64,000 nt of DNA, from positions 310,001-374,000 of the forward strand of contig NZ_BCQM01000003.1 of the NCBI RefSeq assembly GCF_001552075.1, given 5' to 3'. Within the stretch, counting starts at the first letter, position 1, and each line of letters starts with the position of its first letter. The stretch comes from Arthrobacter luteolus NBRC 107841 (GTDB lineage: Bacteria > Actinomycetota > Actinomycetes > Actinomycetales > Micrococcaceae). Made by a program: the position numbers and the translations under genes. Shown piece by piece: positions 1 through 64,000 of the stretch. The notes below the pieces were generated by a model that was not told the DNA's origin, did not search any database, and was given only the letters and a program-made list of their open reading frames with translations.

Positions 1-1
1 C

Positions 2-349
2 AATATGCTGGACAGCGGCGGGCAGTGGGTTCCTTCCTTCAGCCGGCCGGTCCTGTCCGTCCAGGTGGCAGCTCCGTCCCCGGCCGCGGTCCGGAACGGG
101 ATGGACGCCGTGCTGGCCGAAGTGCGCAAAGTGAGCACGGATCTCCAGCGGGAGTCGGGCGCCGAGCCTGGGTCCTTTATCACGGTGGAACGTTCCCCCG
201 AAGACCTGAACATCACGTCCTTCGGCAAAACCCGCACGGGTGAAGTCAAAGCCTTCGCAGCACTGGCGGCCGCAGGGCTGGGACTTTCCTGCGCCGCTGC
301 TGCCGCCGTGGATTCCGCAGCCGCACGCCGGACCGGAAGAACGCTTTGA
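2..349 (+). CDS. Chain-length-determinant-like membrane protein, C-terminal part
   Basis: The gene enters from the left edge, so only its last 115 or so residues are visible and no start can be assigned. The visible part is a soluble stretch followed by one hydrophobic, Ala/Leu-rich segment and a short basic tail ending ARRTGRTL. This matches the C-terminal end of Wzz-type polysaccharide co-polymerases, which span the membrane and set glycan chain length. The next gene, an O-antigen-ligase-like protein, overlaps its stop by four bases, which supports a polysaccharide role. The family call is inference from this layout because the Wzz domain itself lies outside the window. Confidence 0.5.
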   Translation, partial: NMLDSGGQWVPSFSRPVLSVQVAAPSPAAVRNGMDAVLAEVRKVSTDLQRESGAEPGSFITVERSPEDLNITSFGKTRTGEVKAFAALAAAGLGLSCAAAAAVDSAAARRTGRTL

Positions 350-1692
350 CCGCCGTAGGCAGGCACCCGGCGGGACTGGCACCCGGACCGGATACCGGGC
401 GTGCAGCAGGGGATGCCGTGGCTTTTTTGACCATCTATCTCGTCCTGACCCTTGCCGTTCCCTCCTACCTGACCATCACGCCCCTCGGCGCCATCGGCAG
501 GCCGTCCACGCTCTGGGGAGTCCTTGGACTGTCCTGGTGGGCTTTCGAACGTCTGCGGCGGCCGGCTCCCGCCGCCAACGGATCACCCGCGGTCCGGACT
601 GCGCTGCTGCTGTTCCTCGCAGGCGTCCTGATCAGCTATGCCACGGCCAATCTGCAGGGCATGCCGCCGGCCGAATCCACGCCCGCGGACAGCGGACTCA
701 TCCGGGTGGCCGGCTGGGTCGGCATCGCCCTGCTCGCCAACGAGGGCATCACATCGATGTCCCGCTGGCTCTGCCTGATGCGCCGGCTGGTCCTGATCGG
801 CGGGTTCTCAGCCCTCCTGGGACTGGCGCAGTTCCTCACCGGCCAGAGTCTGCTCGAGTGGATACAGCTGCCCGGCTTCAGCGCTGACACCGCCTACACG
901 GTGGTCTCCAGCCGCGGGGAATTCGTCCGCCCCTCCGGTGCCGCCTCGCAGCCGCTGGAATACGCGGCGGTGCTGTCCATGGTCCTGCCGGTGGCGTTGA
1001 TGCTGGCGCTCACGGAAAAGCAGCGGAGCTTCGCGGCACGCTGGTGGCCGGCCGCCGCCGTCGCCCTGGTTACCGTTATTTCCGGTTCCCGTTCCGCCTT
1101 CATCGGTGCCACCGTCGGAGTGCTCGCCCTGGTGCCCGGCTGGTCTGCCGCCGTGCGGCTCAGGGTCCTAGGCGCGGCAGTGGTCCTGCTCGGAATCGTC
1201 TATGTCACGGTGCCCGGCATGGCGGGAACCATCCGCGGCATGTTCCTGACCCTGGGCAACGATTCGAGTTCCCTGTCCCGGACCGACAGCTACTCAGTTG
1301 CCGTGGAAATAGCCTTGCGGAATCCGTTCTTCGGACGCGGGTTCGGTACGTTCCTGCCGCATTACCGGATCTTTGACAACGGCTACCTGACGGCCCTGGT
1401 CGAGCTGGGGCTGGTGGGCGCCGGGCTGCTGATCCTGATGCTGGCCTGCGCGCTCGCGGCCGCACTCCGGCCCGCGTTCGCTGCTGATACGAGGGGAAGC
1501 GCAGTCCGGGCGCAGGGGAGCGCCGTCGCAGCTTCCCTGCTGGCCGGCGGGGTCCTGCTGGCGATCTTCGACGGCCTCAATTTCTCCATGTCCGCAGCGC
1601 TGCTGTTTCTGATGTCCGGTGTGGCCGGGGCATTCCGCGGACTCCACCCACCGCCGCGCCAGAGCACCATCCGTACCCGGGAGGAACCATGA
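346..1692 (+). CDS. O-antigen ligase / polysaccharide polymerase-like protein
   Basis: A protein of 448 residues made almost entirely of hydrophobic helices (about ten to twelve), as in Wzy polymerases and WaaL ligases. A longer extracytoplasmic loop near residues 175-200 and the segment NPFFGRGFGTFLP near residue 325 resemble the Wzy_C region of the O-antigen ligase family. The start is TTG at 346, with GGAAGA five bases upstream, and it overlaps the preceding stop by four bases, suggesting translational coupling. It would polymerise or ligate glycan repeat units on the outer face of the membrane. A GTG at 418 is an alternative start. Family is clear; substrate unknown. Confidence 0.8.
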   Translation: MTAVGRHPAGLAPGPDTGRAAGDAVAFLTIYLVLTLAVPSYLTITPLGAIGRPSTLWGVLGLSWWAFERLRRPAPAANGSPAVRTALLLFLAGVLISYATANLQGMPPAESTPADSGLIRVAGWVGIALLANEGITSMSRWLCLMRRLVLIGGFSALLGLAQFLTGQSLLEWIQLPGFSADTAYTVVSSRGEFVRPSGAASQPLEYAAVLSMVLPVALMLALTEKQRSFAARWWPAAAVALVTVISGSRSAFIGATVGVLALVPGWSAAVRLRVLGAAVVLLGIVYVTVPGMAGTIRGMFLTLGNDSSSLSRTDSYSVAVEIALRNPFFGRGFGTFLPHYRIFDNGYLTALVELGLVGAGLLILMLACALAAALRPAFAADTRGSAVRAQGSAVAASLLAGGVLLAIFDGLNFSMSAALLFLMSGVAGAFRGLHPPPRQSTIRTREEP

Positions 1693-3008
1693 CAGAACAG
1701 GGCAGCCGCAGCCGGCTGCGGCGGATCCGGCCGGAAGCCACGGCGGTTTTCCTCGCTGCTGCGCTCGCCGTGGGCCTGGCCGGGTGCACCGCACGGGCAG
1801 ATACCCCGCCGCCCGTCCAGGACCAGCCCGGGGACCTGGCGCTGCCGCGTATTCCTTGGGAGGGCGGGCCGGCCTACTGGTCCGGCTACGCCAACGCGGA
1901 CGCGGCAGGGTGGTCGGATCCCTCATTCTTCCCGATCGTGGCGTGGCACAACGGCATCAGCAGTAACGAGGAGGTGCAGTACGACAAATCGCTGGGCATC
2001 AACACCTACATCGGACTGTCGGAGGACACCAACTTCCAGCTCTTTGAAGACAACAACGTGTTTTGGATCGGCGACGCCGTCAACGAAACCTTCTCTCCGG
2101 ACAGCCCGAACTGGGTCGGGTCCTTCCTCGACGACGAAGTGGACGGCAGGTTCAGCCCGCAGGAGGGCCTGCGGCGGCTTGAGGCCAGGGCAGCGAAAGC
2201 ACCGGAGGGAACGTTCAAGATGGCGAACTTCACCCAGATGGTGCTCAGTACCGATATGCCGCCGCGGGATGCGGAGAACCTGGTGAACGGCCCCACCGAC
2301 GTCGTGTCCATGGATATGTACTGGTACACCGTTCCGCATTGTTCGCTCCAGCCTTACCGCAGCCCCTATCTGGTGCCGATCAGCCAGCCTGCCTGCCGGA
2401 CGGCGTCGAGCTACGGGCGGGCTGTGGAAGCCCTGCGGATGCGGGACGCCGCGGACGGCACCCTGCAGCAGATCTGGCATTTTGTCGAGAACCTGAATGG
2501 CGGTCCCGCGGAGGGGACGTTCTCCGGCTACGTGCAGCCCGGCGAGGTGCAGGGGGCGGTCATGAGCGCCGTCATCAATGAGGCCCGCGGCGTCCTGTAT
2601 TTCAACCAGAGCTTCTCCGGGCCCTGCGAAACGTCCAACGTGTTCCGGGCCTCGCAGCTGGACCCGGATTTCTGCGGACGGGAGCAGATCGAGGCGGTGA
2701 AAGAAGTCAACACGAAGATTCACGCGCTGGCCCCGGTCATCAACACCCAGTCCTATGAACACCGTTTCGGTGACGGGCTGGACACGATGCTCAAGACAGA
2801 TGGAACCCATGCCTATGTCTTCGCCATGACCGAGGGCGGGACCGGGCCAGGGCCAAGGACCTTCCAGCTGCCGGAGGGAACTGCCGCCGGGGAAGTCGAG
2901 GTGCTCTTCGAGGACCGGGCCATCGAGTCCGACAGTTCGGGGAAGTTCACCGACAGCTTCGAGCAGGAGTACTCCTATCACGTCTACCGTGTTCCGCTGG
3001 CGCCGTGA
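1689..3008 (+). CDS. Lipoprotein, glycoside-hydrolase-like secreted protein
   Basis: The start ATG overlaps the previous stop (ATGA) and follows a strong GGGAGGA site. An N-terminal basic stretch and hydrophobic helix end in the lipobox LAGC near residue 34, so the protein should be lipid-anchored outside the cell. The body of about 400 residues has motifs typical of a TIM-barrel hydrolase: acidic and aromatic clusters such as FLDDEVDGRF, SMDMYWYTV and VLYFNQSFSG on putative strand ends. I cannot assign a numbered hydrolase family. As the third gene of a coupled polysaccharide operon it plausibly trims or modifies the exported glycan. That role is inference. Confidence 0.65.
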   Translation: MTEQGSRSRLRRIRPEATAVFLAAALAVGLAGCTARADTPPPVQDQPGDLALPRIPWEGGPAYWSGYANADAAGWSDPSFFPIVAWHNGISSNEEVQYDKSLGINTYIGLSEDTNFQLFEDNNVFWIGDAVNETFSPDSPNWVGSFLDDEVDGRFSPQEGLRRLEARAAKAPEGTFKMANFTQMVLSTDMPPRDAENLVNGPTDVVSMDMYWYTVPHCSLQPYRSPYLVPISQPACRTASSYGRAVEALRMRDAADGTLQQIWHFVENLNGGPAEGTFSGYVQPGEVQGAVMSAVINEARGVLYFNQSFSGPCETSNVFRASQLDPDFCGREQIEAVKEVNTKIHALAPVINTQSYEHRFGDGLDTMLKTDGTHAYVFAMTEGGTGPGPRTFQLPEGTAAGEVEVLFEDRAIESDSSGKFTDSFEQEYSYHVYRVPLAP

Positions 3009-3152
3009 GAGTGGCACTACCTGCCCGGGTGGGCGACTGCGCGGCGCGAACCGCGGGCCTGCCGGTAGGTGCCACGCCTTTTATTTCCGCTCCCCGGTCC
3101 TACGGTGAGGGTGGCATCCAGTGGACGGCATAGATGAAGGACGCAGGACACC
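3009..3152. promoter_or_regulatory. Intergenic inverted repeat and motif shared with 17284-17299
   Basis: This gap holds two GTGGCAC/GTGCCAC arms (about 3011 and 3069) that could pair as a hairpin or form an operator. The right arm runs into TGCCACGCCTTTTATT (3070-3085), found again with one mismatch at 17284-17299 upstream of the second LuxR-type regulator. The secreted multi-domain gene starts at 3153. No clear sigma-70 promoter is seen. The function is unproven. Confidence 0.35.
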
Positions 3153-6100
3153 ATGCACATAGACTCCAAGGCCCCGGCCCCGGCTCCGGTGTATCCGGGG
3201 ATCCGGCGGCGCAGCCTTGCCGCGGCTGCCGTGGCGCTGTCCGTTCTGCTGGCAGCAGCGCAACTGGTGCTGCTGCAGCCGCCGCCGGCCGCTGCAGCAG
3301 AGAACTGCGCAGCAGCGCAGCACCCGGTGGCCTGCGAAAATGCGAAACCGGGCACGGACCCGGAAGTGTGGGACATCGAAAAAGCCGGTGATCCGACAAT
3401 CCAGGGCTTCGCCACCGAGATCAGCGTCAACACCGGGGAAAGCCTGGACTTCAAGGTGGATACCGATGCGTCTGCTTACACCATCGATATCTACCGCACG
3501 GGCTGGTACCAGGGGCTCGGTGCGCGGCACATCGCCACGGTGGCGCCCTCGGTGCCGCTGCCGCAGCATCAGCCCGAATGCCTGAGCGACGTCGCCACCG
3601 AGCTGGTGGACTGTGGAACCTGGCACCGGTCGGCAGGCTGGACCGTGCCGGCGGACGCCGTCTCCGGGGTGTACGTGGCGCTCCTGCGGCGCACCGACAC
3701 CGGCGGGGCAAGCCACATCACCTTCATTGTCCGCAGCGATTCCTCCACCGCCGACGTCGTGTTCCAGACCTCGGATCCCACCTGGCAGGCGTACAACACC
3801 TACGGCGGATCGGACTTCTACCAGGGGGCTGCGAACGGCAGGGCCTACAAGGTCAGCTACAACCGTCCGATGGCCACCCGGGGAGACAACGACGGACGGG
3901 ATTTCTATTTCAGTGCCGAATACCCCATGGTGCGGTTCCTCGAGAAAAACGGATATGACGTCACGTACCAGGCCGGCGTCGACACCGACCGCAGGGGTGA
4001 GGCGCTCAAATCGCACCGGGTCTTCCTCTCCGTTGGCCATGACGAATACTGGTCCGGGGCCCAGCGGGACAACGTGGAAGCGGCCCGGGACGCCGGGGTG
4101 AACCTCCAGTTCCTCTCCGGGAACGAGGTCTACTGGCGGACCCGCTACGAACCTTCTCCGGTGGACGGAACCGGGCACCGCACGCTCGTCAGCTACAAGG
4201 AAACCTGGGCCAACACCAAGATTGACCCGGCGCCGGAATGGACGGGGACCTGGCGGGACCCCCGCTTCAGTCCGCAGTCCCAGGGCGGCGGCGTACCGGA
4301 GAACGCCCTCACCGGTACCGCCTACGTGGCGAACTTCTCCGACCTTCCGGTGACGGTCAGCGCCGAGGAAGGCAGGTACCGGCTGTGGAGGCACACGGAC
4401 CTGGCCGCCCAAAGCCCCGGGAGCCGCACCGAACTGGCCGCGCACACCGTCGGTTACGAATCCAATGAGGACCTGGACAACGGCTTCCGGCCCGCCGGCC
4501 TGACGAGGCTCTCCACGACGGTGGGGCCAACACCCCAGTACCTGCGTGACTACGGAAACACCGTCACCGAAGGAACCACCGAGCACCACGTAACCCAGTA
4601 CCGGGCTCCCAGCGGAGCCCTGGTGTTTTCCGCGGGCAGCGTCCAATGGACCTGGGGACTGGACCGGGAACATGACGGCTGGGGCGCGCCGGCCGACCGC
4701 CGGATGCAGCAGGCACAGGTCAACCTGCTTGCTGATATGGGAGCCCAGCCGGCCTCCCTGGACTCAAGCCTCACCGCCACCGCGGCCAGCACCGACAAGA
4801 CCGCGCCCTCCACCGCCATAACCTCCATCCAGCCCGGGACAGCCGTGCCGAACGGCAGTTCCGTCACGGTCACCGGAACAGCGTCGGACACCGGGGGGCA
4901 GGTTGCCGGAGTGGAGGTTTCCACCGATGACGGCCTGACCTGGAGAGCCGCCGACGGTACTTCGACATGGAGCTACACCTATATCCAGCACGGGATGGAC
5001 ACCCAGACCGTGCAGGCCCGGGCCATTGACGACAGCGGCAACTTCAACACGGCCGGGGTCTCCGCGCCGCTCAGTGTCCAGGGGCCGTATACGGTGTTCG
5101 GCGCCGAAGAACCCGAAACCGCGGACGGCGGGGACGGTTCGGCTGTGGAAGTCGGCATGCGGTTCACCCCCGCTGTCGGCGGCTACATCAGCGGGATCCG
5201 GTTTTACAAGTCAGAGGCCAACACCGGGCCGCGCAGCGGAACGCTGTGGGACGCGTCGGGAACCGCGCTGGCCACGGTCGCCTTCACCGGGGAGACCGCA
5301 GCAGGGTGGCAGCAGGCAATGTTCACCCAGCCCGTGGCCGTCAGCGCCGGAAACGGGTACGTAGTCTCCTACAGTGCGCCGTCCGGGCACTATGCAACTG
5401 CCGCGGACTACTGGTCGGGCGGGGGCAGCACGGCTCCTCCCCTGACAGTGGCCGGCGGATTCGGCGCCGCGCCTGCCGGCGTGTACAACACCACTCCGGG
5501 ACGGTTCCCCGCCGACAGTTACCGCAACACCAACTACTTCGTGGATGCGGTCTTTGAAACGACGAGCAACGCGCCCCTGTCCGCCTCCGGACATACACCC
5601 GCCGACGGCGCTGCCGGGGCTGCGCTGAACACGCGGATCAGTGCGGTGCTTTCGAAGGAAGCTGTCCGGGAAAGCGTGAGCATAGTGGTCCGCGACGCAG
5701 GTGGAACGCCCGTTGCCGGAACAACCAGCTATTCCGCGGCCAGCCGTACGGCGCAGTTCGTGCCGGCGGCGGAACTTGCGGCCGGGACCCGGTACACCGT
5801 TCAGCTGGCCGCTGTGGACACCGGCGGCGGCGCCCTGGTCTCCGGCGGAACCTGGTCTTTCACCACAACCCGCAGCGCCGCTGAGGGGGACTGCCCGTGC
5901 AGCCTGTTCAGCGAAGATTCCATTCCGCAGCTGCCCCAGCTTTCGGACGGGATACCGCTGACGCTGGGTGTTGCGTTCCGGCCCGACACAGCCGGCACCG
6001 TGACCGCCGTCCGGTTCTACAAAGGGCCGGGAAACACCGGAATCCACACGGGCCGGCTTTTCGGGCCGGGCGGCACCGAGCTTGCCGCGGTCACGTTCAG

Positions 6101-7649
6101 CGGGGAATCGGCGTCGGGCTGGCAGACGGCCACCTTCCCTGCTCCCGTGCCGGTACAGGCCGGACAGGAGTATATAGCTGCCTACAGCTCACCCAACGGT
6201 GCCTATTCGGCCAACCTTGGACAGTTCGCCGGAAGCTATGCCTACGGCCCCCTGAGCGTTCCCGCGGATGGCGGCCGGTACGTTTACGGCGGAACCTACC
6301 CAGAGCAGTCCTCCACGTCGGGATACCTGGTGGATGTGGCCTTCGAACGCGGAGACCCTTCCCTGAGCGTGTCTTCCCGCGCACCCGCGGCCGGCGCTGA
6401 CAGCGTCCCGGTAGACACAGCCATTTCCGGGACGTTCTCCCACGAGGTCCAGCCCGGCTCCGTAACCTTCAGCGTCCGCGGTTCGAACGGGGCGGAAGTG
6501 CCCGGCCGGACCGCCTACGACGCGGCCGGCCGGACAGCGGCATTCACACCGGCGGCGGCGCTGACCGCGGCCACGGCGTATACCGTGAGCCTGAACGCTG
6601 AGGCTGCCGGCGGCCTGCTGCCCGACGGCAGCGGGACCTGGACGTTCACCACCGCAGACACCGGCACCGAAGGGGATTGCCCGTGCGGGCTGTTTCCTGC
6701 CGACACGGTTCCGGCCATTGCCCAGGTGGCCGACGGGCAGCCGGTTGTGTTGGGGACAGCGTTCCGGTCCGCAGCCGACGGACTGGTCCGCGGGATCCGA
6801 TTCTTCAAGGGACCCGGAAACAGCGGCACCCACACCGGGCGGCTTTTCGCCCCGGACGGATCGGTGCTCGCCTCGGCCGTCTTCACCTCCGAATCCGGCA
6901 GCGGCTGGCAGAGCGTGACCTTCGACGCTCCGGTCCCGGTCCGTGCCGGAGAGGAATACATAGCGGCCTACACCTCACCGACGGGGACCTACTCGGTCAC
7001 CCCCGGCCAGTTCACTGCACCGTACAATTACGGGCCGCTCAGCGTAGCGGCCTCCGGGGGCAGGTTCAGCTATTCCGGCGGCTATCCCGCGAGCCCCTCT
7101 GCGGCGGGCTACCTGGTGGATGTCATCTTCGATTCCGGCGGTGTCCTGCCGGAAGTTCCGGAGGCAGGCTGCCCCTGCAGCCTCTACGCCCAGGCGGATG
7201 TGCCCCTCATCGACCGGGTGCTGGACGGAACACCGGTGACCCTTGGCACTGCGTTTTCCGTGGACGTTCCCGGGGAGGTCAGCGCAGTGCGGTTCTACCG
7301 CGGCCAAGGCAACACCGGACCGCATACGGGCTACCTTTACGACGCATCCGGCACCGAACTTGCCCGGGTGCTTTTCCCCGACGGGACGATTGCGGGCTGG
7401 CAATCGGCAACACTGGACACGCCGGTACCGGTGCTGCCCGGCACTGAGTACACAGTTGCCTACAGCGCGCCGTCGGGCGTCTACTCTGCCACTCCGGGGG
7501 GATTCACGGCCGGCCGGGACCGGCTGCCGCTCCTTGTCCCGGCCAACGGCGGCCGCTACTCCTACGCCGGAGGTTTCCCCACGGCTCCTTCCGGTTCCAG
7601 CTACCTCGTGGATGTGGTCTTCACCCGGGCAGGGCAGCGGCCCGGATAA
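3153..7649 (+). CDS. Large secreted protein: N,N-dimethylformamidase-beta-like domain plus four DUF4082 modules
   Basis: A 1498-residue exported protein with a long signal peptide (hydrophobic core near residues 25-45, cleavage near AAAAEN). Residues about 60-540 resemble the C-terminal domain of the N,N-dimethylformamidase beta subunit, with SVGHDEYWSG and LSGNEVYWR motifs. A bacterial Ig-like segment follows at about 550-640. Four DUF4082 modules lie near 645-800, 913-1066, 1175-1325 and 1339-1496, each with a VRFYKGxGNTG-like motif. Modules 2-4 begin with CPC[SG]L[FY]. Two SbsA-type Ig domains (about 806-909 and 1069-1167) separate modules 1-2 and 2-3. DUF4082 modules are associated with surface and carbohydrate-active proteins. 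The gene follows the exopolysaccharide operon, suggesting cell-surface or matrix binding; the enzymatic substrate is unknown. Confidence 0.8.
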   Translation: MHIDSKAPAPAPVYPGIRRRSLAAAAVALSVLLAAAQLVLLQPPPAAAAENCAAAQHPVACENAKPGTDPEVWDIEKAGDPTIQGFATEISVNTGESLDFKVDTDASAYTIDIYRTGWYQGLGARHIATVAPSVPLPQHQPECLSDVATELVDCGTWHRSAGWTVPADAVSGVYVALLRRTDTGGASHITFIVRSDSSTADVVFQTSDPTWQAYNTYGGSDFYQGAANGRAYKVSYNRPMATRGDNDGRDFYFSAEYPMVRFLEKNGYDVTYQAGVDTDRRGEALKSHRVFLSVGHDEYWSGAQRDNVEAARDAGVNLQFLSGNEVYWRTRYEPSPVDGTGHRTLVSYKETWANTKIDPAPEWTGTWRDPRFSPQSQGGGVPENALTGTAYVANFSDLPVTVSAEEGRYRLWRHTDLAAQSPGSRTELAAHTVGYESNEDLDNGFRPAGLTRLSTTVGPTPQYLRDYGNTVTEGTTEHHVTQYRAPSGALVFSAGSVQWTWGLDREHDGWGAPADRRMQQAQVNLLADMGAQPASLDSSLTATAASTDKTAPSTAITSIQPGTAVPNGSSVTVTGTASDTGGQVAGVEVSTDDGLTWRAADGTSTWSYTYIQHGMDTQTVQARAIDDSGNFNTAGVSAPLSVQGPYTVFGAEEPETADGGDGSAVEVGMRFTPAVGGYISGIRFYKSEANTGPRSGTLWDASGTALATVAFTGETAAGWQQAMFTQPVAVSAGNGYVVSYSAPSGHYATAADYWSGGGSTAPPLTVAGGFGAAPAGVYNTTPGRFPADSYRNTNYFVDAVFETTSNAPLSASGHTPADGAAGAALNTRISAVLSKEAVRESVSIVVRDAGGTPVAGTTSYSAASRTAQFVPAAELAAGTRYTVQLAAVDTGGGALVSGGTWSFTTTRSAAEGDCPCSLFSEDSIPQLPQLSDGIPLTLGVAFRPDTAGTVTAVRFYKGPGNTGIHTGRLFGPGGTELAAVTFSGESASGWQTATFPAPVPVQAGQEYIAAYSSPNGAYSANLGQFAGSYAYGPLSVPADGGRYVYGGTYPEQSSTSGYLVDVAFERGDPSLSVSSRAPAAGADSVPVDTAISGTFSHEVQPGSVTFSVRGSNGAEVPGRTAYDAAGRTAAFTPAAALTAATAYTVSLNAEAAGGLLPDGSGTWTFTTADTGTEGDCPCGLFPADTVPAIAQVADGQPVVLGTAFRSAADGLVRGIRFFKGPGNSGTHTGRLFAPDGSVLASAVFTSESGSGWQSVTFDAPVPVRAGEEYIAAYTSPTGTYSVTPGQFTAPYNYGPLSVAASGGRFSYSGGYPASPSAAGYLVDVIFDSGGVLPEVPEAGCPCSLYAQADVPLIDRVLDGTPVTLGTAFSVDVPGEVSAVRFYRGQGNTGPHTGYLYDASGTELARVLFPDGTIAGWQSATLDTPVPVLPGTEYTVAYSAPSGVYSATPGGFTAGRDRLPLLVPANGGRYSYAGGFPTAPSGSSYLVDVVFTRAGQRPG

Positions 7650-7661
7650 GGCGGGCGGGCA

Positions 7662-7678
7662 GCCGGGGATTTCCCGGC
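7662..7678. terminator. Short hairpin between convergent genes
   Basis: GCCGGG and CCCGGC arms around GATTT lie in the 30-base gap between two convergent genes (stops at 7649 and 7680). There is no clear U-run, so it is only a possible bidirectional terminator. Confidence 0.3.
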
Positions 7679-7679
7679 A

Positions 7680-8744
7680 TCAGCGGACGACCGCCGGTGA
7701 CCAGGCATGTTCGACGAACAGCTCCGGCGGTCCGCCCGCTGTGTCCAGTGACCAGACATCGGAATCGCCGGAAGCGCCCTGGCGCGGAAGCCCGTACAGG
7801 ACCGTGCCTTCGTCCAGCCACTCAATCTGATCATCCACGCTGCGGGTTTCGTCGAGGACCGTTTCGGTCAGGCTGTCCAGCTCCAGCACTGCCACCCGCC
7901 AATGCGGAACGGCAGAACCGGAGACGTCCTTCTTGAAGGCAATCCGCCGTCCATCGGGGGAGAGGGAGGGGCATTCAACGCCGTCGCGCAGGGCAGTCAG
8001 GGACCGGGCAGAGAGGCTGCCGCGGACCAGCCAGGTGGAACCGCCGCTGGCCGCCGTGGCATAAAACGTGTCTCCGTCCGTGCTGAAGGTGACGCCCCAG
8101 ATGTTCCTGTCCGCTGCGGTCACTGAAATGCCTTCCACCAGCAGCGTGAAGTCTTCGATGTTGCCGTAATCCGGGCCGCCAAGGGCGGTGATGCGGGTCT
8201 CCGTGGAGAAACCTGTGCCGGCATAGGAGTGCCCGGTGACGAACGCGGTGGAGGCCACCAGGGACCCGTCCGGTGAAATTCGTGTCCTGCTGGGAATGCC
8301 CGGCAGCGGCCAGGCCGCCAGCTGGGCGCCGTCCGGGTCCAGCACAACGTCGGAGAAGGTCGTCAGCACCCCCGGCGTCGTCTGCAGGCAGGAACGGACC
8401 GATGCTGTGGCGTACACCCGGTCACAGGCCGTGTCCTCCAGCCTCCGGGGCCCGCCGGGCGCTGTCAGCGGAACGCTCCCAAGATGCCCATAGCCTTCGC
8501 CGGAGGCCGTGTTCCGGAACATCACGTATCCGCCGCCTGCTGCCCGCAGGTTCTGGTCGACGGCGACACCCGGCGCAGCGCTTGAACGTGCCTGGTACTG
8601 CTGGAACGCTGAGACGCCGTAAAAGGTACTTCCGGCGACGACGGCGGCCGTCACCACTGCGAGCACCCGCCAGCGTGCCGGGGAAGGCCCGGGGCCGTCC
8701 GGCAACGGGCGCGCTGCCGGGGAACGGTCGTCCAGGGCACTCAT
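7680..8744 (-). CDS. Membrane-anchored TolB-like beta-propeller protein
   Basis: A 354-residue protein with a short cytoplasmic N-terminus, one transmembrane helix near residues 23-45 and an extracytoplasmic domain made of repeated blade motifs, e.g. SLSPDGRRIAFKKD and RISPDGSLVAST. These are typical of TolB/WD40-like six-bladed propellers. The ATG at 8744 overlaps the stop of the upstream MFS gene (ATGA), which settles the start against a much longer open frame. It is the last gene of a four-gene operon with a glycosyltransferase fusion and a transporter. It may sense or bind an exported saccharide, which is inference from context. Confidence 0.7.
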   Translation of the reverse strand: MSALDDRSPAARPLPDGPGPSPARWRVLAVVTAAVVAGSTFYGVSAFQQYQARSSAAPGVAVDQNLRAAGGGYVMFRNTASGEGYGHLGSVPLTAPGGPRRLEDTACDRVYATASVRSCLQTTPGVLTTFSDVVLDPDGAQLAAWPLPGIPSRTRISPDGSLVASTAFVTGHSYAGTGFSTETRITALGGPDYGNIEDFTLLVEGISVTAADRNIWGVTFSTDGDTFYATAASGGSTWLVRGSLSARSLTALRDGVECPSLSPDGRRIAFKKDVSGSAVPHWRVAVLELDSLTETVLDETRSVDDQIEWLDEGTVLYGLPRQGASGDSDVWSLDTAGGPPELFVEHAWSPAVVR

Positions 8745-10072
8745 GAATTCCCGCCGCCTGGATTTCCTCCACCGGCGCGGGCCGCTTCCACGCTGCGTCT
8801 GGCCCCGGTCGACCGGATGAGCCAAACCGCAGCCGGCAGCACCAGCGCCAAAGCTGCTGCCGCCGTCCACAACGCGGTTTCCGGGCCGAGCGTGTACCAA
8901 AGGACTCCGAATGCGCTGGAGGCTACCAGTCGGCCGACGGCGACGGCCGTTTGCGCGGCAGCGATGCCGGTGGCCCGGAGCCGTGGAGGCACCAGGGATC
9001 CCATCATGGCGGCCAGCACCCCGTCGGTGGCTGCGTAAAAGGCACCCAGCGCCAGAAGGCAGGCAAGGACCGCGGGCAGGCCGCCGATCCCGGCACAGGC
9101 GTAGGCTGCCAGCAGGCCAAGGTGTCCCAGCAGGAACACCTTGTGCCGTCCCCAGCGGTCGGCTGCCCGGCCCAGTGGAATGGCGAGCAACAGATAGGCG
9201 GCATTCGTCCCAACGAAGAGCAAGGGGAACCACAGCGGGTTGAACCCACCGCCACTGAGGAGCAGCAGGTAGAGGAACCCGTCGCCCACGCTGACCAGGG
9301 CGAGCAGCCCCGCGGCCAGGACGAGCCGGCGCACCGCGGAGGTGTTCAACTCCCGCAGGGCTTGGCGGCCGGTAACCCGGCGGGAATCCGGTCCCGCTGA
9401 GGGGGCCGGAGCAGCGGCGGGAGCCGGCTCCTGCCGGGCGGACCGCAGGTTGGGAACCAGCAGGACCAGTACAGCGACTCCCAGGACGGCGGCCCCCAGC
9501 GAAAAGACGAAGACCGTCGAGTAGCCGCCGGGCAGGATCAGCAGCACCCCGAAGGCCAGCAGCGGGCCGGCTGTTGCTCCCACAGTGTCCAGCATCCGGT
9601 GTACACCAAAGGACCGGGCAAGGTGCTCGGGCTGGGCTGCCGAGGTAATCAGGGCGTCCCGCGGTGCCGTGCGGATGCCCTTTCCGATCCGGTCCAGCGT
9701 GATCACCGAAGCCACTGCGCCCACTGAGGCTGAGACCAGCAGGCCGGCCCGGGCAACCATGGACAGTCCGTAGCCGGCAGCAGCCACCCACTTCGGGCGG
9801 TCCACGGTGTCCGACGTCCAGCCGGCGGCAATCCGGACTACGGAGCTGATGCCCTGCTGAAGGCCGTCCAGGAAGCCGTAGGCGAGGATCGAGAGCCCCA
9901 GCGCCCCGGTGAGGTAGACGGGCAGCACCGCCGCCACAGCCTCCGAGGAAACATCTGTGAGCAGGCTGACGATCCCCAGCCAGACAATGACGGGGGAGAG
10001 CCGGAAGGGGACCTGGGCCGGAGCATTCCGGTTCCGCCGGCGGGCACGCTGATCTGCGAGTGACAGGTACAT
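8741..10072 (-). CDS. Major facilitator superfamily transporter
   Basis: A 443-residue membrane protein with about twelve hydrophobic helices. The first-half loop carries DRIGKGIRTAPRDALI, typical of a subset of bacterial MFS efflux proteins, and a GRAADRWGRHKV loop recurs in the second half, the usual MFS A-motif position. It lies six bases downstream of an anchored Pro/Ala-rich protein and overlaps the propeller gene by four bases, so the genes are co-transcribed. Substrate cannot be read from the sequence; in this operon a saccharide or glycolipid intermediate is possible, but drug-type efflux is equally open. Confidence 0.85.
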   Translation of the reverse strand: MYLSLADQRARRRNRNAPAQVPFRLSPVIVWLGIVSLLTDVSSEAVAAVLPVYLTGALGLSILAYGFLDGLQQGISSVVRIAAGWTSDTVDRPKWVAAAGYGLSMVARAGLLVSASVGAVASVITLDRIGKGIRTAPRDALITSAAQPEHLARSFGVHRMLDTVGATAGPLLAFGVLLILPGGYSTVFVFSLGAAVLGVAVLVLLVPNLRSARQEPAPAAAPAPSAGPDSRRVTGRQALRELNTSAVRRLVLAAGLLALVSVGDGFLYLLLLSGGGFNPLWFPLLFVGTNAAYLLLAIPLGRAADRWGRHKVFLLGHLGLLAAYACAGIGGLPAVLACLLALGAFYAATDGVLAAMMGSLVPPRLRATGIAAAQTAVAVGRLVASSAFGVLWYTLGPETALWTAAAALALVLPAAVWLIRSTGARRSVEAARAGGGNPGGGNS

Positions 10073-10078
10073 AGCTGC

Positions 10079-10795
10079 CTACACCCCGGCCCGCAGCACG
10101 GCGAAAACGGAGTACGGCAGATCCGCCCCACCGGTTGCCGGTCCAACGCTGACGGTGACAGCGCTGGCGCCGTAGGACCAGACGGCGGTGGTGGTGCCGC
10201 CGGCGGTTTCAGGAGCGCCGGGCTGGAACCCCAGTGACTGGAAGTGGCTGGCATAAAACGCCAGGACGTCGACGGTGCCGGAGCTGCTGCTCGCCCTCAG
10301 TCCCGCCTGGAGGGTGTTGCCGGAGGACGCGATGGAGGAAGCCAGTATCCTCGTACCCGGAGACAGCGGGAGCACGTGCTCGGGGAAGGCGTCCACCAAG
10401 CGGCCCTCTGCCGCATCGGCCGGCGGGAGCGGGGGTTCCAGCAGTGTTTTCGCCTCAGGGAGGACGCGCGACGCCGGCAGCGTTCCGGCTCCTGCTGCAG
10501 CGGCTCCCGGGGGAACTTCCAGCGGACGTTCCGGGTCAGGGGACGCGGCAGGCGGCCGGGCGCCGGGTGCCGAAGCGGTGTCCTCCGCAGTGTATTCACC
10601 GGGCGCCGGGCCGGGGCCGGGCGAAAGCCCGCCGGTACCGGCACCGGGGGCGGCGTCAGGGGCGGCGTCCTGCGCTTCCGGGGCAGAGGCAGGGCCGGAC
10701 AGCCCGGACAGAATAACCCCGCCCGCCAGCAGCACGGCCGCGAGAATAAGTCCGGTCACAACGAAGGCCTTGGTGCCGCGCATCAGCTTCGCCAT
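10079..10795 (-). CDS. Anchored Pro/Ala-rich protein of unknown function
   Basis: A 238-residue protein starting MAKLMRGTKAF, with one transmembrane helix near residues 10-31, a low-complexity Pro/Ala/Gly linker to about residue 125, and a C-terminal extracytoplasmic domain of about 110 residues (LSPGTRILASS to the end). I do not recognise the domain. The stop of the upstream glycosyltransferase fusion is immediately adjacent to its start codon, so it is the second gene of the operon. It may hold a component of the glycan machinery at the outer face. This is inference from topology only. Confidence 0.6.
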   Translation of the reverse strand: MAKLMRGTKAFVVTGLILAAVLLAGGVILSGLSGPASAPEAQDAAPDAAPGAGTGGLSPGPGPAPGEYTAEDTASAPGARPPAASPDPERPLEVPPGAAAAGAGTLPASRVLPEAKTLLEPPLPPADAAEGRLVDAFPEHVLPLSPGTRILASSIASSGNTLQAGLRASSSSGTVDVLAFYASHFQSLGFQPGAPETAGGTTTAVWSYGASAVTVSVGPATGGADLPYSVFAVLRAGV

Positions 10796-13501
10796 CTAGG
10801 AAGCTCTGTCCTGCTGCTGCACCGGTATCCTGCTGCTGTTGTCCCGTTCCCAGGCGGCGCCCGGACGGGAGGCAGCGGCCAGCCGGCGGCCGGTGACGGT
10901 CAAAGCTGCATAAACCGCGGCGTCGAAAGCGCTGCGCGGCCCGCGCACGGACCGCAGGACACCCGCCGCGCTGGCAAGCATCGTGCCGTGCAGGGCGCCT
11001 TGCTCGGAGTTTCCACGATAGGTGCGCCGCAGGATGGCCAGCAGGCCGGCAAGATCCCGGGGCAGCCGCACCAGGACGGGCGGACAGTCCAGTACCGACT
11101 TCTCGGCGCCGGCGAAGAACCGGTCCACATAGAGGTCATCCGCAACTACCGGGGGCAGCTGGCCAAGCCGGCTTCCGGCCTGCGCGCTCAGGGCGTAGGC
11201 TCCCGCTCCCCAGAGCGAGTGCTCCGCGCCGGGGAGATGCCGGCGCGCACGGTAATAGGACCGGACCAGGAAACCTGCACCCTCAAGGTCGTATTCCGCT
11301 GCCGGCCGCACGGCCTGGGCTCCGCCCTCCAGGGCTTCAAAAATGGCCTGAACGGTCTCCGGCCGAATCCGGATGTCGGCGTCGAGGTACAAGCGGGGCC
11401 ACTGGCCGGCTGCTGCGTTTCCGGCATTCAGCGCTGCCGTCTTGGACGCTTCCGCAAGTTCCAGGACCGTGGTGCCGGGACGGGACCGGGCGACCCGCGC
11501 CGAGTCATCGCTGCAGCCGTTGCAGACTACTATCACCTGCACGCCGGCCGCTGCCGCCGGAGCCAGGGCGTCGAGGGTCTCGCCGATGACCGCTTCCTCG
11601 TTGTGGCAGGGGATGATCACGGAGCCCGGCGGAATAGGTGAAGCACCGGCCGGAGGACGGGGGACGGCAGGCACGTCAGCCTTCGGCAGGAAACGGCGCC
11701 GACCGGGGGCCAGAAGGGTGCGCACGGCGAGCCGGTGGCCGGCGCCGCCGATTCTCAGGGTTTCCGTCAACAGCACCATGCTGCCGAAGATTGCCGCGTA
11801 GCCGGGGCTGCGGTGCAGCTCGGCGTAGCGGACCCGGTTGACGGCCATCAGGGCTGAGAGTTCCGGGGACTGTCCCGAGCCGCCGCGCCGGTGGACCATG
11901 GCAGCAGCCGGCTCAAACCATACTGCCGCCCCCGCGTCCCTGGCACGCCGGAAGTAGTCGGTTTCCTCCGAGTAGAGGAAGAAGGACTCGTTCCAGGGCC
12001 CAAGCCTGCGGGCCAGGGGCATGTCCACCAGCAGTGCCGCGCCGGTAGCCCACTCCACCGGATGCGCGAAGGCATACGCTTCGCCGTCGTACTCAATTTC
12101 GGAAAGCCAGCCAGGACGGCGGGAAAGCCGGCGCCCCACCAGCGCATCACCCAGCGCGCGGGTAATGGTTGGTTCACGGCGGAGGGACGGATAGGTACTG
12201 CCGTCTTCATCGGCGAGCCGCGGCACCACGATTCCACTGCCCAGCTGGTGCAGGCGGCGGAGCATGGCGGCCAGGGCTCCGCGCTCCACCCGCAGGTCCG
12301 GATTCAGCACCAGGACCGCACCGGCGTCGCCGGCCTGCTGCGCGGCGGCGTTGATGCCACCGGCATACCCGAGGTTGCCGCCCGTGCGCACCACCGTCAC
12401 GTCGCTGTGCCGGGTAAGCTCCCGGACGGTGGCATCTGTCGAGGAGTTGTCCGCGGCGACGACGCGGATGGTCTGATCAGCGGTTTCCGCACGCAGGGAT
12501 TCAAGGAACGTACCGATATCCAGGGCATTGTTGTGGGTCACGGTGAGGATGCAGATATCCGCATAACCGTGTGCCGGGGCGAACTGCCCGGAGTCCGGAG
12601 CGGGGAGCGGCTGCCGGACTGCCGGGACCTGGCGGCGGAAGGCGGCCGCCTGGGGCGCACTGCGGCGCCGCAGCCGTATATAGGCGGGCGGGCCCTGGAG
12701 AAGGTAGCGCCGTGCCAGCCGCCGCGGTTCCAGGCTCAGCCGCCAGGCCCATTCGAGGCCGTTGATGCTGACCCAGGACGGAGCGCGCTGGATGCGTCCG
12801 GCGAGAAAATCAACGACGGCGCCAAAGGCCAGCAGTACTGCTGCACCGGTGTCCGGGCCGTACTCGGCGATCCAGAGTTCCTGCCGCGGTTTGCCGAGCC
12901 CCACGACCAGGACGTCCACCCCGGCACCGGCAATTTCTGCGGCCAGGGCACGGTTGGCTGCGGGATCTGCGAGCGCGGACCGGGACGGCGCCCAGCACCG
13001 GGCGACCACGAGATCCGGACGCCGCTGCGCCAGCAGCTGCGTCAGCTCCAGCTGGGTCGAGGCAGTACCGCCCAGGAACCCGACACGCAGTCCGTGCTCC
13101 TGGCAGTTATCGAGGACCGGGTCGATGAGGTCGCTGCCGGCGAGGCGGGGCCACCGGGTACCGGTCAGGGCGCTGGCACGGGAGGCCAGCGGTGCGCCGT
13201 CGATCAGGTTTAGCCACTGGACTCCGGCAGGGACTCCCGAAGAGACCCGGGGCGCCTGCAGCGAACCCTGCCACCGGCCCCCGGTCCCGAAGTAATGCAG
13301 GTGGTCCAGATTGATGGAGGCCACGGCCAGCGGCAGGGTTTGGCCTGCACGATCACCGATGGTGGCCAGAGCCTGTTCAGCGGTCCGCAGATCCACCTCC
13401 ACGCCGCTCAGGAGAAGGCGGGCGGCGCTCTGCGCCCCGGCTTTCCGGGCCACATGCCGGCCGGGCACACGGACATCCGCGTTATTGCTTTGTGTTGCCA
13501 A
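10796..13501 (-). CDS. Triple glycosyltransferase fusion (WecG/TagA/CpsF + two GT2 domains)
   Basis: One 901-residue frame holds three glycosyltransferases. Residues about 30-275 match the WecG/TagA/CpsF family (GT26): ASINLDHLHYF, a LIDG segment and VLVVGLGKPRQELWI. Residues about 317-575 form a rhamnosyltransferase-like GT2 domain with ILTVTHNN, VVAADNSSTD and LVLNPDLRV. Residues about 626-870 form another GT2 domain with SVIIPCHNEE, VVCNGCSDDS and the acidic LYLDADIRI motif. Codon use and phase are continuous, with no internal stop or restart site. The protein would add several sugars in turn to a lipid-linked exopolysaccharide repeat unit. GT26 and GT2 enzymes are normally separate polypeptides, so the fusion is unusual. 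Confidence 0.9.
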   Translation of the reverse strand: MATQSNNADVRVPGRHVARKAGAQSAARLLLSGVEVDLRTAEQALATIGDRAGQTLPLAVASINLDHLHYFGTGGRWQGSLQAPRVSSGVPAGVQWLNLIDGAPLASRASALTGTRWPRLAGSDLIDPVLDNCQEHGLRVGFLGGTASTQLELTQLLAQRRPDLVVARCWAPSRSALADPAANRALAAEIAGAGVDVLVVGLGKPRQELWIAEYGPDTGAAVLLAFGAVVDFLAGRIQRAPSWVSINGLEWAWRLSLEPRRLARRYLLQGPPAYIRLRRRSAPQAAAFRRQVPAVRQPLPAPDSGQFAPAHGYADICILTVTHNNALDIGTFLESLRAETADQTIRVVAADNSSTDATVRELTRHSDVTVVRTGGNLGYAGGINAAAQQAGDAGAVLVLNPDLRVERGALAAMLRRLHQLGSGIVVPRLADEDGSTYPSLRREPTITRALGDALVGRRLSRRPGWLSEIEYDGEAYAFAHPVEWATGAALLVDMPLARRLGPWNESFFLYSEETDYFRRARDAGAAVWFEPAAAMVHRRGGSGQSPELSALMAVNRVRYAELHRSPGYAAIFGSMVLLTETLRIGGAGHRLAVRTLLAPGRRRFLPKADVPAVPRPPAGASPIPPGSVIIPCHNEEAVIGETLDALAPAAAAGVQVIVVCNGCSDDSARVARSRPGTTVLELAEASKTAALNAGNAAAGQWPRLYLDADIRIRPETVQAIFEALEGGAQAVRPAAEYDLEGAGFLVRSYYRARRHLPGAEHSLWGAGAYALSAQAGSRLGQLPPVVADDLYVDRFFAGAEKSVLDCPPVLVRLPRDLAGLLAILRRTYRGNSEQGALHGTMLASAAGVLRSVRGPRSAFDAAVYAALTVTGRRLAAASRPGAAWERDNSSRIPVQQQDRAS

Positions 13502-13515
13502 GACCGCTCCTCAGA

Positions 13516-13529
13516 CTCGTACGTACGAG
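13516..13529. promoter_or_regulatory. 14-bp perfect palindrome upstream of the glycosyltransferase operon
   Basis: CTCGTACGTACGAG is its own reverse complement and lies 14 bases before the start codon of the fusion gene, which reads leftward. It overlaps the expected ribosome-loading region and leader, so it could be a repressor operator or a small hairpin controlling translation. No matching palindrome was noticed elsewhere in the window. Confidence 0.4.
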
Positions 13530-13627
13530 CAGTGAGAATAGGAGCGCGAGCAGGAGCAGCCCCGGGTAGGAGCTACGGGTCTGCCGAACGGAGTGGAACC
13601 CGGAAGAGGCGCCCGAGCCGCGAAGTT

Positions 13628-13659
13628 CTACTTGTTCCTCACAGTGGATCTAAGTAGCG
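13628..13659. promoter_or_regulatory. CAAGTAG-type box pair
   Basis: CTACTTG (13628-13634) and TAAGTAGCG (13651-13659) form inverted copies of the CAAGTAGC sequence, 16 bases apart. They lie upstream of the leftward glycosyltransferase operon; the second overlaps the last codons of the acetyltransferase gene. Other copies lie near 14402-14472, 17234-17275 and 23023. A regulator site is inferred. Confidence 0.4.
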
Positions 13660-14288
13660 CTTCTCTCTTCGACGGTTCCGGAGACCGCGCCCCGGCGCGG
13701 TACGGGCTGCAGGCCACTGGCCTCCAGCCGGAAGCAGTCGCCCGTTACCGGGCAGCTCCAGTCTTCCGGTTCCGGTCCCTGCGCCAGCGGATATCCGGCC
13801 GGTCCCACCCAGCCGACCTGCCTCGCCGGCACACCTGCGACCACGGCATAGGACGGAACATCGCGGGTTACCACGGCACCGGCGGCCACCGTTGCCCAGC
13901 GGCCGATCCGCAGCGGGGCGATGCAGACGGTGCGGGCCCCGATCGAGGCGCCGTCCTCAACCACCACACCCACCGGGTGCCAATCCGCCGCGCTCTTCAA
14001 GGACCCGTCCGGATTCACCGCCCGTGGGTACGTGTCATTTGTGAAGACCGCTGCCGGACCGACGAAGACGCCGTTGCCCAGAACGCTGGGCTCGTAGACC
14101 AGGGCGTGGTTCTGGATCTTGCAGTTGTCCCCGATCTGCACGCCGGGACCGATGTATGCGCCGCGGCCAACAACGCAGTTTGAACCCAGTGAGGCTCCTT
14201 CACGCACCTGGGCCTGATGCCAGATGAGGGTCCCGCCGCCGATTTCCGCGTTCTCGGCGACATCCGCCGTACTTTCGATCCGGCTCAT
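13650..14288 (-). CDS. Left-handed beta-helix sugar N/O-acetyltransferase (WbpD/WlbB-like)
   Basis: A 212-residue hexapeptide-repeat protein: residues 10-140 are built from [LIV]GxxxxIG-type turns (IGGGTLIWH, IGPGVQIGDNCKIQNH, IGARTVCIAPLRIG), the fold of trimeric acyltransferases. The IWHxAxV and CKIQNHALVYE segments closely resemble UDP-2-acetamido-3-amino-2,3-dideoxy-glucuronate N-acetyltransferases such as WbpD/WlbB, with acetyl-CoA as donor. ATG at 14288 is chosen because GGAAAC precedes it; an upstream ATG at 14336 has no such site. It lies in the exopolysaccharide locus and probably decorates a nucleotide-sugar or repeat-unit sugar. Confidence 0.8.
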   Translation of the reverse strand: MSRIESTADVAENAEIGGGTLIWHQAQVREGASLGSNCVVGRGAYIGPGVQIGDNCKIQNHALVYEPSVLGNGVFVGPAAVFTNDTYPRAVNPDGSLKSAADWHPVGVVVEDGASIGARTVCIAPLRIGRWATVAAGAVVTRDVPSYAVVAGVPARQVGWVGPAGYPLAQGPEPEDWSCPVTGDCFRLEASGLQPVPRRGAVSGTVEERSAT

Positions 14289-14401
14289 GCACGTTTCCTT
14301 TCGGCTGTGCGCACCCTCGGTCGGTCCGCTGGCCACACCCTACCGCTCCGGTGCCGCGCCCGGGTGCTCCGGGACTCCCGCAGGTATTGTCCGCCCCGTC
14401 C

Positions 14402-14472
14402 CAAGTAGCGGATCCGTTTGCGGCCTCTCCGGCGCCCACCCAAGTGGCGCAAAAGGGGGTAGCGACTACTTG
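14402..14472. promoter_or_regulatory. Cluster of CAAGTAGC-type boxes in a divergent promoter region
   Basis: The region between the leftward acetyltransferase and the rightward first LuxR-type regulator has CAAGTAGCG (14402-14410), CAAGTGGCG (14441-14449) and the opposite-strand copy CTACTTG (14466-14472), followed by TGTAGC. Possible -10 elements are TACGCT (14496-14501) rightward and TAGGGT near 14335-14340 leftward. Three related boxes in 70 bases point to an operator controlling both directions. Confidence 0.45.
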
Positions 14473-14549
14473 TAGCAGTGCCCGATCCCCGACCCTACGC
14501 TTTGTCCTCGACCCCCGACACGAATCCAAGCGTAAGAGGCGGAAATTTC

Positions 14550-17240
14550 ATGCGCGTTGTTCCACCGGTGCAGCTGCATCAAAGCCGGGCCGCTGCCGGG
14601 GAACCGTTGCAGCTGGCCGGGCGCGGTGACGCGGTTCGGTCCGCGATGTCTGCCGTGGAAGGCAACGGCGGAGCGGTGATCGTGGGGCCGGAAGGCATCG
14701 GAAAGACAGCCTTGGCCAACCACGTGGCCCGCGCGGCCGGCCAGGGCTTCCATGTAGTCCACATCCGTGGGAGCGCGGTGTCGGCCCGGACAGATTACGG
14801 TCCGCTGAACTGGCTGCTGTGCGAACTCCCGGAATCCGTGCTGAGCAATCCGGTGCAGGTCCTCCGCGGGCTAAAGGCGCATCTGGCCCGGTTGGCCGGG
14901 GGCCGGCGGACCCTCCTGGTGGTGGATAACGCCCATGAACTGGACCCGCTGAGCCAGACCGTGACCGTCCAGCTGGCCCGCCAATCCGTCGTGGCGCTTC
15001 TGGCCACCACCCCGGATCTCCTGCGCTGCGGTGAGGAAATGGTCCGCTTGTGGTCGGACGGGATGATCCGCCGGATTGATCTGGGGCCGCTGGAAACGTG
15101 CGAGGCGCAGGCCCTGATGGAAGGGGTGGCCGGAGGCCGCTTGTCTGCCCTGGCCGTCAGGACGGTGTGGGCCGACACTCAGGGAAATCCGCTGTTCACT
15201 TCCCTGCTCTGCAGAGATCAGATTGCGGCGGGACGGATCCAGGACCGTGGCGGAACCTGGACGCTCACCGGGCCGCTGACCTACACGGGAGAGATCTCGG
15301 ACTGGATGGAGAGCTGGTACCGCGGACTGCCGGAGCAGGAGCGGCGGATCGTGGAACTGGCCTCCCTGTGTCCAGGACTTCCCATCGAAACACTGCTGGC
15401 CGTCGCGGACCCGGACTCATTGGACAACCTGGAGGAACGCGGCGTTCTCAAGGTCGGCCACGGTGAAGGAACCGTCTCGCTCCGGGAACCGCTGTATGCG
15501 CGCCTGGTGGCCGGGCTGATACCGGTCGGCAGGTCCTTTGACCTGTGGCAGGACATCATGGACACCGATCCCGATCTCTCCGCATTTCCCGATGCCCCGG
15601 CGAAAGCTTATGCCCGGTGGTCCGCATCCTCAGGCAACACCCTTCCCGTGGAGCTGGCACGGCGTGCCTGCGCGGCAGCGAACCGTGCCGGTGAGCCGGA
15701 AGCCGCCCTCAAAATAAGCGCCGCGGTGGCCTCACCCAGCCCGGGGCTGGTACTGGAACGGGCGCGGGCCCTGGCAGCTGCCGACCGGCCGCGGGAAGCC
15801 GAGCGTGACCTTCGGGCGCTGGTTGACCGTCAGGACGCCGGTACAGCGGTACCCGCTCTGCTGGAGTTGGCGGCGATAGGACGCAGGCTGCCCCAGCCTG
15901 CGATTGATCCACGGGCCGCGCTGCAGCAGGCGGCCGCCGCCTCGGCGGCGCTGGAGGAGCCGGAGCGCAGCGAAGTGCAGCACAGGATTCTGGTGGCCGA
16001 GGCAACCCTCGCAGTGCAGGACGCAGATCTGGCTGCTCTGCCGGATGGGCTGGAAGCACTGTGCAAGGACCGGTCCGTGGCCGAAACCGTTCGTTTTTCC
16101 GGCCGCGTCTGCCGCGCCCAGGCGCTGGCACTGGCGGGCCGGACGGATGAGGCACGGGAGGAAGCTTCGGCACTCTGGGCCGACCTGCAGGCCGCCGCGG
16201 GACTGCCCGAAGTCGTCGGTGGTGAAGTCCTGACGGGAATCCTGTGCACCTACGTGCTGTCAGGAGACCTGACGCTCGCCCTGGAACTGCTCAACGGTTC
16301 AGCCCGGCTGCGCTATCTGGACACCTACCTGGGTTCCTGGATGGAGTTGCCCGCCGGGGTGGTCCTCGCGCTGAGCGGGCGGTCCGACGCTGCGCTGGAA
16401 TCCTTGCTCCCTGCGCTCCGGCAGCTGGAAGTGCGCGATCCGCGGGAGCTGCTTCCGCTCGCATTTGCGGCGACTGCCTACTCTTACGCCGCCAACCAGG
16501 ACTGGGACAGGATGGGCGAATACCTGGCGGCAGCCCCGGAATACAGATGCCGGCCAGCTGCCCATATCGCGGCGGTCACCAGGTTCTTCCTGGCGGCGGC
16601 AGTGCTGGCGCGGAAGTCAGACCGGGCCTCGGCAGCGGCCCTTACAGAACAGGGCGTCCAGGCCAAGGCACAGGGCTGCTATCCGGAAGCGGTGCTGTGT
16701 TTTGCAACCGCCGCGGTGTACGGGGACGGCCAGGCCGCCGTGCTGCTGGAAAGCACCGCGGGTGAGGGAACAGGGACCAACGCCGGTATGTGGCGTTCCC
16801 TCGGAACCGGGCTGCGGCAGCGGTCCGGCCGAGTGCTGTCCGACGTCGCGCGGCAGCTGCTGCACCTGGGTCACTTTGGGCTGGGGCATAAGACAGCGCT
16901 CGCTGCCCACGATGCGGCCGTGGCCGGCAAGGACCGGGACGGGGCCAGGCGCGCCCGGTCCGTGGCCAACGAGTGCTACCGGTTCCTGGCAGAGGCCAAC
17001 GGCATCGCGCGGCGGCTGGCCTCCCTGTCCGAGTTCGAGCGGGATTTGGCCGTCCGGGCTGCCGCCGGCGAATCCAGTGTCCGGCTGGGTAACGCCCTGC
17101 ACCTGTCGCCGCGGACAGTGGACTGGCACCTGGGCCGGATCTTCCAAAAGCTGTATGTGTCCGGACGCGCCGAACTGCGGCGCCTGCTGGGGGATGAGCC
17201 GGGGAGCCAGCAGCCGGAAAAGGACGGTGAGTACAAGTAG
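14550..17240 (+). CDS. Giant LuxR-family ATPase regulator 1 (LAL-type)
   Basis: About 896 residues. A P-loop ATPase module comes first (Walker A GPEGIGKT near 45-54, Walker B LLVVDNAHELD near 120-130), a long alpha-helical TPR-like middle follows, and a LuxR-type helix-turn-helix ends the protein (near 825-880, LHLSPRTVDWHLGRIFQKL). This is the layout of LAL/MalT-type activators that hydrolyse ATP and bind DNA. I prefer ATG 14550, preceded by AAGAGGCGG, over GTG 14478, which lies inside the promoter and box cluster. It is the first of three neighbouring paralogues and probably controls the exopolysaccharide genes. The HTH is present but the inducer is unknown. Confidence 0.85.
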   Translation: MRVVPPVQLHQSRAAAGEPLQLAGRGDAVRSAMSAVEGNGGAVIVGPEGIGKTALANHVARAAGQGFHVVHIRGSAVSARTDYGPLNWLLCELPESVLSNPVQVLRGLKAHLARLAGGRRTLLVVDNAHELDPLSQTVTVQLARQSVVALLATTPDLLRCGEEMVRLWSDGMIRRIDLGPLETCEAQALMEGVAGGRLSALAVRTVWADTQGNPLFTSLLCRDQIAAGRIQDRGGTWTLTGPLTYTGEISDWMESWYRGLPEQERRIVELASLCPGLPIETLLAVADPDSLDNLEERGVLKVGHGEGTVSLREPLYARLVAGLIPVGRSFDLWQDIMDTDPDLSAFPDAPAKAYARWSASSGNTLPVELARRACAAANRAGEPEAALKISAAVASPSPGLVLERARALAAADRPREAERDLRALVDRQDAGTAVPALLELAAIGRRLPQPAIDPRAALQQAAAASAALEEPERSEVQHRILVAEATLAVQDADLAALPDGLEALCKDRSVAETVRFSGRVCRAQALALAGRTDEAREEASALWADLQAAAGLPEVVGGEVLTGILCTYVLSGDLTLALELLNGSARLRYLDTYLGSWMELPAGVVLALSGRSDAALESLLPALRQLEVRDPRELLPLAFAATAYSYAANQDWDRMGEYLAAAPEYRCRPAAHIAAVTRFFLAAAVLARKSDRASAAALTEQGVQAKAQGCYPEAVLCFATAAVYGDGQAAVLLESTAGEGTGTNAGMWRSLGTGLRQRSGRVLSDVARQLLHLGHFGLGHKTALAAHDAAVAGKDRDGARRARSVANECYRFLAEANGIARRLASLSEFERDLAVRAAAGESSVRLGNALHLSPRTVDWHLGRIFQKLYVSGRAELRRLLGDEPGSQQPEKDGEYK

Positions 17241-17299
17241 CGGCTGTTGATTATTGAGGAGGAGACCAAGTATCGGCATGGAATGCCACGCCTGTTATT
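17234..17299. promoter_or_regulatory. CAAGTAGC boxes and shared TGCCACGCCT motif between regulators 1 and 2
   Basis: CAAGTAGCG (17234-17242) spans the stop codon of regulator 1 and CAAGTATCG (17267-17275) follows. Then TGCCACGCCTGTTATT (17284-17299) matches 3070-3085 with one mismatch. The gap ends with further TAAGTAA and GCTACTCAAG fragments. GAGGAGGAG at 17256 followed 12 bases later by an ATG could encode a 10-residue peptide (MECHACYSSK), but the spacing is long and I give it little weight. Confidence 0.4.
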
Positions 17300-17418
17300 C
17301 GAGTAAGTAAAGCCAACTACTGGTGATTGCTACTCAAGCCGGTGTGCAGGGGCCCTACCTACTCTGATGAACGCCCGCCAACGCGGGTCAGATGGGTTTG
17401 TATAGAAGAGGTCTCACT

Positions 17419-20208
17419 GTGGACGATCATCATTCGACGGGCGCCACCGCATACGCTGCGCCTTCCGCTGCTGCCGGCACCGGCCCGGACTGGCAGCCGC
17501 GTGCCGATTCCCTGTTCCTGGGCAGGGCCAGCCTTATCCAGACGATCGCTGAGAGGCTGGAACCGGATTCTCCGGCTACCGGCTGCCTGCTCATCGGCGA
17601 GGAAGGCAGCGGTAAGAGCGCACTCATGCGCCACGTCCTGCAGCTCCATGGCCAGGATGCCTACACCATCCATGTGCGGGGCTCAGCATTCGCCGGGCGC
17701 ACCCCGTTCGGGGCGCTCACCTTCCTGCTTTCCGACCTGGATCCGGAGGCCTCCTCCCACCCGGTGCTGATCCTGCGGGGCCTTACGGCTCTGGTCCGCG
17801 AACGTGCCGCTGGACGAACCATCATCCTGGCCGTGGATAACGCGGAGGAGCTGGATGAGTTTTCCGCCATGGTGCTTAGCCAGATGGTGGTGAACCGGTC
17901 CGCCCGCATGATTGCCGCGTTCCGCGACTTCAGCGCCGCCCCGTCGGAGTTCATGGGGCTGTGGCGGGAAGGGCTGCTGACCCGCCTGGACCTGGAACCC
18001 ATGCTGCCATCGGACTGCGCACACCTGCTGGAGGCCGAGCTGCGGGGGCCGGTGAGCCGGGCCGCGGCAGAGGACCTGGCCCGGATCAGCGGAGGTAATC
18101 CGAGCCGGCTGCTGGCCGCCGCCGCTGATTACCGGGACAGCGGCCGGCTGGTTCTTGCCGGCCAGGTGTGGGTGCTGGCACCCGGACGGCAGCCGGGGTT
18201 CCCGCGTCTCTACGCCGCCATGGGAATCAAATTGTCTGCCCTTGAACCTGGCCAGCGGGAACTGCTTGAGTTCCTCGCACTTGCCGGTGCCCTGCCCCTG
18301 ACCCAGGTACTGGAACACGCGGACAGCCTGGATGTGGATGCCCTGCAGGAAGCCGGGCTGCTGCTGCTCACCCATGCAGGGGTTCCGGCACTGTCCCTGG
18401 TCGACCCGACGCTGGGAACGGTCTTGCGCGCCCAGCTCGATGCAGGACGGCGGCAGGCGCTGCTGGACCGGATCCTGCCGGACCCAGCCGTCTCCCCACC
18501 GCTGCGCAGCGCGGAATGGCTGCTGTCTGCCGGGGCCAAACTAACTCCGGAACTGGCACTGTCCGCCGGCCGCGCCGCGAACGATGAGGGGGATTCCGCC
18601 GCTGCGGAGCGGTTCATCACCGCAGATCCGAACTATCTGTCGTCCCCGGCAGCGGTACTGGAGCTTGCCCGCGCGCATCTCGACCGCCGCGATTACCAGG
18701 CGGCGGCCGGCATCGTGGACCGGCACCGGCAGGCCGGCGGGGCACCCTCCGCTTCGGTCGAGAACCTGCGGCTGCTGATGGCTGAAAGCCGGGCAGGCTG
18801 CCTGGCAGCCACGGAGCAGATCAGGGACAATCTGCTGCTGCCGGCGGAAGGAACGGATACCGGGAAGCACACCTCCCTGCTTGACGAGGGTGAGCGGATG
18901 CTGGCTGTTCTGCTGGACGGCGGAATGGGCCGCGCCGAGGCCGCGCAGCTCACAGGCGAGCTGACCCTGGCCCGCGCCCGCTGTCTCTCCCAGCACGGCA
19001 AGTACACGGAATCCGCTGCCTTCCTCTCCGGCGTCTACGCCCGGGGAGACGAAAACGGGCGTGGCTTCCGGGTCCTGGTGGGGTCATGGCTCTGCGAGGC
19101 CTGGGGGATGACCGACCGGCAGGGCGATGCCCTGGAGCTGGCAGCAACTCTCTGGAACCTGCTGGCCGATGGCCTTCCACCGGATCTGGAGGAAGGCCCC
19201 GCCGCAGAGGCCAGGGCACGGCTCATCCACGTTCTGCTGGTCACCGGCGCCGTGGCGGCGGCCGCCGCCTGCCTGACTCCGGCAACCGACGCGGTGGAAC
19301 ACAGTGTCTTCGGCGGAACCGTCCGGGAAATCTGCGACGGGATGCTCCGGGCATTCGAAGGCCGGGGCCCTGCCGCGACGGCGCATTTGCTGCCTGCGCT
19401 CAGGCAGCTGGAAGTGGCGGACCCGTTCGGCATGCTGCGGACTGTCCAGTGTGCCGCGGCTTATGCCGCTGCGCTCCAGGGCCAGGACGAACGGGCCTGG
19501 GACCATCTGCGGTCCGCCGGCGCGGTATCGGGATCCCCGTCCTGGGCTGTACAACGGACGGGAGCCCACTTCGCGGTCCTTGCACAGGGGGTGCTGAAGT
19601 CTCCTGAAGCCGGACCCACGCTGGAAGAACTCGCCGCAGCGGATGAAGAACGCGGCGCCGGCTCCTATGCGCTGCTGGCCACACTGGGTGCAGTGCGCCT
19701 TGGCAGGACGGACGCTGCCCAGCAGCTGCTGGACATAGCCTCCGGGCTGCAGGGAGGCTTCGCCCGGTTCTGCGAAATATATGCAAAGGGCGCCGGCGAA
19801 TTCGATGCCCAGCTGCTGCTTCTCGCGGCCGACGCGGCCCACGCTGATGGCCACGACCTGATCGCCCGGGAAACCAGGGAACAGGCATTGGAAGTGGCCT
19901 CCGGAGCGGGCGACCGGGCCACCGTACGCTTCATCCACCGCAGCCGGCGGCTGCTTTCAGCAGAGGCAGATAACGACGGCGAGGTGGAGGACTGCCTGCG
20001 CGGATTGACCGCCCGGGAACGGGTCATCGCCCGTTCAGCCGCGAATGGAACAAGCAACAAAATCATCGCCCAGGAGCTCTCTATTTCCGTCCGCACGGTG
20101 GAAGGCCACCTCTATCAGATCTACTCCAAACTGCACGTCGGAAGCAGGCGGGAACTAGCCCGGCTCGTCGCTGCAGGCAAACCGGCTGCCGTGGCAGGTG
20201 CGCAGTAA
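17419..20208 (+). CDS. Giant LuxR-family ATPase regulator 2 (LAL-type)
   Basis: About 929 residues with the same order as its neighbour: Walker A GEEGSGKS near 58-66, Walker B ILAVDNAEELD near 137, helical repeats, and a C-terminal LuxR helix-turn-helix near 861-915 (LTARERVIARSAANGTSNKIIA, then VRTVEGHLYQIYSKLHV). The GTG at 17419 has AGAAGAGG seven bases upstream and is preferred to ATG 17392, which has no site. Its TAA stop overlaps the ATG of regulator 3 (TAATG), so translation of 2 and 3 is coupled. The HTH is the most canonical of the three. Role in exopolysaccharide control is inferred from location. Confidence 0.85.
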   Translation: MDDHHSTGATAYAAPSAAAGTGPDWQPRADSLFLGRASLIQTIAERLEPDSPATGCLLIGEEGSGKSALMRHVLQLHGQDAYTIHVRGSAFAGRTPFGALTFLLSDLDPEASSHPVLILRGLTALVRERAAGRTIILAVDNAEELDEFSAMVLSQMVVNRSARMIAAFRDFSAAPSEFMGLWREGLLTRLDLEPMLPSDCAHLLEAELRGPVSRAAAEDLARISGGNPSRLLAAAADYRDSGRLVLAGQVWVLAPGRQPGFPRLYAAMGIKLSALEPGQRELLEFLALAGALPLTQVLEHADSLDVDALQEAGLLLLTHAGVPALSLVDPTLGTVLRAQLDAGRRQALLDRILPDPAVSPPLRSAEWLLSAGAKLTPELALSAGRAANDEGDSAAAERFITADPNYLSSPAAVLELARAHLDRRDYQAAAGIVDRHRQAGGAPSASVENLRLLMAESRAGCLAATEQIRDNLLLPAEGTDTGKHTSLLDEGERMLAVLLDGGMGRAEAAQLTGELTLARARCLSQHGKYTESAAFLSGVYARGDENGRGFRVLVGSWLCEAWGMTDRQGDALELAATLWNLLADGLPPDLEEGPAAEARARLIHVLLVTGAVAAAAACLTPATDAVEHSVFGGTVREICDGMLRAFEGRGPAATAHLLPALRQLEVADPFGMLRTVQCAAAYAAALQGQDERAWDHLRSAGAVSGSPSWAVQRTGAHFAVLAQGVLKSPEAGPTLEELAAADEERGAGSYALLATLGAVRLGRTDAAQQLLDIASGLQGGFARFCEIYAKGAGEFDAQLLLLAADAAHADGHDLIARETREQALEVASGAGDRATVRFIHRSRRLLSAEADNDGEVEDCLRGLTARERVIARSAANGTSNKIIAQELSISVRTVEGHLYQIYSKLHVGSRRELARLVAAGKPAAVAGAQ

Positions 20209-22943
20209 TGGCGGGCCAGGTAAAGCAGCCGGCGTTCCTTCGCGCTGCCGAAGCGGAAGACATCGCAAGCCGGCTCCTGGACCCGGTGCTGCGCGGCGTC
20301 GTCGTACTGGCGCCGGAAGGCATGGGCAAGAGTGCACTGGCGGAGGAAGTCCTGTCACGGCTGGACGGGATAGTCACCGTCTACCGGATCCACGGAAGCC
20401 CCGTGCTCTCCCGGATCTCCTACGGCGTGCTTACGCCCTTTATGGAGCCCGCGGCGGCAGAGGACCTGGAATCCCCGCTCGTGGTGCTGCGGAACATCCG
20501 CCGTTACTTCCGGGTCCGTGCCGAAGCCGGGCATCCTCAGGCGCTGCTGATGGTCGACGACGCCCATCACCTGGATGAGGCATCCAGCCACATCCTCGTC
20601 CAGCTGGCCATGTCCGGGGAGCTCCGGCTCGTCGTCCTCTCGCGCAGCCGCGGCGTCCACATGCAGGAACTTCTCTCCCTCGCCCGGGACGGACTGATGT
20701 CCAGGTTCGATCTGCAGCCGCTGCCGCTGGAAGCTGTTCATGAACTCTGTGTGCAGCAGCTTGGCGGACCGGTGCTCACCGCGTCCAGCGCGGTCCTCGC
20801 GCAGATCTCGGGCGGTAATCCGCTTTACGTCAAGGCGCTGATCACGGGTGCCCGGCGCCGCGGCGAGCTGCTGCTGCGCAACGAGTGCTGGTATCTGCGT
20901 TCACTTCCCGGTGGCTTGGAACCAACGGCCCAGGACCTCGCCAAGCGGCTGCTGGCCGGCCGCACCCCGCCGGAACGGACCGTGCTCGAAACCGTGGCGT
21001 TGGCCGGCGTCCTGTCCCGCTCCGCACTGGCGGCGCTGACGGACCAGGAAACCGTGCAGACCCTGGTCGATGATGGCTACCTGGAACCCGTCTCAGATTT
21101 TCCGGAGCAGCTCGGGATGGCGCAGGCACTGCACGCGGATGCCATCCGCAGCCTGGTGCCACCCATGCGCAGCATCGAGATCAGAGAAAATCTGCTGGGG
21201 GAGGGCGGAGCCGCGGAACGGATTCCGCAGTCCCCGCGGCATTTGGGATGGGCACTGGACTGCGGTGAAGACCCGCAGGATGCCGCTCTGGTACAAGGTG
21301 CGCGGGCCGCGAATGCTGCCGGGGACTCCGAGCTGGCGCTGCGGCTCGCGCAAGCGGTCCGCCCTGGCACTTTCTCGGCCCGGGCGAACGTGGAGGCGGC
21401 CGCGGCCCACCTGGCCCTGGGCAATTTTCCCGACGCCTGGGCCGGCCTGGATGACGCCGTCAGCACGGCACCGGATACCGCCACCCTGGATTTCGCGGTA
21501 TTGGCAACTGCGCAGCTGGCAGCGGGCTCTGATCAGACGGGGGACCGGATCCGCATGTTGGCCGGTGCCTGGGCTGCCCGCGATGCGGAACTTGCCGGAC
21601 TCCAGGCACGGGACAAGCGGACCGCCTGGCTGGCGGCGGGTGAAAGCGTCCTGGAGCTGTGGGCGCGGGTGGCTGACGGTAATCTGCTGGCCCAAGGCGC
21701 ATCTGCGGCTGCCACCATGGACCTGCTGGAGGCCGAAAGCCTCCGGACGGCGGCGGAGGAGGAATCCCCCGCGCTGCATGAGTTCAAGGCACTGGGTTTC
21801 GCTCTTGTCTCGGAAGTCCGTACCGCCGCCGGCGCCGCCCACGAAGCCGTGACTGCCGCGCACCAGGCACAGGACGAACTGCTGCAGGAGCCGCTGGCTC
21901 GAAGCAGCGTGCGGGGTAGCCTGTTCCTCCGGCGGAGCTTTGCACTGCTGCACGGTGGCCGGTTTGAGAAGCTCAGCCAGTTACTGGCCGCAGAACTGGA
22001 GACCGCTGACCCGCATCACCTCCTGGCCTTCGGAGGCACCATCGGGGTGCTTGAGGGAGCGCTCGAAATACATCAGGGCCGCTACCGTGAGGGACTGCGG
22101 CGGCTTCGGCCCGCAATCGAAGCTCTGCGGGCACGCGATCCGGAACGGCTGCTGCCCTACGCCCTGGCCGTGGCTGGCTACGTGGCTGCCGTAGTGGACG
22201 ACACCGGTCCGGCTGCCCGGTTCGCCGGCGAGCTGCGCGGGGTGGGCTATGCCGGCCCCCGTGCCCTGTCGCTGACGGCCCGGGCGTTCGCCGCTGCAGC
22301 CCTCGCGCCGCAGGGTTCGGAGGAGCCTCCGCCGCCCCTGGTGCGCGAACTGGCGGCCGAAGCCCGGGAACTTGGGCAATATGCGGCGGAGAAAGACATC
22401 CTGGAGCTGGCGATGGCAATCGGCGACCTGAAACAGGCCCGCCGCCTGGTGGACCTGACCGACTCCTTCGAAGGCGGCGAGGCTGCTGCACTGCATGCCT
22501 ATGCCGCTGCCGTCGCTGCGGATAACCCTGAACGCATGGTGGCGGCCGCAGACGAAGCGGTCCGCCGCAGGAAATTCCTGGTGGCCGTCGAATGCATCGG
22601 CCATGCCATCCGGTATTACGGGGCGCATAACAACCTGCGCCGGCAGCGGGCCCTGATTCAGCAGCTGCGGCGGCGCCGGGACGAACTCGCCGGGGTAACC
22701 GTTTCCTATCTCAGTCCCAGCGTTCATCAGGTACGCCTGACCAAAAGGGAGCACGAGATAGTGAAACTGCTGCTGGAAGGCGCGAGCACCAAGGATGTTG
22801 CCACCCGTTTTACGCTTTCCCAGCGCACAGTCGAGGGGCATGTCTACCGGATCTACGTAAAGCTCGGGATCAGCAAGCGCACGGAGCTCGAAGCCGTGTA
22901 CCGGGCGCTGGAAGCCGAGCCCAGGGTGCCCGCCGGACACTAG
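20208..22943 (+). CDS. Giant LuxR-family ATPase regulator 3 (LAL-type)
   Basis: 911 residues. The P-loop reads APEGMGKS near residues 36-43, where the usual first glycine is alanine; Walker B is LLMVDDAHHLD near 112-122. Helical repeats fill the middle, and a LuxR helix-turn-helix lies near 843-897 (LTKREHEIVKLLLEGASTKD, then RTVEGHVYRIYVKLGI). The start overlaps the previous stop by one base, so it depends on regulator 2 translation. A strong hairpin follows the gene at 22967-23009. Divergence between the three paralogues in the ATPase and HTH suggests different signals or targets rather than redundancy. Confidence 0.85.
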   Translation: MAGQVKQPAFLRAAEAEDIASRLLDPVLRGVVVLAPEGMGKSALAEEVLSRLDGIVTVYRIHGSPVLSRISYGVLTPFMEPAAAEDLESPLVVLRNIRRYFRVRAEAGHPQALLMVDDAHHLDEASSHILVQLAMSGELRLVVLSRSRGVHMQELLSLARDGLMSRFDLQPLPLEAVHELCVQQLGGPVLTASSAVLAQISGGNPLYVKALITGARRRGELLLRNECWYLRSLPGGLEPTAQDLAKRLLAGRTPPERTVLETVALAGVLSRSALAALTDQETVQTLVDDGYLEPVSDFPEQLGMAQALHADAIRSLVPPMRSIEIRENLLGEGGAAERIPQSPRHLGWALDCGEDPQDAALVQGARAANAAGDSELALRLAQAVRPGTFSARANVEAAAAHLALGNFPDAWAGLDDAVSTAPDTATLDFAVLATAQLAAGSDQTGDRIRMLAGAWAARDAELAGLQARDKRTAWLAAGESVLELWARVADGNLLAQGASAAATMDLLEAESLRTAAEEESPALHEFKALGFALVSEVRTAAGAAHEAVTAAHQAQDELLQEPLARSSVRGSLFLRRSFALLHGGRFEKLSQLLAAELETADPHHLLAFGGTIGVLEGALEIHQGRYREGLRRLRPAIEALRARDPERLLPYALAVAGYVAAVVDDTGPAARFAGELRGVGYAGPRALSLTARAFAAAALAPQGSEEPPPPLVRELAAEARELGQYAAEKDILELAMAIGDLKQARRLVDLTDSFEGGEAAALHAYAAAVAADNPERMVAAADEAVRRRKFLVAVECIGHAIRYYGAHNNLRRQRALIQQLRRRRDELAGVTVSYLSPSVHQVRLTKREHEIVKLLLEGASTKDVATRFTLSQRTVEGHVYRIYVKLGISKRTELEAVYRALEAEPRVPAGH

Positions 22944-22966
22944 CCTGGAGCCAGCAAAACGTCATA

Positions 22967-23009
22967 ACCAGTGTGCCGCAGCGCGTTACGCGTGCTGCGG
23001 CACACTGGT
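22967..23009 (+). terminator. Long perfect hairpin after the regulator genes
   Basis: ACCAGTGTGCCGCAGC (22967-22982) pairs perfectly with GCTGCGGCACACTGGT (22994-23009), 16 base pairs around an 11-base loop that can itself pair GCG/CGC. It starts 24 bases after the stop of regulator 3. There is no U-run, so it may be a Rho-independent-like stop or an RNA-stabilising or processing hairpin. Confidence 0.6.
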
Positions 23010-23178
23010 GCCGGAAGCCCCGCAAGTAGCACCGGCGCCGGCGGCAGGTAGCGTGCCCGGATGGTTAGGTGAATAGGGTTCTTTTTAGGGTGCCTGCTAC
23101 TGGTGCAGCACCTCGGCATCTGGCATTTACTGAACGAGTCAGTTTGGAAGTGCAAAGAAGTGCAAAAGAAGGTCTCCC
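23010..23178 (+). promoter_or_regulatory. Promoter region of the sugar transferase with CAAGTAGC box
   Basis: CAAGTAGC (23023-23030) and a GGTAGCGTGCCCGGAT segment (23045-23060) resemble the TGTAGCAGTGCCCGAT segment at 14471-14486. A TAGGGT element (about 23075) lies ahead of an AT-richer leader. Direct GAAGTGCAAA copies occur at 23149-23166, just before a strong AAAGAAGG ribosome binding site. Confidence 0.4.
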
Positions 23179-23355
23179 ATGCGCGGCTCACCTGCGTTCC
23201 CCCCAAGCGGAGCTCGGATCCCTGGTTTCAACCGGCCAACACCGGAAATGAAACCTCCACATGCGGAGCCGGCGGCGTCGAAGTCTGCTGAGACCCAGAC
23301 TTCCCCCCAGCCGTCGCCGGCTCCTTCCCTGCTTCCGCTTTGGGCGGCGTGCTGA
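23179..23355 (+). CDS. 58-codon leader ORF coupled to the sugar transferase
   Basis: An ATG with AAAGAAGG eight bases upstream, a much better site than the downstream gene has, opens a 58-residue Pro/Ser-rich frame (MRGSPAFPPSG to LPLWAAC). Its TGA ends one base before the ATG of the sugar transferase and in a different frame. It may be a translated leader that lets ribosomes reinitiate on the enzyme gene. It might instead be the true N-terminus displaced by a sequencing indel. It has no recognisable domain. Confidence 0.4.
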   Translation: MRGSPAFPPSGARIPGFNRPTPEMKPPHAEPAASKSAETQTSPQPSPAPSLLPLWAAC

Positions 23356-23356
23356 A

Positions 23357-24937
23357 ATGGCACCCCTGAACACACGCTCCGTCCGGGCCAGGCCCAATCG
23401 ACACAGTCCGCACGGACACGAGGCGCTGACACCGCCGCCGCTCGGCTTCCCACCCCGGACAGACATCATTACGGAGAGCTGGGCGGCGGCCCAGCCCCGG
23501 CCCAGGACCAAAGCTCCTGAGGACCGGTGGCGCCGCCAATACCGGGCCGGCCTGATCAGCACCGACTTCGTGGTGACCGTCCTGGCCCTCGCCGCAGGGT
23601 GGGCAGCAGTCATCACCCTGACTAACCGGGGTTTCACAGCGGAAGCCCTGCGTCATGTGGGTTTCCTCCTCCTGCTGCTGTTCGCCTGGAACATAGGGCT
23701 GGCCGTATACCGGACGAGGGAAGAGCGCCTCCTCGGAATCGGTGTGGACGAGTACAAGCGGATCGCCACGGCAACCCTCAGGATGTTCGGCGGTGTGGCC
23801 CTGGCCATGGTGCTGCTGCAGCGGGATATTTCCAGCACTGTCCTCGCCGTCTCGCTGCCGCTGGGACTTGGCGGGCTTTTCCTGGGCCGGTGGTGCTGGC
23901 GCAAATGGTTGAATTCGCAGCGCCGGCTGGGCCATTACCTATCCCGGGTGGTGGTTTTCGGCTGTTCCGAGGATGTTGCGTATGTGGTGAAACAGGTGTC
24001 GGCCCACGCCTCCGCCACCTACCAGGTAGCGGGCCTTGTGGTTCCCGGCGGGCCGGGACCGGAGCTGGACGGCGTCCTTGAAGCCGGGCTTCCGCTGGCC
24101 ACGGATCCGGAAGAAATCACCGAGCAGGTCCGTGCCCTTGGAGCCAACGCGGTGATCGTGGCGGGCCCGGTTCCGGGCGGCAACCGCTACATCCGTGAAC
24201 TGGGCTGGCGGCTGGAAAACACAGCGACGGAGTTGATCCTCGCATCGAGCCTGACCAATGTGGCTGGACCCCGGATCCATTGGCGTCCGGTTGAGGGATT
24301 GCCCCTGATGCATGTGGAACTGCCGCAGTACAGCGGTGGAAAACACGTACTCAAACGCTGCCTGGACATTGGGCTTGCCTCGGTGGCGCTGGTGGGACTG
24401 GCACCGGTCTTCGCAGCGCTGTTCCTGATCGTGCACTTTGACAGCAAAGGGCCCGTGATCTTCCGCCAGCAGCGTGTGGGTGTGCGGGGCCGCACGTTCC
24501 AGATGCTGAAGTTCCGGTCCATGGTGGTGGATGCAGAGCAGCGCCTGGCGGGCCTGAAGAACCGGAACCAGGGTGCAGGTGTCCTGTTTAAGCTCAAACA
24601 CGATCCTCGGGTAACTCGGTGCGGGCGGTGGATGCGCCGGTTCTCCCTGGATGAACTGCCTCAGCTGTGGAACGTGCTGCGTGGGGACATGTCCCTGGTC
24701 GGGCCGCGTCCGCCCCTGCCGTCCGAGGTCAAGGGTTATCAGGGCTCCACACACCGCCGCCTGCTGATCAAGCCCGGGCTGACCGGTCTGTGGCAGATCA
24801 ATGGACGGTCCAATCTGGCCTGGGACGAGTCGATCCGCCTCGATCTGTTCTACGTTGAGAACTGGTCGCTGACCGGTGACCTGATGATCATGTGGCGCAC
24901 GGTCAGGGTGATGGTCCAGCCCGAAGGCGCCTACTGA
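23357..24937 (+). CDS. Exopolysaccharide polyprenyl-phosphate sugar-1-phosphate transferase
   Basis: About 526 residues: N-terminal membrane helices (near residues 60-170), a CoA-binding-like central domain, then the bacterial sugar transferase domain near 325-526. The latter includes HVLKRCLDIGLA, the KFRSM motif, DELPQLWNVLRGDMSLVGPRPP and KPGLTGLWQINGR, all typical of WcaJ/WbaP-type enzymes. It transfers a sugar-1-phosphate from a nucleotide sugar to undecaprenyl phosphate, the first step of repeat-unit assembly. The start at 23357 is uncertain; an in-frame ATG at 23261 would add an Arg-rich stretch, which is less natural. The enzyme links the surrounding polymerase, glycosyltransferase and acetyltransferase genes into one pathway. 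Confidence 0.88.
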   Translation: MAPLNTRSVRARPNRHSPHGHEALTPPPLGFPPRTDIITESWAAAQPRPRTKAPEDRWRRQYRAGLISTDFVVTVLALAAGWAAVITLTNRGFTAEALRHVGFLLLLLFAWNIGLAVYRTREERLLGIGVDEYKRIATATLRMFGGVALAMVLLQRDISSTVLAVSLPLGLGGLFLGRWCWRKWLNSQRRLGHYLSRVVVFGCSEDVAYVVKQVSAHASATYQVAGLVVPGGPGPELDGVLEAGLPLATDPEEITEQVRALGANAVIVAGPVPGGNRYIRELGWRLENTATELILASSLTNVAGPRIHWRPVEGLPLMHVELPQYSGGKHVLKRCLDIGLASVALVGLAPVFAALFLIVHFDSKGPVIFRQQRVGVRGRTFQMLKFRSMVVDAEQRLAGLKNRNQGAGVLFKLKHDPRVTRCGRWMRRFSLDELPQLWNVLRGDMSLVGPRPPLPSEVKGYQGSTHRRLLIKPGLTGLWQINGRSNLAWDESIRLDLFYVENWSLTGDLMIMWRTVRVMVQPEGAY

Positions 24938-25051
24938 GACGCAAACTTAGGCGAGACTCAGATGCCTTAGTACCTCCGCCGTGGGATGATTAGGTCAGAC
25001 TTGTCTTGCGTAATCTCGCCGCAGGATGCCCCCAGCAGAGGAGAACCGACC

Positions 25052-26368
25052 GTGTCTGTGGTTTCGACCCCCGCCACCCTGCACCTAGCTTCCGGGCCAT
25101 TGGACAACGCGGAAGTGGTCCGGATCCGAAATGACTTTCCCATCCTGGACCAGGATGTCAACGGGCGCCGGCTGGTCTATCTGGATTCGGGAGCGACGTC
25201 GCAGAATCCGCTGAGCGTGATCGAGGCTGAGCAGGAGTTCTACGAACAGCGCAACTCCGCGGTGCACCGCGGAGCCCACACCCTTGCCGTTTCCGCCACG
25301 GACGTATTTGAAGACGCACGCGGCACGGTTGCAGGCTTCATTAACGCCGCTCCGGAAGAGGTTGTCTGGACCTCCAACGCCACGGAGGCACTAAACCTGG
25401 TCACCTACGCGTTTTCCAACGCCACAGCGGGACGCGGGGGAGAAGCAGCCCGGCGCTTCGCCCTCGGTCCGGGGGACGAGATCGTGGTGACCGAGATGGA
25501 ACACCACGCCAACCTGATTCCGTGGCAGGAACTGGCACTGCGCACCGGGGCTGAACTGCGCTGGATTCCCGTGGACGACTCCGGGGCCCTGCGGCTGGAG
25601 GAAGCCGAGAAACTGATCGGTGACCGGACCAAGGTGCTGGCGTTCACCCACGCTTCCAATGTCCTGGGAACCATCAACCCGGTGGGAACCCTGGTGGATA
25701 TGGCCCGCCGGCATGGCGCGCTGGTGGTTTTGGACGCCTGCCAGTCCGTTCCGCACCTGCCCGTGGACGTAAAGGCGCTGGACGTGGACTTCGCAGCGTT
25801 CTCGGGCCACAAGATGCTTGCGCCTACCGGGATCGGTGTGCTGTACGGCAAGGCCGAACTGCTCAATGCCATGCCGCCGTTCCTGACCGGCGGGTCCATG
25901 ATCACCACTGTGACGATGGAGAAGGCGGAGTACCTGCCCGCCCCGCAGCGATTCGAGGCTGGGACACAGCGGATTTCCCAGGCCATGGCCCTGGGCGCGG
26001 CCGTCAACTACCTGCAGGAGACCGGCATGGACCGGATCCACGCGTGGGAAGCGCAGCTGGGCCAGCGGCTGGTCACCGGGCTGGAGCGGATTGACGGAGT
26101 TACGGTGCTGGGCCCTCCAGCAGGGGTGGAGCGGATTGGGCTGGCGGCCTTCGACGTCGCTGGTGTCCATTCGCACGACGTCGGCCAGTTCCTCGATGAC
26201 AAGGGCATTGCCGTGCGGGTGGGCCACCATTGCGCCCAGCCGCTGCACCGCCGGCTGGGGCTTGTCTCCAGCACCCGTGCCAGCACCTACATTTACAACA
26301 CCACGGAAGACGTTGATGCGCTGCTTGAAGCAGTGGCCGGCGTCCGTCCATTCTTTGGAGTGAAATAG
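25052..26368 (+). CDS. sufS: SufS-type cysteine desulfurase
   Basis: 438 residues of a PLP-dependent class V aminotransferase-fold enzyme. The Schiff-base lysine lies in SGHKM near residue 254 and the persulfide-forming cysteine in RVGHHCAQP near residue 394, the signature of group II desulfurases. It removes sulfur from cysteine for Fe-S cluster assembly and passes it to SufU, encoded two bases downstream. The GTG at 25052 is chosen because GAGGAGAA precedes it; an upstream ATG at 24986 lies in the promoter-like region. The usual sufBCD genes are not beside it in this window. Confidence 0.93.
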   Translation: MSVVSTPATLHLASGPLDNAEVVRIRNDFPILDQDVNGRRLVYLDSGATSQNPLSVIEAEQEFYEQRNSAVHRGAHTLAVSATDVFEDARGTVAGFINAAPEEVVWTSNATEALNLVTYAFSNATAGRGGEAARRFALGPGDEIVVTEMEHHANLIPWQELALRTGAELRWIPVDDSGALRLEEAEKLIGDRTKVLAFTHASNVLGTINPVGTLVDMARRHGALVVLDACQSVPHLPVDVKALDVDFAAFSGHKMLAPTGIGVLYGKAELLNAMPPFLTGGSMITTVTMEKAEYLPAPQRFEAGTQRISQAMALGAAVNYLQETGMDRIHAWEAQLGQRLVTGLERIDGVTVLGPPAGVERIGLAAFDVAGVHSHDVGQFLDDKGIAVRVGHHCAQPLHRRLGLVSSTRASTYIYNTTEDVDALLEAVAGVRPFFGVK

Positions 26369-26370
26369 CC

Positions 26371-26835
26371 ATGAGCTCGGACCTGGAGCAGCTTTACCAG
26401 CAAATCATCCTGGAGCACGCCAAGCTGCGGCACGGTGAAGGTTTGGTGGACCCTCCGGAAGGAACCGCCAAGGGGGAGTCACACCAGCTCAACCCGACCT
26501 GCGGTGATGAGATCACTCTGCGCGCGGCGCTGGACAATGCAGCAGAAAACGGTGCAACGGTTGGCGGGATCAGCTGGGAAGGCCAGGGATGTTCCATCTC
26601 CATGGCATCCGCCTCTGTCGTCACCGGACTGGCCGCAGGCCTGCCCCGCGACGAGGTGGTGGGCCTGGTGGAGAACTTCCGGGAAGTGATGCGTTCGCGC
26701 GGAACGGTTGAAGCTGACGAGGAGGTGCTCGGCGACGCCGCGGCCTTCTCCGGGGTGTCCCGCTACCCGGCGCGGGTGAAGTGCGCCATGCTCGCGTGGG
26801 TTGCGCTGGAGGAAGCTGTTCAGACCGCCCAGTAG
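26371..26835 (+). CDS. sufU: SufU-type Fe-S assembly sulfurtransferase
   Basis: 154 residues with the three zinc/sulfur cysteines of SufU: NPTCGDE (Cys44), GQGCSIS (Cys74) and RVKCAML (Cys138), plus Asp46. The 18-21 residue insertion relative to IscU that is typical of Gram-positive SufU is present. It accepts persulfide sulfur from SufS and supplies the SufBCD scaffold. It is co-transcribed with sufS with a two-base gap. Confidence 0.93.
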   Translation: MSSDLEQLYQQIILEHAKLRHGEGLVDPPEGTAKGESHQLNPTCGDEITLRAALDNAAENGATVGGISWEGQGCSISMASASVVTGLAAGLPRDEVVGLVENFREVMRSRGTVEADEEVLGDAAAFSGVSRYPARVKCAMLAWVALEEAVQTAQ

Positions 26836-26848
26836 CTGCGCGCAGACG

Positions 26849-26880
26849 ACCGCCGCCGGGTCCTACCGGCCGGCGGTTTT
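26849..26880 (+). terminator. Terminator of sufS-sufU
   Basis: ACCGCCG and CGGCGGT arms, extended by an inner CCGG/CCGG pair, are followed by TTTTCTG. It begins 14 bases after the sufU stop and overlaps the 3' end of the convergent histidine kinase gene. Confidence 0.65.
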
Positions 26881-28542
26881 CTGCAGGGGCAGCTCCACCC
26901 GGAACGTCGTCCCGGCACCCGGCTGGGATGTCAGGCAGATGGTCCCGCCATGCGCGGCGACGATGTCCTTGGTGATGCCAAGGCCAAGTCCGACGCCGGG
27001 TATCCCCGCTTTCTTCACGGCAGCGGCACGGAAGAACCGGTTATAGACCTCACCCTGTTCGGCTTCGGACATCCCCATGCCTTCGTCTTCCACCTCCAGC
27101 ACCACGGATGCGTCACCACTGAGGACCCGGAGGGTGACGGTGCCTCCGCCCGGGGAGTACTTGATCGCATTGGAGACGAGGTTGTCCAGAACCTGCTGGA
27201 TGCGTGTGGAATCAAAGACCCCGCGGACATCGGCGGGAGCTTCGACCACAAGCCGGATCCCCGCAGCGTCGGCCCTTGGCCCGGCCGAGTCTGCAGCTGA
27301 CCGCGCCAGATCGCGCAGGGAGAGTTCCCCGGCTTCCAGATGGATGGAGTCCGACGCCGTCGTCAGCAGATCGGCGACCAGGACCAGCAGCCGCTCGGCA
27401 TTGCGAAGCGCCACGGACAGGGACGCCTGCAGCGATTCGGAGAGACCTTCATCTTCGGCATCGGCTATGGCGAGGTCAAGGTAGCCGATGATCGAGGTCA
27501 ACGGAGTTCGAAGCTCGTGTGAGACGCTCGCCACGAAATCCTCCTTCGCCCGCAGGGCCCGCAGCATGTCAGTGACGTCGCTGAATGCCAGGACCGATCC
27601 GTTGAACTCCCCGTCCTCATCGTTCAGCGGGCGGGCGGATACTGCCATGGCACGCTGCTCCGCACCGCGGCCGACCCACATGAGGCTGCCCGAATAGGCT
27701 TCGCGGCGCAGGGCCCGGGCCATCGGACGGTCCGCTGGGGGAAGGGGAGTGCAGCCGTCCTGATCGAAGAGCAGCATGTCGGCTTCGTCTTCGCCGTCAG
27801 TATCCGCAGGAACGGAGAGCTGATGGGTGGCCAGCTGCCGGTTGTTCATCAGCATGATGTGGCCATCCCTGGCCAGGACCACAACTCCGACGTCGATGGT
27901 GTCCTGGACGGCATCGAGGAGCTGCGCGCGGCGCCGGCTGTCCTGCAGGCTGCGCTTGAGCTCCCGGTCCTTTTCCTCAAGTGCCTGCTGTTGCGCAGCG
28001 GCGTCCTGCACAGTGATGGCGGCGGCAAGATACATCAGCAGCATCACCAGCGGAACCAGGCCAGGGGCGAGGAGATCTGCGGGCTCCGGGCCGCTGCCGA
28101 AAAGCGGCGCCCAGGCAACCAGCAGGGCACCGGAAAAAGCTGCCAGCGCTGCCAGGCGAGGCGCGACACCGGACCAGGCCAGCCAGAGGACGGGAAAAAC
28201 GGCCAGCGCAGCCACGCCCGGAACATCGGGCCGGACGCCGCGGTAAAGGAGGGCAATGGCGCCAAAATCGAGGAGCGGAACCAGTAAATAGGCCCGATTG
28301 AAGCACCGGTCCCACGGCACGGAAACGGACAGGAGTGACAAAACTGCGATCAAACCCAAGCCGGTGAGGAACTCAGGATTTGAATATGCCTCCGGTTTGG
28401 CCACAAAAACGATCGGCAGCAAAACGACTACGGCAAGAACAAGAGGGGACTGGCTCAGCGCCACCCGGTCGCGCAGGGCAAACAAATAGAAGTCCCTGCG
28501 CTTTCCCAGCGAGGACAGGGTCGCGTCCTTGAATCTGGACAT
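26863..28542 (-). CDS. Membrane sensor histidine kinase with PAS-like domain
   Basis: About 559 residues. Six hydrophobic helices occupy residues about 25-190, a PAS-like segment spans about 205-330, and a HisKA domain carries the phosphorylated His in SVSHELRTPLTS near 342. The HATPase domain has an N-box near 455 and G-boxes DEGMGM and GVGLGLGI near 500-535. It would autophosphorylate and pass phosphate to the divergently encoded OmpR-type regulator. ATG 28542 is preferred (GAGG upstream) to ATG 28560. The multi-helix sensor without a large outer loop suggests sensing of a membrane or cell-envelope state. Confidence 0.88.
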   Translation of the reverse strand: MSRFKDATLSSLGKRRDFYLFALRDRVALSQSPLVLAVVVLLPIVFVAKPEAYSNPEFLTGLGLIAVLSLLSVSVPWDRCFNRAYLLVPLLDFGAIALLYRGVRPDVPGVAALAVFPVLWLAWSGVAPRLAALAAFSGALLVAWAPLFGSGPEPADLLAPGLVPLVMLLMYLAAAITVQDAAAQQQALEEKDRELKRSLQDSRRRAQLLDAVQDTIDVGVVVLARDGHIMLMNNRQLATHQLSVPADTDGEDEADMLLFDQDGCTPLPPADRPMARALRREAYSGSLMWVGRGAEQRAMAVSARPLNDEDGEFNGSVLAFSDVTDMLRALRAKEDFVASVSHELRTPLTSIIGYLDLAIADAEDEGLSESLQASLSVALRNAERLLVLVADLLTTASDSIHLEAGELSLRDLARSAADSAGPRADAAGIRLVVEAPADVRGVFDSTRIQQVLDNLVSNAIKYSPGGGTVTLRVLSGDASVVLEVEDEGMGMSEAEQGEVYNRFFRAAAVKKAGIPGVGLGLGITKDIVAAHGGTICLTSQPGAGTTFRVELPLQKTAGR

Positions 28543-28563
28543 GGGGCGGCAACCTCGCATTTT

Positions 28564-28592
28564 TTGAGTGAATGAAGTCCGCAGTTTATCTG
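28564..28592 (+). promoter_or_regulatory. Sigma-70-like promoter for the response regulator
   Basis: TTGAGT (28564-28569) and TATCTG (28587-28592) with a 17-base spacer lie in the 122-base gap between the divergent kinase and regulator genes, 73 bases before the regulator start. Confidence 0.45.
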
Positions 28593-28664
28593 CCTAGGCT
28601 GTAGGATGCCGAATAAGGGGAGCGGGTACAGCAGGTCTCGCAGGACAGGAAAACCACAAAAAGT

Positions 28665-29453
<789 letters not shown>

Positions 29454-29477
29454 GTCCCTGACGCGCACCTCCCCCAA

Positions 29478-29536
29478 AACGCAGGCCCTGCAACGCAGCT
29501 TTCTGAAACACAGCTCCCTAGGACGCAGCTCCGTGA
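29478..29536. repeat. Four imperfect 14-15 base tandem repeats
   Basis: Copies AACGCAGGCCCTGC, AACGCAGCTTTCTGA, AACACAGCTCCCTAG and GACGCAGCTCCGTGA follow each other in the gap between the response regulator and the convergent HPt-like gene. They may be a degenerate mini-satellite. No coding role is apparent. Confidence 0.55.
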
Positions 29537-29561
29537 AACCGGGCGGCTGCTCCGGAGGGCG

Positions 29562-29936
29562 TCAGCGGACTGGAAATGTTTGGCTGAGGTGCCGCACAGT
29601 GTCGTCGCCGCACTGCTGAATCGGTTCGATCAGTGAAGCCAGGCCGCAGTGATCCGCGCTGCGGACCATCTCCTGCGCCCGCGAAGCGAGCCCGGCGAGG
29701 CGTTCGGCTCCGGCCATTTGGCTGGAGATCTTGATGCTGAGCACCACGTCCATGGCGCCGGGGAAGTCTGCGGTGTCCAGGGCCGCAACAAGGCGGGAAA
29801 AGCGTCCGTCCCACATATCGATGTAGTTTCCGACGAACTGGTGGCAGATCTCCGGGCCCATTTGTTCGCTCAGCTCGCGCAGAACCCGGGTGGAGACCAG
29901 GGTTTGGGAAGATGGGCGTTCTGTCACCGCGATCAT
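29562..29936 (-). CDS. HPt-like protein lacking the phospho-histidine
   Basis: A 124-residue, wholly helical protein with the HPt fold pattern. The region VVLSIKISSQMAGAERL aligns with the HPt consensus xxHxLKGxxxxxGxxxL, but the active histidine position (residue 66) is leucine and the glycine after Lys69 is isoleucine. It cannot relay phosphate by the normal chemistry and might instead bind a receiver domain as a decoy or scaffold. No clear ribosome binding site precedes ATG 29936, so the start is uncertain. It is beside a kinase/regulator pair but convergent with it. Confidence 0.65.
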   Translation of the reverse strand: MIAVTERPSSQTLVSTRVLRELSEQMGPEICHQFVGNYIDMWDGRFSRLVAALDTADFPGAMDVVLSIKISSQMAGAERLAGLASRAQEMVRSADHCGLASLIEPIQQCGDDTVRHLSQTFPVR

Positions 29937-30165
29937 TTCGGAAGTCGTGGGGCGGGAGCAGCGCCGCAGGCGCGGGTGGCGCAGCCTGCCGGCACGATTC
30001 TCTGGCGGGGAGACATGGGGGTCCTCCTGATGGACAGCAATCCCCTTGTGGGGGATTCGGGTGAGTCAATGCTGCCAACTGTGTCAGGGCAAGCTCAGGA
30101 ACTCTCCCCGTGCAGGCTCAAGATCCCGGAAATTTTGCCGGTCTGCCGGCCGGCTGGCTTAAAGA

Positions 30166-30199
30166 ACGACGCCGGCACCTGGGAAGGTACCGGCGTCGT
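30166..30199 (-). terminator. Terminator of the aldehyde dehydrogenase gene
   Basis: Fifteen-base arms 30166-30180 and 30185-30199 pair fully in minus-strand RNA (one G-U) around a four-base loop, followed by UUCUUU. The gene ends at 30230 on the minus strand. This orientation fits better than the plus strand, where one pair mismatches. Confidence 0.75.
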
Positions 30200-30229
30200 C
30201 CTTAGCAGCCGTAAACGGCCGCTGAGGAA

Positions 30230-31627
30230 CTAATCAGCGATGTAGAAGAGCCGCTTGTTGACGAACTCGTCCATGCCCAGCGGACCAAGTTCGCGGCCGT
30301 AGCCGGAGCGCTTGACGCCGCCGAACGGGATGTCGGCTCCTTCGCCGACACCGTTGACGTTGGCCATGCCGACTTCCAGCTGCGCCGCTGCGCGGCGTGC
30401 GCGCTCCTCGTCCGTGGAGAAGACGGCGCCGCCGAGGCCGTAGTCGCTGTCATTGGCGAGCTGAACGGCTTCCTCGTCGCTGGAGACCTTGTACACCACG
30501 GCCACGGGGCCGAAGAGCTCTTCCCGGTAGGCGCGCATCTGCGGGGTGACGCCCGTGAGTACAGCCGGAGCGAAGTAGGCGCCCGGACCATCCTGCAGGG
30601 TGCCGCCGGCGTGCAGGGTGGCTCCCTTGCTGACGGCGTCCTGGACCTGCTCTGCCAGCCCCTCGGCGGCGGTGCGGGAGGAGAGCGGGGTGTAGGTTCC
30701 TTCGGCCCCTTCTGCGGGGTTTCCGGGCACCAGGTCCTTGGCCAGGTGAGTCAGCTCCGCCACGAACTCGTCATAGATGTCCTCCATAACAATCATCCGC
30801 TTGTTGGAGTTGCAGGCCTGCCCGGTGTTCTCGATGCGGGTCGCCCAGGCCTGGCCTGCGGCAGCCTTCACGTCCTCGGCGTCAAGCACCACGTAGGGAT
30901 CGGATCCGCCCAGTTCCAGGACGACCTTCTTCAGGTTCTTACCGGCCAGTTCGCCGATGATCGCTCCGGCACGCTCGGAACCGGTGAGCGAGACGCCCTG
31001 GATACGCGGGTCAGCAATGATGTCCGCGATCTGGTCGTAGTTGGCGAAGACGTTGGTGTAGACACCCGCGGGCACCCCGGCGTCGTCCATGATTTTCTGG
31101 ATCGCCAGCGCGGACTTCGGGCAGGACTCGGCGTGCTTGAGGATGATGGTGTTGCCCAGCATCAGGTTCGGCGCTGCGAAGCGGGCCACCTGGTAGTAGG
31201 GGAAGTTCCACGGCATGATGCCCAGCAGCGGCCCGACCGGGAGCTTCTGGATCATGGCCCGGCCGCCGCCGATTGCCTTGATTTCCTGGTCCGCTGCCAG
31301 CCCGGGACCTTCAGTGGCGAAGTAGCTGAAGATGTCGGTGCAGAACTCGGCTTCGCCCTTGGACTCGGCGAGCGGCTTGCCCATCTCTTCGGTAATGATG
31401 GCGGCCAGTTCCTCCACACGTTCGGTGAAAAGCTCGCCGACCCGCGCCACGATCCGGCTGCGTTCCTCGATGGGAACCCCGCGCCAGGACTCGAACGCTG
31501 CCTGTGATCCCGCCAGTGCTTCCTGGATCTGGGCGTCGGTGGCCGTGGGGAATTCCTCGCCCTGTTCACCGGTAGCGGGATTCACTACCCGGTAGGACCT
31601 GGCCGTTGTGTTGGAAGTGGTGCTCAC
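30230..31627 (-). CDS. gabD: NAD(P)-dependent succinate-semialdehyde dehydrogenase
   Basis: 465 residues of the aldehyde dehydrogenase superfamily. The catalytic Cys lies in [12 protein letters not shown] near 272 and the general base Glu in VLELGGSD near 238; PWNFP and the nucleotide-binding LTGSERAG are present. Overall sequence resembles succinate-semialdehyde dehydrogenases, oxidising the semialdehyde to succinate at the end of the GABA route. The GTG at 31627 follows AAGGAG. It is a single-gene unit with its own terminator. Substrate assignment is by family and could differ, though it fits with an aminobutyraldehyde dehydrogenase at 46640. Confidence 0.82.
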
Positions 31628-31762
31628 GTCCGTACTCCTTACGCATAAAAGTGGGTTATGTCATCATGCCCCGAAACGGGCTTCACGGTAAACAAATCAC
31701 CTGTTGGTGACGCAGTCCGGAGAAGCCGGAAACCCGGTCCGGCAGGCCCCGGGGAAGATCTT

Positions 31763-32221
31763 TCAGGCTCCGGGAGCCATGCCTGGCCGCGCTGCCCGCC
31801 AGGCATAGACGGCGGCGGTGCCCAGTGCGGCTCCCAGGGTGTTGGCAAGGACGTCCTGCAGGGTGGGGACCCGGTCGGGCAGGAGCAGCGCCTGGCAGGT
31901 CTCCACGGCCGCGGACAGGCAGAAGCCGGCCACGGCAGCCAGCCAGGTCCAGCGGGAGCCCAGCCACGTGCCCACGAGCAGCCCGAACGGAACGAAGAGA
32001 AGGACGTTCGCAGCGGTTTCAACGAGGCCGTAGTCCACCCAGGCCGGGATGCCGGTGTTGTGCAGGAGCTCCAGGAACTGCTGCAGAACCGCCCCCGCTG
32101 TTCCACGGTCCACGGGCGCCGGGGTGAGGACGACGGCGCAGAGGGCACCGAAGTAGAGCACTGAGGCGGCCAGCAGGGCAGGCCTGCGCCGGTGGACCCT
32201 GCCGCGGGCGGGATTCTGCAT
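31763..32221 (-). CDS. VanZ-like membrane protein
   Basis: 152 residues with four hydrophobic helices and the VanZ-family pattern ETAANVLLFVPFGLLVG, then VETCQALLLPDRVPTLQDVLANTLGA. VanZ proteins are small membrane proteins of uncertain biochemical role, some linked to glycopeptide (teicoplanin) tolerance and cell-envelope genes. No good ribosome binding site is seen at ATG 32221, so the start may be a little downstream. Its neighbours give no functional clue. Confidence 0.75.
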   Translation of the reverse strand: MQNPARGRVHRRRPALLAASVLYFGALCAVVLTPAPVDRGTAGAVLQQFLELLHNTGIPAWVDYGLVETAANVLLFVPFGLLVGTWLGSRWTWLAAVAGFCLSAAVETCQALLLPDRVPTLQDVLANTLGAALGTAAVYAWRAARPGMAPGA

Positions 32222-32318
32222 GCTCGCTCATTTCCGGAGTCAGTGCGGAATCCGTGGCCTGGGAGCCGGAATGATCCGGATTGCGCAGATGTTGAGGGGG
32301 TCTTGTGGGCGCCTTGAG

Positions 32319-32331
32319 CATTGTCCCAATG
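32319..32331. promoter_or_regulatory. Inverted repeat ahead of the fibre cluster
   Basis: CATTGTCCCAATG has five-base arms and lies 116 bases before the first TasA-like gene, in a 225-base gap that must hold the cluster promoter. It is a possible operator; no other signal is clear. Confidence 0.3.
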
Positions 32332-32446
32332 TTTTCCGAACCCTGTGCCAAGACTGCCCGGTTTCTTGAGTTCCGCGATGGAAAGTAGTTCCAGCGGCAG
32401 GGGAAAACCCCGGGCCGATAGGTCTCACAGGAACAAGGGGAACACA

Positions 32447-32968
32447 ATGAACAAGATGGCAAAAGGCGCACTGGCAACCAGCGTAGGCGTGGCACTGCTG
32501 CTCGGCGGCGGCGGAACCCTGGCAGTCTGGAACGTCTCCCAGACGGCCAACGCCGGCACGATCGTCGCAGGTGACCTGAACCTGGTTGCAGGAAAGGGCA
32601 CTTGGACGAATGCCAAGGGCGCCAAGATTGACCCGGCAGTCTACAAGGTGGTCCCGGGCGATGTGCTCACCTACACCCAGGAACTGGATGTCACCCTGGT
32701 CGGCGACCTGATGGAAGCCAAGCTCACCCTGACCGGCGCATCGAGTGCCTTCACCAACGCCTCAGTCTCCGACATCGTGGTCACGGATACTGCGGGAGCG
32801 GCTGTCAACGCGGCCAAACTGACCCCGGCGACGCTGCCGGCGGACAAGAAGGTCAAGGCAACCACGACGTTCACCTTCAACTCGAACACCGTGAACCGTG
32901 ACGATGCAGGCAAGACGGCCAACTTCTCGGCCCTGCGCTACACGCTGGACCAGATCGCCCCCAAGTAA
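32447..32968 (+). CDS. TasA/camelysin-like exported protein with SipW-type signal
   Basis: 173 residues. The N-terminus MNKMAKGALATSVGVALLLG leads to LAVWNVSQTANAGTIVAGDL, the alternate signal type cut by SipW peptidases. The remaining 130 residues are a beta-rich Thr/Ala domain like camelysin/TasA fibre subunits. ATG 32447 is preceded by AAGGGG; the longer frame starting at 32321 is rejected. It heads the cluster with a second fibre-like protein, the SipW peptidase, and two surface proteins, and by analogy with Bacillus tapA-sipW-tasA may form extracellular fibres. Confidence 0.82.
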   Translation: MNKMAKGALATSVGVALLLGGGGTLAVWNVSQTANAGTIVAGDLNLVAGKGTWTNAKGAKIDPAVYKVVPGDVLTYTQELDVTLVGDLMEAKLTLTGASSAFTNASVSDIVVTDTAGAAVNAAKLTPATLPADKKVKATTTFTFNSNTVNRDDAGKTANFSALRYTLDQIAPK

Positions 32969-33053
32969 CCGCGCACCCCGCCACTTGTTCTAATCCCCGG
33001 CTGTGCGCGGCGCGCACGCTCCGCGCACAGCCTTCCCCCTGGAGATAAAGCTC

Positions 33054-33608
33054 ATGAAAAGCCTTCGAGTACTGAAAGCGGCAGGTCTCATCCTCGCTGC
33101 CCTGGTGCTCGGGCTGATGACGGCCCAGGGCAGCTACGCACTTTGGAACGCAGGAACCCAGGCGAATGCCGGAACCATCCAGGCCGCCAGCTTCGACGTC
33201 GTGATGGACAACGGCACCGGTCCGGTGCTGATGACCCAGGCAGACGGCAGCAAGGGAACGGTGGCCCTGAACGTTGGCACTGTGAACGCAGGCTCTTCCG
33301 CCTACACACGTGTAGTGCTTACCAACAACTCCAACGCCGGCGGCAGCTTTACGATCAACGCCTCCGCAGGAGCAGCACAGATTTCGCCCTTCCCGGAGCT
33401 GTGGACCGTCCAGCACCGGGCCGTTTCCGGCACCGATCCGGGCGCCTGCAGCGCCGCGTTGTTCAATGCCACCCAGCCGCAGACCGTAGATATCCCCAAG
33501 GGTGCCTCCGGACTGATCTGCTTCCAGGTCACCCTCGCCGGATCGGCGAACATCCAGGGACAGGCATCCACCATCACCGTCCCGCTCTCCGCCGCACAAG
33601 TAGGTTAG
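33054..33608 (+). CDS. Second TasA-like exported protein
   Basis: 184 residues starting MKSLRVLKAAG (GGAGA upstream), with a hydrophobic helix followed by ALWNAGTQANAGTIQAASF, the same SipW-type signal as the previous gene. The rest is a beta-sandwich-like domain with two cysteines. It lies between the first TasA-like gene and the peptidase gene. It may be a minor or anchor subunit. No enzymatic motif is present. Confidence 0.78.
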   Translation: MKSLRVLKAAGLILAALVLGLMTAQGSYALWNAGTQANAGTIQAASFDVVMDNGTGPVLMTQADGSKGTVALNVGTVNAGSSAYTRVVLTNNSNAGGSFTINASAGAAQISPFPELWTVQHRAVSGTDPGACSAALFNATQPQTVDIPKGASGLICFQVTLAGSANIQGQASTITVPLSAAQVG

Positions 33609-33617
33609 GAACAAACC

Positions 33618-34376
33618 ATGTCAACTGGACACAGCACCGCTTCACCGGCCGTCCGGGCACTGAAGCTGGCCGGCACCGCAATCAGCCTCGTCGCCATGAG
33701 CGTTGCGGCCCTGGCCGCCCTCGTGCTGATCATCGTCCCGCTGGTCACCGGTTCGCAGACCTACACCGTGCTGACCAGCTCCATGGCACCGAACTACGCA
33801 CCGGGCACCTTCCTGGTCGTCAAGCCGACGCCGGCCGACGCCCTGCGGGTCGGTGACGTGATCACTTACCAGATCGAGTCCGGTAAGCCGACAGTCATCA
33901 CCCACCGGATCACCGGCATCAGCGCCGGCCAGAATGGTGAGCGGACCTTCACGACCCAGGGCGACAACAACGCCGTTGCCGACGAATTCCCGGTGATGGA
34001 AGCCCAGATCCGCGGCAAGCTGTCCTACGCGGTTCCGTATGTCGGCTTTGTGGCCAACGGCCTGGGCAACAGCGAACGCGGCGAGATCGCACAGTGGGCC
34101 GCCGTTGGCCTGCTGGGCTACGGGATCGTACTGCTGGTCCGCGGAAGCCTCGAGAAGAAGCGGAAGAACTCGGAAGCCGACGACGTGGATGCCGTGCTGC
34201 TTGACCTTCCGGTCGGCGGCGCCCACGTCCGCGACGCCGGACCTGCCGTCCGTCACCTTCACGACCACGGCAACACCGCGTTCGGCCACGACCCCGTGCT
34301 GCGCGACTGCGACCACTGCGACCACGCTGCTGTTTCCTTCCACGTGGCAGAAGCCCCCAAGAGCGTGGCAGTCTGA
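33618..34376 (+). CDS. sipW: SipW-type signal peptidase with His/Cys-rich tail
   Basis: 252 residues. Transmembrane helix near 20-43, catalytic Ser55 in TSSMAPN, His96 in VITHRITG (replacing the lysine of ordinary type I peptidases) and Asp116/Asp122: the ER/SipW-type S26 pattern. A second transmembrane helix lies near 160-178. The last 50 residues are extraordinary: eight His and two Cys (HVRDAG, RHLHDHG, DCDHCDH, FHVAEA). The GC3 pattern supports this frame to the end, so it is not a frameshift. It should cleave the SipW-type signals of its neighbours. Its stop overlaps the next start (TGATG). Confidence 0.85.
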   Translation: MSTGHSTASPAVRALKLAGTAISLVAMSVAALAALVLIIVPLVTGSQTYTVLTSSMAPNYAPGTFLVVKPTPADALRVGDVITYQIESGKPTVITHRITGISAGQNGERTFTTQGDNNAVADEFPVMEAQIRGKLSYAVPYVGFVANGLGNSERGEIAQWAAVGLLGYGIVLLVRGSLEKKRKNSEADDVDAVLLDLPVGGAHVRDAGPAVRHLHDHGNTAFGHDPVLRDCDHCDHAAVSFHVAEAPKSVAV

Positions 34377-35281
34377 TGCACTCCTCCAGCCGGACCAAGA
34401 TGCCACTGGGCATCAGGGCCGGCCTGGCAGCTCTGGGATGCGGGCTGCTGGCCGCGGCCTCCCTCGCTTCCGCTCCCGCCGCCTTCGCCGCAGACGACTA
34501 CCTCCAGGTCAGCCTGGATGGCGTAGCCTTCGGCAGCCCGGCCGCCGGCTCCGTTTTCGCTGACGGTGTGCGCCTGGTCCCCGGTGCCACCAGCACCGGA
34601 TCTGTCTGGGTCCGCAACGCGGGACCCGAACCTGCCTTCCTCACCGCGGCAGCGTTGAGCACGGCAATGGATCCGGAGCTTGCCGGATATCTGACCGTTG
34701 GGTCCTCCGCCGTGGGGTCGCCGGCTGCCGGTGCGGCCGTCATCGGGCCGGCAGGTTCCTGCACGGACCTGTCCCTGGCAGTGGCCATCCCGGCCGGCGC
34801 GGCCCGGCAGGTGGAACTCTCAGCCGGGCTGCTGCTGAATACCCCCAATGCAGCCCGGGCCAAGCAGGGCACCTTCGATCTGCTGCTCCTGCTCGATTCC
34901 GCCGGAACCGGCCGCTCCGCCTGCGACGCCGCAGCGGAGCCGGTCCGCCCCGGCCAGGTCCCGTCTCCGGGACCGGGCCAGCCGCAGCTCACCGCACGGG
35001 CTGCAGATCTCCCCGGAACCTCCGCCGCACGGATCGCCGCTGTCCCCGCAGCCGTGCCAGCCGCGCCCGCCGGGCTTCAGCCGGCTGAGGCAGAGGCCAT
35101 CCCCGCGGCCGCGCCCTCCGGAACCCCTGACGCACCGCCTGAAATCACGGCCGCCTCATTCATTGAGAGTACGGTGGAACCGATCATCCGCACCTGGCAG
35201 GGCACTTTGATGGTGCTGCTTACCGCTGCATTCTTTGCTGCGGCTGCCGTCAGGACACGAATTACCCGAAGGACGCCATGA
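34376..35281 (+). CDS. Secreted, C-terminally anchored Ala/Pro-rich surface protein
   Basis: 301 residues with a conventional Sec signal (cleavage near AFA/ADDYL), a beta-rich domain of about 150 residues, a long Ala/Pro-rich stalk and a transmembrane helix near the C-terminus with a basic tail (RTRITRRTP). I do not recognise the domain. One-base overlap with sipW and four-base overlap with the next gene indicate an operon. It could anchor the fibre proteins to the cell membrane, as TapA does in Bacillus. This role is inference. Confidence 0.65.
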   Translation: MHSSSRTKMPLGIRAGLAALGCGLLAAASLASAPAAFAADDYLQVSLDGVAFGSPAAGSVFADGVRLVPGATSTGSVWVRNAGPEPAFLTAAALSTAMDPELAGYLTVGSSAVGSPAAGAAVIGPAGSCTDLSLAVAIPAGAARQVELSAGLLLNTPNAARAKQGTFDLLLLLDSAGTGRSACDAAAEPVRPGQVPSPGPGQPQLTARAADLPGTSAARIAAVPAAVPAAPAGLQPAEAEAIPAAAPSGTPDAPPEITAASFIESTVEPIIRTWQGTLMVLLTAAFFAAAAVRTRITRRTP

Positions 35282-36300
35282 ACCACAACGAGCAGCCGAA
35301 GCCTCCAGAGGAGAAATCCGGGATGCTGCAGCGGTTCCGGCGGCTTCCCGGCTCCCGTGCTGCTGCGGCTGCTTTTGTCCTGGCCCTCGTCCTGGGGTTC
35401 GGCGGACCCGCTGCTTACGCCTGGTGGAGTCAGCAGGGAGCCGCCAGCTTCTCGGTGACCGCCGGTGCACCCACGGCAACTCCCACGCCGACGCCGACGC
35501 CGACTCAGCCGGGCCCACCGGCGGTTGGCCCTAACCCGGTGCTTGCCGGGTGGCCGGGCAAGCCCTCCGGAGGGGTTGTTTGTACGCCCCTGAAGGACTT
35601 TGAGAGTCTGAGGCAGGACCGGGAAATGGGCATCAGCTTCTCCTGGGGAGCGCCGGTCAGGGGTACCGCGCCCACGGGCTACGCGGTGCGGATGACTTCC
35701 AACTCTCCCGGATTCGCCTATGACAAGGTGCAGAACGTCACCGCAGCCAATGCCGTGTTCACGCTGCCCCGGTCCCTGTCCGATCCAAAAAGCGGAAATG
35801 CCGTGGACGGATCCACGCCGTACTACACCACGTACACCATCCGGGTCATGCCCATGAACGGGGCAGTCGCCGGGGATCCGCTCTACTGGACCTACAAATA
35901 CGAGCACTGGAAACTGGATAACTGCTATGACGAGCGGGGCCAGGGCAGCGGGCTCGGCACGGTGGGGAACACCGTCCTCACCTGTTCAAAGGCCATGCCG
36001 AACCCCCGGTGGGTGGACGGCTACTACACACTGACCCTGGGCTGGCAGCCCGCCCCTGCCGCGGCCTCGTACCGGGTAACGATCGTCTCGAACGGACGGC
36101 CCGGGGTGTACGGCCTGGATATGACCACGCCGGACGTGCAGGCAGCCCTGCGGTTCGCAAAGGAAGCCGGGTCCTACGGGCAGTACACGGTCAGGGTCCA
36201 GCCCATGAACGCCAGCGGATCCGGCGATCCGGCGTACATGACCTACCAGCTGGGCGAATACAGCCAGGAGTGCTGGAAGACCGGCGCAGAGTCGCTCTAG
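35278..36300 (+). CDS. Surface protein with SipW-like signal and two repeated domains
   Basis: 340 residues. The start overlaps the previous stop (ATGA). A hydrophobic helix ends in [16 protein letters not shown], again resembling the SipW-type signal. A Thr/Pro repeat (PTPTPTPT) encoded by hexamer repeats (about 35479-35515) links to two fibronectin-III-like domains, each containing a [15 protein letters not shown] / [15 protein letters not shown] motif followed by YMTYQ/YWTYK. Its TAG stop overlaps the stop of the convergent nhaA gene by two bases. Probably the last fibre-cluster product. Confidence 0.7.
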
Positions 36301-37667
36301 CGCCCCTCGTTTTCGCTGGAGTCCGCTTCGAAGACGTCCGGGATCCCGTTCTCATCGGCGTCCACCCGTTCGGCGGCGTCGATCACCGCATAGCGGCGGT
36401 TGCGGATGGTCAGCAGGACCGAGGCCAGCAGGGCCGCGAGCACGGAAGCGGCCAGGATGGCGACCTTCGCGTCGTCGTTGTGCGCCGATCCCACTTCGAA
36501 GCTCAGGTCGTTGACGAGCAGCGAGACGGTGAAGCCAATGCCCGCGAGGATGCCGATCCCGGTCAGGTCGATCCACTTCACTGAGTCGTCCAGCCGTGCC
36601 TTGGTCACAGTGGTCAGGGTCCAGGTGGTCAGGAGGACACCGATCGGTTTGCCCGCTACGAGGGCAAGGATAATGCCGACGGCGACCGGGTCGGTCAGGG
36701 CACGGCCCAGTCCGTCCAGTCCGCCGATTGCGACCCCGGCTGAGAAGAACGCGAAGACCGGAACGGCGAAGCCGGTGGAAATCGGCCGGAACCGGTGTTC
36801 GAAGATTTCGGCCAGGCCCGGCTTGTCCTCGCTCGGGGGGAGCTTGGCGCCGGCTGCGCTGCGGCGCAGGACCGGAACGGCGAAGCCCAGCAGGACACCG
36901 GCCACGGTGGCGTGGACACCGGACGCGTGCATCAGGATCCAGACGGCTGCGGCGAGCGGGGCGAGGAACACCCAGAATGCCCAGCGCCGGGTCCCGAAGA
37001 ACCGGGGCGCACGCTGGACCAGGAACGTAAAGGCTGCGAGCGGAATGAGCATCAGCAGCAGCATTTCCGGCTTAACGTCTTCCGAGTAGAAGAACGCGAT
37101 GATGGTGATCGCGATCAGGTCGTCAACGACAGCGAGGGTCAGCAGGAAGATGCGCAGCGCGCTGGGCAGATGGGAGCTGATAACGGCGAGGACGGCCAAT
37201 GCGAAGGCGATGTCCGTGGCGGTTGGGATGGCCCAGCCGCGGAGCCCGTCGGAGCCGGAAACCAGGTTCACCGCAACGTAGATCAGCGCCGGAACGATAA
37301 CGCCGCCAAAAGCTGCCGCCACCGGAACGATTGCTTTGCTGATCTGCCGCAGGTCTCCGGCCACGAACTCCTTCTTGAGTTCCAGGCCGACCAGGAAGAA
37401 GAAGATCGCCAGGAGACCGTCAGCTGCCCAGGCGCCGACCGTGAGGTCCAGATGCCAGGGTTCGTAACCGAAGCTGAAATCCCGGATGGTGAAGTAGCTG
37501 TCTGAGGCGGGGGAGTTGGCCCAGATGAGGGCGGCTACGGTGGCGATCAGCAGGAGAATGCCGCCAACGGTTTCCTTGCGCAGGATCTCTCCGATGCGCA
37601 GGTACTCGCGGTAGCTGGACCGGCTGAGAATGGTGCGGGACGCCCCGGAGGGCTTCTGTGAGGCCAT
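36297..37667 (-). CDS. nhaA: Na+/H+ antiporter NhaA
   Basis: 456 residues with about twelve transmembrane helices. The ion-binding aspartate pair lies in AVVDDLIAI near residue 180 and the assembly helix has [18 protein letters not shown] is typical of the N-terminal region. It exchanges protons for sodium to control pH and salt balance. The ATG at 37667 follows AGGAGCC. A hydrophilic acidic C-terminal tail of about 35 residues is longer than in E. coli. It is its own transcription unit, convergent with the fibre cluster. Confidence 0.93.
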
Positions 37668-37746
37668 GAAGGCAGGCTCCTAAACGTAATCGGGTACGGC
37701 AGAACTACTGCCGACCAGACTTCCCGGCTCACCTTCGCACTAGCTT

Positions 37747-37781
37747 ACCTTCCCCCGCACCTTGAAGGTGCGGGGGAAGGT
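37747..37781. terminator. Long perfect palindrome, probable terminator
   Basis: ACCTTCCCCCGCACCTT pairs with AAGGTGCGGGGGAAGGT around a single central base, giving 17 base pairs with the loop formed by opening the last pairs. It follows the stop of the SCO4848-type gene and lies upstream of nhaA, so it separates two minus-strand units. Confidence 0.6.
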
Positions 37782-37787
37782 GGAGCG

Positions 37788-38009
37788 CTACGCGGCCAGG
37801 GCGCGGACGCCGATGATCGCGGTAGCCAGACCGAAAATGATCGCGGTGCTGATCAGCATCAGGTTCACGGTCATAAAACGGGTGGGGGCGCCGTTGGCGT
37901 CCCGGGCCTCCGGAGCCTTCAGGACACGCTTGAGGAACGGAGGCCAGACGATGATCGACCAGAGGCCGGCCGCAATGAGGACAAACGCCAGGGGTGCAGA
38001 CAATGACAA
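37788..38009 (-). CDS. SCO4848-family small membrane protein
   Basis: 73 residues with two transmembrane helices (APLAFVLIAAGLWSIIVWP and VNLMLISTAIIFGLATAIIG) joined by a short polar loop. The sequence matches the actinobacterial SCO4848-type family of unknown role. It follows the DUF2505 gene at 31 bases, so the two are probably co-transcribed. Confidence 0.75.
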   Translation of the reverse strand: MSLSAPLAFVLIAAGLWSIIVWPPFLKRVLKAPEARDANGAPTRFMTVNLMLISTAIIFGLATAIIGVRALAA

Positions 38010-38039
38010 AGAGAGCTCGCTTTCAGGCCGCGGACGGAC

Positions 38040-38537
38040 CTAGTTGTTTTCGATCCATTTGCCGGCCTGCGTGGCCTGGATGGTCAGGGCCTTACCGATC
38101 ATCGGTTCCGCGGCCTTGGCGATCTTGTCGCCCAGGAACGGGATCGAGGAGCTGACGCTGCCTTCGACGTCGGTCCGGGTGCCCTCCGGCACCGCCACCA
38201 TGCGCTGGACGGCATTGACCTTAAGGGGAACGCCGCCGACAGACAGGTCGATGGTTGCGGTGCGGGAGCCGTCTGCGGCGGGCGCTTCCCAGGACTCCTT
38301 CTGGGTCACAGTCAGCGATGCACCGACCAGCTTTTTGGCCATGTCCGGCAGGCGGTCGGTGGGGAGAGTGCGGACGGCCGTGACGGTGAACGGGCCGGCG
38401 ATGTCGCCGTCAACCACCAGTGAGACCAGCGAGCCGCCTACGTGCTCACTGATGCTGCGGACAAAGTCCTCATCCGTGAAGGTCTTGGTCAGCGTGGCAG
38501 CGTCATACGGCAGAGTGGTGGATGCAGTCAGGGCCAT
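38040..38537 (-). CDS. DUF2505-domain protein
   Basis: 165 residues with no signal or membrane segment. The start MALTASTTLPYDAATLTKTF and the KAAEPMIGKALTIQATQAG ending match the DUF2505 family found throughout Actinobacteria, related to START-like lipid or hydrophobic ligand folds. The ribosome binding site GGAGGACCC precedes ATG. Function is unknown; pairing with the SCO4848-type membrane protein may hint at an envelope role. Confidence 0.8.
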   Translation of the reverse strand: MALTASTTLPYDAATLTKTFTDEDFVRSISEHVGGSLVSLVVDGDIAGPFTVTAVRTLPTDRLPDMAKKLVGASLTVTQKESWEAPAADGSRTATIDLSVGGVPLKVNAVQRMVAVPEGTRTDVEGSVSSSIPFLGDKIAKAAEPMIGKALTIQATQAGKWIENN

Positions 38538-38648
38538 TGGGTCCTCCGATAGGTGGTGTGCGGCGGGCCCGGCGCCGAAGCGCTGGACCCGCCAAACATC
38601 CTAGTCGGTGAAAGGCTGCGCCCTCCAACGCGGTCTGTCCCGCAGTGC

Positions 38649-39323
38649 TCAGGGAATTCTCACGCAGCCCGCCGCCTGGTTGTCCGTGGAAAGGATGACG
38701 ATGGACTTGCCCGACCCGTTGTCCGGCAGCACCCAGGGGACCGTCACGGATGCATCCGCAGACCCGTCCGCGTCCGTGGTGAAGTCCAGTGCCAGTCCGG
38801 ACGGAACGTTCTCGCTGACATCCTCTTGGACGTATTCCGGTCCGGCGTCGGAGACATCGGCTCCGCACGCCTGGTTGTGCAGGACTCCGGAATAACCTTC
38901 ATCCGCGGCAAAACCCTGGACCTGCATCTCCATCGTTGTCTCCAGATCCGTTTCCTGGAGCGTGAGTTCGGTTTCGGCTCCGGCCGGAATCAGGTCCGTG
39001 TCATAAGCCGTGGCGATGGCGTTCTCGCACCACGGCCCAAAGGCCCCTTCGATCACGCCGCCTGAAAGGGCAGAAGGTGAGGCGGATGAACACCGGCTGG
39101 CCTCCACCGTGGTGCCCGGGCCAGCAGCCTGGCAGGAGGCTGAGGTGGCTTCGGGTCCCGTCTCGCAGGCCGGATCGACCGATTCCTGCGTCGAGGCCGC
39201 GGGGGAACCGGAGTTGTACATACCTCCGCCATCCCCGTCATTGGAACAGGCAGTGAAGAAGAGAAGGGCTGCTGCGAAGGCAATGAACAGAAGCGGCGTT
39301 TGACGTACCAGTCTGCGTTCCAT
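38649..39323 (-). CDS. Lipoprotein resembling a Cu/Zn superoxide dismutase without its metal site
   Basis: About 224 residues. A basic start and hydrophobic core end in FFTAC with the lipid cysteine near residue 26; an acidic linker follows. The C-terminal half resembles the SodC-like sandwich, with VLHNQACGAD, AGPEYVQE, FTTDADGSADA, a GKSIVILS strand and a final AAGCVRIP. Where active enzymes have HxH and GPH metal ligands, this protein has only one His and a Glu. ATG 39323 follows GGAGG. It may be a structural or copper-binding relative; the SodC link is by eye and needs a profile search. Confidence 0.55.
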   Translation of the reverse strand: MERRLVRQTPLLFIAFAAALLFFTACSNDGDGGGMYNSGSPAASTQESVDPACETGPEATSASCQAAGPGTTVEASRCSSASPSALSGGVIEGAFGPWCENAIATAYDTDLIPAGAETELTLQETDLETTMEMQVQGFAADEGYSGVLHNQACGADVSDAGPEYVQEDVSENVPSGLALDFTTDADGSADASVTVPWVLPDNGSGKSIVILSTDNQAAGCVRIP

Positions 39324-39638
39324 GGGGCAGGCCTCCGATGCGCTGGGGAAAGGCGGTTGCGGTGTTGCCCGTGCCTTTCCAGCGTGGCAGCCGCGATCCG
39401 GAAAATCCACACCCGGGCCCGCGCCCGGGCGCGATCAGGCGGGAGGAAACCTAGACCATGGACGCATCCGGGGGAAGATCCCCGCGCAGTGTCCGGAGTG
39501 GAAACAGGCTAATCATGCGGGTTTCACAGCTGACCCTGTTAGGCCCCCAAATCGTCGAGTAGCATCACCGCACGGCTGCTGCCCTGGGACGGTGACGGGC
39601 ACACCGTGTCCACTCACTCGCATTCACTTAGGGGAACG
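39324..39638. other. 315-base divergent intergenic region
   Basis: Between the leftward lipoprotein and the rightward aminopeptidase. It holds a GC-rich hairpin CCCGGGC/GCCCGGG (39412-39429) and the start region of the aminopeptidase with AGGGGAAC. No clear sigma-70 promoter or convincing open frame is seen. Confidence 0.4.
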
Positions 39639-41303
39639 ATGAAATTCAGCAGATCGGCGCGCGGGGCAGCCCTCGCGGCCACTATTGTCCTTACAGTTTC
39701 GGCGGGAGCTCCGGCTGCCTTCGCCGCTGACGTTAACTCAGGCGGTAAGAACGGTCAGGGCGCCCACCAGGGGCCGGGGCAGAACAACGGCAAGCCAGGC
39801 CAGGGGCACCCCGGCAACGGAAAACCCGACAAACCCGGCAAACCTCACAAGCCTGACAAGCCCGGCAAGACGGACTCCGACAAACTGCGGGACAAGGTCA
39901 CGCTCAAGGGGCTGCTGGGCCACCTGAACGCTTTCCAGGCCGCCGCGGACGCCAACAGCGGTAACCGTGCTGCCGGTACGCCGGGTTACGAAGCCAGTGC
40001 CCGGTATGTGGAATCGCAGCTGCGCAAGGCCGGCTACAAGCCGTTCCGCCAGGCTTTCACGTACGAACAGTTCGTCCTTAACGGAGACGCCCTGGAGCAG
40101 GTGTCACCGAATCCGGCTACCTACACCGCCGGTACCGATTACCTCACCATGAGTTACTCCGGCTCCGGGGACGTGACCGCGGCAGTGACGGCCGTCGACA
40201 TCAACCTCGCCGGCAACCGGGCCAACAGCTCGGGCTGTGAAGCTGAGGACTTCGCGGGGTTCACAGCGGGCAACATCGCTCTGCTGCAGCGGGGAACCTG
40301 TGCCTTCGGCGACAAGGTTGCCAATGCGGCGGCCGCCGGAGCGGCCGGAGCCATTGTCTTCAACCAGGGCAACGATGTTCCGGGCGATGACCGCACCGGG
40401 CTGATCAACGGGACACTCGGCTCCGAGCTCTCCGCCATCCCGGCGGTGGGCACCACTTTCGCCCTGGGGGAGACCCTCGCCGGGACGGCGGGAGTGACGC
40501 TGCGGCTGGCAGTTGATTCCGCCATCAATGCCACCGAAACTTTCAACGTCATCGCTGATACGCCTAAGGGAGATCCAACGCGGCAGGTTGTGGTCGGCGC
40601 GCATCTGGACTCGGTGGCCGAGGGGGCGGGTATCAATGACAACGGCAGCGGTTCCGCCGCCATCCTGGAAACCGCGATCCAGCTCGGCAAGACCGGGAAA
40701 TTCAAACTGGAGAACCAGGTCCGGTTCGCGTTCTGGGGTGCGGAAGAGGACGGCCTGGTTGGTTCCACGCACTACGTTTCCCAGCTTGACGAGACCGGCC
40801 TGCAGAACACGCTGGCCAACCTGAACTTCGACATGGTCGGCTCCACGAACTTCGTCCGCTTCGTCTACGACGGCGACGGCGACGCCTTCGGCACGGCAGG
40901 GCCCACCGGCTCGGACGTGATCGAGGGAGTCTTCAAGAGCTACTTTGCCTCGGTTGGCCTGGCCTCGGCACCAACTGAGTTCAGCGGACGCTCTGACTAT
41001 CAGGCGTTCATCAACAACGGGATCCCGGCCGGCGGACTGTTCACCGGTGCGGAAGGGATCAAGACTCCGGAGGAAGCAGCGCTCTTCGGCGGGACCGCCG
41101 GCACCGCCTACGACCCCTGCTATCACTCGGTGTGCGATAACCGGAGCAATATCAGCAACAAGGCAATGGACGAGATGTCCGACGCCGTCGCGCATTCCGT
41201 GCTGACCTTCGCGCAGACGAAGGCCGATCTCAAGGGCGGTGCCGGGGCCGCCCGCACCGTGCCCGCACAGCCTGACTACCTGGGCCATGAGGCTCTGCGG
41301 TAA
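39639..41303 (+). CDS. Secreted M28-family zinc aminopeptidase with PA domain
   Basis: About 554 residues with a signal peptide (cleavage near AFA/ADVNS) and a 35-residue Gly/Lys/Pro-rich linker (KPGKPHKPDKPGK). A protease-associated domain near 150-270 (CAFGDKVANAAAAGAAGAIVFNQ) sits inside an M28 peptidase domain. Zinc ligands appear in VVGAHLDSV, INDNGSGSA, FWGAEEDG and the C-terminal CYHSVCDN, as in Streptomyces griseus aminopeptidase. It would cleave N-terminal residues from peptides outside the cell. ATG 39639 follows GGGGAAC, preferred to 39606. A strong terminator follows. Confidence 0.9.
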   Translation: MKFSRSARGAALAATIVLTVSAGAPAAFAADVNSGGKNGQGAHQGPGQNNGKPGQGHPGNGKPDKPGKPHKPDKPGKTDSDKLRDKVTLKGLLGHLNAFQAAADANSGNRAAGTPGYEASARYVESQLRKAGYKPFRQAFTYEQFVLNGDALEQVSPNPATYTAGTDYLTMSYSGSGDVTAAVTAVDINLAGNRANSSGCEAEDFAGFTAGNIALLQRGTCAFGDKVANAAAAGAAGAIVFNQGNDVPGDDRTGLINGTLGSELSAIPAVGTTFALGETLAGTAGVTLRLAVDSAINATETFNVIADTPKGDPTRQVVVGAHLDSVAEGAGINDNGSGSAAILETAIQLGKTGKFKLENQVRFAFWGAEEDGLVGSTHYVSQLDETGLQNTLANLNFDMVGSTNFVRFVYDGDGDAFGTAGPTGSDVIEGVFKSYFASVGLASAPTEFSGRSDYQAFINNGIPAGGLFTGAEGIKTPEEAALFGGTAGTAYDPCYHSVCDNRSNISNKAMDEMSDAVAHSVLTFAQTKADLKGGAGAARTVPAQPDYLGHEALR

Positions 41304-41326
41304 CAGCCCAGCTGCCGGTTAGGAGC

Positions 41327-41359
41327 AAAGGAGGCCGTCCATTCAGGACGGCCTCCTTT
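41327..41359 (+). terminator. Terminator of the aminopeptidase gene
   Basis: AAAGGAGGCCGTCC (41327-41340) and GGACGGCCTCCTTT (41346-41359) pair perfectly over 14 bases around ATTCA. It begins 24 bases after the stop. The U-run is short, but the stem is strong. Confidence 0.75.
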
Positions 41360-41487
41360 GCCGTTCCGCCGACAGCGGGATCCGGAGCAGGCGGCCGTGC
41401 ACAGCGGGTACGCTGGAAAGACCACCCGGGGTTGACTGCCAACTTCGGGTTCTTGTGTTGCCCTGCACTGAAGGAGAAACACCGAAG

Positions 41488-44400
41488 ATGAGCCTGAACG
41501 GACTGCGCGCCGCCCTGGCCGAGGACCCGTCCTACGCACGCCTGCGCGCCCACGCTGCGCGGCCGCCGGCCCAGCGCAGCCAGGACCTGGAAATCGGAGC
41601 TCCGCAGGGTATGCGGGCCGCGCTGCTGGCCGAGATGGTGGACGGTCTGGCGTCCGGGGGCCCCGACGGCGGGACACCCGTGGTCCTGGCGGTCACCGCC
41701 ACCGGACGGGAGGCTGAGGACCTGGCCGCCGCGCTGCGCAGTTACCTCCCGCTGGCCGGGATTGAGGAGTTCCCGAGCTGGGAGACGCTGCCGCACGAGC
41801 GGCTTTCCCCGCGTTCGGACACCGTGGGGCGCAGGCTCTCCGTCCTGCGCCGGCTGGCGCATCCGGGGAACGATCCGGTGCAGGTGGTCGTGGCGCCGGT
41901 CCGCGCGGTGGTTCAGCCGCTGGTGAAGGGGCTTGGGGACCTGGAACCGGTCTCCCTGGCGGTGGGGGATGAACGCCCGTTCGAGTCCGTGGTCAAGGCG
42001 CTCGCAGATGCTGCCTATGCGCGGGTGGACATGGTGTCCCACCGCGGCGAGTTCGCTGTGCGCGGCGGCATCCTGGACGTTTTCCCGCCTACCGAAGACC
42101 ATCCGATCCGCATCGATTTCTTTGGCGATGAAGTGGAGTCGATGCGCTGGTTCGCCGTTGCCGACCAGCGCACGCTGACGGGGGAGGACGTGATCCACCC
42201 CAAGGAGCTTTACGCACCGCCCTGCCGTGAGCTGCTGATTACGCCGTCCGTGATGAGCCGGGCGGCGAAGCTCAAGGATGAGATGCCCGCAGCCGCGGAC
42301 ATGCTGGAGAAGCTGGCCGGCGGCATTGCCGTTGAGGGGATGGAATCACTGGCCCCCGTGCTGGTCGATGAGATGGTTCCCCTGATGAGCGAGCTGCCGG
42401 CGGGTTCCATCTGCGTGGTGATCGAACCGGAGAAGGTGCGCGCCCGCGCCCACGACCTGGAGTCCACGAACGAGGAATTCCTCGCCGCAGCGTGGGCCAC
42501 GGCGTCCGACGGCGGCGCGGCACCGGTGGATCTGTCCGCCGGCCTGAGCGCGGACCTGGAAGCCGCGAGCTTCCGGTCGCTGGCCGACACCCGTTCCGCA
42601 GCGCTGCAGAACGACGTGTCCTGGTGGGCGGTCACCTCCTTCAACCCGGACGAAGAGACCGTCCTGGACATCGACACCCTGACCATCAACGCCCGGGAGC
42701 CGCGCGGCTACAAGGGCGACGTCGCGGAGATGATGGAGTTCATCGGCTCAAGGGTGCGCGACCAGTGGCGGATTGTGGTGGTGACCGAAGGTCCCGGCCC
42801 GGCGTCCCGGCTTGCGGAGCTGTTCGCTGACAATGACATCCCCGCCTCCCGGGTGGAATCACTGGATTCCGAACCGCAGCCCGGGATCATCGAGATCACC
42901 ACCGCCAGCGCCGGCCGCGGATTCGTGTTCGACAATCTCAAGACCGGCCTGCTGACAGAGGCGGACCTGCTCGGCCGGGCCAGCGCATACTCCACCCGTG
43001 ACATGCGCAGGATGCCCTCCCGCCGCCGCAACGCCGTCGACCCCCTGCAGCTGCAGGAAGGCGACTACGTGGTGCACGAACAGCACGGTGTGGGGCGCTT
43101 CGTGGAGCTGCTGCAGCGCGCCACCGGTGCCGGCGGAAACAAAACGGTCCGGGAATACCTGGTACTGGAGTACGCTCCGGCCAAGCGCGGGGCCCCCGGG
43201 GACCGGCTGTTCGTGCCCACCGACCAGCTGGACCAGATCACCCGGTATGTGGGCGGCGAGACGCCGGTGCTGTCCAAGATGGGCGGTTCGGACTGGGCGA
43301 AAACCAAGAGCCGGGCACGGAAGGCCGTCAAGGAGATCGCCGGGGAACTGATCCGGCTCTACTCCGCCCGGATGGCGTCGCGCGGCCATGCCTTCGGCCA
43401 GGACACCCCGTGGCAGCGCGAACTGGAAGAGGCTTTCCCTTACATTGAGACCCCGGACCAGCTGACCACCATCAACGAGGTCAAGGCGGACATGGAGCGG
43501 GAGATTCCCATGGACCGCCTGGTCTCCGGCGACGTGGGCTACGGCAAGACCGAAATCGCCGTGCGTGCAGCCTTCAAGGCGGTGCAGGACGGCAAGCAGG
43601 TGGCCGTGCTGGTGCCAACCACCCTGCTGGCACAGCAGCACATGGAGACCTTCACCGAACGGTTCTCCGGATTCCCGGTCCGGGTCGCCGCCCTGTCCAG
43701 GTTCCAGACCGCCAAACAGGCCAAGGAAGTGATCGAGGGGGTCCGCACCGGCACCGTGGACGTGATCATCGGGACCCACCGCCTGCTCTCGCCTGAGGTG
43801 CAGTTCAAGGACCTGGGGCTGGTCATCGTGGACGAAGAGCAGCGGTTCGGCGTCGAGCACAAGGAGGCGCTGAAGAAAATGCGCACCAACGTGGATGTGC
43901 TCGCCATGAGCGCGACGCCGATCCCGCGGACGCTGGAAATGTCGCTGACCGGCATCCGGGAAACCTCCACGCTGGCTACTCCGCCGGAAGAGCGCCACCC
44001 GGTCCTCACCTACGTCGGTCCCTACACGGACAAGCAGGCTTCCGCGGCCATCCGCCGTGAGCTGATGCGTGAAGGGCAGGTGTTCTTCGTGCATAACCGG
44101 GTGTCCTCGATCGACCGGACCGCCGCGCACCTGCAGGAGCTGGTGCCCGAAGCCCGGATCGCCGTCGCGCACGGCCAGATGAGCGAAGCGAAGCTTGAGC
44201 AGATCATCGTGGACTTCTGGGAAAAGCGGTTCGACGTGCTGGTCTGCACCACCATCATCGAAACCGGCCTGGACATCTCCAACGCCAACACCCTGATCGT
44301 GGACCGGGCGGATCACTTCGGCCTGTCCCAGCTGCACCAGCTGCGCGGCCGGGTGGGCCGCGGACGGGAGCGTGCCTACGCGTACTTCCTGTACCCGTCG

Positions 44401-45084
44401 GAGAAGCCGCTGGGCGAGGTTGCGCTGGAACGGCTGAAGGCTGTGGCTGCCCACAACGAGCTCGGCGCGGGCATGCAGCTGGCCATGAAGGACCTGGAAA
44501 TCCGCGGCGCAGGCAACTTGCTGGGCGGAGAGCAGTCCGGTCATATCGCCGGCGTCGGGTTCGATCTCTATATCCGGCTGGTTGGCGAGGCAGTGGCGGA
44601 CTACCGCGGCGAAGCCGAGGAAAAGGCAGCGGAAATGAAGATCGAGCTGCCGGTCAACGCGCACCTGCCGCATGACTATGTGCCGGGGGAGCGGCTGCGG
44701 CTGGAAGCCTACCGCAAGCTGGCGTCGGCCATCACGAACGAGGCCATCGACGAGGTCCTCGCCGAGTTGGTGGACCGCTACGGTGAGCCGCCGCAGGCGG
44801 TGAAGAACCTGATCGACGTGGCACGGTTCCGGGTTGATGCGCGCGAGGCCGGGCTGACCGACGTCGCGCTCCAGGGGAACTTCATCCGGTTCTCCCCGGG
44901 AGACCTGCCCGAGTCCAAGACCATGCGCCTGCAGCGGTTGTATCCGGGGGCGCAGGTGAAGCCGGCGCTGAACTCGGTGCTTATCCCCAAGCCGAAGACG
45001 GCACGGATCGGCGGCCGGGACCTGCAGGATGCGGAGATCCTGGAGTGGGCGCACCAGGTGCTGGACACGATCTTCAAGGACTAG
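41488..45084 (+). CDS. mfd: Transcription-repair coupling factor
   Basis: About 1198 residues, the normal Mfd length. UvrB-like N-terminal modules are followed by the RNA polymerase-interacting CarD-like domain (near 521, EGDYVVHEQHGVGRFVELLQR begins it) and the RecG-like translocase: Walker A GDVGYGKTE near 681, DEEQRFGVEHK near 781, SATPIPRTL, and the C-terminal TRCF domain. It removes stalled RNA polymerase and recruits UvrA to transcribed-strand lesions. ATG 41488 follows AAGGAGAAA; a frame extending to 41455 is rejected. Terminator-like hairpins lie on both sides. Confidence 0.97.
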   Translation: MSLNGLRAALAEDPSYARLRAHAARPPAQRSQDLEIGAPQGMRAALLAEMVDGLASGGPDGGTPVVLAVTATGREAEDLAAALRSYLPLAGIEEFPSWETLPHERLSPRSDTVGRRLSVLRRLAHPGNDPVQVVVAPVRAVVQPLVKGLGDLEPVSLAVGDERPFESVVKALADAAYARVDMVSHRGEFAVRGGILDVFPPTEDHPIRIDFFGDEVESMRWFAVADQRTLTGEDVIHPKELYAPPCRELLITPSVMSRAAKLKDEMPAAADMLEKLAGGIAVEGMESLAPVLVDEMVPLMSELPAGSICVVIEPEKVRARAHDLESTNEEFLAAAWATASDGGAAPVDLSAGLSADLEAASFRSLADTRSAALQNDVSWWAVTSFNPDEETVLDIDTLTINAREPRGYKGDVAEMMEFIGSRVRDQWRIVVVTEGPGPASRLAELFADNDIPASRVESLDSEPQPGIIEITTASAGRGFVFDNLKTGLLTEADLLGRASAYSTRDMRRMPSRRRNAVDPLQLQEGDYVVHEQHGVGRFVELLQRATGAGGNKTVREYLVLEYAPAKRGAPGDRLFVPTDQLDQITRYVGGETPVLSKMGGSDWAKTKSRARKAVKEIAGELIRLYSARMASRGHAFGQDTPWQRELEEAFPYIETPDQLTTINEVKADMEREIPMDRLVSGDVGYGKTEIAVRAAFKAVQDGKQVAVLVPTTLLAQQHMETFTERFSGFPVRVAALSRFQTAKQAKEVIEGVRTGTVDVIIGTHRLLSPEVQFKDLGLVIVDEEQRFGVEHKEALKKMRTNVDVLAMSATPIPRTLEMSLTGIRETSTLATPPEERHPVLTYVGPYTDKQASAAIRRELMREGQVFFVHNRVSSIDRTAAHLQELVPEARIAVAHGQMSEAKLEQIIVDFWEKRFDVLVCTTIIETGLDISNANTLIVDRADHFGLSQLHQLRGRVGRGRERAYAYFLYPSEKPLGEVALERLKAVAAHNELGAGMQLAMKDLEIRGAGNLLGGEQSGHIAGVGFDLYIRLVGEAVADYRGEAEEKAAEMKIELPVNAHLPHDYVPGERLRLEAYRKLASAITNEAIDEVLAELVDRYGEPPQAVKNLIDVARFRVDAREAGLTDVALQGNFIRFSPGDLPESKTMRLQRLYPGAQVKPALNSVLIPKPKTARIGGRDLQDAEILEWAHQVLDTIFKD

Positions 45085-45098
45085 CCCGGAAGGCAGGC

Positions 45099-45135
45099 GC
45101 GGCCTCCTTCGGGAGGGGGGACCGAAGGAGGCCGC
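45099..45135 (+). terminator. Terminator of mfd
   Basis: GCGGCCTCCTTCGG (45099-45112) pairs perfectly with CCGAAGGAGGCCGC (45122-45135) over 14 bases around a nine-base loop. It begins 14 bases after the mfd stop. Confidence 0.7.
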
Positions 45136-45162
45136 GGTCTAGGGGGTGGAGACGGGCGGCAG

Positions 45163-46629
45163 CTAGGAATCGAACCCCATCCCGATGGCGTCCATCAGCT
45201 TCAGCCACGGACCCCGGCGGCCCTGCCGGCGGTCGGCACGCACCATGGCCGCGGTGGTGATTTTGACACCGATCCAGGCCACCGGCTCCGGCGGGAACGG
45301 CAGGGGCAGTTTGCGGACCAGCTCCAGGCTGGTGCGCCGGGTGGTTTCTCCCGAGAGCAGGTCCAGGAGCACATTCGCCGCGAACCGGCTGGCGCCGACA
45401 CCGAGTCCGGTGAAGCCGGCCGCGTAGGCGACCCGTCCGCCGTAGGCCTTCATAAAGAAGGAGAAAAAGCGGCTGCAGGTATCAATCGCACCGCCCCATT
45501 TGTGCGTAAAGCGGATGCCTTCCAGCTGTGGAAACGTCAGCAGGAAATGAGCGGCCAGTTTGCGGAAGGTCTCCTCGCTCTGGTCGTGCTCGTTTTTCAG
45601 GCTGCGCCCGTAGTGGTACACGGCGTCGTACCCGCCGAAGAGGATCCGGTTGTCATCGGTGAGCCGGTAGTAGTGAAACCGGTTCGCGACGTCGTCGAGC
45701 CCCTGCCGGCGTGACCAGCCGATGGACTTCAGCTGGGCCTCGGTCAGCGGTTCAGTCATCAGCGCGTAGTCGTAGACAGGCACGGTGTGCAGCCGTGCGC
45801 GGCGCAGCAGCGACGGAAAGGCATTCGTGGCCAGGGCAACCTTGGCGGCCGCCACCGTTCCCCCGCGGGTGGTCACCTCCACCCCGTTCCCGGTCCGGGA
45901 CAATGCCGTGACGGGCGAGTTCTCGTAGACCTGCACTCCTTGCTGCCGGCAGGCCCGCTTCAGCCCCCATGCCAGCCGGGCCGGGTCAACGAGGGCGCTG
46001 CCCCTGCGGTTCCAGAGGCCGGCGAGGTAGAGCGGTGAGTGGACTTCTTCCTGGACTTTCTCCTGGTCGAAAAACTCCTCACCGGTCTCCTCCGCTTCCT
46101 TCCGGAGCCAATCGACCTGGTGCGGTTCGGTGGCCAGGGCCAGGGTTCCGTTCCATTCGAAACCGCAGTCGATCCCGTGCCTCTCGAGCGCTGCGGCGAA
46201 CTCGGCCAGATTCTCCTGGCCGAGTTCCTGGAGCAGGTCCACTTCCCCGGGCAGGTGCTTTACGCCGTTGCTGTGGCCGTGGGTCAGGCTGGCCGAGACG
46301 AAGCCTCCGTTCCGCCCCGAGGCGGCCCATGCCACCTCGCGGGCCTCCAGCAGCACCACGGAAGCGGACGGGTTCCGTTCCTTGGCCATCAGGGCCGTCC
46401 ACAGTCCGGTATAGCCGCCGCCAACCACCACCAGGTCCGCGGTGGTGCGGCCGGTTAGCGGAGGCAGCGGGTCCGGGCGTTCAGGCCGGTCCAGCCAGTA
46501 GGGGGCAGCCGCGGCCCCGGACAGGGCGTCGGTGATGCTTCCGGCCGGGACACGTTCCTCGGCCAGGTCATAGGCGGTGGTGCTGGGCACAGGGTCTGCT
46601 TTCGCTCGTGGGTGGTTCTTAGCGGGCAA
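45163..46629 (-). CDS. FAD-dependent amine oxidoreductase (PuuB/DAO family)
   Basis: About 488 residues. The FAD Rossmann motif VVVGGGYTGLWTAL lies near residue 65, and SGRNGGFVSASL and GGYDAVYHYGR are typical of the DAO family that includes gamma-glutamylputrescine oxidase and sarcosine-type oxidases. It probably oxidises an amine to an aldehyde with reduction of oxygen or an acceptor, feeding the aldehyde dehydrogenase encoded 10 bases upstream. The 46629 start is TTG with GGCGGA close by; GTG 46590 is a plausible alternative. It is the last gene of a three-gene operon with an aldehyde dehydrogenase and a glycosyltransferase. Confidence 0.78.
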   Translation of the reverse strand: MPAKNHPRAKADPVPSTTAYDLAEERVPAGSITDALSGAAAAPYWLDRPERPDPLPPLTGRTTADLVVVGGGYTGLWTALMAKERNPSASVVLLEAREVAWAASGRNGGFVSASLTHGHSNGVKHLPGEVDLLQELGQENLAEFAAALERHGIDCGFEWNGTLALATEPHQVDWLRKEAEETGEEFFDQEKVQEEVHSPLYLAGLWNRRGSALVDPARLAWGLKRACRQQGVQVYENSPVTALSRTGNGVEVTTRGGTVAAAKVALATNAFPSLLRRARLHTVPVYDYALMTEPLTEAQLKSIGWSRRQGLDDVANRFHYYRLTDDNRILFGGYDAVYHYGRSLKNEHDQSEETFRKLAAHFLLTFPQLEGIRFTHKWGGAIDTCSRFFSFFMKAYGGRVAYAAGFTGLGVGASRFAANVLLDLLSGETTRRTSLELVRKLPLPFPPEPVAWIGVKITTAAMVRADRRQGRRGPWLKLMDAIGMGFDS

Positions 46630-46639
46630 TCCGCCGGGC

Positions 46640-48097
46640 TTAGGCGGGACGGTAACCGGTGGTCTCCGGCGGAACCGAGTGCCTGATCATCAGGTGCCGC
46701 GTGACCGAGTAGTCCAACAGCGGTTCCATGCTCATGTCCTTTCCAAAGCCGGATCCCTTGACCCCGCCGTGGGGTGCTTCCGAGGCCAGCGGAAGATGGT
46801 CGTTGACCCAGGTCACGCCGACGTCGAGCCGGTGGCTGACACGGATGGCACGGCCGACGTCGGCGGTCCAGACCGAGGATGCGAGCCCGTAGGCGTTGTC
46901 GTTGGCGAGGGCAACGGCGTCGTCCTCCCCATCGAACGGCAGGGCGACCAGCACCGGGCCGAACACTTCGCCCTGCACCAGTTCCGAGGACTGCCCCGCG
47001 CCCACCACGAGCGTGGGCGGGAAGTAGAAGCCCGCTCCCTCCAGCGCCGAACCGCCCTCCAGCACCTCCGCGCCGGCCTGCACTGCCCGGGTCACGAAGC
47101 CGGAGACCTTGTCCCGGTGGGCCGCGGAAATCAGCGGGCCAATGTGGGTCAGCGGATCGTGGGGGTCGCCGAGGACAATTCCCTTCAGCTCGATCCGCAG
47201 GGCCGCGACGGCGTCGTCGAAAATGCTCCGCTCAATGTAGACCCGGGTGGCGGCCGTGCAGTCCTGGCCCGTGTTGTAGGTCCCGCCCAGGGCCACCGCG
47301 CGGGCCATCTGGGCGATGTCCGCGTCCGCGAACACCAGTGCCGGGGCTTTGCCACCCAGCTCCAGGTGGACGCGTTTAATATCCTTGACGGCGCCCTGCA
47401 TCACAGCCCGGCCGGTGGCCGTGGACCCGGTCACGCTGACCATGTCCACCCCGCGGTGGGAGGCCAGCGCTGAGCCGATTTCCCCGCCGCCGGTTACGAC
47501 GTTCAGCACACCCTCGGGCAGGCCGCAGCCGGCAGCCAGCTCGGCCAGCCGCAGCGTGGATCCCGGCGTCAGCGGGGCGGGTTTGAGCACCACCGTGTTC
47601 CCGGCCGCCAGTGCCGGGCCGGCCTTCCAGAGCGCCATGATGAGCGGAAAGTTCCACGGAGTGATGCCTGCGACCACACCGACCGGCCGGCGCAGCATCA
47701 CCGATGTGTATCCGTCCGAGAACACTCCGGCCCCGGTGCCGTCCACGGACCGGGCAGCACCCGCGAAAAAACGCAGGTTGTCCGCGCCGAAGGGGATCTC
47801 GCCGTCGAGCACCGTTGTCCAGGGCTTGCCGCCCTCGGTGACCTCCAGCTCGGTGAGCGCCTCAGCATCCGCTTCGAGCGCATCGGCGAGCTTGAGCAGC
47901 ACCCTGGCCCGCTGTCCGGGCGTCTGCCCGGCCCAACCGGGAGCAGCAGCGCGGGCGGCGGCGACGGCGGTGTCAACGTCCGCGGGCGTGGAAGCGGAGA
48001 GCGTGCCGGAGACCGTTCCGGTCGCTGGGTTCACCAGCTCCTGGACTTCGCCGGAGGAGGAGCGGTAGCTGTTGGAAATGAAGGTTCCAGATGACAT
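46640..48097 (-). CDS. Aldehyde dehydrogenase, gamma-aminobutyraldehyde type
   Basis: 485 residues of the aldehyde dehydrogenase superfamily with catalytic Cys in YNTGQDCTAATR near 278 and Glu in HLELGGKAP near 245; PWNFP and the NAD site SVTGSTATGR are intact. The GQDCTAATR segment and the final HGGVKGSGFGKDMS resemble 4-aminobutyraldehyde dehydrogenases (YdcW/PatD). It would convert the aldehyde from putrescine to GABA. Together with the oxidase and the nearby putrescine-type ABC transporter it suggests polyamine breakdown. ATG 48097 follows AGGACGA. Confidence 0.82.
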   Translation of the reverse strand: MSSGTFISNSYRSSSGEVQELVNPATGTVSGTLSASTPADVDTAVAAARAAAPGWAGQTPGQRARVLLKLADALEADAEALTELEVTEGGKPWTTVLDGEIPFGADNLRFFAGAARSVDGTGAGVFSDGYTSVMLRRPVGVVAGITPWNFPLIMALWKAGPALAAGNTVVLKPAPLTPGSTLRLAELAAGCGLPEGVLNVVTGGGEIGSALASHRGVDMVSVTGSTATGRAVMQGAVKDIKRVHLELGGKAPALVFADADIAQMARAVALGGTYNTGQDCTAATRVYIERSIFDDAVAALRIELKGIVLGDPHDPLTHIGPLISAAHRDKVSGFVTRAVQAGAEVLEGGSALEGAGFYFPPTLVVGAGQSSELVQGEVFGPVLVALPFDGEDDAVALANDNAYGLASSVWTADVGRAIRVSHRLDVGVTWVNDHLPLASEAPHGGVKGSGFGKDMSMEPLLDYSVTRHLMIRHSVPPETTGYRPA

Positions 48098-48114
48098 GGT
48101 GGTTCGTCCTAGCT

Positions 48115-49428
48115 TTACAGTGCGGTTTCGGTTTGGGGCTGTGCATGTACGGCGGCAACGCCTTCCAGCGCGGACGCGGCGGCGGCCAGGCCGTCGGCGG
48201 CCCGGATCCGTTCTCCGGCCGCCTCGCAGCGCGAGCGCAGGTCCTGGTCCCGGAGCAGCTCGTCCACGGCGCCCAGGAGCTCCGCGGGGGTGCAGGCATA
48301 GGTATCCAGCCGCCGTCCGTAACCCGATTCGTGCACCCGCTGGGCGTTGTCATACTGGTCCCAGAACAGGGGCAGCAGGATCATGGGCTTGCCGAAGTGC
48401 AGCGACTCTGTGGTGGTGTTGTTGCCGCCGTGGGTGATCACCAGGTCCACCAGTGGGATGATGCGCGTCTGGGGCAGGAATTCCGCGCCCCACATGTTGG
48501 CGGCGAGGGTAATCTCCTCATGCAGGGGACCCTTGGAGACGATGAAGTTGTAGTCCCCGGCGGTGCCCAGGATGTCCACCGTGCGCTGCATCAGAGCGAC
48601 GTCGGCCCCGCCCAGGGAGCCGAGGCTGAAGTAAATGAGCGGTTTGGTGCCGTCCAGGAAGTGCCCTGGCAGATCGGCGGCAGCTTCCGTCTCCCGCACG
48701 GCGGAATCCACCCGGGTCCAGTCCGCGCCCAGCGGGCGGCCGGCGGTGTAGTCGAGTTCCTCCGGATACACGTAGATGTTGTGGACCCCGCTGTGAATGA
48801 ACTCCAGGTAGGGCAGCGGCTGGGCGCCCTGGGCCTGGACCCAGGCGTTGAAGTCCTCCCAGAGGTCCTTGTGCGTGCGTTCGTATTCGGAGCGGTACTC
48901 GCCCCACCCGGTGACGTCCGTTTCTCCCAGGCCCGAGTAGGCCGGAGCGATGCCGCTGCCCGGGATTTCCAGCGGATTGCAGGAGACAATCCGGACAAAC
49001 GGCCTGCCCGCCGTCACGAGTGCCGGAAACGCTACGACATTGTCCTCAATGATCACATCAGGATTTACTTCCGCAATTATTTTCTGCAATTCTGGCTCGC
49101 AGTATTTTGCACCTTCGATGGCTCCCTCCCAGATTGGACGGATTACCGTTTCAGCCTGCAGGAGTGTGGATTTGCGGAATTCCGGAGAGATTGCCTTGAT
49201 GTATTCTTTCCAGAAATCTCCCGCTTCCTGGTCTCCTTCAGCCGGCGGGGCGAAGTCCACGAGCGCCTCCTCGAAACCAAGCGGCGCAAGCTTTCCGCGC
49301 CAGGATGACTCTGAAGCGAAGACGACGCGGTGGCCCCGCCGCAGCAGCTCACTGCCAATGCCAATGCAGTTATTGGTGGGCCCGTATGCACTTTCGGGCA
49401 TGAAAAGAAAAGTACGTGAATTTGTCAA
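48115..49428 (-). CDS. MGT/UDP-glycosyltransferase family enzyme (GT1)
   Basis: 437 residues with the two Rossmann halves of GT1 enzymes: an N-terminal acceptor side (FLFMPESAYGPTNN, NCIGIGSELLRRGH) and the donor signature near 325-350 (THGGNNTTTESLHFGKP, followed by LPLFWDQYDNA). Such enzymes put a sugar on small hydrophobic acceptors, including antibiotics and natural products. TTG at 49428 has AAGGAGAG at ideal distance; the upstream frame is rejected. It heads the operon with the aldehyde dehydrogenase and oxidase, an unusual partner. It diverges from a TetR regulator. Acceptor unknown. Confidence 0.85.
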   Translation of the reverse strand: MTNSRTFLFMPESAYGPTNNCIGIGSELLRRGHRVVFASESSWRGKLAPLGFEEALVDFAPPAEGDQEAGDFWKEYIKAISPEFRKSTLLQAETVIRPIWEGAIEGAKYCEPELQKIIAEVNPDVIIEDNVVAFPALVTAGRPFVRIVSCNPLEIPGSGIAPAYSGLGETDVTGWGEYRSEYERTHKDLWEDFNAWVQAQGAQPLPYLEFIHSGVHNIYVYPEELDYTAGRPLGADWTRVDSAVRETEAAADLPGHFLDGTKPLIYFSLGSLGGADVALMQRTVDILGTAGDYNFIVSKGPLHEEITLAANMWGAEFLPQTRIIPLVDLVITHGGNNTTTESLHFGKPMILLPLFWDQYDNAQRVHESGYGRRLDTYACTPAELLGAVDELLRDQDLRSRCEAAGERIRAADGLAAAASALEGVAAVHAQPQTETAL

Positions 49429-49540
49429 TGTTCTCTCCTTGGTGCTTAAGTGACGAGAATTACTTCCTTGGAAATGCCGCTGATTGGACGGGGGTGTCAT
49501 ATTGTGGTGTATCTGATCCATTTGGAGGAAGGCTTCGAAG
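49429..49540. promoter_or_regulatory. Divergent operator/promoter region with AAGT/ACTT repeat
   Basis: The 112-base gap between the glycosyltransferase and TetR genes holds AAGTGACGAGAATTACTT (approximate six-base inverted arms) and two GGTGT direct repeats around 49494-49508. A TetR operator would be expected here; the exact one cannot be chosen by eye. Confidence 0.35.
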
Positions 49541-50152
49541 ATGGCACGCCCGAAGAACCAGGCCGCACGGCGCAATGAAATTGTTGCCGCGGCGCAGCGT
49601 GCGGTTGCCAAGCACGGTCCGGACGGTGCGCGGCTGAACCGTGTTGCCGAGGAAGCTGGCCTGACCAGCGGGGCGGTGCTGTACTACTACCCGAACCTCG
49701 AGGACCTCATGCTCGAAGCCAACCGGGAAGCCATGGAACGGTTCTACGAACAGCGGGTGAGCATGCTTGGCTCGCTGCCGGATGACCCGGCGGCCCGGCT
49801 CCTGGCTCTGATCCGCTCCGGGCTTCCCTCCGGGCCCGACGATGCGCAGGTCGCGATGCTCTGTGCGCTGGGCGGCTCGGCCGGCAACAACCCGGTGACC
49901 GCTGCCCTGCTGACCTCCCTGTACGAACGCCAGGTGGGAATGTACCTGGTGGTTTTGGAACAGGGCGCGGCGCGCGGGGTCTTCGCCCTGGCCCAGGACC
50001 CGCTGACGGTCGCGAGGAACCTCGTGGCGCTGGAGGACGCGTACGGCTACCGGATTATTGCCCGTCACCCCAGCATCGACGCCGAAACTGCGGCGGGACT
50101 CATCGCGGACTATGCGCGGATAGCAGCCGGTCACACGCTCACCGGCGCCTGA
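49541..50152 (+). CDS. TetR/AcrR-family transcriptional regulator
   Basis: 203 residues. The N-terminal helix-turn-helix spans about 10-55 (AKHGPDGARLNRVAEEAGLTSGAVLYYYPNLEDL), with the larger ligand-binding domain behind it. The sequence resembles BetI-like regulators. ATG 49541 follows GGAGGAAGG. It is divergent from the glycosyltransferase operon, so it likely represses that operon and itself in response to a small molecule. Its 3' end overlaps the ABC transporter ATPase gene by 22 bases tail to tail. Confidence 0.85.
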   Translation: MARPKNQAARRNEIVAAAQRAVAKHGPDGARLNRVAEEAGLTSGAVLYYYPNLEDLMLEANREAMERFYEQRVSMLGSLPDDPAARLLALIRSGLPSGPDDAQVAMLCALGGSAGNNPVTAALLTSLYERQVGMYLVVLEQGAARGVFALAQDPLTVARNLVALEDAYGYRIIARHPSIDAETAAGLIADYARIAAGHTLTGA

Positions 50153-51231
50153 GCTGCCGGGACCGCGCCCCTGTCATCGGCAACGGCCACGGTATGCGCC
50201 GGGTCCAGGATGAGCCCAACTCCGGCTCCGCGTTCCGGGACCTGGACAGCCCGCATGGTGCAGGTGAAGGGCTCCGGCAGCCCGGCAACCCGGATGGCCA
50301 CGGTGGAGGTTCCGCCGAGGAAAAAAGTGTCCACGACAGTTCCGTCCAGGGTCCCGGCGCCCGGTGCGGCCAGGACAATGTCTTCGGGGCGGATCACGGC
50401 GGTTGCCGGGCTGCCCGCGGAAAGGGCGTGTTCCACGGCCAGGACCAGGCCTGACGCGAGCTGGATGCCGCCGGCCACGGCCGTACCGTCCAGCATGTTT
50501 GCCGATCCAATGAAGTCCGCGACAAAGCGGGACTGCGGCGCCGAGTAGAGGCCAACCGGGGTATCGACCTGCTCCAGCCGGCCGGCGTTGAGCACCGCCA
50601 CCCGGTCAGCCATGGACATGGCCTCTTCCTGGTCATGGGTCACGACCACGAAGGTCATGCCGACTTCGTGCTGCAGCCGCTTGAGCTCCAGCTGCATCTC
50701 GGACCGGACCTTGCGGTCCAGGGCGGACAGTGGCTCATCCAGCAGCAGCAGGCGGGGCCGCTTCACGATTGCCCTGGCCAGGGCAACCCGCTGCCGCTGA
50801 CCGCCGGAAAGCTGGCCCGGGCGGCGCTTGGCATAACCGTACAGACCAATGGTTTCCAGGGCCTCACCGACCCGGCGCCGCACCTCTGCCTTCGGGGTTC
50901 CTTCGGCCTCCAGTCCATACGCGACGTTCTTCTCCACGCTCAGGTGGGGAAACAGTGCGTAAGACTGAAACATCATGTTGACCGGACGGCGGTGCGCCGG
51001 CAGCCGGGTCAGCGGAGCGCCGTCGAGCAGGATCTCTCCTTCGGCTGGGGTCTCAAAACCGGCGATGGAGCGCAGCAGGGTGCTCTTGCCGCAGCCTGAA
51101 GGCCCAAGCAGGGCAAAAAACTCGTTCTCCGCGATGTCCAGATCGATTCCGTGCAGGGCCTGCACGGAGCCGTAGCTGTGGCTCAGGCCGCTGAGCCGGA
51201 GCAGGGGAGCGGCGGCAGGGGTGCTGGTCAT
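50131..51231 (-). CDS. potA: ABC transporter ATPase, spermidine/putrescine type (PotA-like)
   Basis: 366 residues. Walker A LGPSGCGKST near residues 41-50, signature LSGGQRQRVALARA near 140, Walker B LLLLDEPLSALD and a C-terminal TOBE domain (CTMRAVQVPERG to the end). The last gene of a four-gene operon, it overlaps the permease gene upstream by four bases (ATGA). It powers uptake of a positively charged polyamine or similar amine. PotA is assigned by order and neighbours; relatives also carry Fe or thiamine. Confidence 0.85.
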   Translation of the reverse strand: MTSTPAAAPLLRLSGLSHSYGSVQALHGIDLDIAENEFFALLGPSGCGKSTLLRSIAGFETPAEGEILLDGAPLTRLPAHRRPVNMMFQSYALFPHLSVEKNVAYGLEAEGTPKAEVRRRVGEALETIGLYGYAKRRPGQLSGGQRQRVALARAIVKRPRLLLLDEPLSALDRKVRSEMQLELKRLQHEVGMTFVVVTHDQEEAMSMADRVAVLNAGRLEQVDTPVGLYSAPQSRFVADFIGSANMLDGTAVAGGIQLASGLVLAVEHALSAGSPATAVIRPEDIVLAAPGAGTLDGTVVDTFFLGGTSTVAIRVAGLPEPFTCTMRAVQVPERGAGVGLILDPAHTVAVADDRGAVPAAQAPVSV

Positions 51232-52067
51232 AGTGAATCCGCAATCTTGGTTAGGCGCTGTGTGCCCAGGACCGCAAGGACGGTCAGGCCCAGCAGCATG
51301 GTGGCAAGGGCATTGATTTCCGGTGAGACACCGAAACGCACCATCGAATAGATATTGATGGGCAGGGTGGAGACGGTGGGGCTGGTGGTGAAGAACGCGA
51401 TCACGAACTCATCCAGGGAGAGGGTGAAGGAGAGCAGCGCTCCGGAAATGATTGCCGGGCCAAGCTGGGGCAGGGTGACCTTCAGCAGGGTCCGGCCCGG
51501 TGACGCGCCGAGGTCCCTGGACGCCTCCTCGAGGCTGGGATCCACCTGGGCCAGCCTCGCCAGGACAATGGCCGTCACGAATGCCATGGCAAAGACCGTG
51601 TGGGCCAGGATGACCGAAAGCAGTCCCAGCGTGAAGTTGAGCAGCGTGAACAGGCTCAGCAAGCCGATGGCCAGGAGCAGGTCCGGGAGCATCGCCGGGG
51701 CGATCGCGATCGCCCGGATCAGGCCGCCGCTGGTGTGCCGGTGGATGCCGACGGCGGTCAGTGTGCCCAGCGCCGTGGCGAGCACCGCGGCGGCAGCGGC
51801 AACTATCAGGGTGTTCCCCAGGGCCGCCAGGATGTCCGGGCTGCGGAACACCTCGGCGTACCACTGCAGCGAAAACCCGGACCAGGAGAAGAGGTTCGAG
51901 GAGGCGTTGAAGGACATCGCCACCACCACGAGGATGGGAATGTAGAGGAAGGCAATCGCTCCCCAGAACGGCAGGCGAAGGTGCAGTCCGGGGCGGGTGG
52001 CGGCGTCCGTGCGGGGTCCGCCCCTGGCTTTCCGGGACCGGGCAGGCAGTGCGGCGGGAGCGTTCAC
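51228..52067 (-). CDS. potC: ABC transporter permease, PotC-like
   Basis: 279 residues with six hydrophobic helices and the EAA loop EEASRDLGASPGRTLLKVTLP that contacts the ATPase. The GTG at 52067 overlaps the stop of the other permease gene (GTGA). A longer frame reaching 52550 is rejected because it would overlap that gene deeply. Confidence 0.85.
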   Translation of the reverse strand: MNAPAALPARSRKARGGPRTDAATRPGLHLRLPFWGAIAFLYIPILVVVAMSFNASSNLFSWSGFSLQWYAEVFRSPDILAALGNTLIVAAAAAVLATALGTLTAVGIHRHTSGGLIRAIAIAPAMLPDLLLAIGLLSLFTLLNFTLGLLSVILAHTVFAMAFVTAIVLARLAQVDPSLEEASRDLGASPGRTLLKVTLPQLGPAIISGALLSFTLSLDEFVIAFFTTSPTVSTLPINIYSMVRFGVSPEINALATMLLGLTVLAVLGTQRLTKIADSL

Positions 52068-52966
52068 GGCTTCACTTCCTTGGGGGTCTTGCCTTCGCTG
52101 ACCGCGCGCGAGGCGCGCTGCTGAAGGACCAGCAGCAGCACCAGGAATGCCGTCATGACCAGGGCAAGCGCTGCGCCGAAGGGCCAGTCGCGTGCCTTGA
52201 GGAACTGGTCGCGGATAAGGTTGCCGATCAGGACGGTCTTCCCGCCTCCGATCAGCTCGGGAATGATGAAGTTGCCCATGGCGGGCACGAACACGAAGAT
52301 GCAGCCGGTCAGCGCCCCCGGGGCGGAGAGCGGAAGCGTGATTGTCCGGAAGACCCGGAAGGGGGATGAACCCAGGTTTACGGCCGCTTCCGTCAGCTGG
52401 GGGTCGTGGGAGACGAGCGAGGCGTACAGCGGCAGGATCATCAGCGGCAGGTACATGTAGACCAGTCCCACCACGACGGCCGGTTCGGTGTAGAGCATAT
52501 GGACCGGCTCGCTCGTAATTCCCAGCCAGGACAGCCCCTGGTTGATCCACCCGGCGTTGTTCAGCAGCAGAATCCAGGCATAGGTCCGGATCAGGAAGTT
52601 GGTCCAGAAGGGCAGCAGCACGGCGATCAGCGCCAGGGTGCGCCAGCGGCGCGGCAGGCGGGCAATAAACAGGGCTGCGGGATAGCCGATGAGCAGTGCG
52701 ATCCCGGTTGCGGTTCCCGCAATGAGGATCGATTTCAGGACAACACCGAGGTAAAGCGGATCGGCCAGGCGGGCGAAGTTGTCCAGCGTGAAGTTGAATT
52801 CAACGCCGCCGAAGCGGCCGCGCTCGAAGAAGGCATAGACGGTGACCAGGGCCACCGGCAGCACTGCGAGCACGAAGAGGAACACCATGCCGGGACCCAG
52901 GAGCGGGAGTCCGGCCAGCCTCCGGCGCCAGAAGGCGCCGGAGGCCGCGGAGCGGGGAACGGACAT
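52064..52966 (-). CDS. potB: ABC transporter permease, PotB-like
   Basis: 300 residues with six hydrophobic helices and an EAA loop TEAAVNLGSSPFRVFRTITLP. The start MSVPRSAASG at 52966 lies six bases downstream of the substrate-binding protein gene. It forms the channel heterodimer with PotC. Confidence 0.85.
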   Translation of the reverse strand: MSVPRSAASGAFWRRRLAGLPLLGPGMVFLFVLAVLPVALVTVYAFFERGRFGGVEFNFTLDNFARLADPLYLGVVLKSILIAGTATGIALLIGYPAALFIARLPRRWRTLALIAVLLPFWTNFLIRTYAWILLLNNAGWINQGLSWLGITSEPVHMLYTEPAVVVGLVYMYLPLMILPLYASLVSHDPQLTEAAVNLGSSPFRVFRTITLPLSAPGALTGCIFVFVPAMGNFIIPELIGGGKTVLIGNLIRDQFLKARDWPFGAALALVMTAFLVLLLVLQQRASRAVSEGKTPKEVKP

Positions 52967-52971
52967 CGGCG

Positions 52972-54060
52972 CTACTTCGCGGAGATTTCCGTGGCGAGCC
53001 GGGTGTACTCGGTGCTGTAGTCGCCCAGGTCGACGATGACTTCCTGTTCGGCGAGTTCCGCCGGTGTCATGGCCAGGTTGGGGTAGGTTTCCAGCAGCTG
53101 CGGATCCAGGGCGTCCATGGCGGCCTTGTTCGGAACCTTGTAGAGGATGTTCTCTGCCGCCCAGGAATGGACCTCCGGCTCCAGCACGTAGTTGAGGAAG
53201 GCCATGGCCGCCTCCTTGTTCTGTGAACTCTTGAGTACCGTCATGGTGTCCACCCAAAGGTCACTGCCTTCTTCGGGGACAGTGAACTTGATGTTGGGAT
53301 CCTCTGCGATGCCGTAGTTGCACCAGCCGTCCCAGGCCTCGGTGAGGACTGCTTCCCCGGTGACGAGCTTGCTGTAGAAGGTCGTGTCATCGAAGGCCAG
53401 CAGGGTGGGCTTGGTCTCCATCAGCTGATCCTTCACCGCCGACAGCTCATCGGGGTTCTCCGAATTCACTGAGTAGCCCAGCGCCTTGAGCGCGGGAAGC
53501 GCCATCCAGCGTTCGGTGGACAGCATGGTGGTTTTGCCTGCCGCCTCGGCGGACGGCTCCAGCAGGTCCAGCCACGACGCCGGTTCGGCCGGCAGCAGAT
53601 CGGAGCGGTAGCAAAGGCCGGTGGTGCCCCAGGCATACGGCAGGGAGAACTTATTGCCGTCGTCGTAGGCCAGTTCCGTGGCTTCCGGGTACAGGTTCGT
53701 GATGTTCGGAATCAGGTCATGGTCCAGTTCCTGCAGCATGCCGCCCTCGTTCAGGGCCTGCGCGTACTGGCCGGAGACGAAGGCAACGTCGATGCCTGAG
53801 TCGCCGCCGGCAGTCAGCTTGGCCATGATCTCTTCATTCGTGGCGTGGTGGACAATCTGGACCGGAACCCCGGTCTTTGCCTCGAAGGTCTCCGCGAGGT
53901 CCTCCGGGTAGTAGTCGGCCCAGATGCCGACGACGAGCTTTTGTGCGGTGATGTCGGCTTCGGGATCCAGGTCCGCGGACCCGCTTCCTCCGCCGCAAGC
54001 TGCCAGGGCAAGAACCGCTGATGCTGCGAAAGCGGTCCGCGTAATGCGCTGCAAACTCAC
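52972..54060 (-). CDS. potD: Polyamine-type ABC substrate-binding lipoprotein (PotD-like)
   Basis: About 362 residues. The signal ends in the lipobox LALAACGGG near residue 22, so it is attached outside the membrane. The body matches periplasmic-binding-protein-like spermidine/putrescine binders (YAWGTTGLCY, WDGWCNYG). GTG 54060 is preceded by AAAGGAGCC; a frame to 54117 is rejected. It is the first gene of the potDBCA operon and would bind putrescine or a related cation. Confidence 0.85.
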   Translation of the reverse strand: MSLQRITRTAFAASAVLALAACGGGSGSADLDPEADITAQKLVVGIWADYYPEDLAETFEAKTGVPVQIVHHATNEEIMAKLTAGGDSGIDVAFVSGQYAQALNEGGMLQELDHDLIPNITNLYPEATELAYDDGNKFSLPYAWGTTGLCYRSDLLPAEPASWLDLLEPSAEAAGKTTMLSTERWMALPALKALGYSVNSENPDELSAVKDQLMETKPTLLAFDDTTFYSKLVTGEAVLTEAWDGWCNYGIAEDPNIKFTVPEEGSDLWVDTMTVLKSSQNKEAAMAFLNYVLEPEVHSWAAENILYKVPNKAAMDALDPQLLETYPNLAMTPAELAEQEVIVDLGDYSTEYTRLATEISAK

Positions 54061-54230
54061 GATGGCTCCTTTGTGAAGACTCGGAAAACTCGGAAAATCC
54101 CAGCCGGCCCGTAACATCCGGCCAGTCCAGGAGTGTGGCCCAGGTCACGTTAAGACTCGGTGGTGAATTGATCTTTGCATCAGAGTTCAAGGAATACAAC
54201 GGTTATTTTCAGCCGTAACAAGCTGGTTAC
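54061..54230. promoter_or_regulatory. Divergent promoter region with GTAAC inverted repeat
   Basis: AT-richer gap between potD and the kinase-like gene. It contains GTAAC-AAGCTG-GTTAC (near 54213-54228) and scattered TTGATC/TACAAC elements. An operator for a polyamine or sugar regulator is possible. Confidence 0.3.
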
Positions 54231-55490
54231 ATGGGGTTCTTGAAATTGGCATACAACGAATGTGATGGTTGTGGGATGGAGGAAGTCAAAGCCGTGCACG
54301 GCTACATTCGGCTCAACGGCGACGGCAGCCTCACAGCCTTGGATTCCGCGGGGCAGGCAGCGGAAGCGGGAAGTGGCCTGGCTGCGGAACTGGTGGCAGC
54401 CGTCCTGGCAGGGGCTGCCGGTGGCCTGAGCTGTACGGCTGGGACCCTGGAAACCGTGCGGACGCCGCTGCCGGCTGCGGGATCCGGCTCCGCCGAGACC
54501 GCAGTGCCGGTGGACATGACCAACCTGTCCGTGGTGGTCGGCGGAGACAAGATCGTGAAACTGGTCCGGCACTGGGGCGGAGCCGACCGTTCAGCCCGGC
54601 TGCTGGCCCGGCTGGCCGAAGCCCGGGTGGCAGTGGTGCCAGGCTATTTCGGCTCCCTGGACTGGATCCACCCCACCCGCGGCCGGGGCACCATCGCCTT
54701 GGTCAGTGCCATGGTTCCGGACGGGAGCGACGGCTGGACCTGGGCCGTGGACGACGTCGTTGCCTGGTTCCGCGGGGGAACGGCGCCCCTGTGGCCCGCA
54801 ACGCTGGGCACCCTCGTGGCCGGCGTGCACTGCGCCCTCCTCGGGGCGGGACAGCACAGTCCGCCGGACGCCTCCGAAGTCAGGGACCGCACCGCGCGGG
54901 TCCTCGAGGACGCGCTGGCCGTGACCGGCGGTGCGGCCGGAACCCGGCTCGCGAACCGTGCCGGGCATCTGGCGGAACTCCTGCAGTCAGTCCCGGAGAC
55001 CGCCGGGCCGGCATTCGACCTGCACGGGGACCTGCACCTGGGCCAGATCCTGCGTGCCGGCGGAACATACTGGCTCCTGGACTTCGACGGGGATCCGCAG
55101 CTGCCGGCAGCGGAACGGGACCGGCCGGACACTGCAGCGCGCGACCTCGCGCATCTGGCAGCAAGCCTGGACCTGGTTGCCTCCGCAGCCGCCAAACGCC
55201 TCCAGGTCAGTGATCAGGCGTCGCTGGCCAGGCTCTACGGCTGGGCGGAGGAAGCCTCCGTCCTGATGACGGACGCCTACCGGGACGCTTCCTCGGCGGC
55301 CGGGAAGCCGGGTCTGCTGGACGAGTCGCTGCTGCCGCCGCTGATTGCCGAGCAGCTGCTGCGGGAACTGCTTTATGCCCACCGTTTCCTGCCCCGCTGG
55401 CAGTACGCAGCGGACGGCGCCCTGACCTTCCGAATTTCCCGCGACCACACCCGTACGAAGGAGCCTTCGTGGACACCGCCCGCTTTATAG
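54231..55490 (+). CDS. Glucosamine-kinase-like (maltokinase-fold) phosphotransferase
   Basis: About 419 residues with an aminoglycoside-phosphotransferase fold: a nucleotide-binding Lys in KIVKLVRHW, the catalytic loop DLHGDLHLGQIL near 264, LLDFDGDP (metal) and RPDTAARDLAHLA. This combination is known from actinobacterial glucosamine kinases related to maltokinase. It would phosphorylate glucosamine to glucosamine-6-phosphate. Its last codons overlap the start of a SIS-domain gene, consistent with a joint pathway. The start is unsettled: ATG 54276 (MEEVKAVHGY) is an alternative to 54231, and the first codons are AT-rich. Substrate is by family resemblance only. Confidence 0.65.
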   Translation: MGFLKLAYNECDGCGMEEVKAVHGYIRLNGDGSLTALDSAGQAAEAGSGLAAELVAAVLAGAAGGLSCTAGTLETVRTPLPAAGSGSAETAVPVDMTNLSVVVGGDKIVKLVRHWGGADRSARLLARLAEARVAVVPGYFGSLDWIHPTRGRGTIALVSAMVPDGSDGWTWAVDDVVAWFRGGTAPLWPATLGTLVAGVHCALLGAGQHSPPDASEVRDRTARVLEDALAVTGGAAGTRLANRAGHLAELLQSVPETAGPAFDLHGDLHLGQILRAGGTYWLLDFDGDPQLPAAERDRPDTAARDLAHLAASLDLVASAAAKRLQVSDQASLARLYGWAEEASVLMTDAYRDASSAAGKPGLLDESLLPPLIAEQLLRELLYAHRFLPRWQYAADGALTFRISRDHTRTKEPSWTPPAL

Positions 55491-56470
55491 AAGACCTGCA
55501 GCTTGTGCCCGACTACCTGGACTCACTGGCCCCGCTGCTGGAGGAGGGCTACCCGGGACTGGCTCAGCTGCCGAAGGCGCCGCGGATCCTGGTCCTGGCA
55601 ATGGGATCGAGCGCCTACGCGGCGGCAACTGTGGCGCGCAAAGCCCGTGCCGACGGCATCAACGTCCAGGTGGAGCTGGCCAGCACGGTGCTGCTGCCTC
55701 CTCCAGCCCCGGACCTGCTCGTCGTCGCGCTTTCCGCGACCGGTTCGAGCGTGGAGGTGCTGGCGGCAGCCGAACGGTACCGCGGCACCGGATTCCTGGT
55801 GGCGGTGACCAACAACCCGGATTCGCCCCTGGCCTCGCTCGCCGACTTTACCGTTCCGCTGAAGGTGGGCCGGGAAGTCTCCGGAATCTCTTGCCGGAAC
55901 TTTCGGCACTCACTCCTGGTGATGGCGGCCCTGCTGGAACACTGCGGAGCTCTCTACGGTTCGCTGCCGGCCGCTGCCAGCCGGGCGGCAGCGGGAACCC
56001 GGGAGCTCCTGGGCACCTCGGGGAACTGGCTTCCCCAGGTATCGGATGCCCTGCAAGGCCCCGACGGGACCTTTCTGCTGGCCCCCTCGGAACGTCTCTC
56101 CAGCAGCAGCCAGGGGGCATTGATGCTGCGCGAAGTGCCGCGGCGCCCCGCTTTCGGAAGCGAGACCGGCGACTGGTCCCACGTGGACGTTTACCTGTCG
56201 AAGACCTTGGACTACCGGGCACTGGTTTTTGCGGGTTCTGCCTGGGACCAGCAGGCATTGGACTGGATGGTGCCGCGCTCGGCAACCATCGTGTCTGTGG
56301 GCGCGGTCTTCCCCGAAGCGGCGCACAGCATCACCTATCCGGGGCAGGGGGAGTGGCTCGTCTCCGCACTGGTGGAAACGATGGTGCCGGAGCTCCTCGC
56401 CTGGGACTGGTACACAAAGGACCCCGGGTACTCCTGGAGTGCCTGGGCCGCGTCCAGCCTGCCGGGGTGA
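55469..56470 (+). CDS. SIS-domain sugar-phosphate isomerase/deaminase
   Basis: 333 residues with tandem SIS-like modules (AMGSSAYAAATVARKA, VVALSATGSSVEVLAAAE, then a second in the C-terminal half). This is the fold of GlmS-type isomerases and glucosamine-6-phosphate deaminases, without the glutamine-amidotransferase half. GTG 55469 follows GAAGGAGCC and overlaps the kinase gene by 22 bases. It would turn glucosamine-6-phosphate into fructose-6-phosphate and ammonia. The reaction is inferred from fold and partner. Confidence 0.75.
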   Translation: MDTARFIEDLQLVPDYLDSLAPLLEEGYPGLAQLPKAPRILVLAMGSSAYAAATVARKARADGINVQVELASTVLLPPPAPDLLVVALSATGSSVEVLAAAERYRGTGFLVAVTNNPDSPLASLADFTVPLKVGREVSGISCRNFRHSLLVMAALLEHCGALYGSLPAAASRAAAGTRELLGTSGNWLPQVSDALQGPDGTFLLAPSERLSSSSQGALMLREVPRRPAFGSETGDWSHVDVYLSKTLDYRALVFAGSAWDQQALDWMVPRSATIVSVGAVFPEAAHSITYPGQGEWLVSALVETMVPELLAWDWYTKDPGYSWSAWAASSLPG

Positions 56471-56608
56471 CTACTGCATGATCGCGATAGCGAAAACAAT
56501 GATCGACGCCAGTACGAGCGCGCCGATCGCGGAATAGGAGATACGGGTAAAACGCTGCTGGCGGCTGCGCTCCAGGCGCCATTCCCTGCGGGTCAGTGTT
56601 GTGCTCAT
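56471..56608 (-). CDS. Small single-span membrane protein
   Basis: 45 codons: a basic N-terminal half (TRREWRLERSRQQR) followed by one hydrophobic helix (ISYSAIGALVLASIIVFAIA). High third-position GC and a membrane pattern support it, but the ribosome binding site is weak. It ends immediately next to the SIS gene stop on the opposite strand. No family recognised. Confidence 0.5.
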   Translation of the reverse strand: MSTTLTRREWRLERSRQQRFTRISYSAIGALVLASIIVFAIAIMQ

Positions 56609-56730
56609 GCAGAACTGTAGGAAGGGGCCCGGCGGAATACGAAGAGTACTTTCTACTTGATCCTCGCCGATTGTTACCCGGACGTTCGCTTATATTACGT
56701 GTCTTGCCGGGTCAGGCCTGCCGGATACAG

Positions 56731-56779
56731 CGAAGGCACGCTGCCCGGCCGTGGAAGCGGCCCGGGCAGCGTGCCTTCG
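56731..56779 (-). terminator. Long hairpin after the 57048 gene
   Basis: CGAAGGCACGCTGCCCGG (56731-56748) pairs perfectly with CCGGGCAGCGTGCCTTCG (56762-56779), 18 base pairs with a 13-base loop, lying 17 bases past the leftward stop at 56797. No U-run is seen on the minus strand. Confidence 0.65.
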
Positions 56780-56796
56780 GCAGATGCAGCTGCGGA

Positions 56797-57048
56797 TTAC
56801 TCGTTGTGGCTCTTGCCCTCTGCCAGCTCGGCGCTGGTGTCCGAGCGGCCCATCATGAACGGAATCATGAACGCAAGGGTGCCGAGCACAAGGCAGGCAG
56901 CCATCGGCCACACGACGTCCAGCGTCAGCCAGTTCAGCGAGTAGAGGGACAGCACGAAGAGCCCGAAGAAGATGACAAACGTCACGAGGTTCTTGACCAG
57001 GTGTCCTTCGCCCGAGTGAGTCGGCTGCTTAGCACTGGTACCTGCCAT
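56797..57048 (-). CDS. Small two-helix membrane protein
   Basis: 83 residues with two hydrophobic helices (LVTFVIFFGLFVLSLYSL and VVWPMAACLVLGTLAFMIPF) and polar ends. It starts at ATG 57048 with GGAGAA upstream, and a longer frame to 57066 is rejected. It lies 41 bases downstream of deoC and shares the terminator at 56731. Function unknown. Confidence 0.65.
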   Translation of the reverse strand: MAGTSAKQPTHSGEGHLVKNLVTFVIFFGLFVLSLYSLNWLTLDVVWPMAACLVLGTLAFMIPFMMGRSDTSAELAEGKSHNE

Positions 57049-57089
57049 GGGAGTTCTCCGTTTCAAAAAAGTTTTCAGCGGCGGACGGA

Positions 57090-57797
57090 TCAGTAACCGG
57101 ACCCGCCGTTACCACCCTTAACAATAGCGATACCTGAGCTGGCTCCAATTCGCGTGGCGCCGGCGTCGATCATTGCGAGGGCATCTTCGCGGCTGCGGAC
57201 CCCGCCGGAAGCCTTCACGCCAAGCTCCGGGCCAACAGTCCGGCGCATCAGGGCGACGTCCCCGGCGGTGGCTCCGCCGCCGTTGAATCCGGTGGAGGTC
57301 TTGACGAAGTCGGCTCCCGCTTCGACCGATGCTTCGCAGGCCAGGACCTTCTGCTCGTCGGTCAGCAGCGCGGTTTCGATAATGACCTTCAGGATGCCTC
57401 CCGCCTCATGGACGGCTTCCGCGACCGCGCCAATGTCGCGGACCAGTGCCTCCCTGTCCCCACGGCGGGCAGCGGCAACATCAATAACCATGTCGATCTC
57501 ATCGGCACCGTCCTGGAGGGCGCCCTGCGCCTCGAAGACCTTCACCTCGGTGGTGGTCGCTCCCAGGGGGAAGCCAATGACGGAGCAGGTGTCCACCCCG
57601 GTGTCCTTGAGTGCGGTGTGCACCGTGCTGACCCAGATCGGGTTTACGCACACGGACTTGAAGCGGTACTGGGCTGCCTCTTCACAGACCCGCAGGATGT
57701 CCTCACGGGAGGCATCCGGCTTCAGCAGCGTGTGGTCGATATAGGAGGCGAGGTCAGCGGTATCCGGAGTCTCTCCAGGCGCGGTGTTCGTGGGCAT
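57090..57797 (-). CDS. deoC: Deoxyribose-phosphate aldolase
   Basis: About 235 residues forming a TIM barrel. The Schiff-base lysine is in [10 protein letters not shown] near residue 164 and the second lysine in [19 protein letters not shown] and VIIETALL are family motifs. It splits 2-deoxyribose-5-phosphate into glyceraldehyde-3-phosphate and acetaldehyde in deoxynucleoside breakdown, fitting the purine nucleoside phosphorylase and phosphomutase at the window end. ATG 57797 follows GGAAAGGACC; a frame to 57833 is rejected. Confidence 0.95.
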
Positions 57798-57879
57798 GGC
57801 GGTCCTTTCCAAACTGGGCTTCCATCCTCGCATATGGAACGCCAGCGGGGTGTGTAGCTATGAATAACTGGAGGAAGGC

Positions 57880-57948
57880 ATGACTCTGTGGAGCTTTAGG
57901 CAAGCTAACTACCTGGTGAAAACGCAAAAACCGGACGGCTTCCTGTGA
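57880..57948 (+). CDS. Possible 22-residue peptide ORF ahead of a terminator
   Basis: ATG 57880 follows a perfect GGAGGAAGG site, and the frame (MTLWSFRQANYLVKTQ...) ends with TGA inside the hairpin at 57927-57966. It is either a true short peptide, a leader peptide with attenuator, or chance. There is no codon evidence strong enough to decide. Confidence 0.25.
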   Translation: MTLWSFRQANYLVKTQKPDGFL

Positions 57949-57966
57949 GGAATGCCGTCCGGTTTT
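57927..57966 (-). terminator. Bidirectional intrinsic terminator of the mini-peptide gene
   Basis: AAAACCGGACGGC (57927-57939) pairs with GCCGTCCGGTTTT (57954-57966). Read on the minus strand the stem is followed by U-rich UUUUGCGUUUU, as expected 10 bases after the stop of the 46-codon gene. On the plus strand the stem ends in TTTT too. Confidence 0.8.
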
Positions 57967-57976
57967 CTGCTGATTG

Positions 57977-58117
57977 CTACAGCGGCCAGTTGCCGATCAG
58001 CGGCTGAGCGATGTTACCGCCACCGTTGCTGGTAGAAGACGCGGCATTCGCCGGTGCTGCAACGCCAACGGCAGCGATAGCTGCGGCGAGAAGAAGGGAT
58101 ACGCCAAGTTTCTTCAT
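57977..58117 (-). CDS. Secreted mini-protein with Sec signal and short mature peptide
   Basis: 46 codons. AGGAGC stands five bases before ATG. The protein begins MKKLGVSLLLAAAIAAVGVA and has a clear signal-peptidase site after ANA; only about 21 residues remain, ending NIAQPLIGNWPL. Its own promoter-like element and intrinsic terminator delimit it. It may be a secreted signal, a small structural or antimicrobial peptide, or a cell-surface factor. It is divergent from a stand-alone TPR gene. No family recognised. Confidence 0.75.
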   Translation of the reverse strand: MKKLGVSLLLAAAIAAVGVAAPANAASSTSNGGGNIAQPLIGNWPL

Positions 58118-58356
58118 TAGAGCTCCTATTGTGTGAAATATGCCCAGTGTGCTGACAGAAGTGATTCTACCCAGAAATCACAAAATATGTTCACGCAGAA
58201 GCGCGTATGGAGAAGCCGACAATTGATCGTGGGGGGCAGTCCGGATAATTCAGCCATGACTTGCCCCGCGTAATGCTTGGGCGGTCTGTCCCTGCCAGAG
58301 CAGAATAGACGTAGTGTTTGCTGCAAGCAGCCGATTGGCGAGAGTGAGAAAGTGTC
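58118..58356. promoter_or_regulatory. AT-rich divergent region with promoter-like elements
   Basis: On the minus strand TGAACA (58188-58193) and TAGAAT (58164-58169) stand 18 bases apart ahead of the mini-peptide gene. On the plus strand GCTGC-AA-GCAGC (58320-58331) lies 26 bases before the TPR start with no clear sigma-70 pair. No tRNA or open frame of note is seen. The region is AT-richer than most of the window. Confidence 0.45.
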
Positions 58357-59391
58357 GTGGCTTTGACTACCGATGACTTCATATTGAACGAGTACAAGGC
58401 ACGACTGCTCTGGGAACGCCGGGAGTACACCGCCGCCCTAAAACACACGCGCCAGGCTGCAGAGACTGCAGCCTCGCGAAAGGATGAGGCTGGTTGGTGG
58501 AGGATGACCTTCCTGCTCGCCGAATGTCAAAGGGAGCTCGGCCTCATCGACGAATGCGCAGACACGGCAAAACTACTGGCCGATCATCCGTTAACTCTGG
58601 ACGATCCTGAGTTGGCAGCCAAAGCCAAAGCGCTGAGATCGGCCGGTTTGCGGAGCCTCGGGCAGCTTCCTGAGGCTCTGGAGGTTGCGCGCGAAGCGGC
58701 TCTCGATTTTCCTGAGACAGGATACGGGAGCAAAGGAAAGCTTGAAGCTCAGCAAGTTCTGGTTGCCGCACTGGCGGAAAGTGGAAACCTGGAAGGTGCA
58801 TGGCGGGAAGCTGAAATCCTTGTCGGACTGATCGATGACGGAACAGCCGCCAACAAGGCTGGGAAGGGGTACTGGGTTGTAGGTAACGTGGCGTTCCTGC
58901 TGGGAAGGAATACAGAAGCCACGCACTACCATGGCCTGGCAGCCGAGTGTCTTTCACCCAGCAACGATGTCAGCCTATGGGCCCTGTTCAACAAGGCATC
59001 AGCGTTTATGCGGCTGACCGCAAATCTTGTCGAGCCGGAAACCCTACAGTGCATTGAACGCGCGGAGATGGCGATCTCTATCAGTGGCGGAAACCCTCAG
59101 GACGAACTGGATATCATTTCCATTCGTGCTCACTGGTGCTACCTCACCGGCGAAGTGGCCGCGGCGAGAGAGCAAATGGCCGGGGTTGTGCAACAGGTTG
59201 ATTCAATGTCGCCGCTGACAGAGGGGGACGCGCGTCTCCTGTATGCACGAATTTTGAACGATGACGGTGAAGTGGACCAAGCGGTTGAACAAGCCCGCGC
59301 GAGCGCCGATCTATTCGACAAAGTGGGTGCTGCAACTAGGGCTGAACATGCAAGAACGTTCTTGACGGAGATAGGTCGGCTGGATTCGTAG
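58357..59391 (+). CDS. Stand-alone TPR-repeat protein
   Basis: 344 residues, about seven helix-turn-helix TPR-like pairs (e.g. REYTAALKHTRQAAETAASR, LRSLGQLPEALEVAREAAL, AAREQMAGVV) with no signal, membrane segment, DNA-binding or enzymatic domain. Bacterial TPR proteins of this length include peptide-sensing Rap/RRNPP-type regulators. GTG 58357 follows GAGTGAGA. Codon use is visibly less GC-rich than its neighbours, suggesting later acquisition or lower expression. It is divergent from the secreted mini-protein. Peptide sensing is inference. Confidence 0.75.
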   Translation: MALTTDDFILNEYKARLLWERREYTAALKHTRQAAETAASRKDEAGWWRMTFLLAECQRELGLIDECADTAKLLADHPLTLDDPELAAKAKALRSAGLRSLGQLPEALEVAREAALDFPETGYGSKGKLEAQQVLVAALAESGNLEGAWREAEILVGLIDDGTAANKAGKGYWVVGNVAFLLGRNTEATHYHGLAAECLSPSNDVSLWALFNKASAFMRLTANLVEPETLQCIERAEMAISISGGNPQDELDIISIRAHWCYLTGEVAAAREQMAGVVQQVDSMSPLTEGDARLLYARILNDDGEVDQAVEQARASADLFDKVGAATRAEHARTFLTEIGRLDS

Positions 59392-59449
59392 TTCAGTTGA
59401 CGCGGGATGGCCTTCGGGCGCGCTAGGATGGCCGCACGATGCGGGGTGG

Positions 59450-59480
59450 AAACCTCCGGCGGGAACAAGCGGGGGTTTTT
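59450..59480 (+). terminator. Terminator of the TPR gene
   Basis: AAACCTCCG (59450-59458) pairs with CGGGGGTTT (59470-59478), including one U-G pair, and is followed by TT. It lies about 60 bases after the TPR stop. Confidence 0.65.
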
Positions 59481-59591
59481 ACTAAGGAAGCTTTGTTTTT
59501 TGGGGGAAAATGAAAAAGTCTCATATTCACTGCTGTGGAATACGGGTGCAGAGTCAACACTTCGGCAGTGCGTCTACGCATGGGGGGCGTA

Positions 59592-60029
59592 ATGACGGTT
59601 AGCGAAAGCATCAACTACAGCGTTCGTGGGGACTCCGAGATTCGGGAGTCATCAGCGGAGGCCGCATCTGCCATGGAAGGCTACGCAGAAGTCTCCCAGG
59701 ACGACGGTTTCATCAGCATGGTGCTGCCGCCCGGTGCCGTTATCACCGGCGGGATTGCCGCCCGTGCCGCTGCGGAGTTCCAGGAACTGGCCGGAGCCGT
59801 GGACAAACCCCTGCTGCTGGAACTGACAGGCATTGAGTCGATCACGCGCAGCGCCCGCACCGTTTTTGGTTCCGCGCGCTCCGCGTCCGCCGTCGCCGTC
59901 GTCGGCTCCACCCAGGTCGATCGGGTCATAGCCAACTTCCTGCTGGGCGGGGACCTGCCGCCGTGTCCCACGAAGTACTTTTCGTCGAAACCCGATGCCC
60001 TGGCGTGGCTGGGAAGCCGGGCAGGATGA
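59592..60029 (+). CDS. STAS-like domain protein (anti-sigma antagonist-like)
   Basis: About 145 residues. An N-terminal flexible part leads to a beta-alpha domain (DGFISMVLPPGAVITGGIAA, PLLLELTGIESITRSA, AVAVVGSTQVDRVIANFLLG) with the SpoIIAA/STAS order, of the type sometimes called DUF7793. No clear phospho-serine/threonine site is obvious. ATG 59592 follows GGGGGG and is preferred over 59535. It overlaps the downstream GGDEF-EAL gene by four bases, so it probably partners that enzyme. Confidence 0.75.
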   Translation: MTVSESINYSVRGDSEIRESSAEAASAMEGYAEVSQDDGFISMVLPPGAVITGGIAARAAAEFQELAGAVDKPLLLELTGIESITRSARTVFGSARSASAVAVVGSTQVDRVIANFLLGGDLPPCPTKYFSSKPDALAWLGSRAG

Positions 60030-61597
60030 CGGAGCCGGACACAGAGGACACCCGTCTCCAGCAGGTTGTGGACGGAATTGTCCGCATCGCGGCCGGTGAC
60101 CTGAGTACGCGGATCCGCACCTCGGCCAGACGGGACGCCGTCGACGCCGTTATCACCGGCATCAATCTGCTGGCCGAAGAGCTGAATTCCGTCTACCAGG
60201 AGTTTGAGGAGCGGGTGGAGTCGCGGACCCGTGAGCTGCAGGCGGCGCACCGCCAGATGCAGCGGATGGCCATGAGCGATGCCCTGACCGGCACCGCTAA
60301 CCGGACAGCGCTGATGCATGAGATTGAAGCAGAACTCGCCGCCTCGGGGGACGGCCTCAAACGGCCCGCCATCCTCATGATCGACCTCGACGCGTTCAAA
60401 GACATCAATGACAGCTTTGGACACCAGACCGGAGACCAGGTGCTCGTCGAAGTTGCCCGGCGGATCCGCTGGGCCGTCCGGCGCGGAGACACGGTGGCCC
60501 GGCTGGGCGGGGACGAATTTGCCGTCCTGCTCCCGGAGACCGGCCTGACGACGGCCATGGGGGTTGCCGCCCGGGTCCAGGAATCGCTGGCCGAGTCCAT
60601 CCGGGTAGAGGAAATCGATGTCTGGCCGCGGGCGAGCATCGGTGTGCACTCCGCGCTCCAGGGCGAATCTCCGGAAGACATCATGGTCCGGGCGGATACC
60701 GCCATGTATGCGGCGAAGGAGGCCGGGCGAAGCCAGAGCAAGGCGTTCGAGCCGGTGATGCTCTATGCGCGCCAGTTCCGCCGGGAGATGGCCGCGGAGC
60801 TGCGCGAAGGCGTGGCCCGGAACGAACTGTTCCTGGCCTACCAGCCGGTGGTGGAGCTCGCCACGGGCAGGATGACCGGGGTGGAAGCCCTGATCCGGTG
60901 GCGCCATCCGCAGCGCGGACTCATCATGCCGGACGAGTTTATTTCGATCGCCGAGGAGACCGGAATCATCCTGGACGTCGGGCGGTGGGTCCTGCGCGCC
61001 GCCCTGGAACAGGTGGCCCGCTGGGAAGAACAGCTTTCCCTCGAATCTGACTTCAAAGTGCGCGTAAACCTCTCCGCCATGGAACTGCAGCGTCTTGACC
61101 TGGTGGACCACGTCCGCCGGGCACTCGCGGAGACCGGAATCGACGCCGCCCGCCTGGTCATCGAGATCACCGAAAGTGCGTTCGTCAGCGGCGGGGACGT
61201 GGAAATGTACTCGCTGAAATCCCTCGATGCCCTGGGTATCGGCATTGAGATCGACGATTTCGGCACCGGATATTCCTCCATCAGCTATCTGCGCCGGCTG
61301 CCCGTGCACACCGTGAAGGTGGACCGCAGCCTGATCCGCGACATCAGCGCCGATCCCGGTCAGCTGCAGTTCGTCGACGCCGTCCACGGACTCATCCAGG
61401 CGGCCGGAATGGAAGCCGTTTTTGAGGGGATCGAAACCCTGGACCAGGCAGCGGACCTTCTGGTCCTGGGCTGCCGCAGCGGCCAGGGCTATTACTTCAG
61501 CCGGCCGCTCGAAGCCGGGCAGGTGGCTGCAATCCTGGAATCGGGCACCACGCTCCCGCTCGTGCAGGCCTCAGCCGCGGCTCCCACTGCGGGCTGA
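60026..61597 (+). CDS. GGDEF-EAL cyclic-di-GMP enzyme
   Basis: About 523 residues. A HAMP-like N-terminus (IVRIAAGDLSTRIRT) and coiled coil (about 40-80) lead to a GGDEF domain with RLGGDEFAV near 160, then an EAL domain with EALIRW near 286, NLSAMEL, EITES, DDFGTGYSS, KVDRSL and EGIET. The GGDEF and EAL signature residues all look intact, so it may both make and break c-di-GMP. There is no transmembrane segment, hence the protein is cytoplasmic. The ATG at 60026 overlaps the STAS gene stop (ATGA). It could link a STAS-relayed signal to biofilm control. Confidence 0.9.
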   Translation: MTEPDTEDTRLQQVVDGIVRIAAGDLSTRIRTSARRDAVDAVITGINLLAEELNSVYQEFEERVESRTRELQAAHRQMQRMAMSDALTGTANRTALMHEIEAELAASGDGLKRPAILMIDLDAFKDINDSFGHQTGDQVLVEVARRIRWAVRRGDTVARLGGDEFAVLLPETGLTTAMGVAARVQESLAESIRVEEIDVWPRASIGVHSALQGESPEDIMVRADTAMYAAKEAGRSQSKAFEPVMLYARQFRREMAAELREGVARNELFLAYQPVVELATGRMTGVEALIRWRHPQRGLIMPDEFISIAEETGIILDVGRWVLRAALEQVARWEEQLSLESDFKVRVNLSAMELQRLDLVDHVRRALAETGIDAARLVIEITESAFVSGGDVEMYSLKSLDALGIGIEIDDFGTGYSSISYLRRLPVHTVKVDRSLIRDISADPGQLQFVDAVHGLIQAAGMEAVFEGIETLDQAADLLVLGCRSGQGYYFSRPLEAGQVAAILESGTTLPLVQASAAAPTAG

Positions 61598-61615
61598 CCG
61601 GGACTTCCCTGGCCG

Positions 61616-61634
61616 GCTCCCCGCTGCGGGGAGC
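61616..61634. terminator. Hairpin between convergent genes
   Basis: GCTCCCCGC and GCGGGGAGC stand around a single T and lie between the GGDEF-EAL stop at 61597 and the phosphomutase stop at 61684. Confidence 0.5.
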
Positions 61635-61683
61635 GGGCCGGCTCCGCCGCAGGCAGCGCCGTCCGGCGCCGGCCGGGCTAAAC

Positions 61684-63444
61684 CTAGGCTTCGAGCCCCA
61701 GGGCCGCCGCGATATCTGCGGTGGCAGCAGCCAGCCGGTCGGCCGCCGCTGCGCGTGCCCGCACCAGGTCCTCCCGGCCCTCCACCGGCTCAATGACCTC
61801 CAAGTAGCACTTGAGCTTGGGCTCAGTGCCGGAGGGACGGACGATGATCCGGGTGCCGTCTTCGGTGAGGTAGAGCAGTCCGTCAGTCGGCGGCAGCGCC
61901 TCCGAGCCAGTAGACAGGTCCACCGCGGAGACGACGGGGGAGCCGGCCAGCGAAACCGGTGCCTGATCCCGCAGCCGCGTCATCATCCGCGGAATCAGCG
62001 CCAGATCCTCCACTCGGACCGAAAGCTGATCCGAGGCGTGCAGCCCGTGCTCGAGCGCGAGGTCATCCAGCATGTCGAACAGGGTCCGGCCCCGCGCCTT
62101 CAAAGCGGCAGCCAGCTCGGCGATGAGCAGTGCGGCGGAGATGCCGTCCTTGTCCCGGACCAGGGCCGGAGCCACACAGTATCCGAGGGCCTCTTCATAG
62201 CCGTAGACCAGTCCGGGAACCCGGGAAATCCATTTGAACCCGGTGAGGGTTTCCTGATGCTGGAAGCCTGCAGCCGCTGCGATCCGGGCCAGCAGCCGCG
62301 AGGACACGACCGAGTTGGCGAACACCGGAACGCGGCTGGAATCGCTGCGCGGCTTCAGGTGGCCGGAACGGATCCGCTCGGCGAGGTGGGCGCCCAGCAG
62401 GGCACCGGTTTCGTCGCCCCGGAGCATCCGCCATTCGCCCGTGGCAGGGTCCTTCGCCGCCACTGCGGCCCGGTCGGCGTCCGGGTCGTTGGCCAGCACG
62501 ACGTCGGCACCGGACTCGGCGGCCATGGCCAGTGCCAGGTCCAGGGCTCCGGGCTCTTCCGGATTGGGGAAGGCCACCGTGGGGAAATCCGGGTCCGGTT
62601 CGGCCTGTGCTGCCACCAGGCGGACGGAGGTGAAACCGGCGTCACGCAGAACGGCGGTCATGGTTTCGCCGCCGACGCCGTGCATCGGCGTGAGCACGAT
62701 CGACAGGTCCCGTGCGGGGTAGCCGTCACGGCTGGCCAGGGCATCCACCGCGTTGATGTAGTCCGCCACGATGGAATCGGAGACGTCCGTCCAGCCTTCC
62801 GGCGCGGTGTCGATGGAGGACAGCGGAACGGTGTAGTCGATGCGTGCGGCGATCTCGGCGTCGTACGGCGGCACAATCTGGGCGCCGCGGCCCGGCCCCT
62901 TGACCGTCCGCCCGCCCAGATACACCTTGTACCCGTTGTCCAGCGCCGGGTTGTGGCTGGCGGTGACCATCACACCGGCGTCGGTATCCAGGGCGCGGAC
63001 CGCGTAGGCCAGGACCGGAGTGGGCAGGGCGGAGGGAAGCAGGAACGCTTCGATCCCGGCCGCGCTGAAGACCGCAGCGGTGTCCAGGGCGAAGGCCCGG
63101 GATTTATACCGGGCGTCATAGCCGATCACGGCACTGGGAATCCGGCCGTCCGCCTTGCTCTGCAGGAACGCAGCGATCCCGGCCGCTGTCCGCCGGACCA
63201 CTGCCCGGTTCATGCGGCGCGGGCCGGCGCCGAGCGCCGCGCGGAGTCCGGCGGTGCCGAACTCCAGGGTGCCGGTGAACCGGTCGGCCAGGTCGGCGAC
63301 GGCCGCCTCGCCGTCGGCTCCCTGGGCGCCCGCGCGGGTGAGCAGGGCACGCAGTTCAGCGGCTGTGGCCGGATCCGGATCCTCGTCCGCCCAGAGGCGT
63401 GCTTCGGTCAGCAGTTCCTGCAGTTCCATGGCGGTCAAGGTCAT
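61684..63444 (-). CDS. Phosphoglucomutase/phosphomannomutase family protein
   Basis: 586 residues of the alpha-D-phosphohexomutase family. The phosphoserine lies in VTASHNPALDNG near 160, the metal loop is NDPDADR near 320, the substrate loop is RGDETG and the phosphate-binding end is RPSGTEPKLKCY. It interconverts sugar-1- and sugar-6-phosphates, needed for nucleotide-sugar supply or for ribose-phosphate in nucleoside breakdown. The length suits the large PgcA/phosphopentomutase-like subgroup. It lies 30 bases from the purine nucleoside phosphorylase gene, so it may work on ribose-1-phosphate. Confidence 0.88.
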   Translation of the reverse strand: MTLTAMELQELLTEARLWADEDPDPATAAELRALLTRAGAQGADGEAAVADLADRFTGTLEFGTAGLRAALGAGPRRMNRAVVRRTAAGIAAFLQSKADGRIPSAVIGYDARYKSRAFALDTAAVFSAAGIEAFLLPSALPTPVLAYAVRALDTDAGVMVTASHNPALDNGYKVYLGGRTVKGPGRGAQIVPPYDAEIAARIDYTVPLSSIDTAPEGWTDVSDSIVADYINAVDALASRDGYPARDLSIVLTPMHGVGGETMTAVLRDAGFTSVRLVAAQAEPDPDFPTVAFPNPEEPGALDLALAMAAESGADVVLANDPDADRAAVAAKDPATGEWRMLRGDETGALLGAHLAERIRSGHLKPRSDSSRVPVFANSVVSSRLLARIAAAAGFQHQETLTGFKWISRVPGLVYGYEEALGYCVAPALVRDKDGISAALLIAELAAALKARGRTLFDMLDDLALEHGLHASDQLSVRVEDLALIPRMMTRLRDQAPVSLAGSPVVSAVDLSTGSEALPPTDGLLYLTEDGTRIIVRPSGTEPKLKCYLEVIEPVEGREDLVRARAAAADRLAAATADIAAALGLEA

Positions 63445-63474
63445 TGGGATGCCTCTGATCAGGTAAGAGCGGCG

Positions 63475-64000
63475 CTAGAGGGCGCCGATGATTCCGGCAA
63501 GCAGCTTGGAGATGCGGGGACCGGCCTCGACGCCGGCTTCGAGGACCTCCTGGTGGCTGAGCGGTTCCGGGCTGATGCCGGCTGCCAGGTTGGTCACCAG
63601 GCTGATGCCGAAAACTTCCATTCCCGCGTGCCGGGCCGCGATGGCTTCGAGCGCGGTGGACATGCCCACGAGGTCGGCGCCGATGGTCTTGGCGTAGCGG
63701 ACTTCGGCCGGCGTCTCATAGTGCGGGCCGGGGAACTGGGCGTACACCCCCTCGTCGAGGCTGGGATCGACCGTGCGGGCCAGATCGCGCAGGCGGGGAG
63801 AGTAGAGGTCCGTGAGGTCGACGAACGTCGCACCCTCCAGCGGTGACGTGGCGGTGAGGTTGAGGTGGTCGCTGATCAGCACGGGTGTGCCGGGCTTCCA
63901 CTCCGGGTTCAGCCCGCCGCAGCCGTTGGTCAGCACCATCACCTTGGCGCCCGCCGCTGCGGCCGTGCGCACCCCGTGCACAACGGCGCGCACACCCTTG
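63475..64000 (-). CDS. Purine-nucleoside phosphorylase, C-terminal part
   Basis: The 5' end lies beyond the right edge; about 175 residues are visible and the frame runs off the window. Motifs [38 protein letters not shown] and SLVTNLAAG are typical of the trimeric PNP family, which splits purine nucleosides with phosphate into base and (deoxy)ribose-1-phosphate. The following mutase and the deoC gene complete a nucleoside-salvage path. Confidence 0.92.

Follow-up and report, generated by a model that had tools for sequence, protein, structure and literature searches.

In the Rap-Phr systems of Bacillus, a TPR receptor that lacks an HTH domain is encoded beside a small Sec-exported precursor, and the signal usually lies at the C-terminus. 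In Rap proteins, response regulators are the target of an N-terminal helical bundle. The locus described here, from Arthrobacter luteolus NBRC 107841, resembles Rap-Phr in this layout but is actinobacterial, has its two genes in divergent orientation and encodes a peptide with a GxWP core. The A3 profile of its TPR-only receptor branch gave no significant Rap match (RapF, E 0.17). In most TPR-only loci a GGDEF-EAL gene follows the receptor gene, and no Rap is known to have such a gene downstream. The PlcR-PapR and NprR-NprX systems of the Bacillus cereus group combine an XRE HTH with TPRs, as do the HTH-TPR relatives of our receptor. A profile of these relatives aligns with the first half of PlcR (HTH and TPR; E 2.3e-9), with four designed repeat proteins scoring higher in the same search. 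In contrast, the focal receptor has no HTH, and the peptide core of PapR is unrelated to GxWP. The Rgg/ComR receptors with SHP/XIP in Streptococcus are likewise HTH-TPR proteins that work with a small peptide. The ComR HTH is among the PDB matches of our profile and XIP has an aromatic core, as has the focal peptide, whereas in precursors of the focal type the signal peptide is of the Sec type and the core is often repeated in tandem. The NsdA-type TPR regulators of Streptomyces are approached by one HTH-TPR relative from another family (L301), whose match to the NCBIfam model NsdA_fam_reg is weak and below the cut-off (48 bits, cut-off 75), a possible distant link to that Streptomyces regulator family; the focal TPR protein had no NCBIfam match at E <= 1.

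The RRNPP(A) family is treated as one of Firmicutes/Bacillota or Gram-positive bacteria in the accessible parts of PMC10075063, PMC9765709, PMC11343458 and PMC13220807, which mention no member from actinobacteria. RRNPP_detector was, according to these parts, applied only to Firmicutes and viruses, and PMC9765709 speaks of Firmicutes. For actinobacteria, the available portions describe signals as typically enzyme-made small molecules (PMC10075063), or present gamma-butyrolactones together with peptides that are cyclic or modified (PMC4748050). The available parts of PMC10075063, PMC11343458, PMC3601957, PMC13220807, PMC13419125, PMC9765709, PMC12700828 and PMC4748050 do not describe the focal system. 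No actinobacterial RRNPP-like system or GxWP core was described among the literature matches listed, as far as their titles and abstract openings go and within open-access journal papers. In the part of PMC10075063 available, an RRNPP(A) receptor is a TPR protein of 250-500 aa; the focal receptor has TPRs and 344 aa. It is also adjoined by a gene for a propeptide with predicted Sec export, its signal peptide recognised by eye and by pattern. As for homology to a founding member, the HTH-TPR relatives match PlcR and the focal branch joins them in the receptor tree, but the profiles of the TPR-only receptors reach Rap at no better than E 0.17 (A3) and 0.008 (A4), behind unrelated TPR proteins.

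The features of the locus are collected in Table 1; the window is the whole stretch of 64,000 nucleotides that was analysed. Reading the sequence directly recovered the secreted mini-peptide gene, with its signal peptide (by eye) and ribosome-binding site, and the AT-rich gap that had been described in the original prediction. The terminator claimed for the small gene corresponds to a terminator-like perfect inverted repeat flanked by A/T runs 3' of the precursor stop (it also appears as a self-match of the sequence). Its loop is too long for the terminator scan, which has a limit of 8 and left the repeat unreported. The promoter-like element of the same prediction proved to be at chance level, with one found against 0.7 expected in shuffled sequence. 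Eight close relatives have two intergenic blocks in common, GCTGAC and GTAA(C/T)G, which are a possible shared promoter or operator. A search of Rfam with positions 57000-60600 gave no match up to E 1, and hence no known riboswitch, for example of the c-di-GMP type.

Table 1. Features of the peptide-receptor locus, in window positions
Feature	Position	Strand	Basis or remark
Hairpin resembling a terminator, with a GC-rich stem of 10 bp and a 14-base loop	57926..57966		T run on both strands
Predicted pheromone precursor gene, 46 codons	57977..58117	-	ORF read directly; signal peptide of Sec type, then a variable linker and the core LIGNWPL at the C-terminus
Predicted pheromone core IGNWPL, codons 41-46	57980..57997	-	Alignment conservation, tandem-copy comparison
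Predicted signal peptide, residues 1-25, hydrophobic, ends APANA	58043..58117	-	By eye and pattern; cleavage site inferred
Divergent intergenic region, 239 bases	58118..58356		GC 51.0%, against 66.2% for the window
Precursor ribosome-binding site AGGAG	58123..58127	-	Read in sequence
Putative receptor of 344 aa with TPRs only and without an HTH; starts with GTG	58357..59391	+	ORF reading, Pfam, structure model
Asn177 codon, helix 165-181	58885..58887	+	96% conserved, 97-row alignment
Asn212 codon, helix 205-221	58990..58992	+	95% conserved, 97-row alignment; 35 residues after Asn177
DUF7793 protein gene, possible partner	59592..60029	+	SpoIIAA-like match slightly below its cut-off
GGDEF-EAL protein gene (domains for making and degrading c-di-GMP), possible output	60026..61597	+	Domain matches

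The product of the small gene consists of MKKLGVSLLLAAAIAAVGVAAPANA before and ASSTSNGGGNIAQPLIGNWPL after the predicted signal peptide cleavage site, and its short mature part ends in NIAQPLIGNWPL. The original prediction had proposed a search of other Arthrobacter genomes for co-occurrence and for conserved C-terminal residues, and both were found. The precursor and the TPR gene occur together, divergently in every case, in 29/29 genomes of the genus. A peptide search recovered the precursor in 27 of them, and the remaining two precursors, one with a GTG start, came to light when the sequence next to the TPR gene was read. In the 27 aligned genus peptides, mean column identity is 79% in the signal peptide and 41% in the linker, and the core columns hold P in 100%, W in 89% and G in 70%; WP is replaced by LFP or MFP in three of the 29 genus precursors. 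An SD-like sequence lies upstream of all 29 precursor starts. Because the small gene adjoins the TPR gene in every genus genome and every start has a sequence resembling a ribosome-binding site, it is, judging from these comparisons, more than a chance reading frame.

The pairing extends beyond the genus. At E <= 0.01 the precursor profile matched 78/295 genomes of the family, and 36 of the 60 extra-genus places were fetched; those passed over were mostly short matches within longer ORFs, and two of them, L168 and L162, were recovered through other searches. The occurrence of the small gene without the TPR gene in relatives had been named as evidence against the proposed pair; a TPR homologue is present in 33 of the 36 fetched places. 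As for the other three, L138 has its precursor at a contig end, L147 holds neither precursor nor TPR gene, and L115 (G037:C15) has a precursor with the ending SVGWWPH, around which no TPR gene was found within about 5 kb on either side. The TPR profile in turn matched 143/295 genomes of the family. Receptor loci from outside the genus, taken from among the matches listed, together with 17 genus paralogue regions, contributed to a set of 171 receptors, mostly of this family and with repeats counted once, which was scanned for a divergent signal-peptide ORF containing [WF]P; the HTH label was set by pattern, and for seven receptors by eye. Among the matches listed, a divergent precursor adjoins 72/76 TPR-only receptors (29/29 in the genus, 43/47 elsewhere) and 47/95 HTH-TPR receptors (46 by pattern, one by hand); the scan found none for the other 48 HTH-TPR receptors, this genome's included. 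The same scan was positive in 13/3420 shuffled upstream regions and 2/171 wrong-strand regions. When only receptors fetched by their TPR match are counted, again among the matches listed, a precursor is present in 43/46 TPR-only (29 of these being the genus) and 41/89 HTH-TPR cases. The four TPR-only receptors lacking one are L144, which lies 228 bases from a contig end, L253, a broken ORF with a stop, and L173 and L245, which look like pieces of HTH-type genes.

The tandem receptor genes at L143, L144 and L146 represent module duplication; at L143 and L146 each of the two receptors has its own divergent precursor, and at L143 and L144 a GGDEF-EAL gene lies downstream. On plasmids, the TPR protein matched a single Streptomyces record and an HTH-TPR protein 20 records (19 Streptomyces, one Embleya), and no convincing precursor was seen in the four plasmid regions with receptor homologues that were read. 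One scan of viral contigs with the HTH-TPR alignment gave one relative, its match confined to the HTH.

The precursors themselves point to the released part. Their usual core is [VI]G[NW]WP[NDYH], and 57/119 precursors carry two to six copies of it: at least two copies occur in 13/72 precursors of TPR-only receptors and in 44/47 of HTH-TPR receptors. In the TPR-only group 59 precursors have one copy, nine have two, two have three and two have four; in the HTH-TPR group the numbers with one to six copies are three, 14, 11, 11, six and two. L211 repeats AIGNWPDPMK six times, L162 VGNWPDR five times and L146 VGNWPD four times, and the focal precursor has a single copy. Comparison of 230 pairs of copies gives 98% identity for the five core residues and 44% for five spacer residues. 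Nearly identical cores separated by freely varying spacers are a signature of pheromone precursors and resemble the outcome of selection on a short released peptide. Repeated signals within a precursor are known for Rap-Phr, according to the available part of PMC11343458. The residues after the core differ between the two receptor types. Of 91 copies in TPR-only systems, 44 have the C-terminus of the protein one residue past the core P and 62 have it within three residues. In HTH-TPR systems the two positions after this P hold D in 136/150 copies and P in 108/150, respectively. The type of signal thus tracks the type of receptor.

Upstream of its GTG, the reading frame of the TPR gene runs into a stop without offering another start, and an HTH masked by a wrongly placed gene start is thereby ruled out. 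As originally predicted, its codon use is low in GC: third-position GC is 59.1%, the lowest of 28 long non-overlapping ORFs of the window (mean 76.3%), some of which are possibly spurious. The gene, despite this composition, is present in 29/29 genus genomes. The single Pfam TPR matches of the focal protein are all below their cut-offs, and its structure model is an all-helical TPR superhelix (pLDDT 94.8). A fold search with this model found general TPR superhelices best, with RapF at rank 35 (TM 0.47). The wider A4 profile reached RapJ (E 0.008) and RapF (0.037), both ranked under many unrelated TPR proteins. With the HTH-TPR model, eukaryotic and designed TPR proteins came first and the PlcR-PapR7-DNA complex followed at rank 13. 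Five precursor-bearing HTH-TPR relatives were compared with Pfam, and each exceeds an HTH cut-off: four pass both HTH_31 and HTH_3, and the fifth HTH_3 only. The three genus HTH-type paralogues tested, this genome's included, pass no Pfam HTH cut-off; their HTH, which was judged by eye and by an HTH-TPR profile that itself contains these paralogues, is therefore diverged or doubtful. In the receptor tree (168 sequences; FastTree, with long branches and a midpoint root), the TPR-only receptors form one clade except L245, and there are two changes of HTH label, one being the truncated L245. The HTH was apparently lost once on the way to this clade, as far as the tree can tell. The focal receptor thus falls into one clade with HTH-TPR regulators of the PlcR-like kind but itself lacks a DNA-binding domain. 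Besides the two asparagines of Table 1, Trp173 and Trp208 are 100% conserved in the 97-row receptor alignment. From their conservation, Asn177 and Asn212 are candidates for a contact with the peptide backbone. In the accessible part of PMC3601957, an Asn of RapF (Asn227) that is conserved across the RNPP family holds the peptide backbone.

The TPR gene had been regarded as isolated. It is instead followed on the same strand by the DUF7793 and GGDEF-EAL genes, an order kept in 6/6 named Arthrobacter loci. Counting receptors among the matches listed with at least 1.3 kb of downstream sequence, and a gene on the same strand within 1.8 kb, GGDEF-EAL follows 51/63 TPR-only receptors compared to 0/38 HTH-TPR receptors. 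It was found for 28 of 29 in the genus (the exception being the fragment L173) and 23 of 34 elsewhere, leaving 12/63 TPR-only receptors with none in that range. This difference in gene order between the two receptor types is the reason for proposing a c-di-GMP output.

Collectively, these results suggest that the pair is an RRNPP-like peptide-pheromone system whose receptor acts on a protein, perhaps one of c-di-GMP metabolism, a reading to which we give a probability of roughly 0.8. The tandem cores, the PlcR-like HTH-TPR relatives and the conserved asparagines fit it, and on this sequence evidence the signalling pair envisaged at the outset gains support. The 46-residue precursor would be exported by Sec and cut by signal peptidase, and its mature part would then be trimmed to a short C-terminal peptide bearing the core, about LIGNWPL. 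The peptide could be re-imported via an oligopeptide permease, for which the genome encodes ten SBP_bac_5 proteins as candidate binding proteins; proteins of this kind are also found in 11/14 control genomes. Inside the cell it would bind the TPR groove, probably against Asn177, Asn212, Trp173 and Trp208, to judge from their conservation. Since it has no DNA-binding domain, the receptor is expected to resemble Rap in acting on a protein. Gene order makes the DUF7793 and GGDEF-EAL proteins, and through them c-di-GMP, the candidate target, a step of which we are less sure than of the others.

The combination of a precursor of Sec type, whose aromatic core is conserved, and a cytoplasmic TPR protein next to it could also be read as a secreted bacteriocin-like or surface peptide with an immunity factor, chaperone or export helper inside the producer. 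We consider this improbable: the HTHs above Pfam cut-offs in 5/5 tested precursor-bearing relatives and the profile match to PlcR fit a regulator, and tandem copies with free spacers fit the release of small, near-identical peptides. PADLOC matched neither the peptide nor the TPR protein, nor the DUF7793 protein; the single HTH-TPR relative tested there was matched through its HTH. In PHROGs, the peptide had no match, the TPR protein matched one unnamed family (E 0.0078) and the HTH-TPR relative matched regulators via its HTH. That the genes are neighbours through shared ancestry, with no functional link, would agree with the strongly kept synteny of the six named Arthrobacter loci. This is very improbable, as the pair persists in other genera amid different neighbours and with two receptor architectures, and the duplicated modules L143 and L146 keep precursor with receptor.

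A more serious competitor, although one we hold to be less likely than not, accepts the pheromone and places the output of the TPR-only protein elsewhere than in c-di-GMP: it would act on another protein, or would sequester the peptide from an HTH-type TPR paralogue that lies in the same genome beyond the window (G000:C3:281345-282568; L066, L292), which would provide a transcriptional output. The genome has one precursor-profile match (E <= 0.01) but two homologous receptors. This paralogue, like the others in the 17 genus regions fetched, has no precursor within 1.1 kb, and some TPR-only receptors lack a nearby GGDEF-EAL gene, as noted above. Against this stands the restriction of downstream GGDEF-EAL genes to the TPR-only receptors in the same count. 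The paralogue, which has no Pfam HTH match, may also listen to the focal peptide as an eavesdropper; receptors without pheromone genes may be eavesdroppers, according to the available part of PMC9765709.

Similar candidate pairs are also seen elsewhere in Actinomycetota. In a class-wide sample the HTH-TPR profile matched 13/296 genomes, of which three belong to the focal family; several of the matches outside it had no precursor. Two matches in another family of the same order have precursors that show repeated GGSWPT and a single TWPA ending. In two further families with 19 HTH-TPR places, 12 divergent precursors end in CC or CCG and one has CC near its end; six places, including two where the gene is a fragment at a contig end, have no precursor. 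The one precursor of a third family ends PTCC. Double-cysteine precursors divergent from HTH-TPR genes were seen at L300, L307-L313, L317, L320 and L323-L325 (L296 is the same as L317, and L301 as L307), with endings such as GPTWCC, GGIWCC, LNWPKCC and GAQGCCG. The -CC precursors of these three families are a possible second pheromone class, and a lead to a wider superfamily. A wider reading, whose chances we judge to be even, is that Actinomycetota have their own RRNPP-like superfamily with at least two signal classes, GxWP in the focal family and one more of its order and -CC in three further families. In one branch of it the receptor would have lost its DNA-binding domain and become linked to the DUF7793 and GGDEF-EAL proteins, and a secreted peptide would thereby set c-di-GMP directly in Arthrobacter and its relatives.

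If this is true, actinobacteria would have a conserved linear peptide code that is encoded by genes. Since tandem copies expose the pheromone core, it can be read from the precursors, and the pheromones would be directly testable, with a candidate receptor for each. In the HTH-less branch, cell density might then be tied directly to c-di-GMP.
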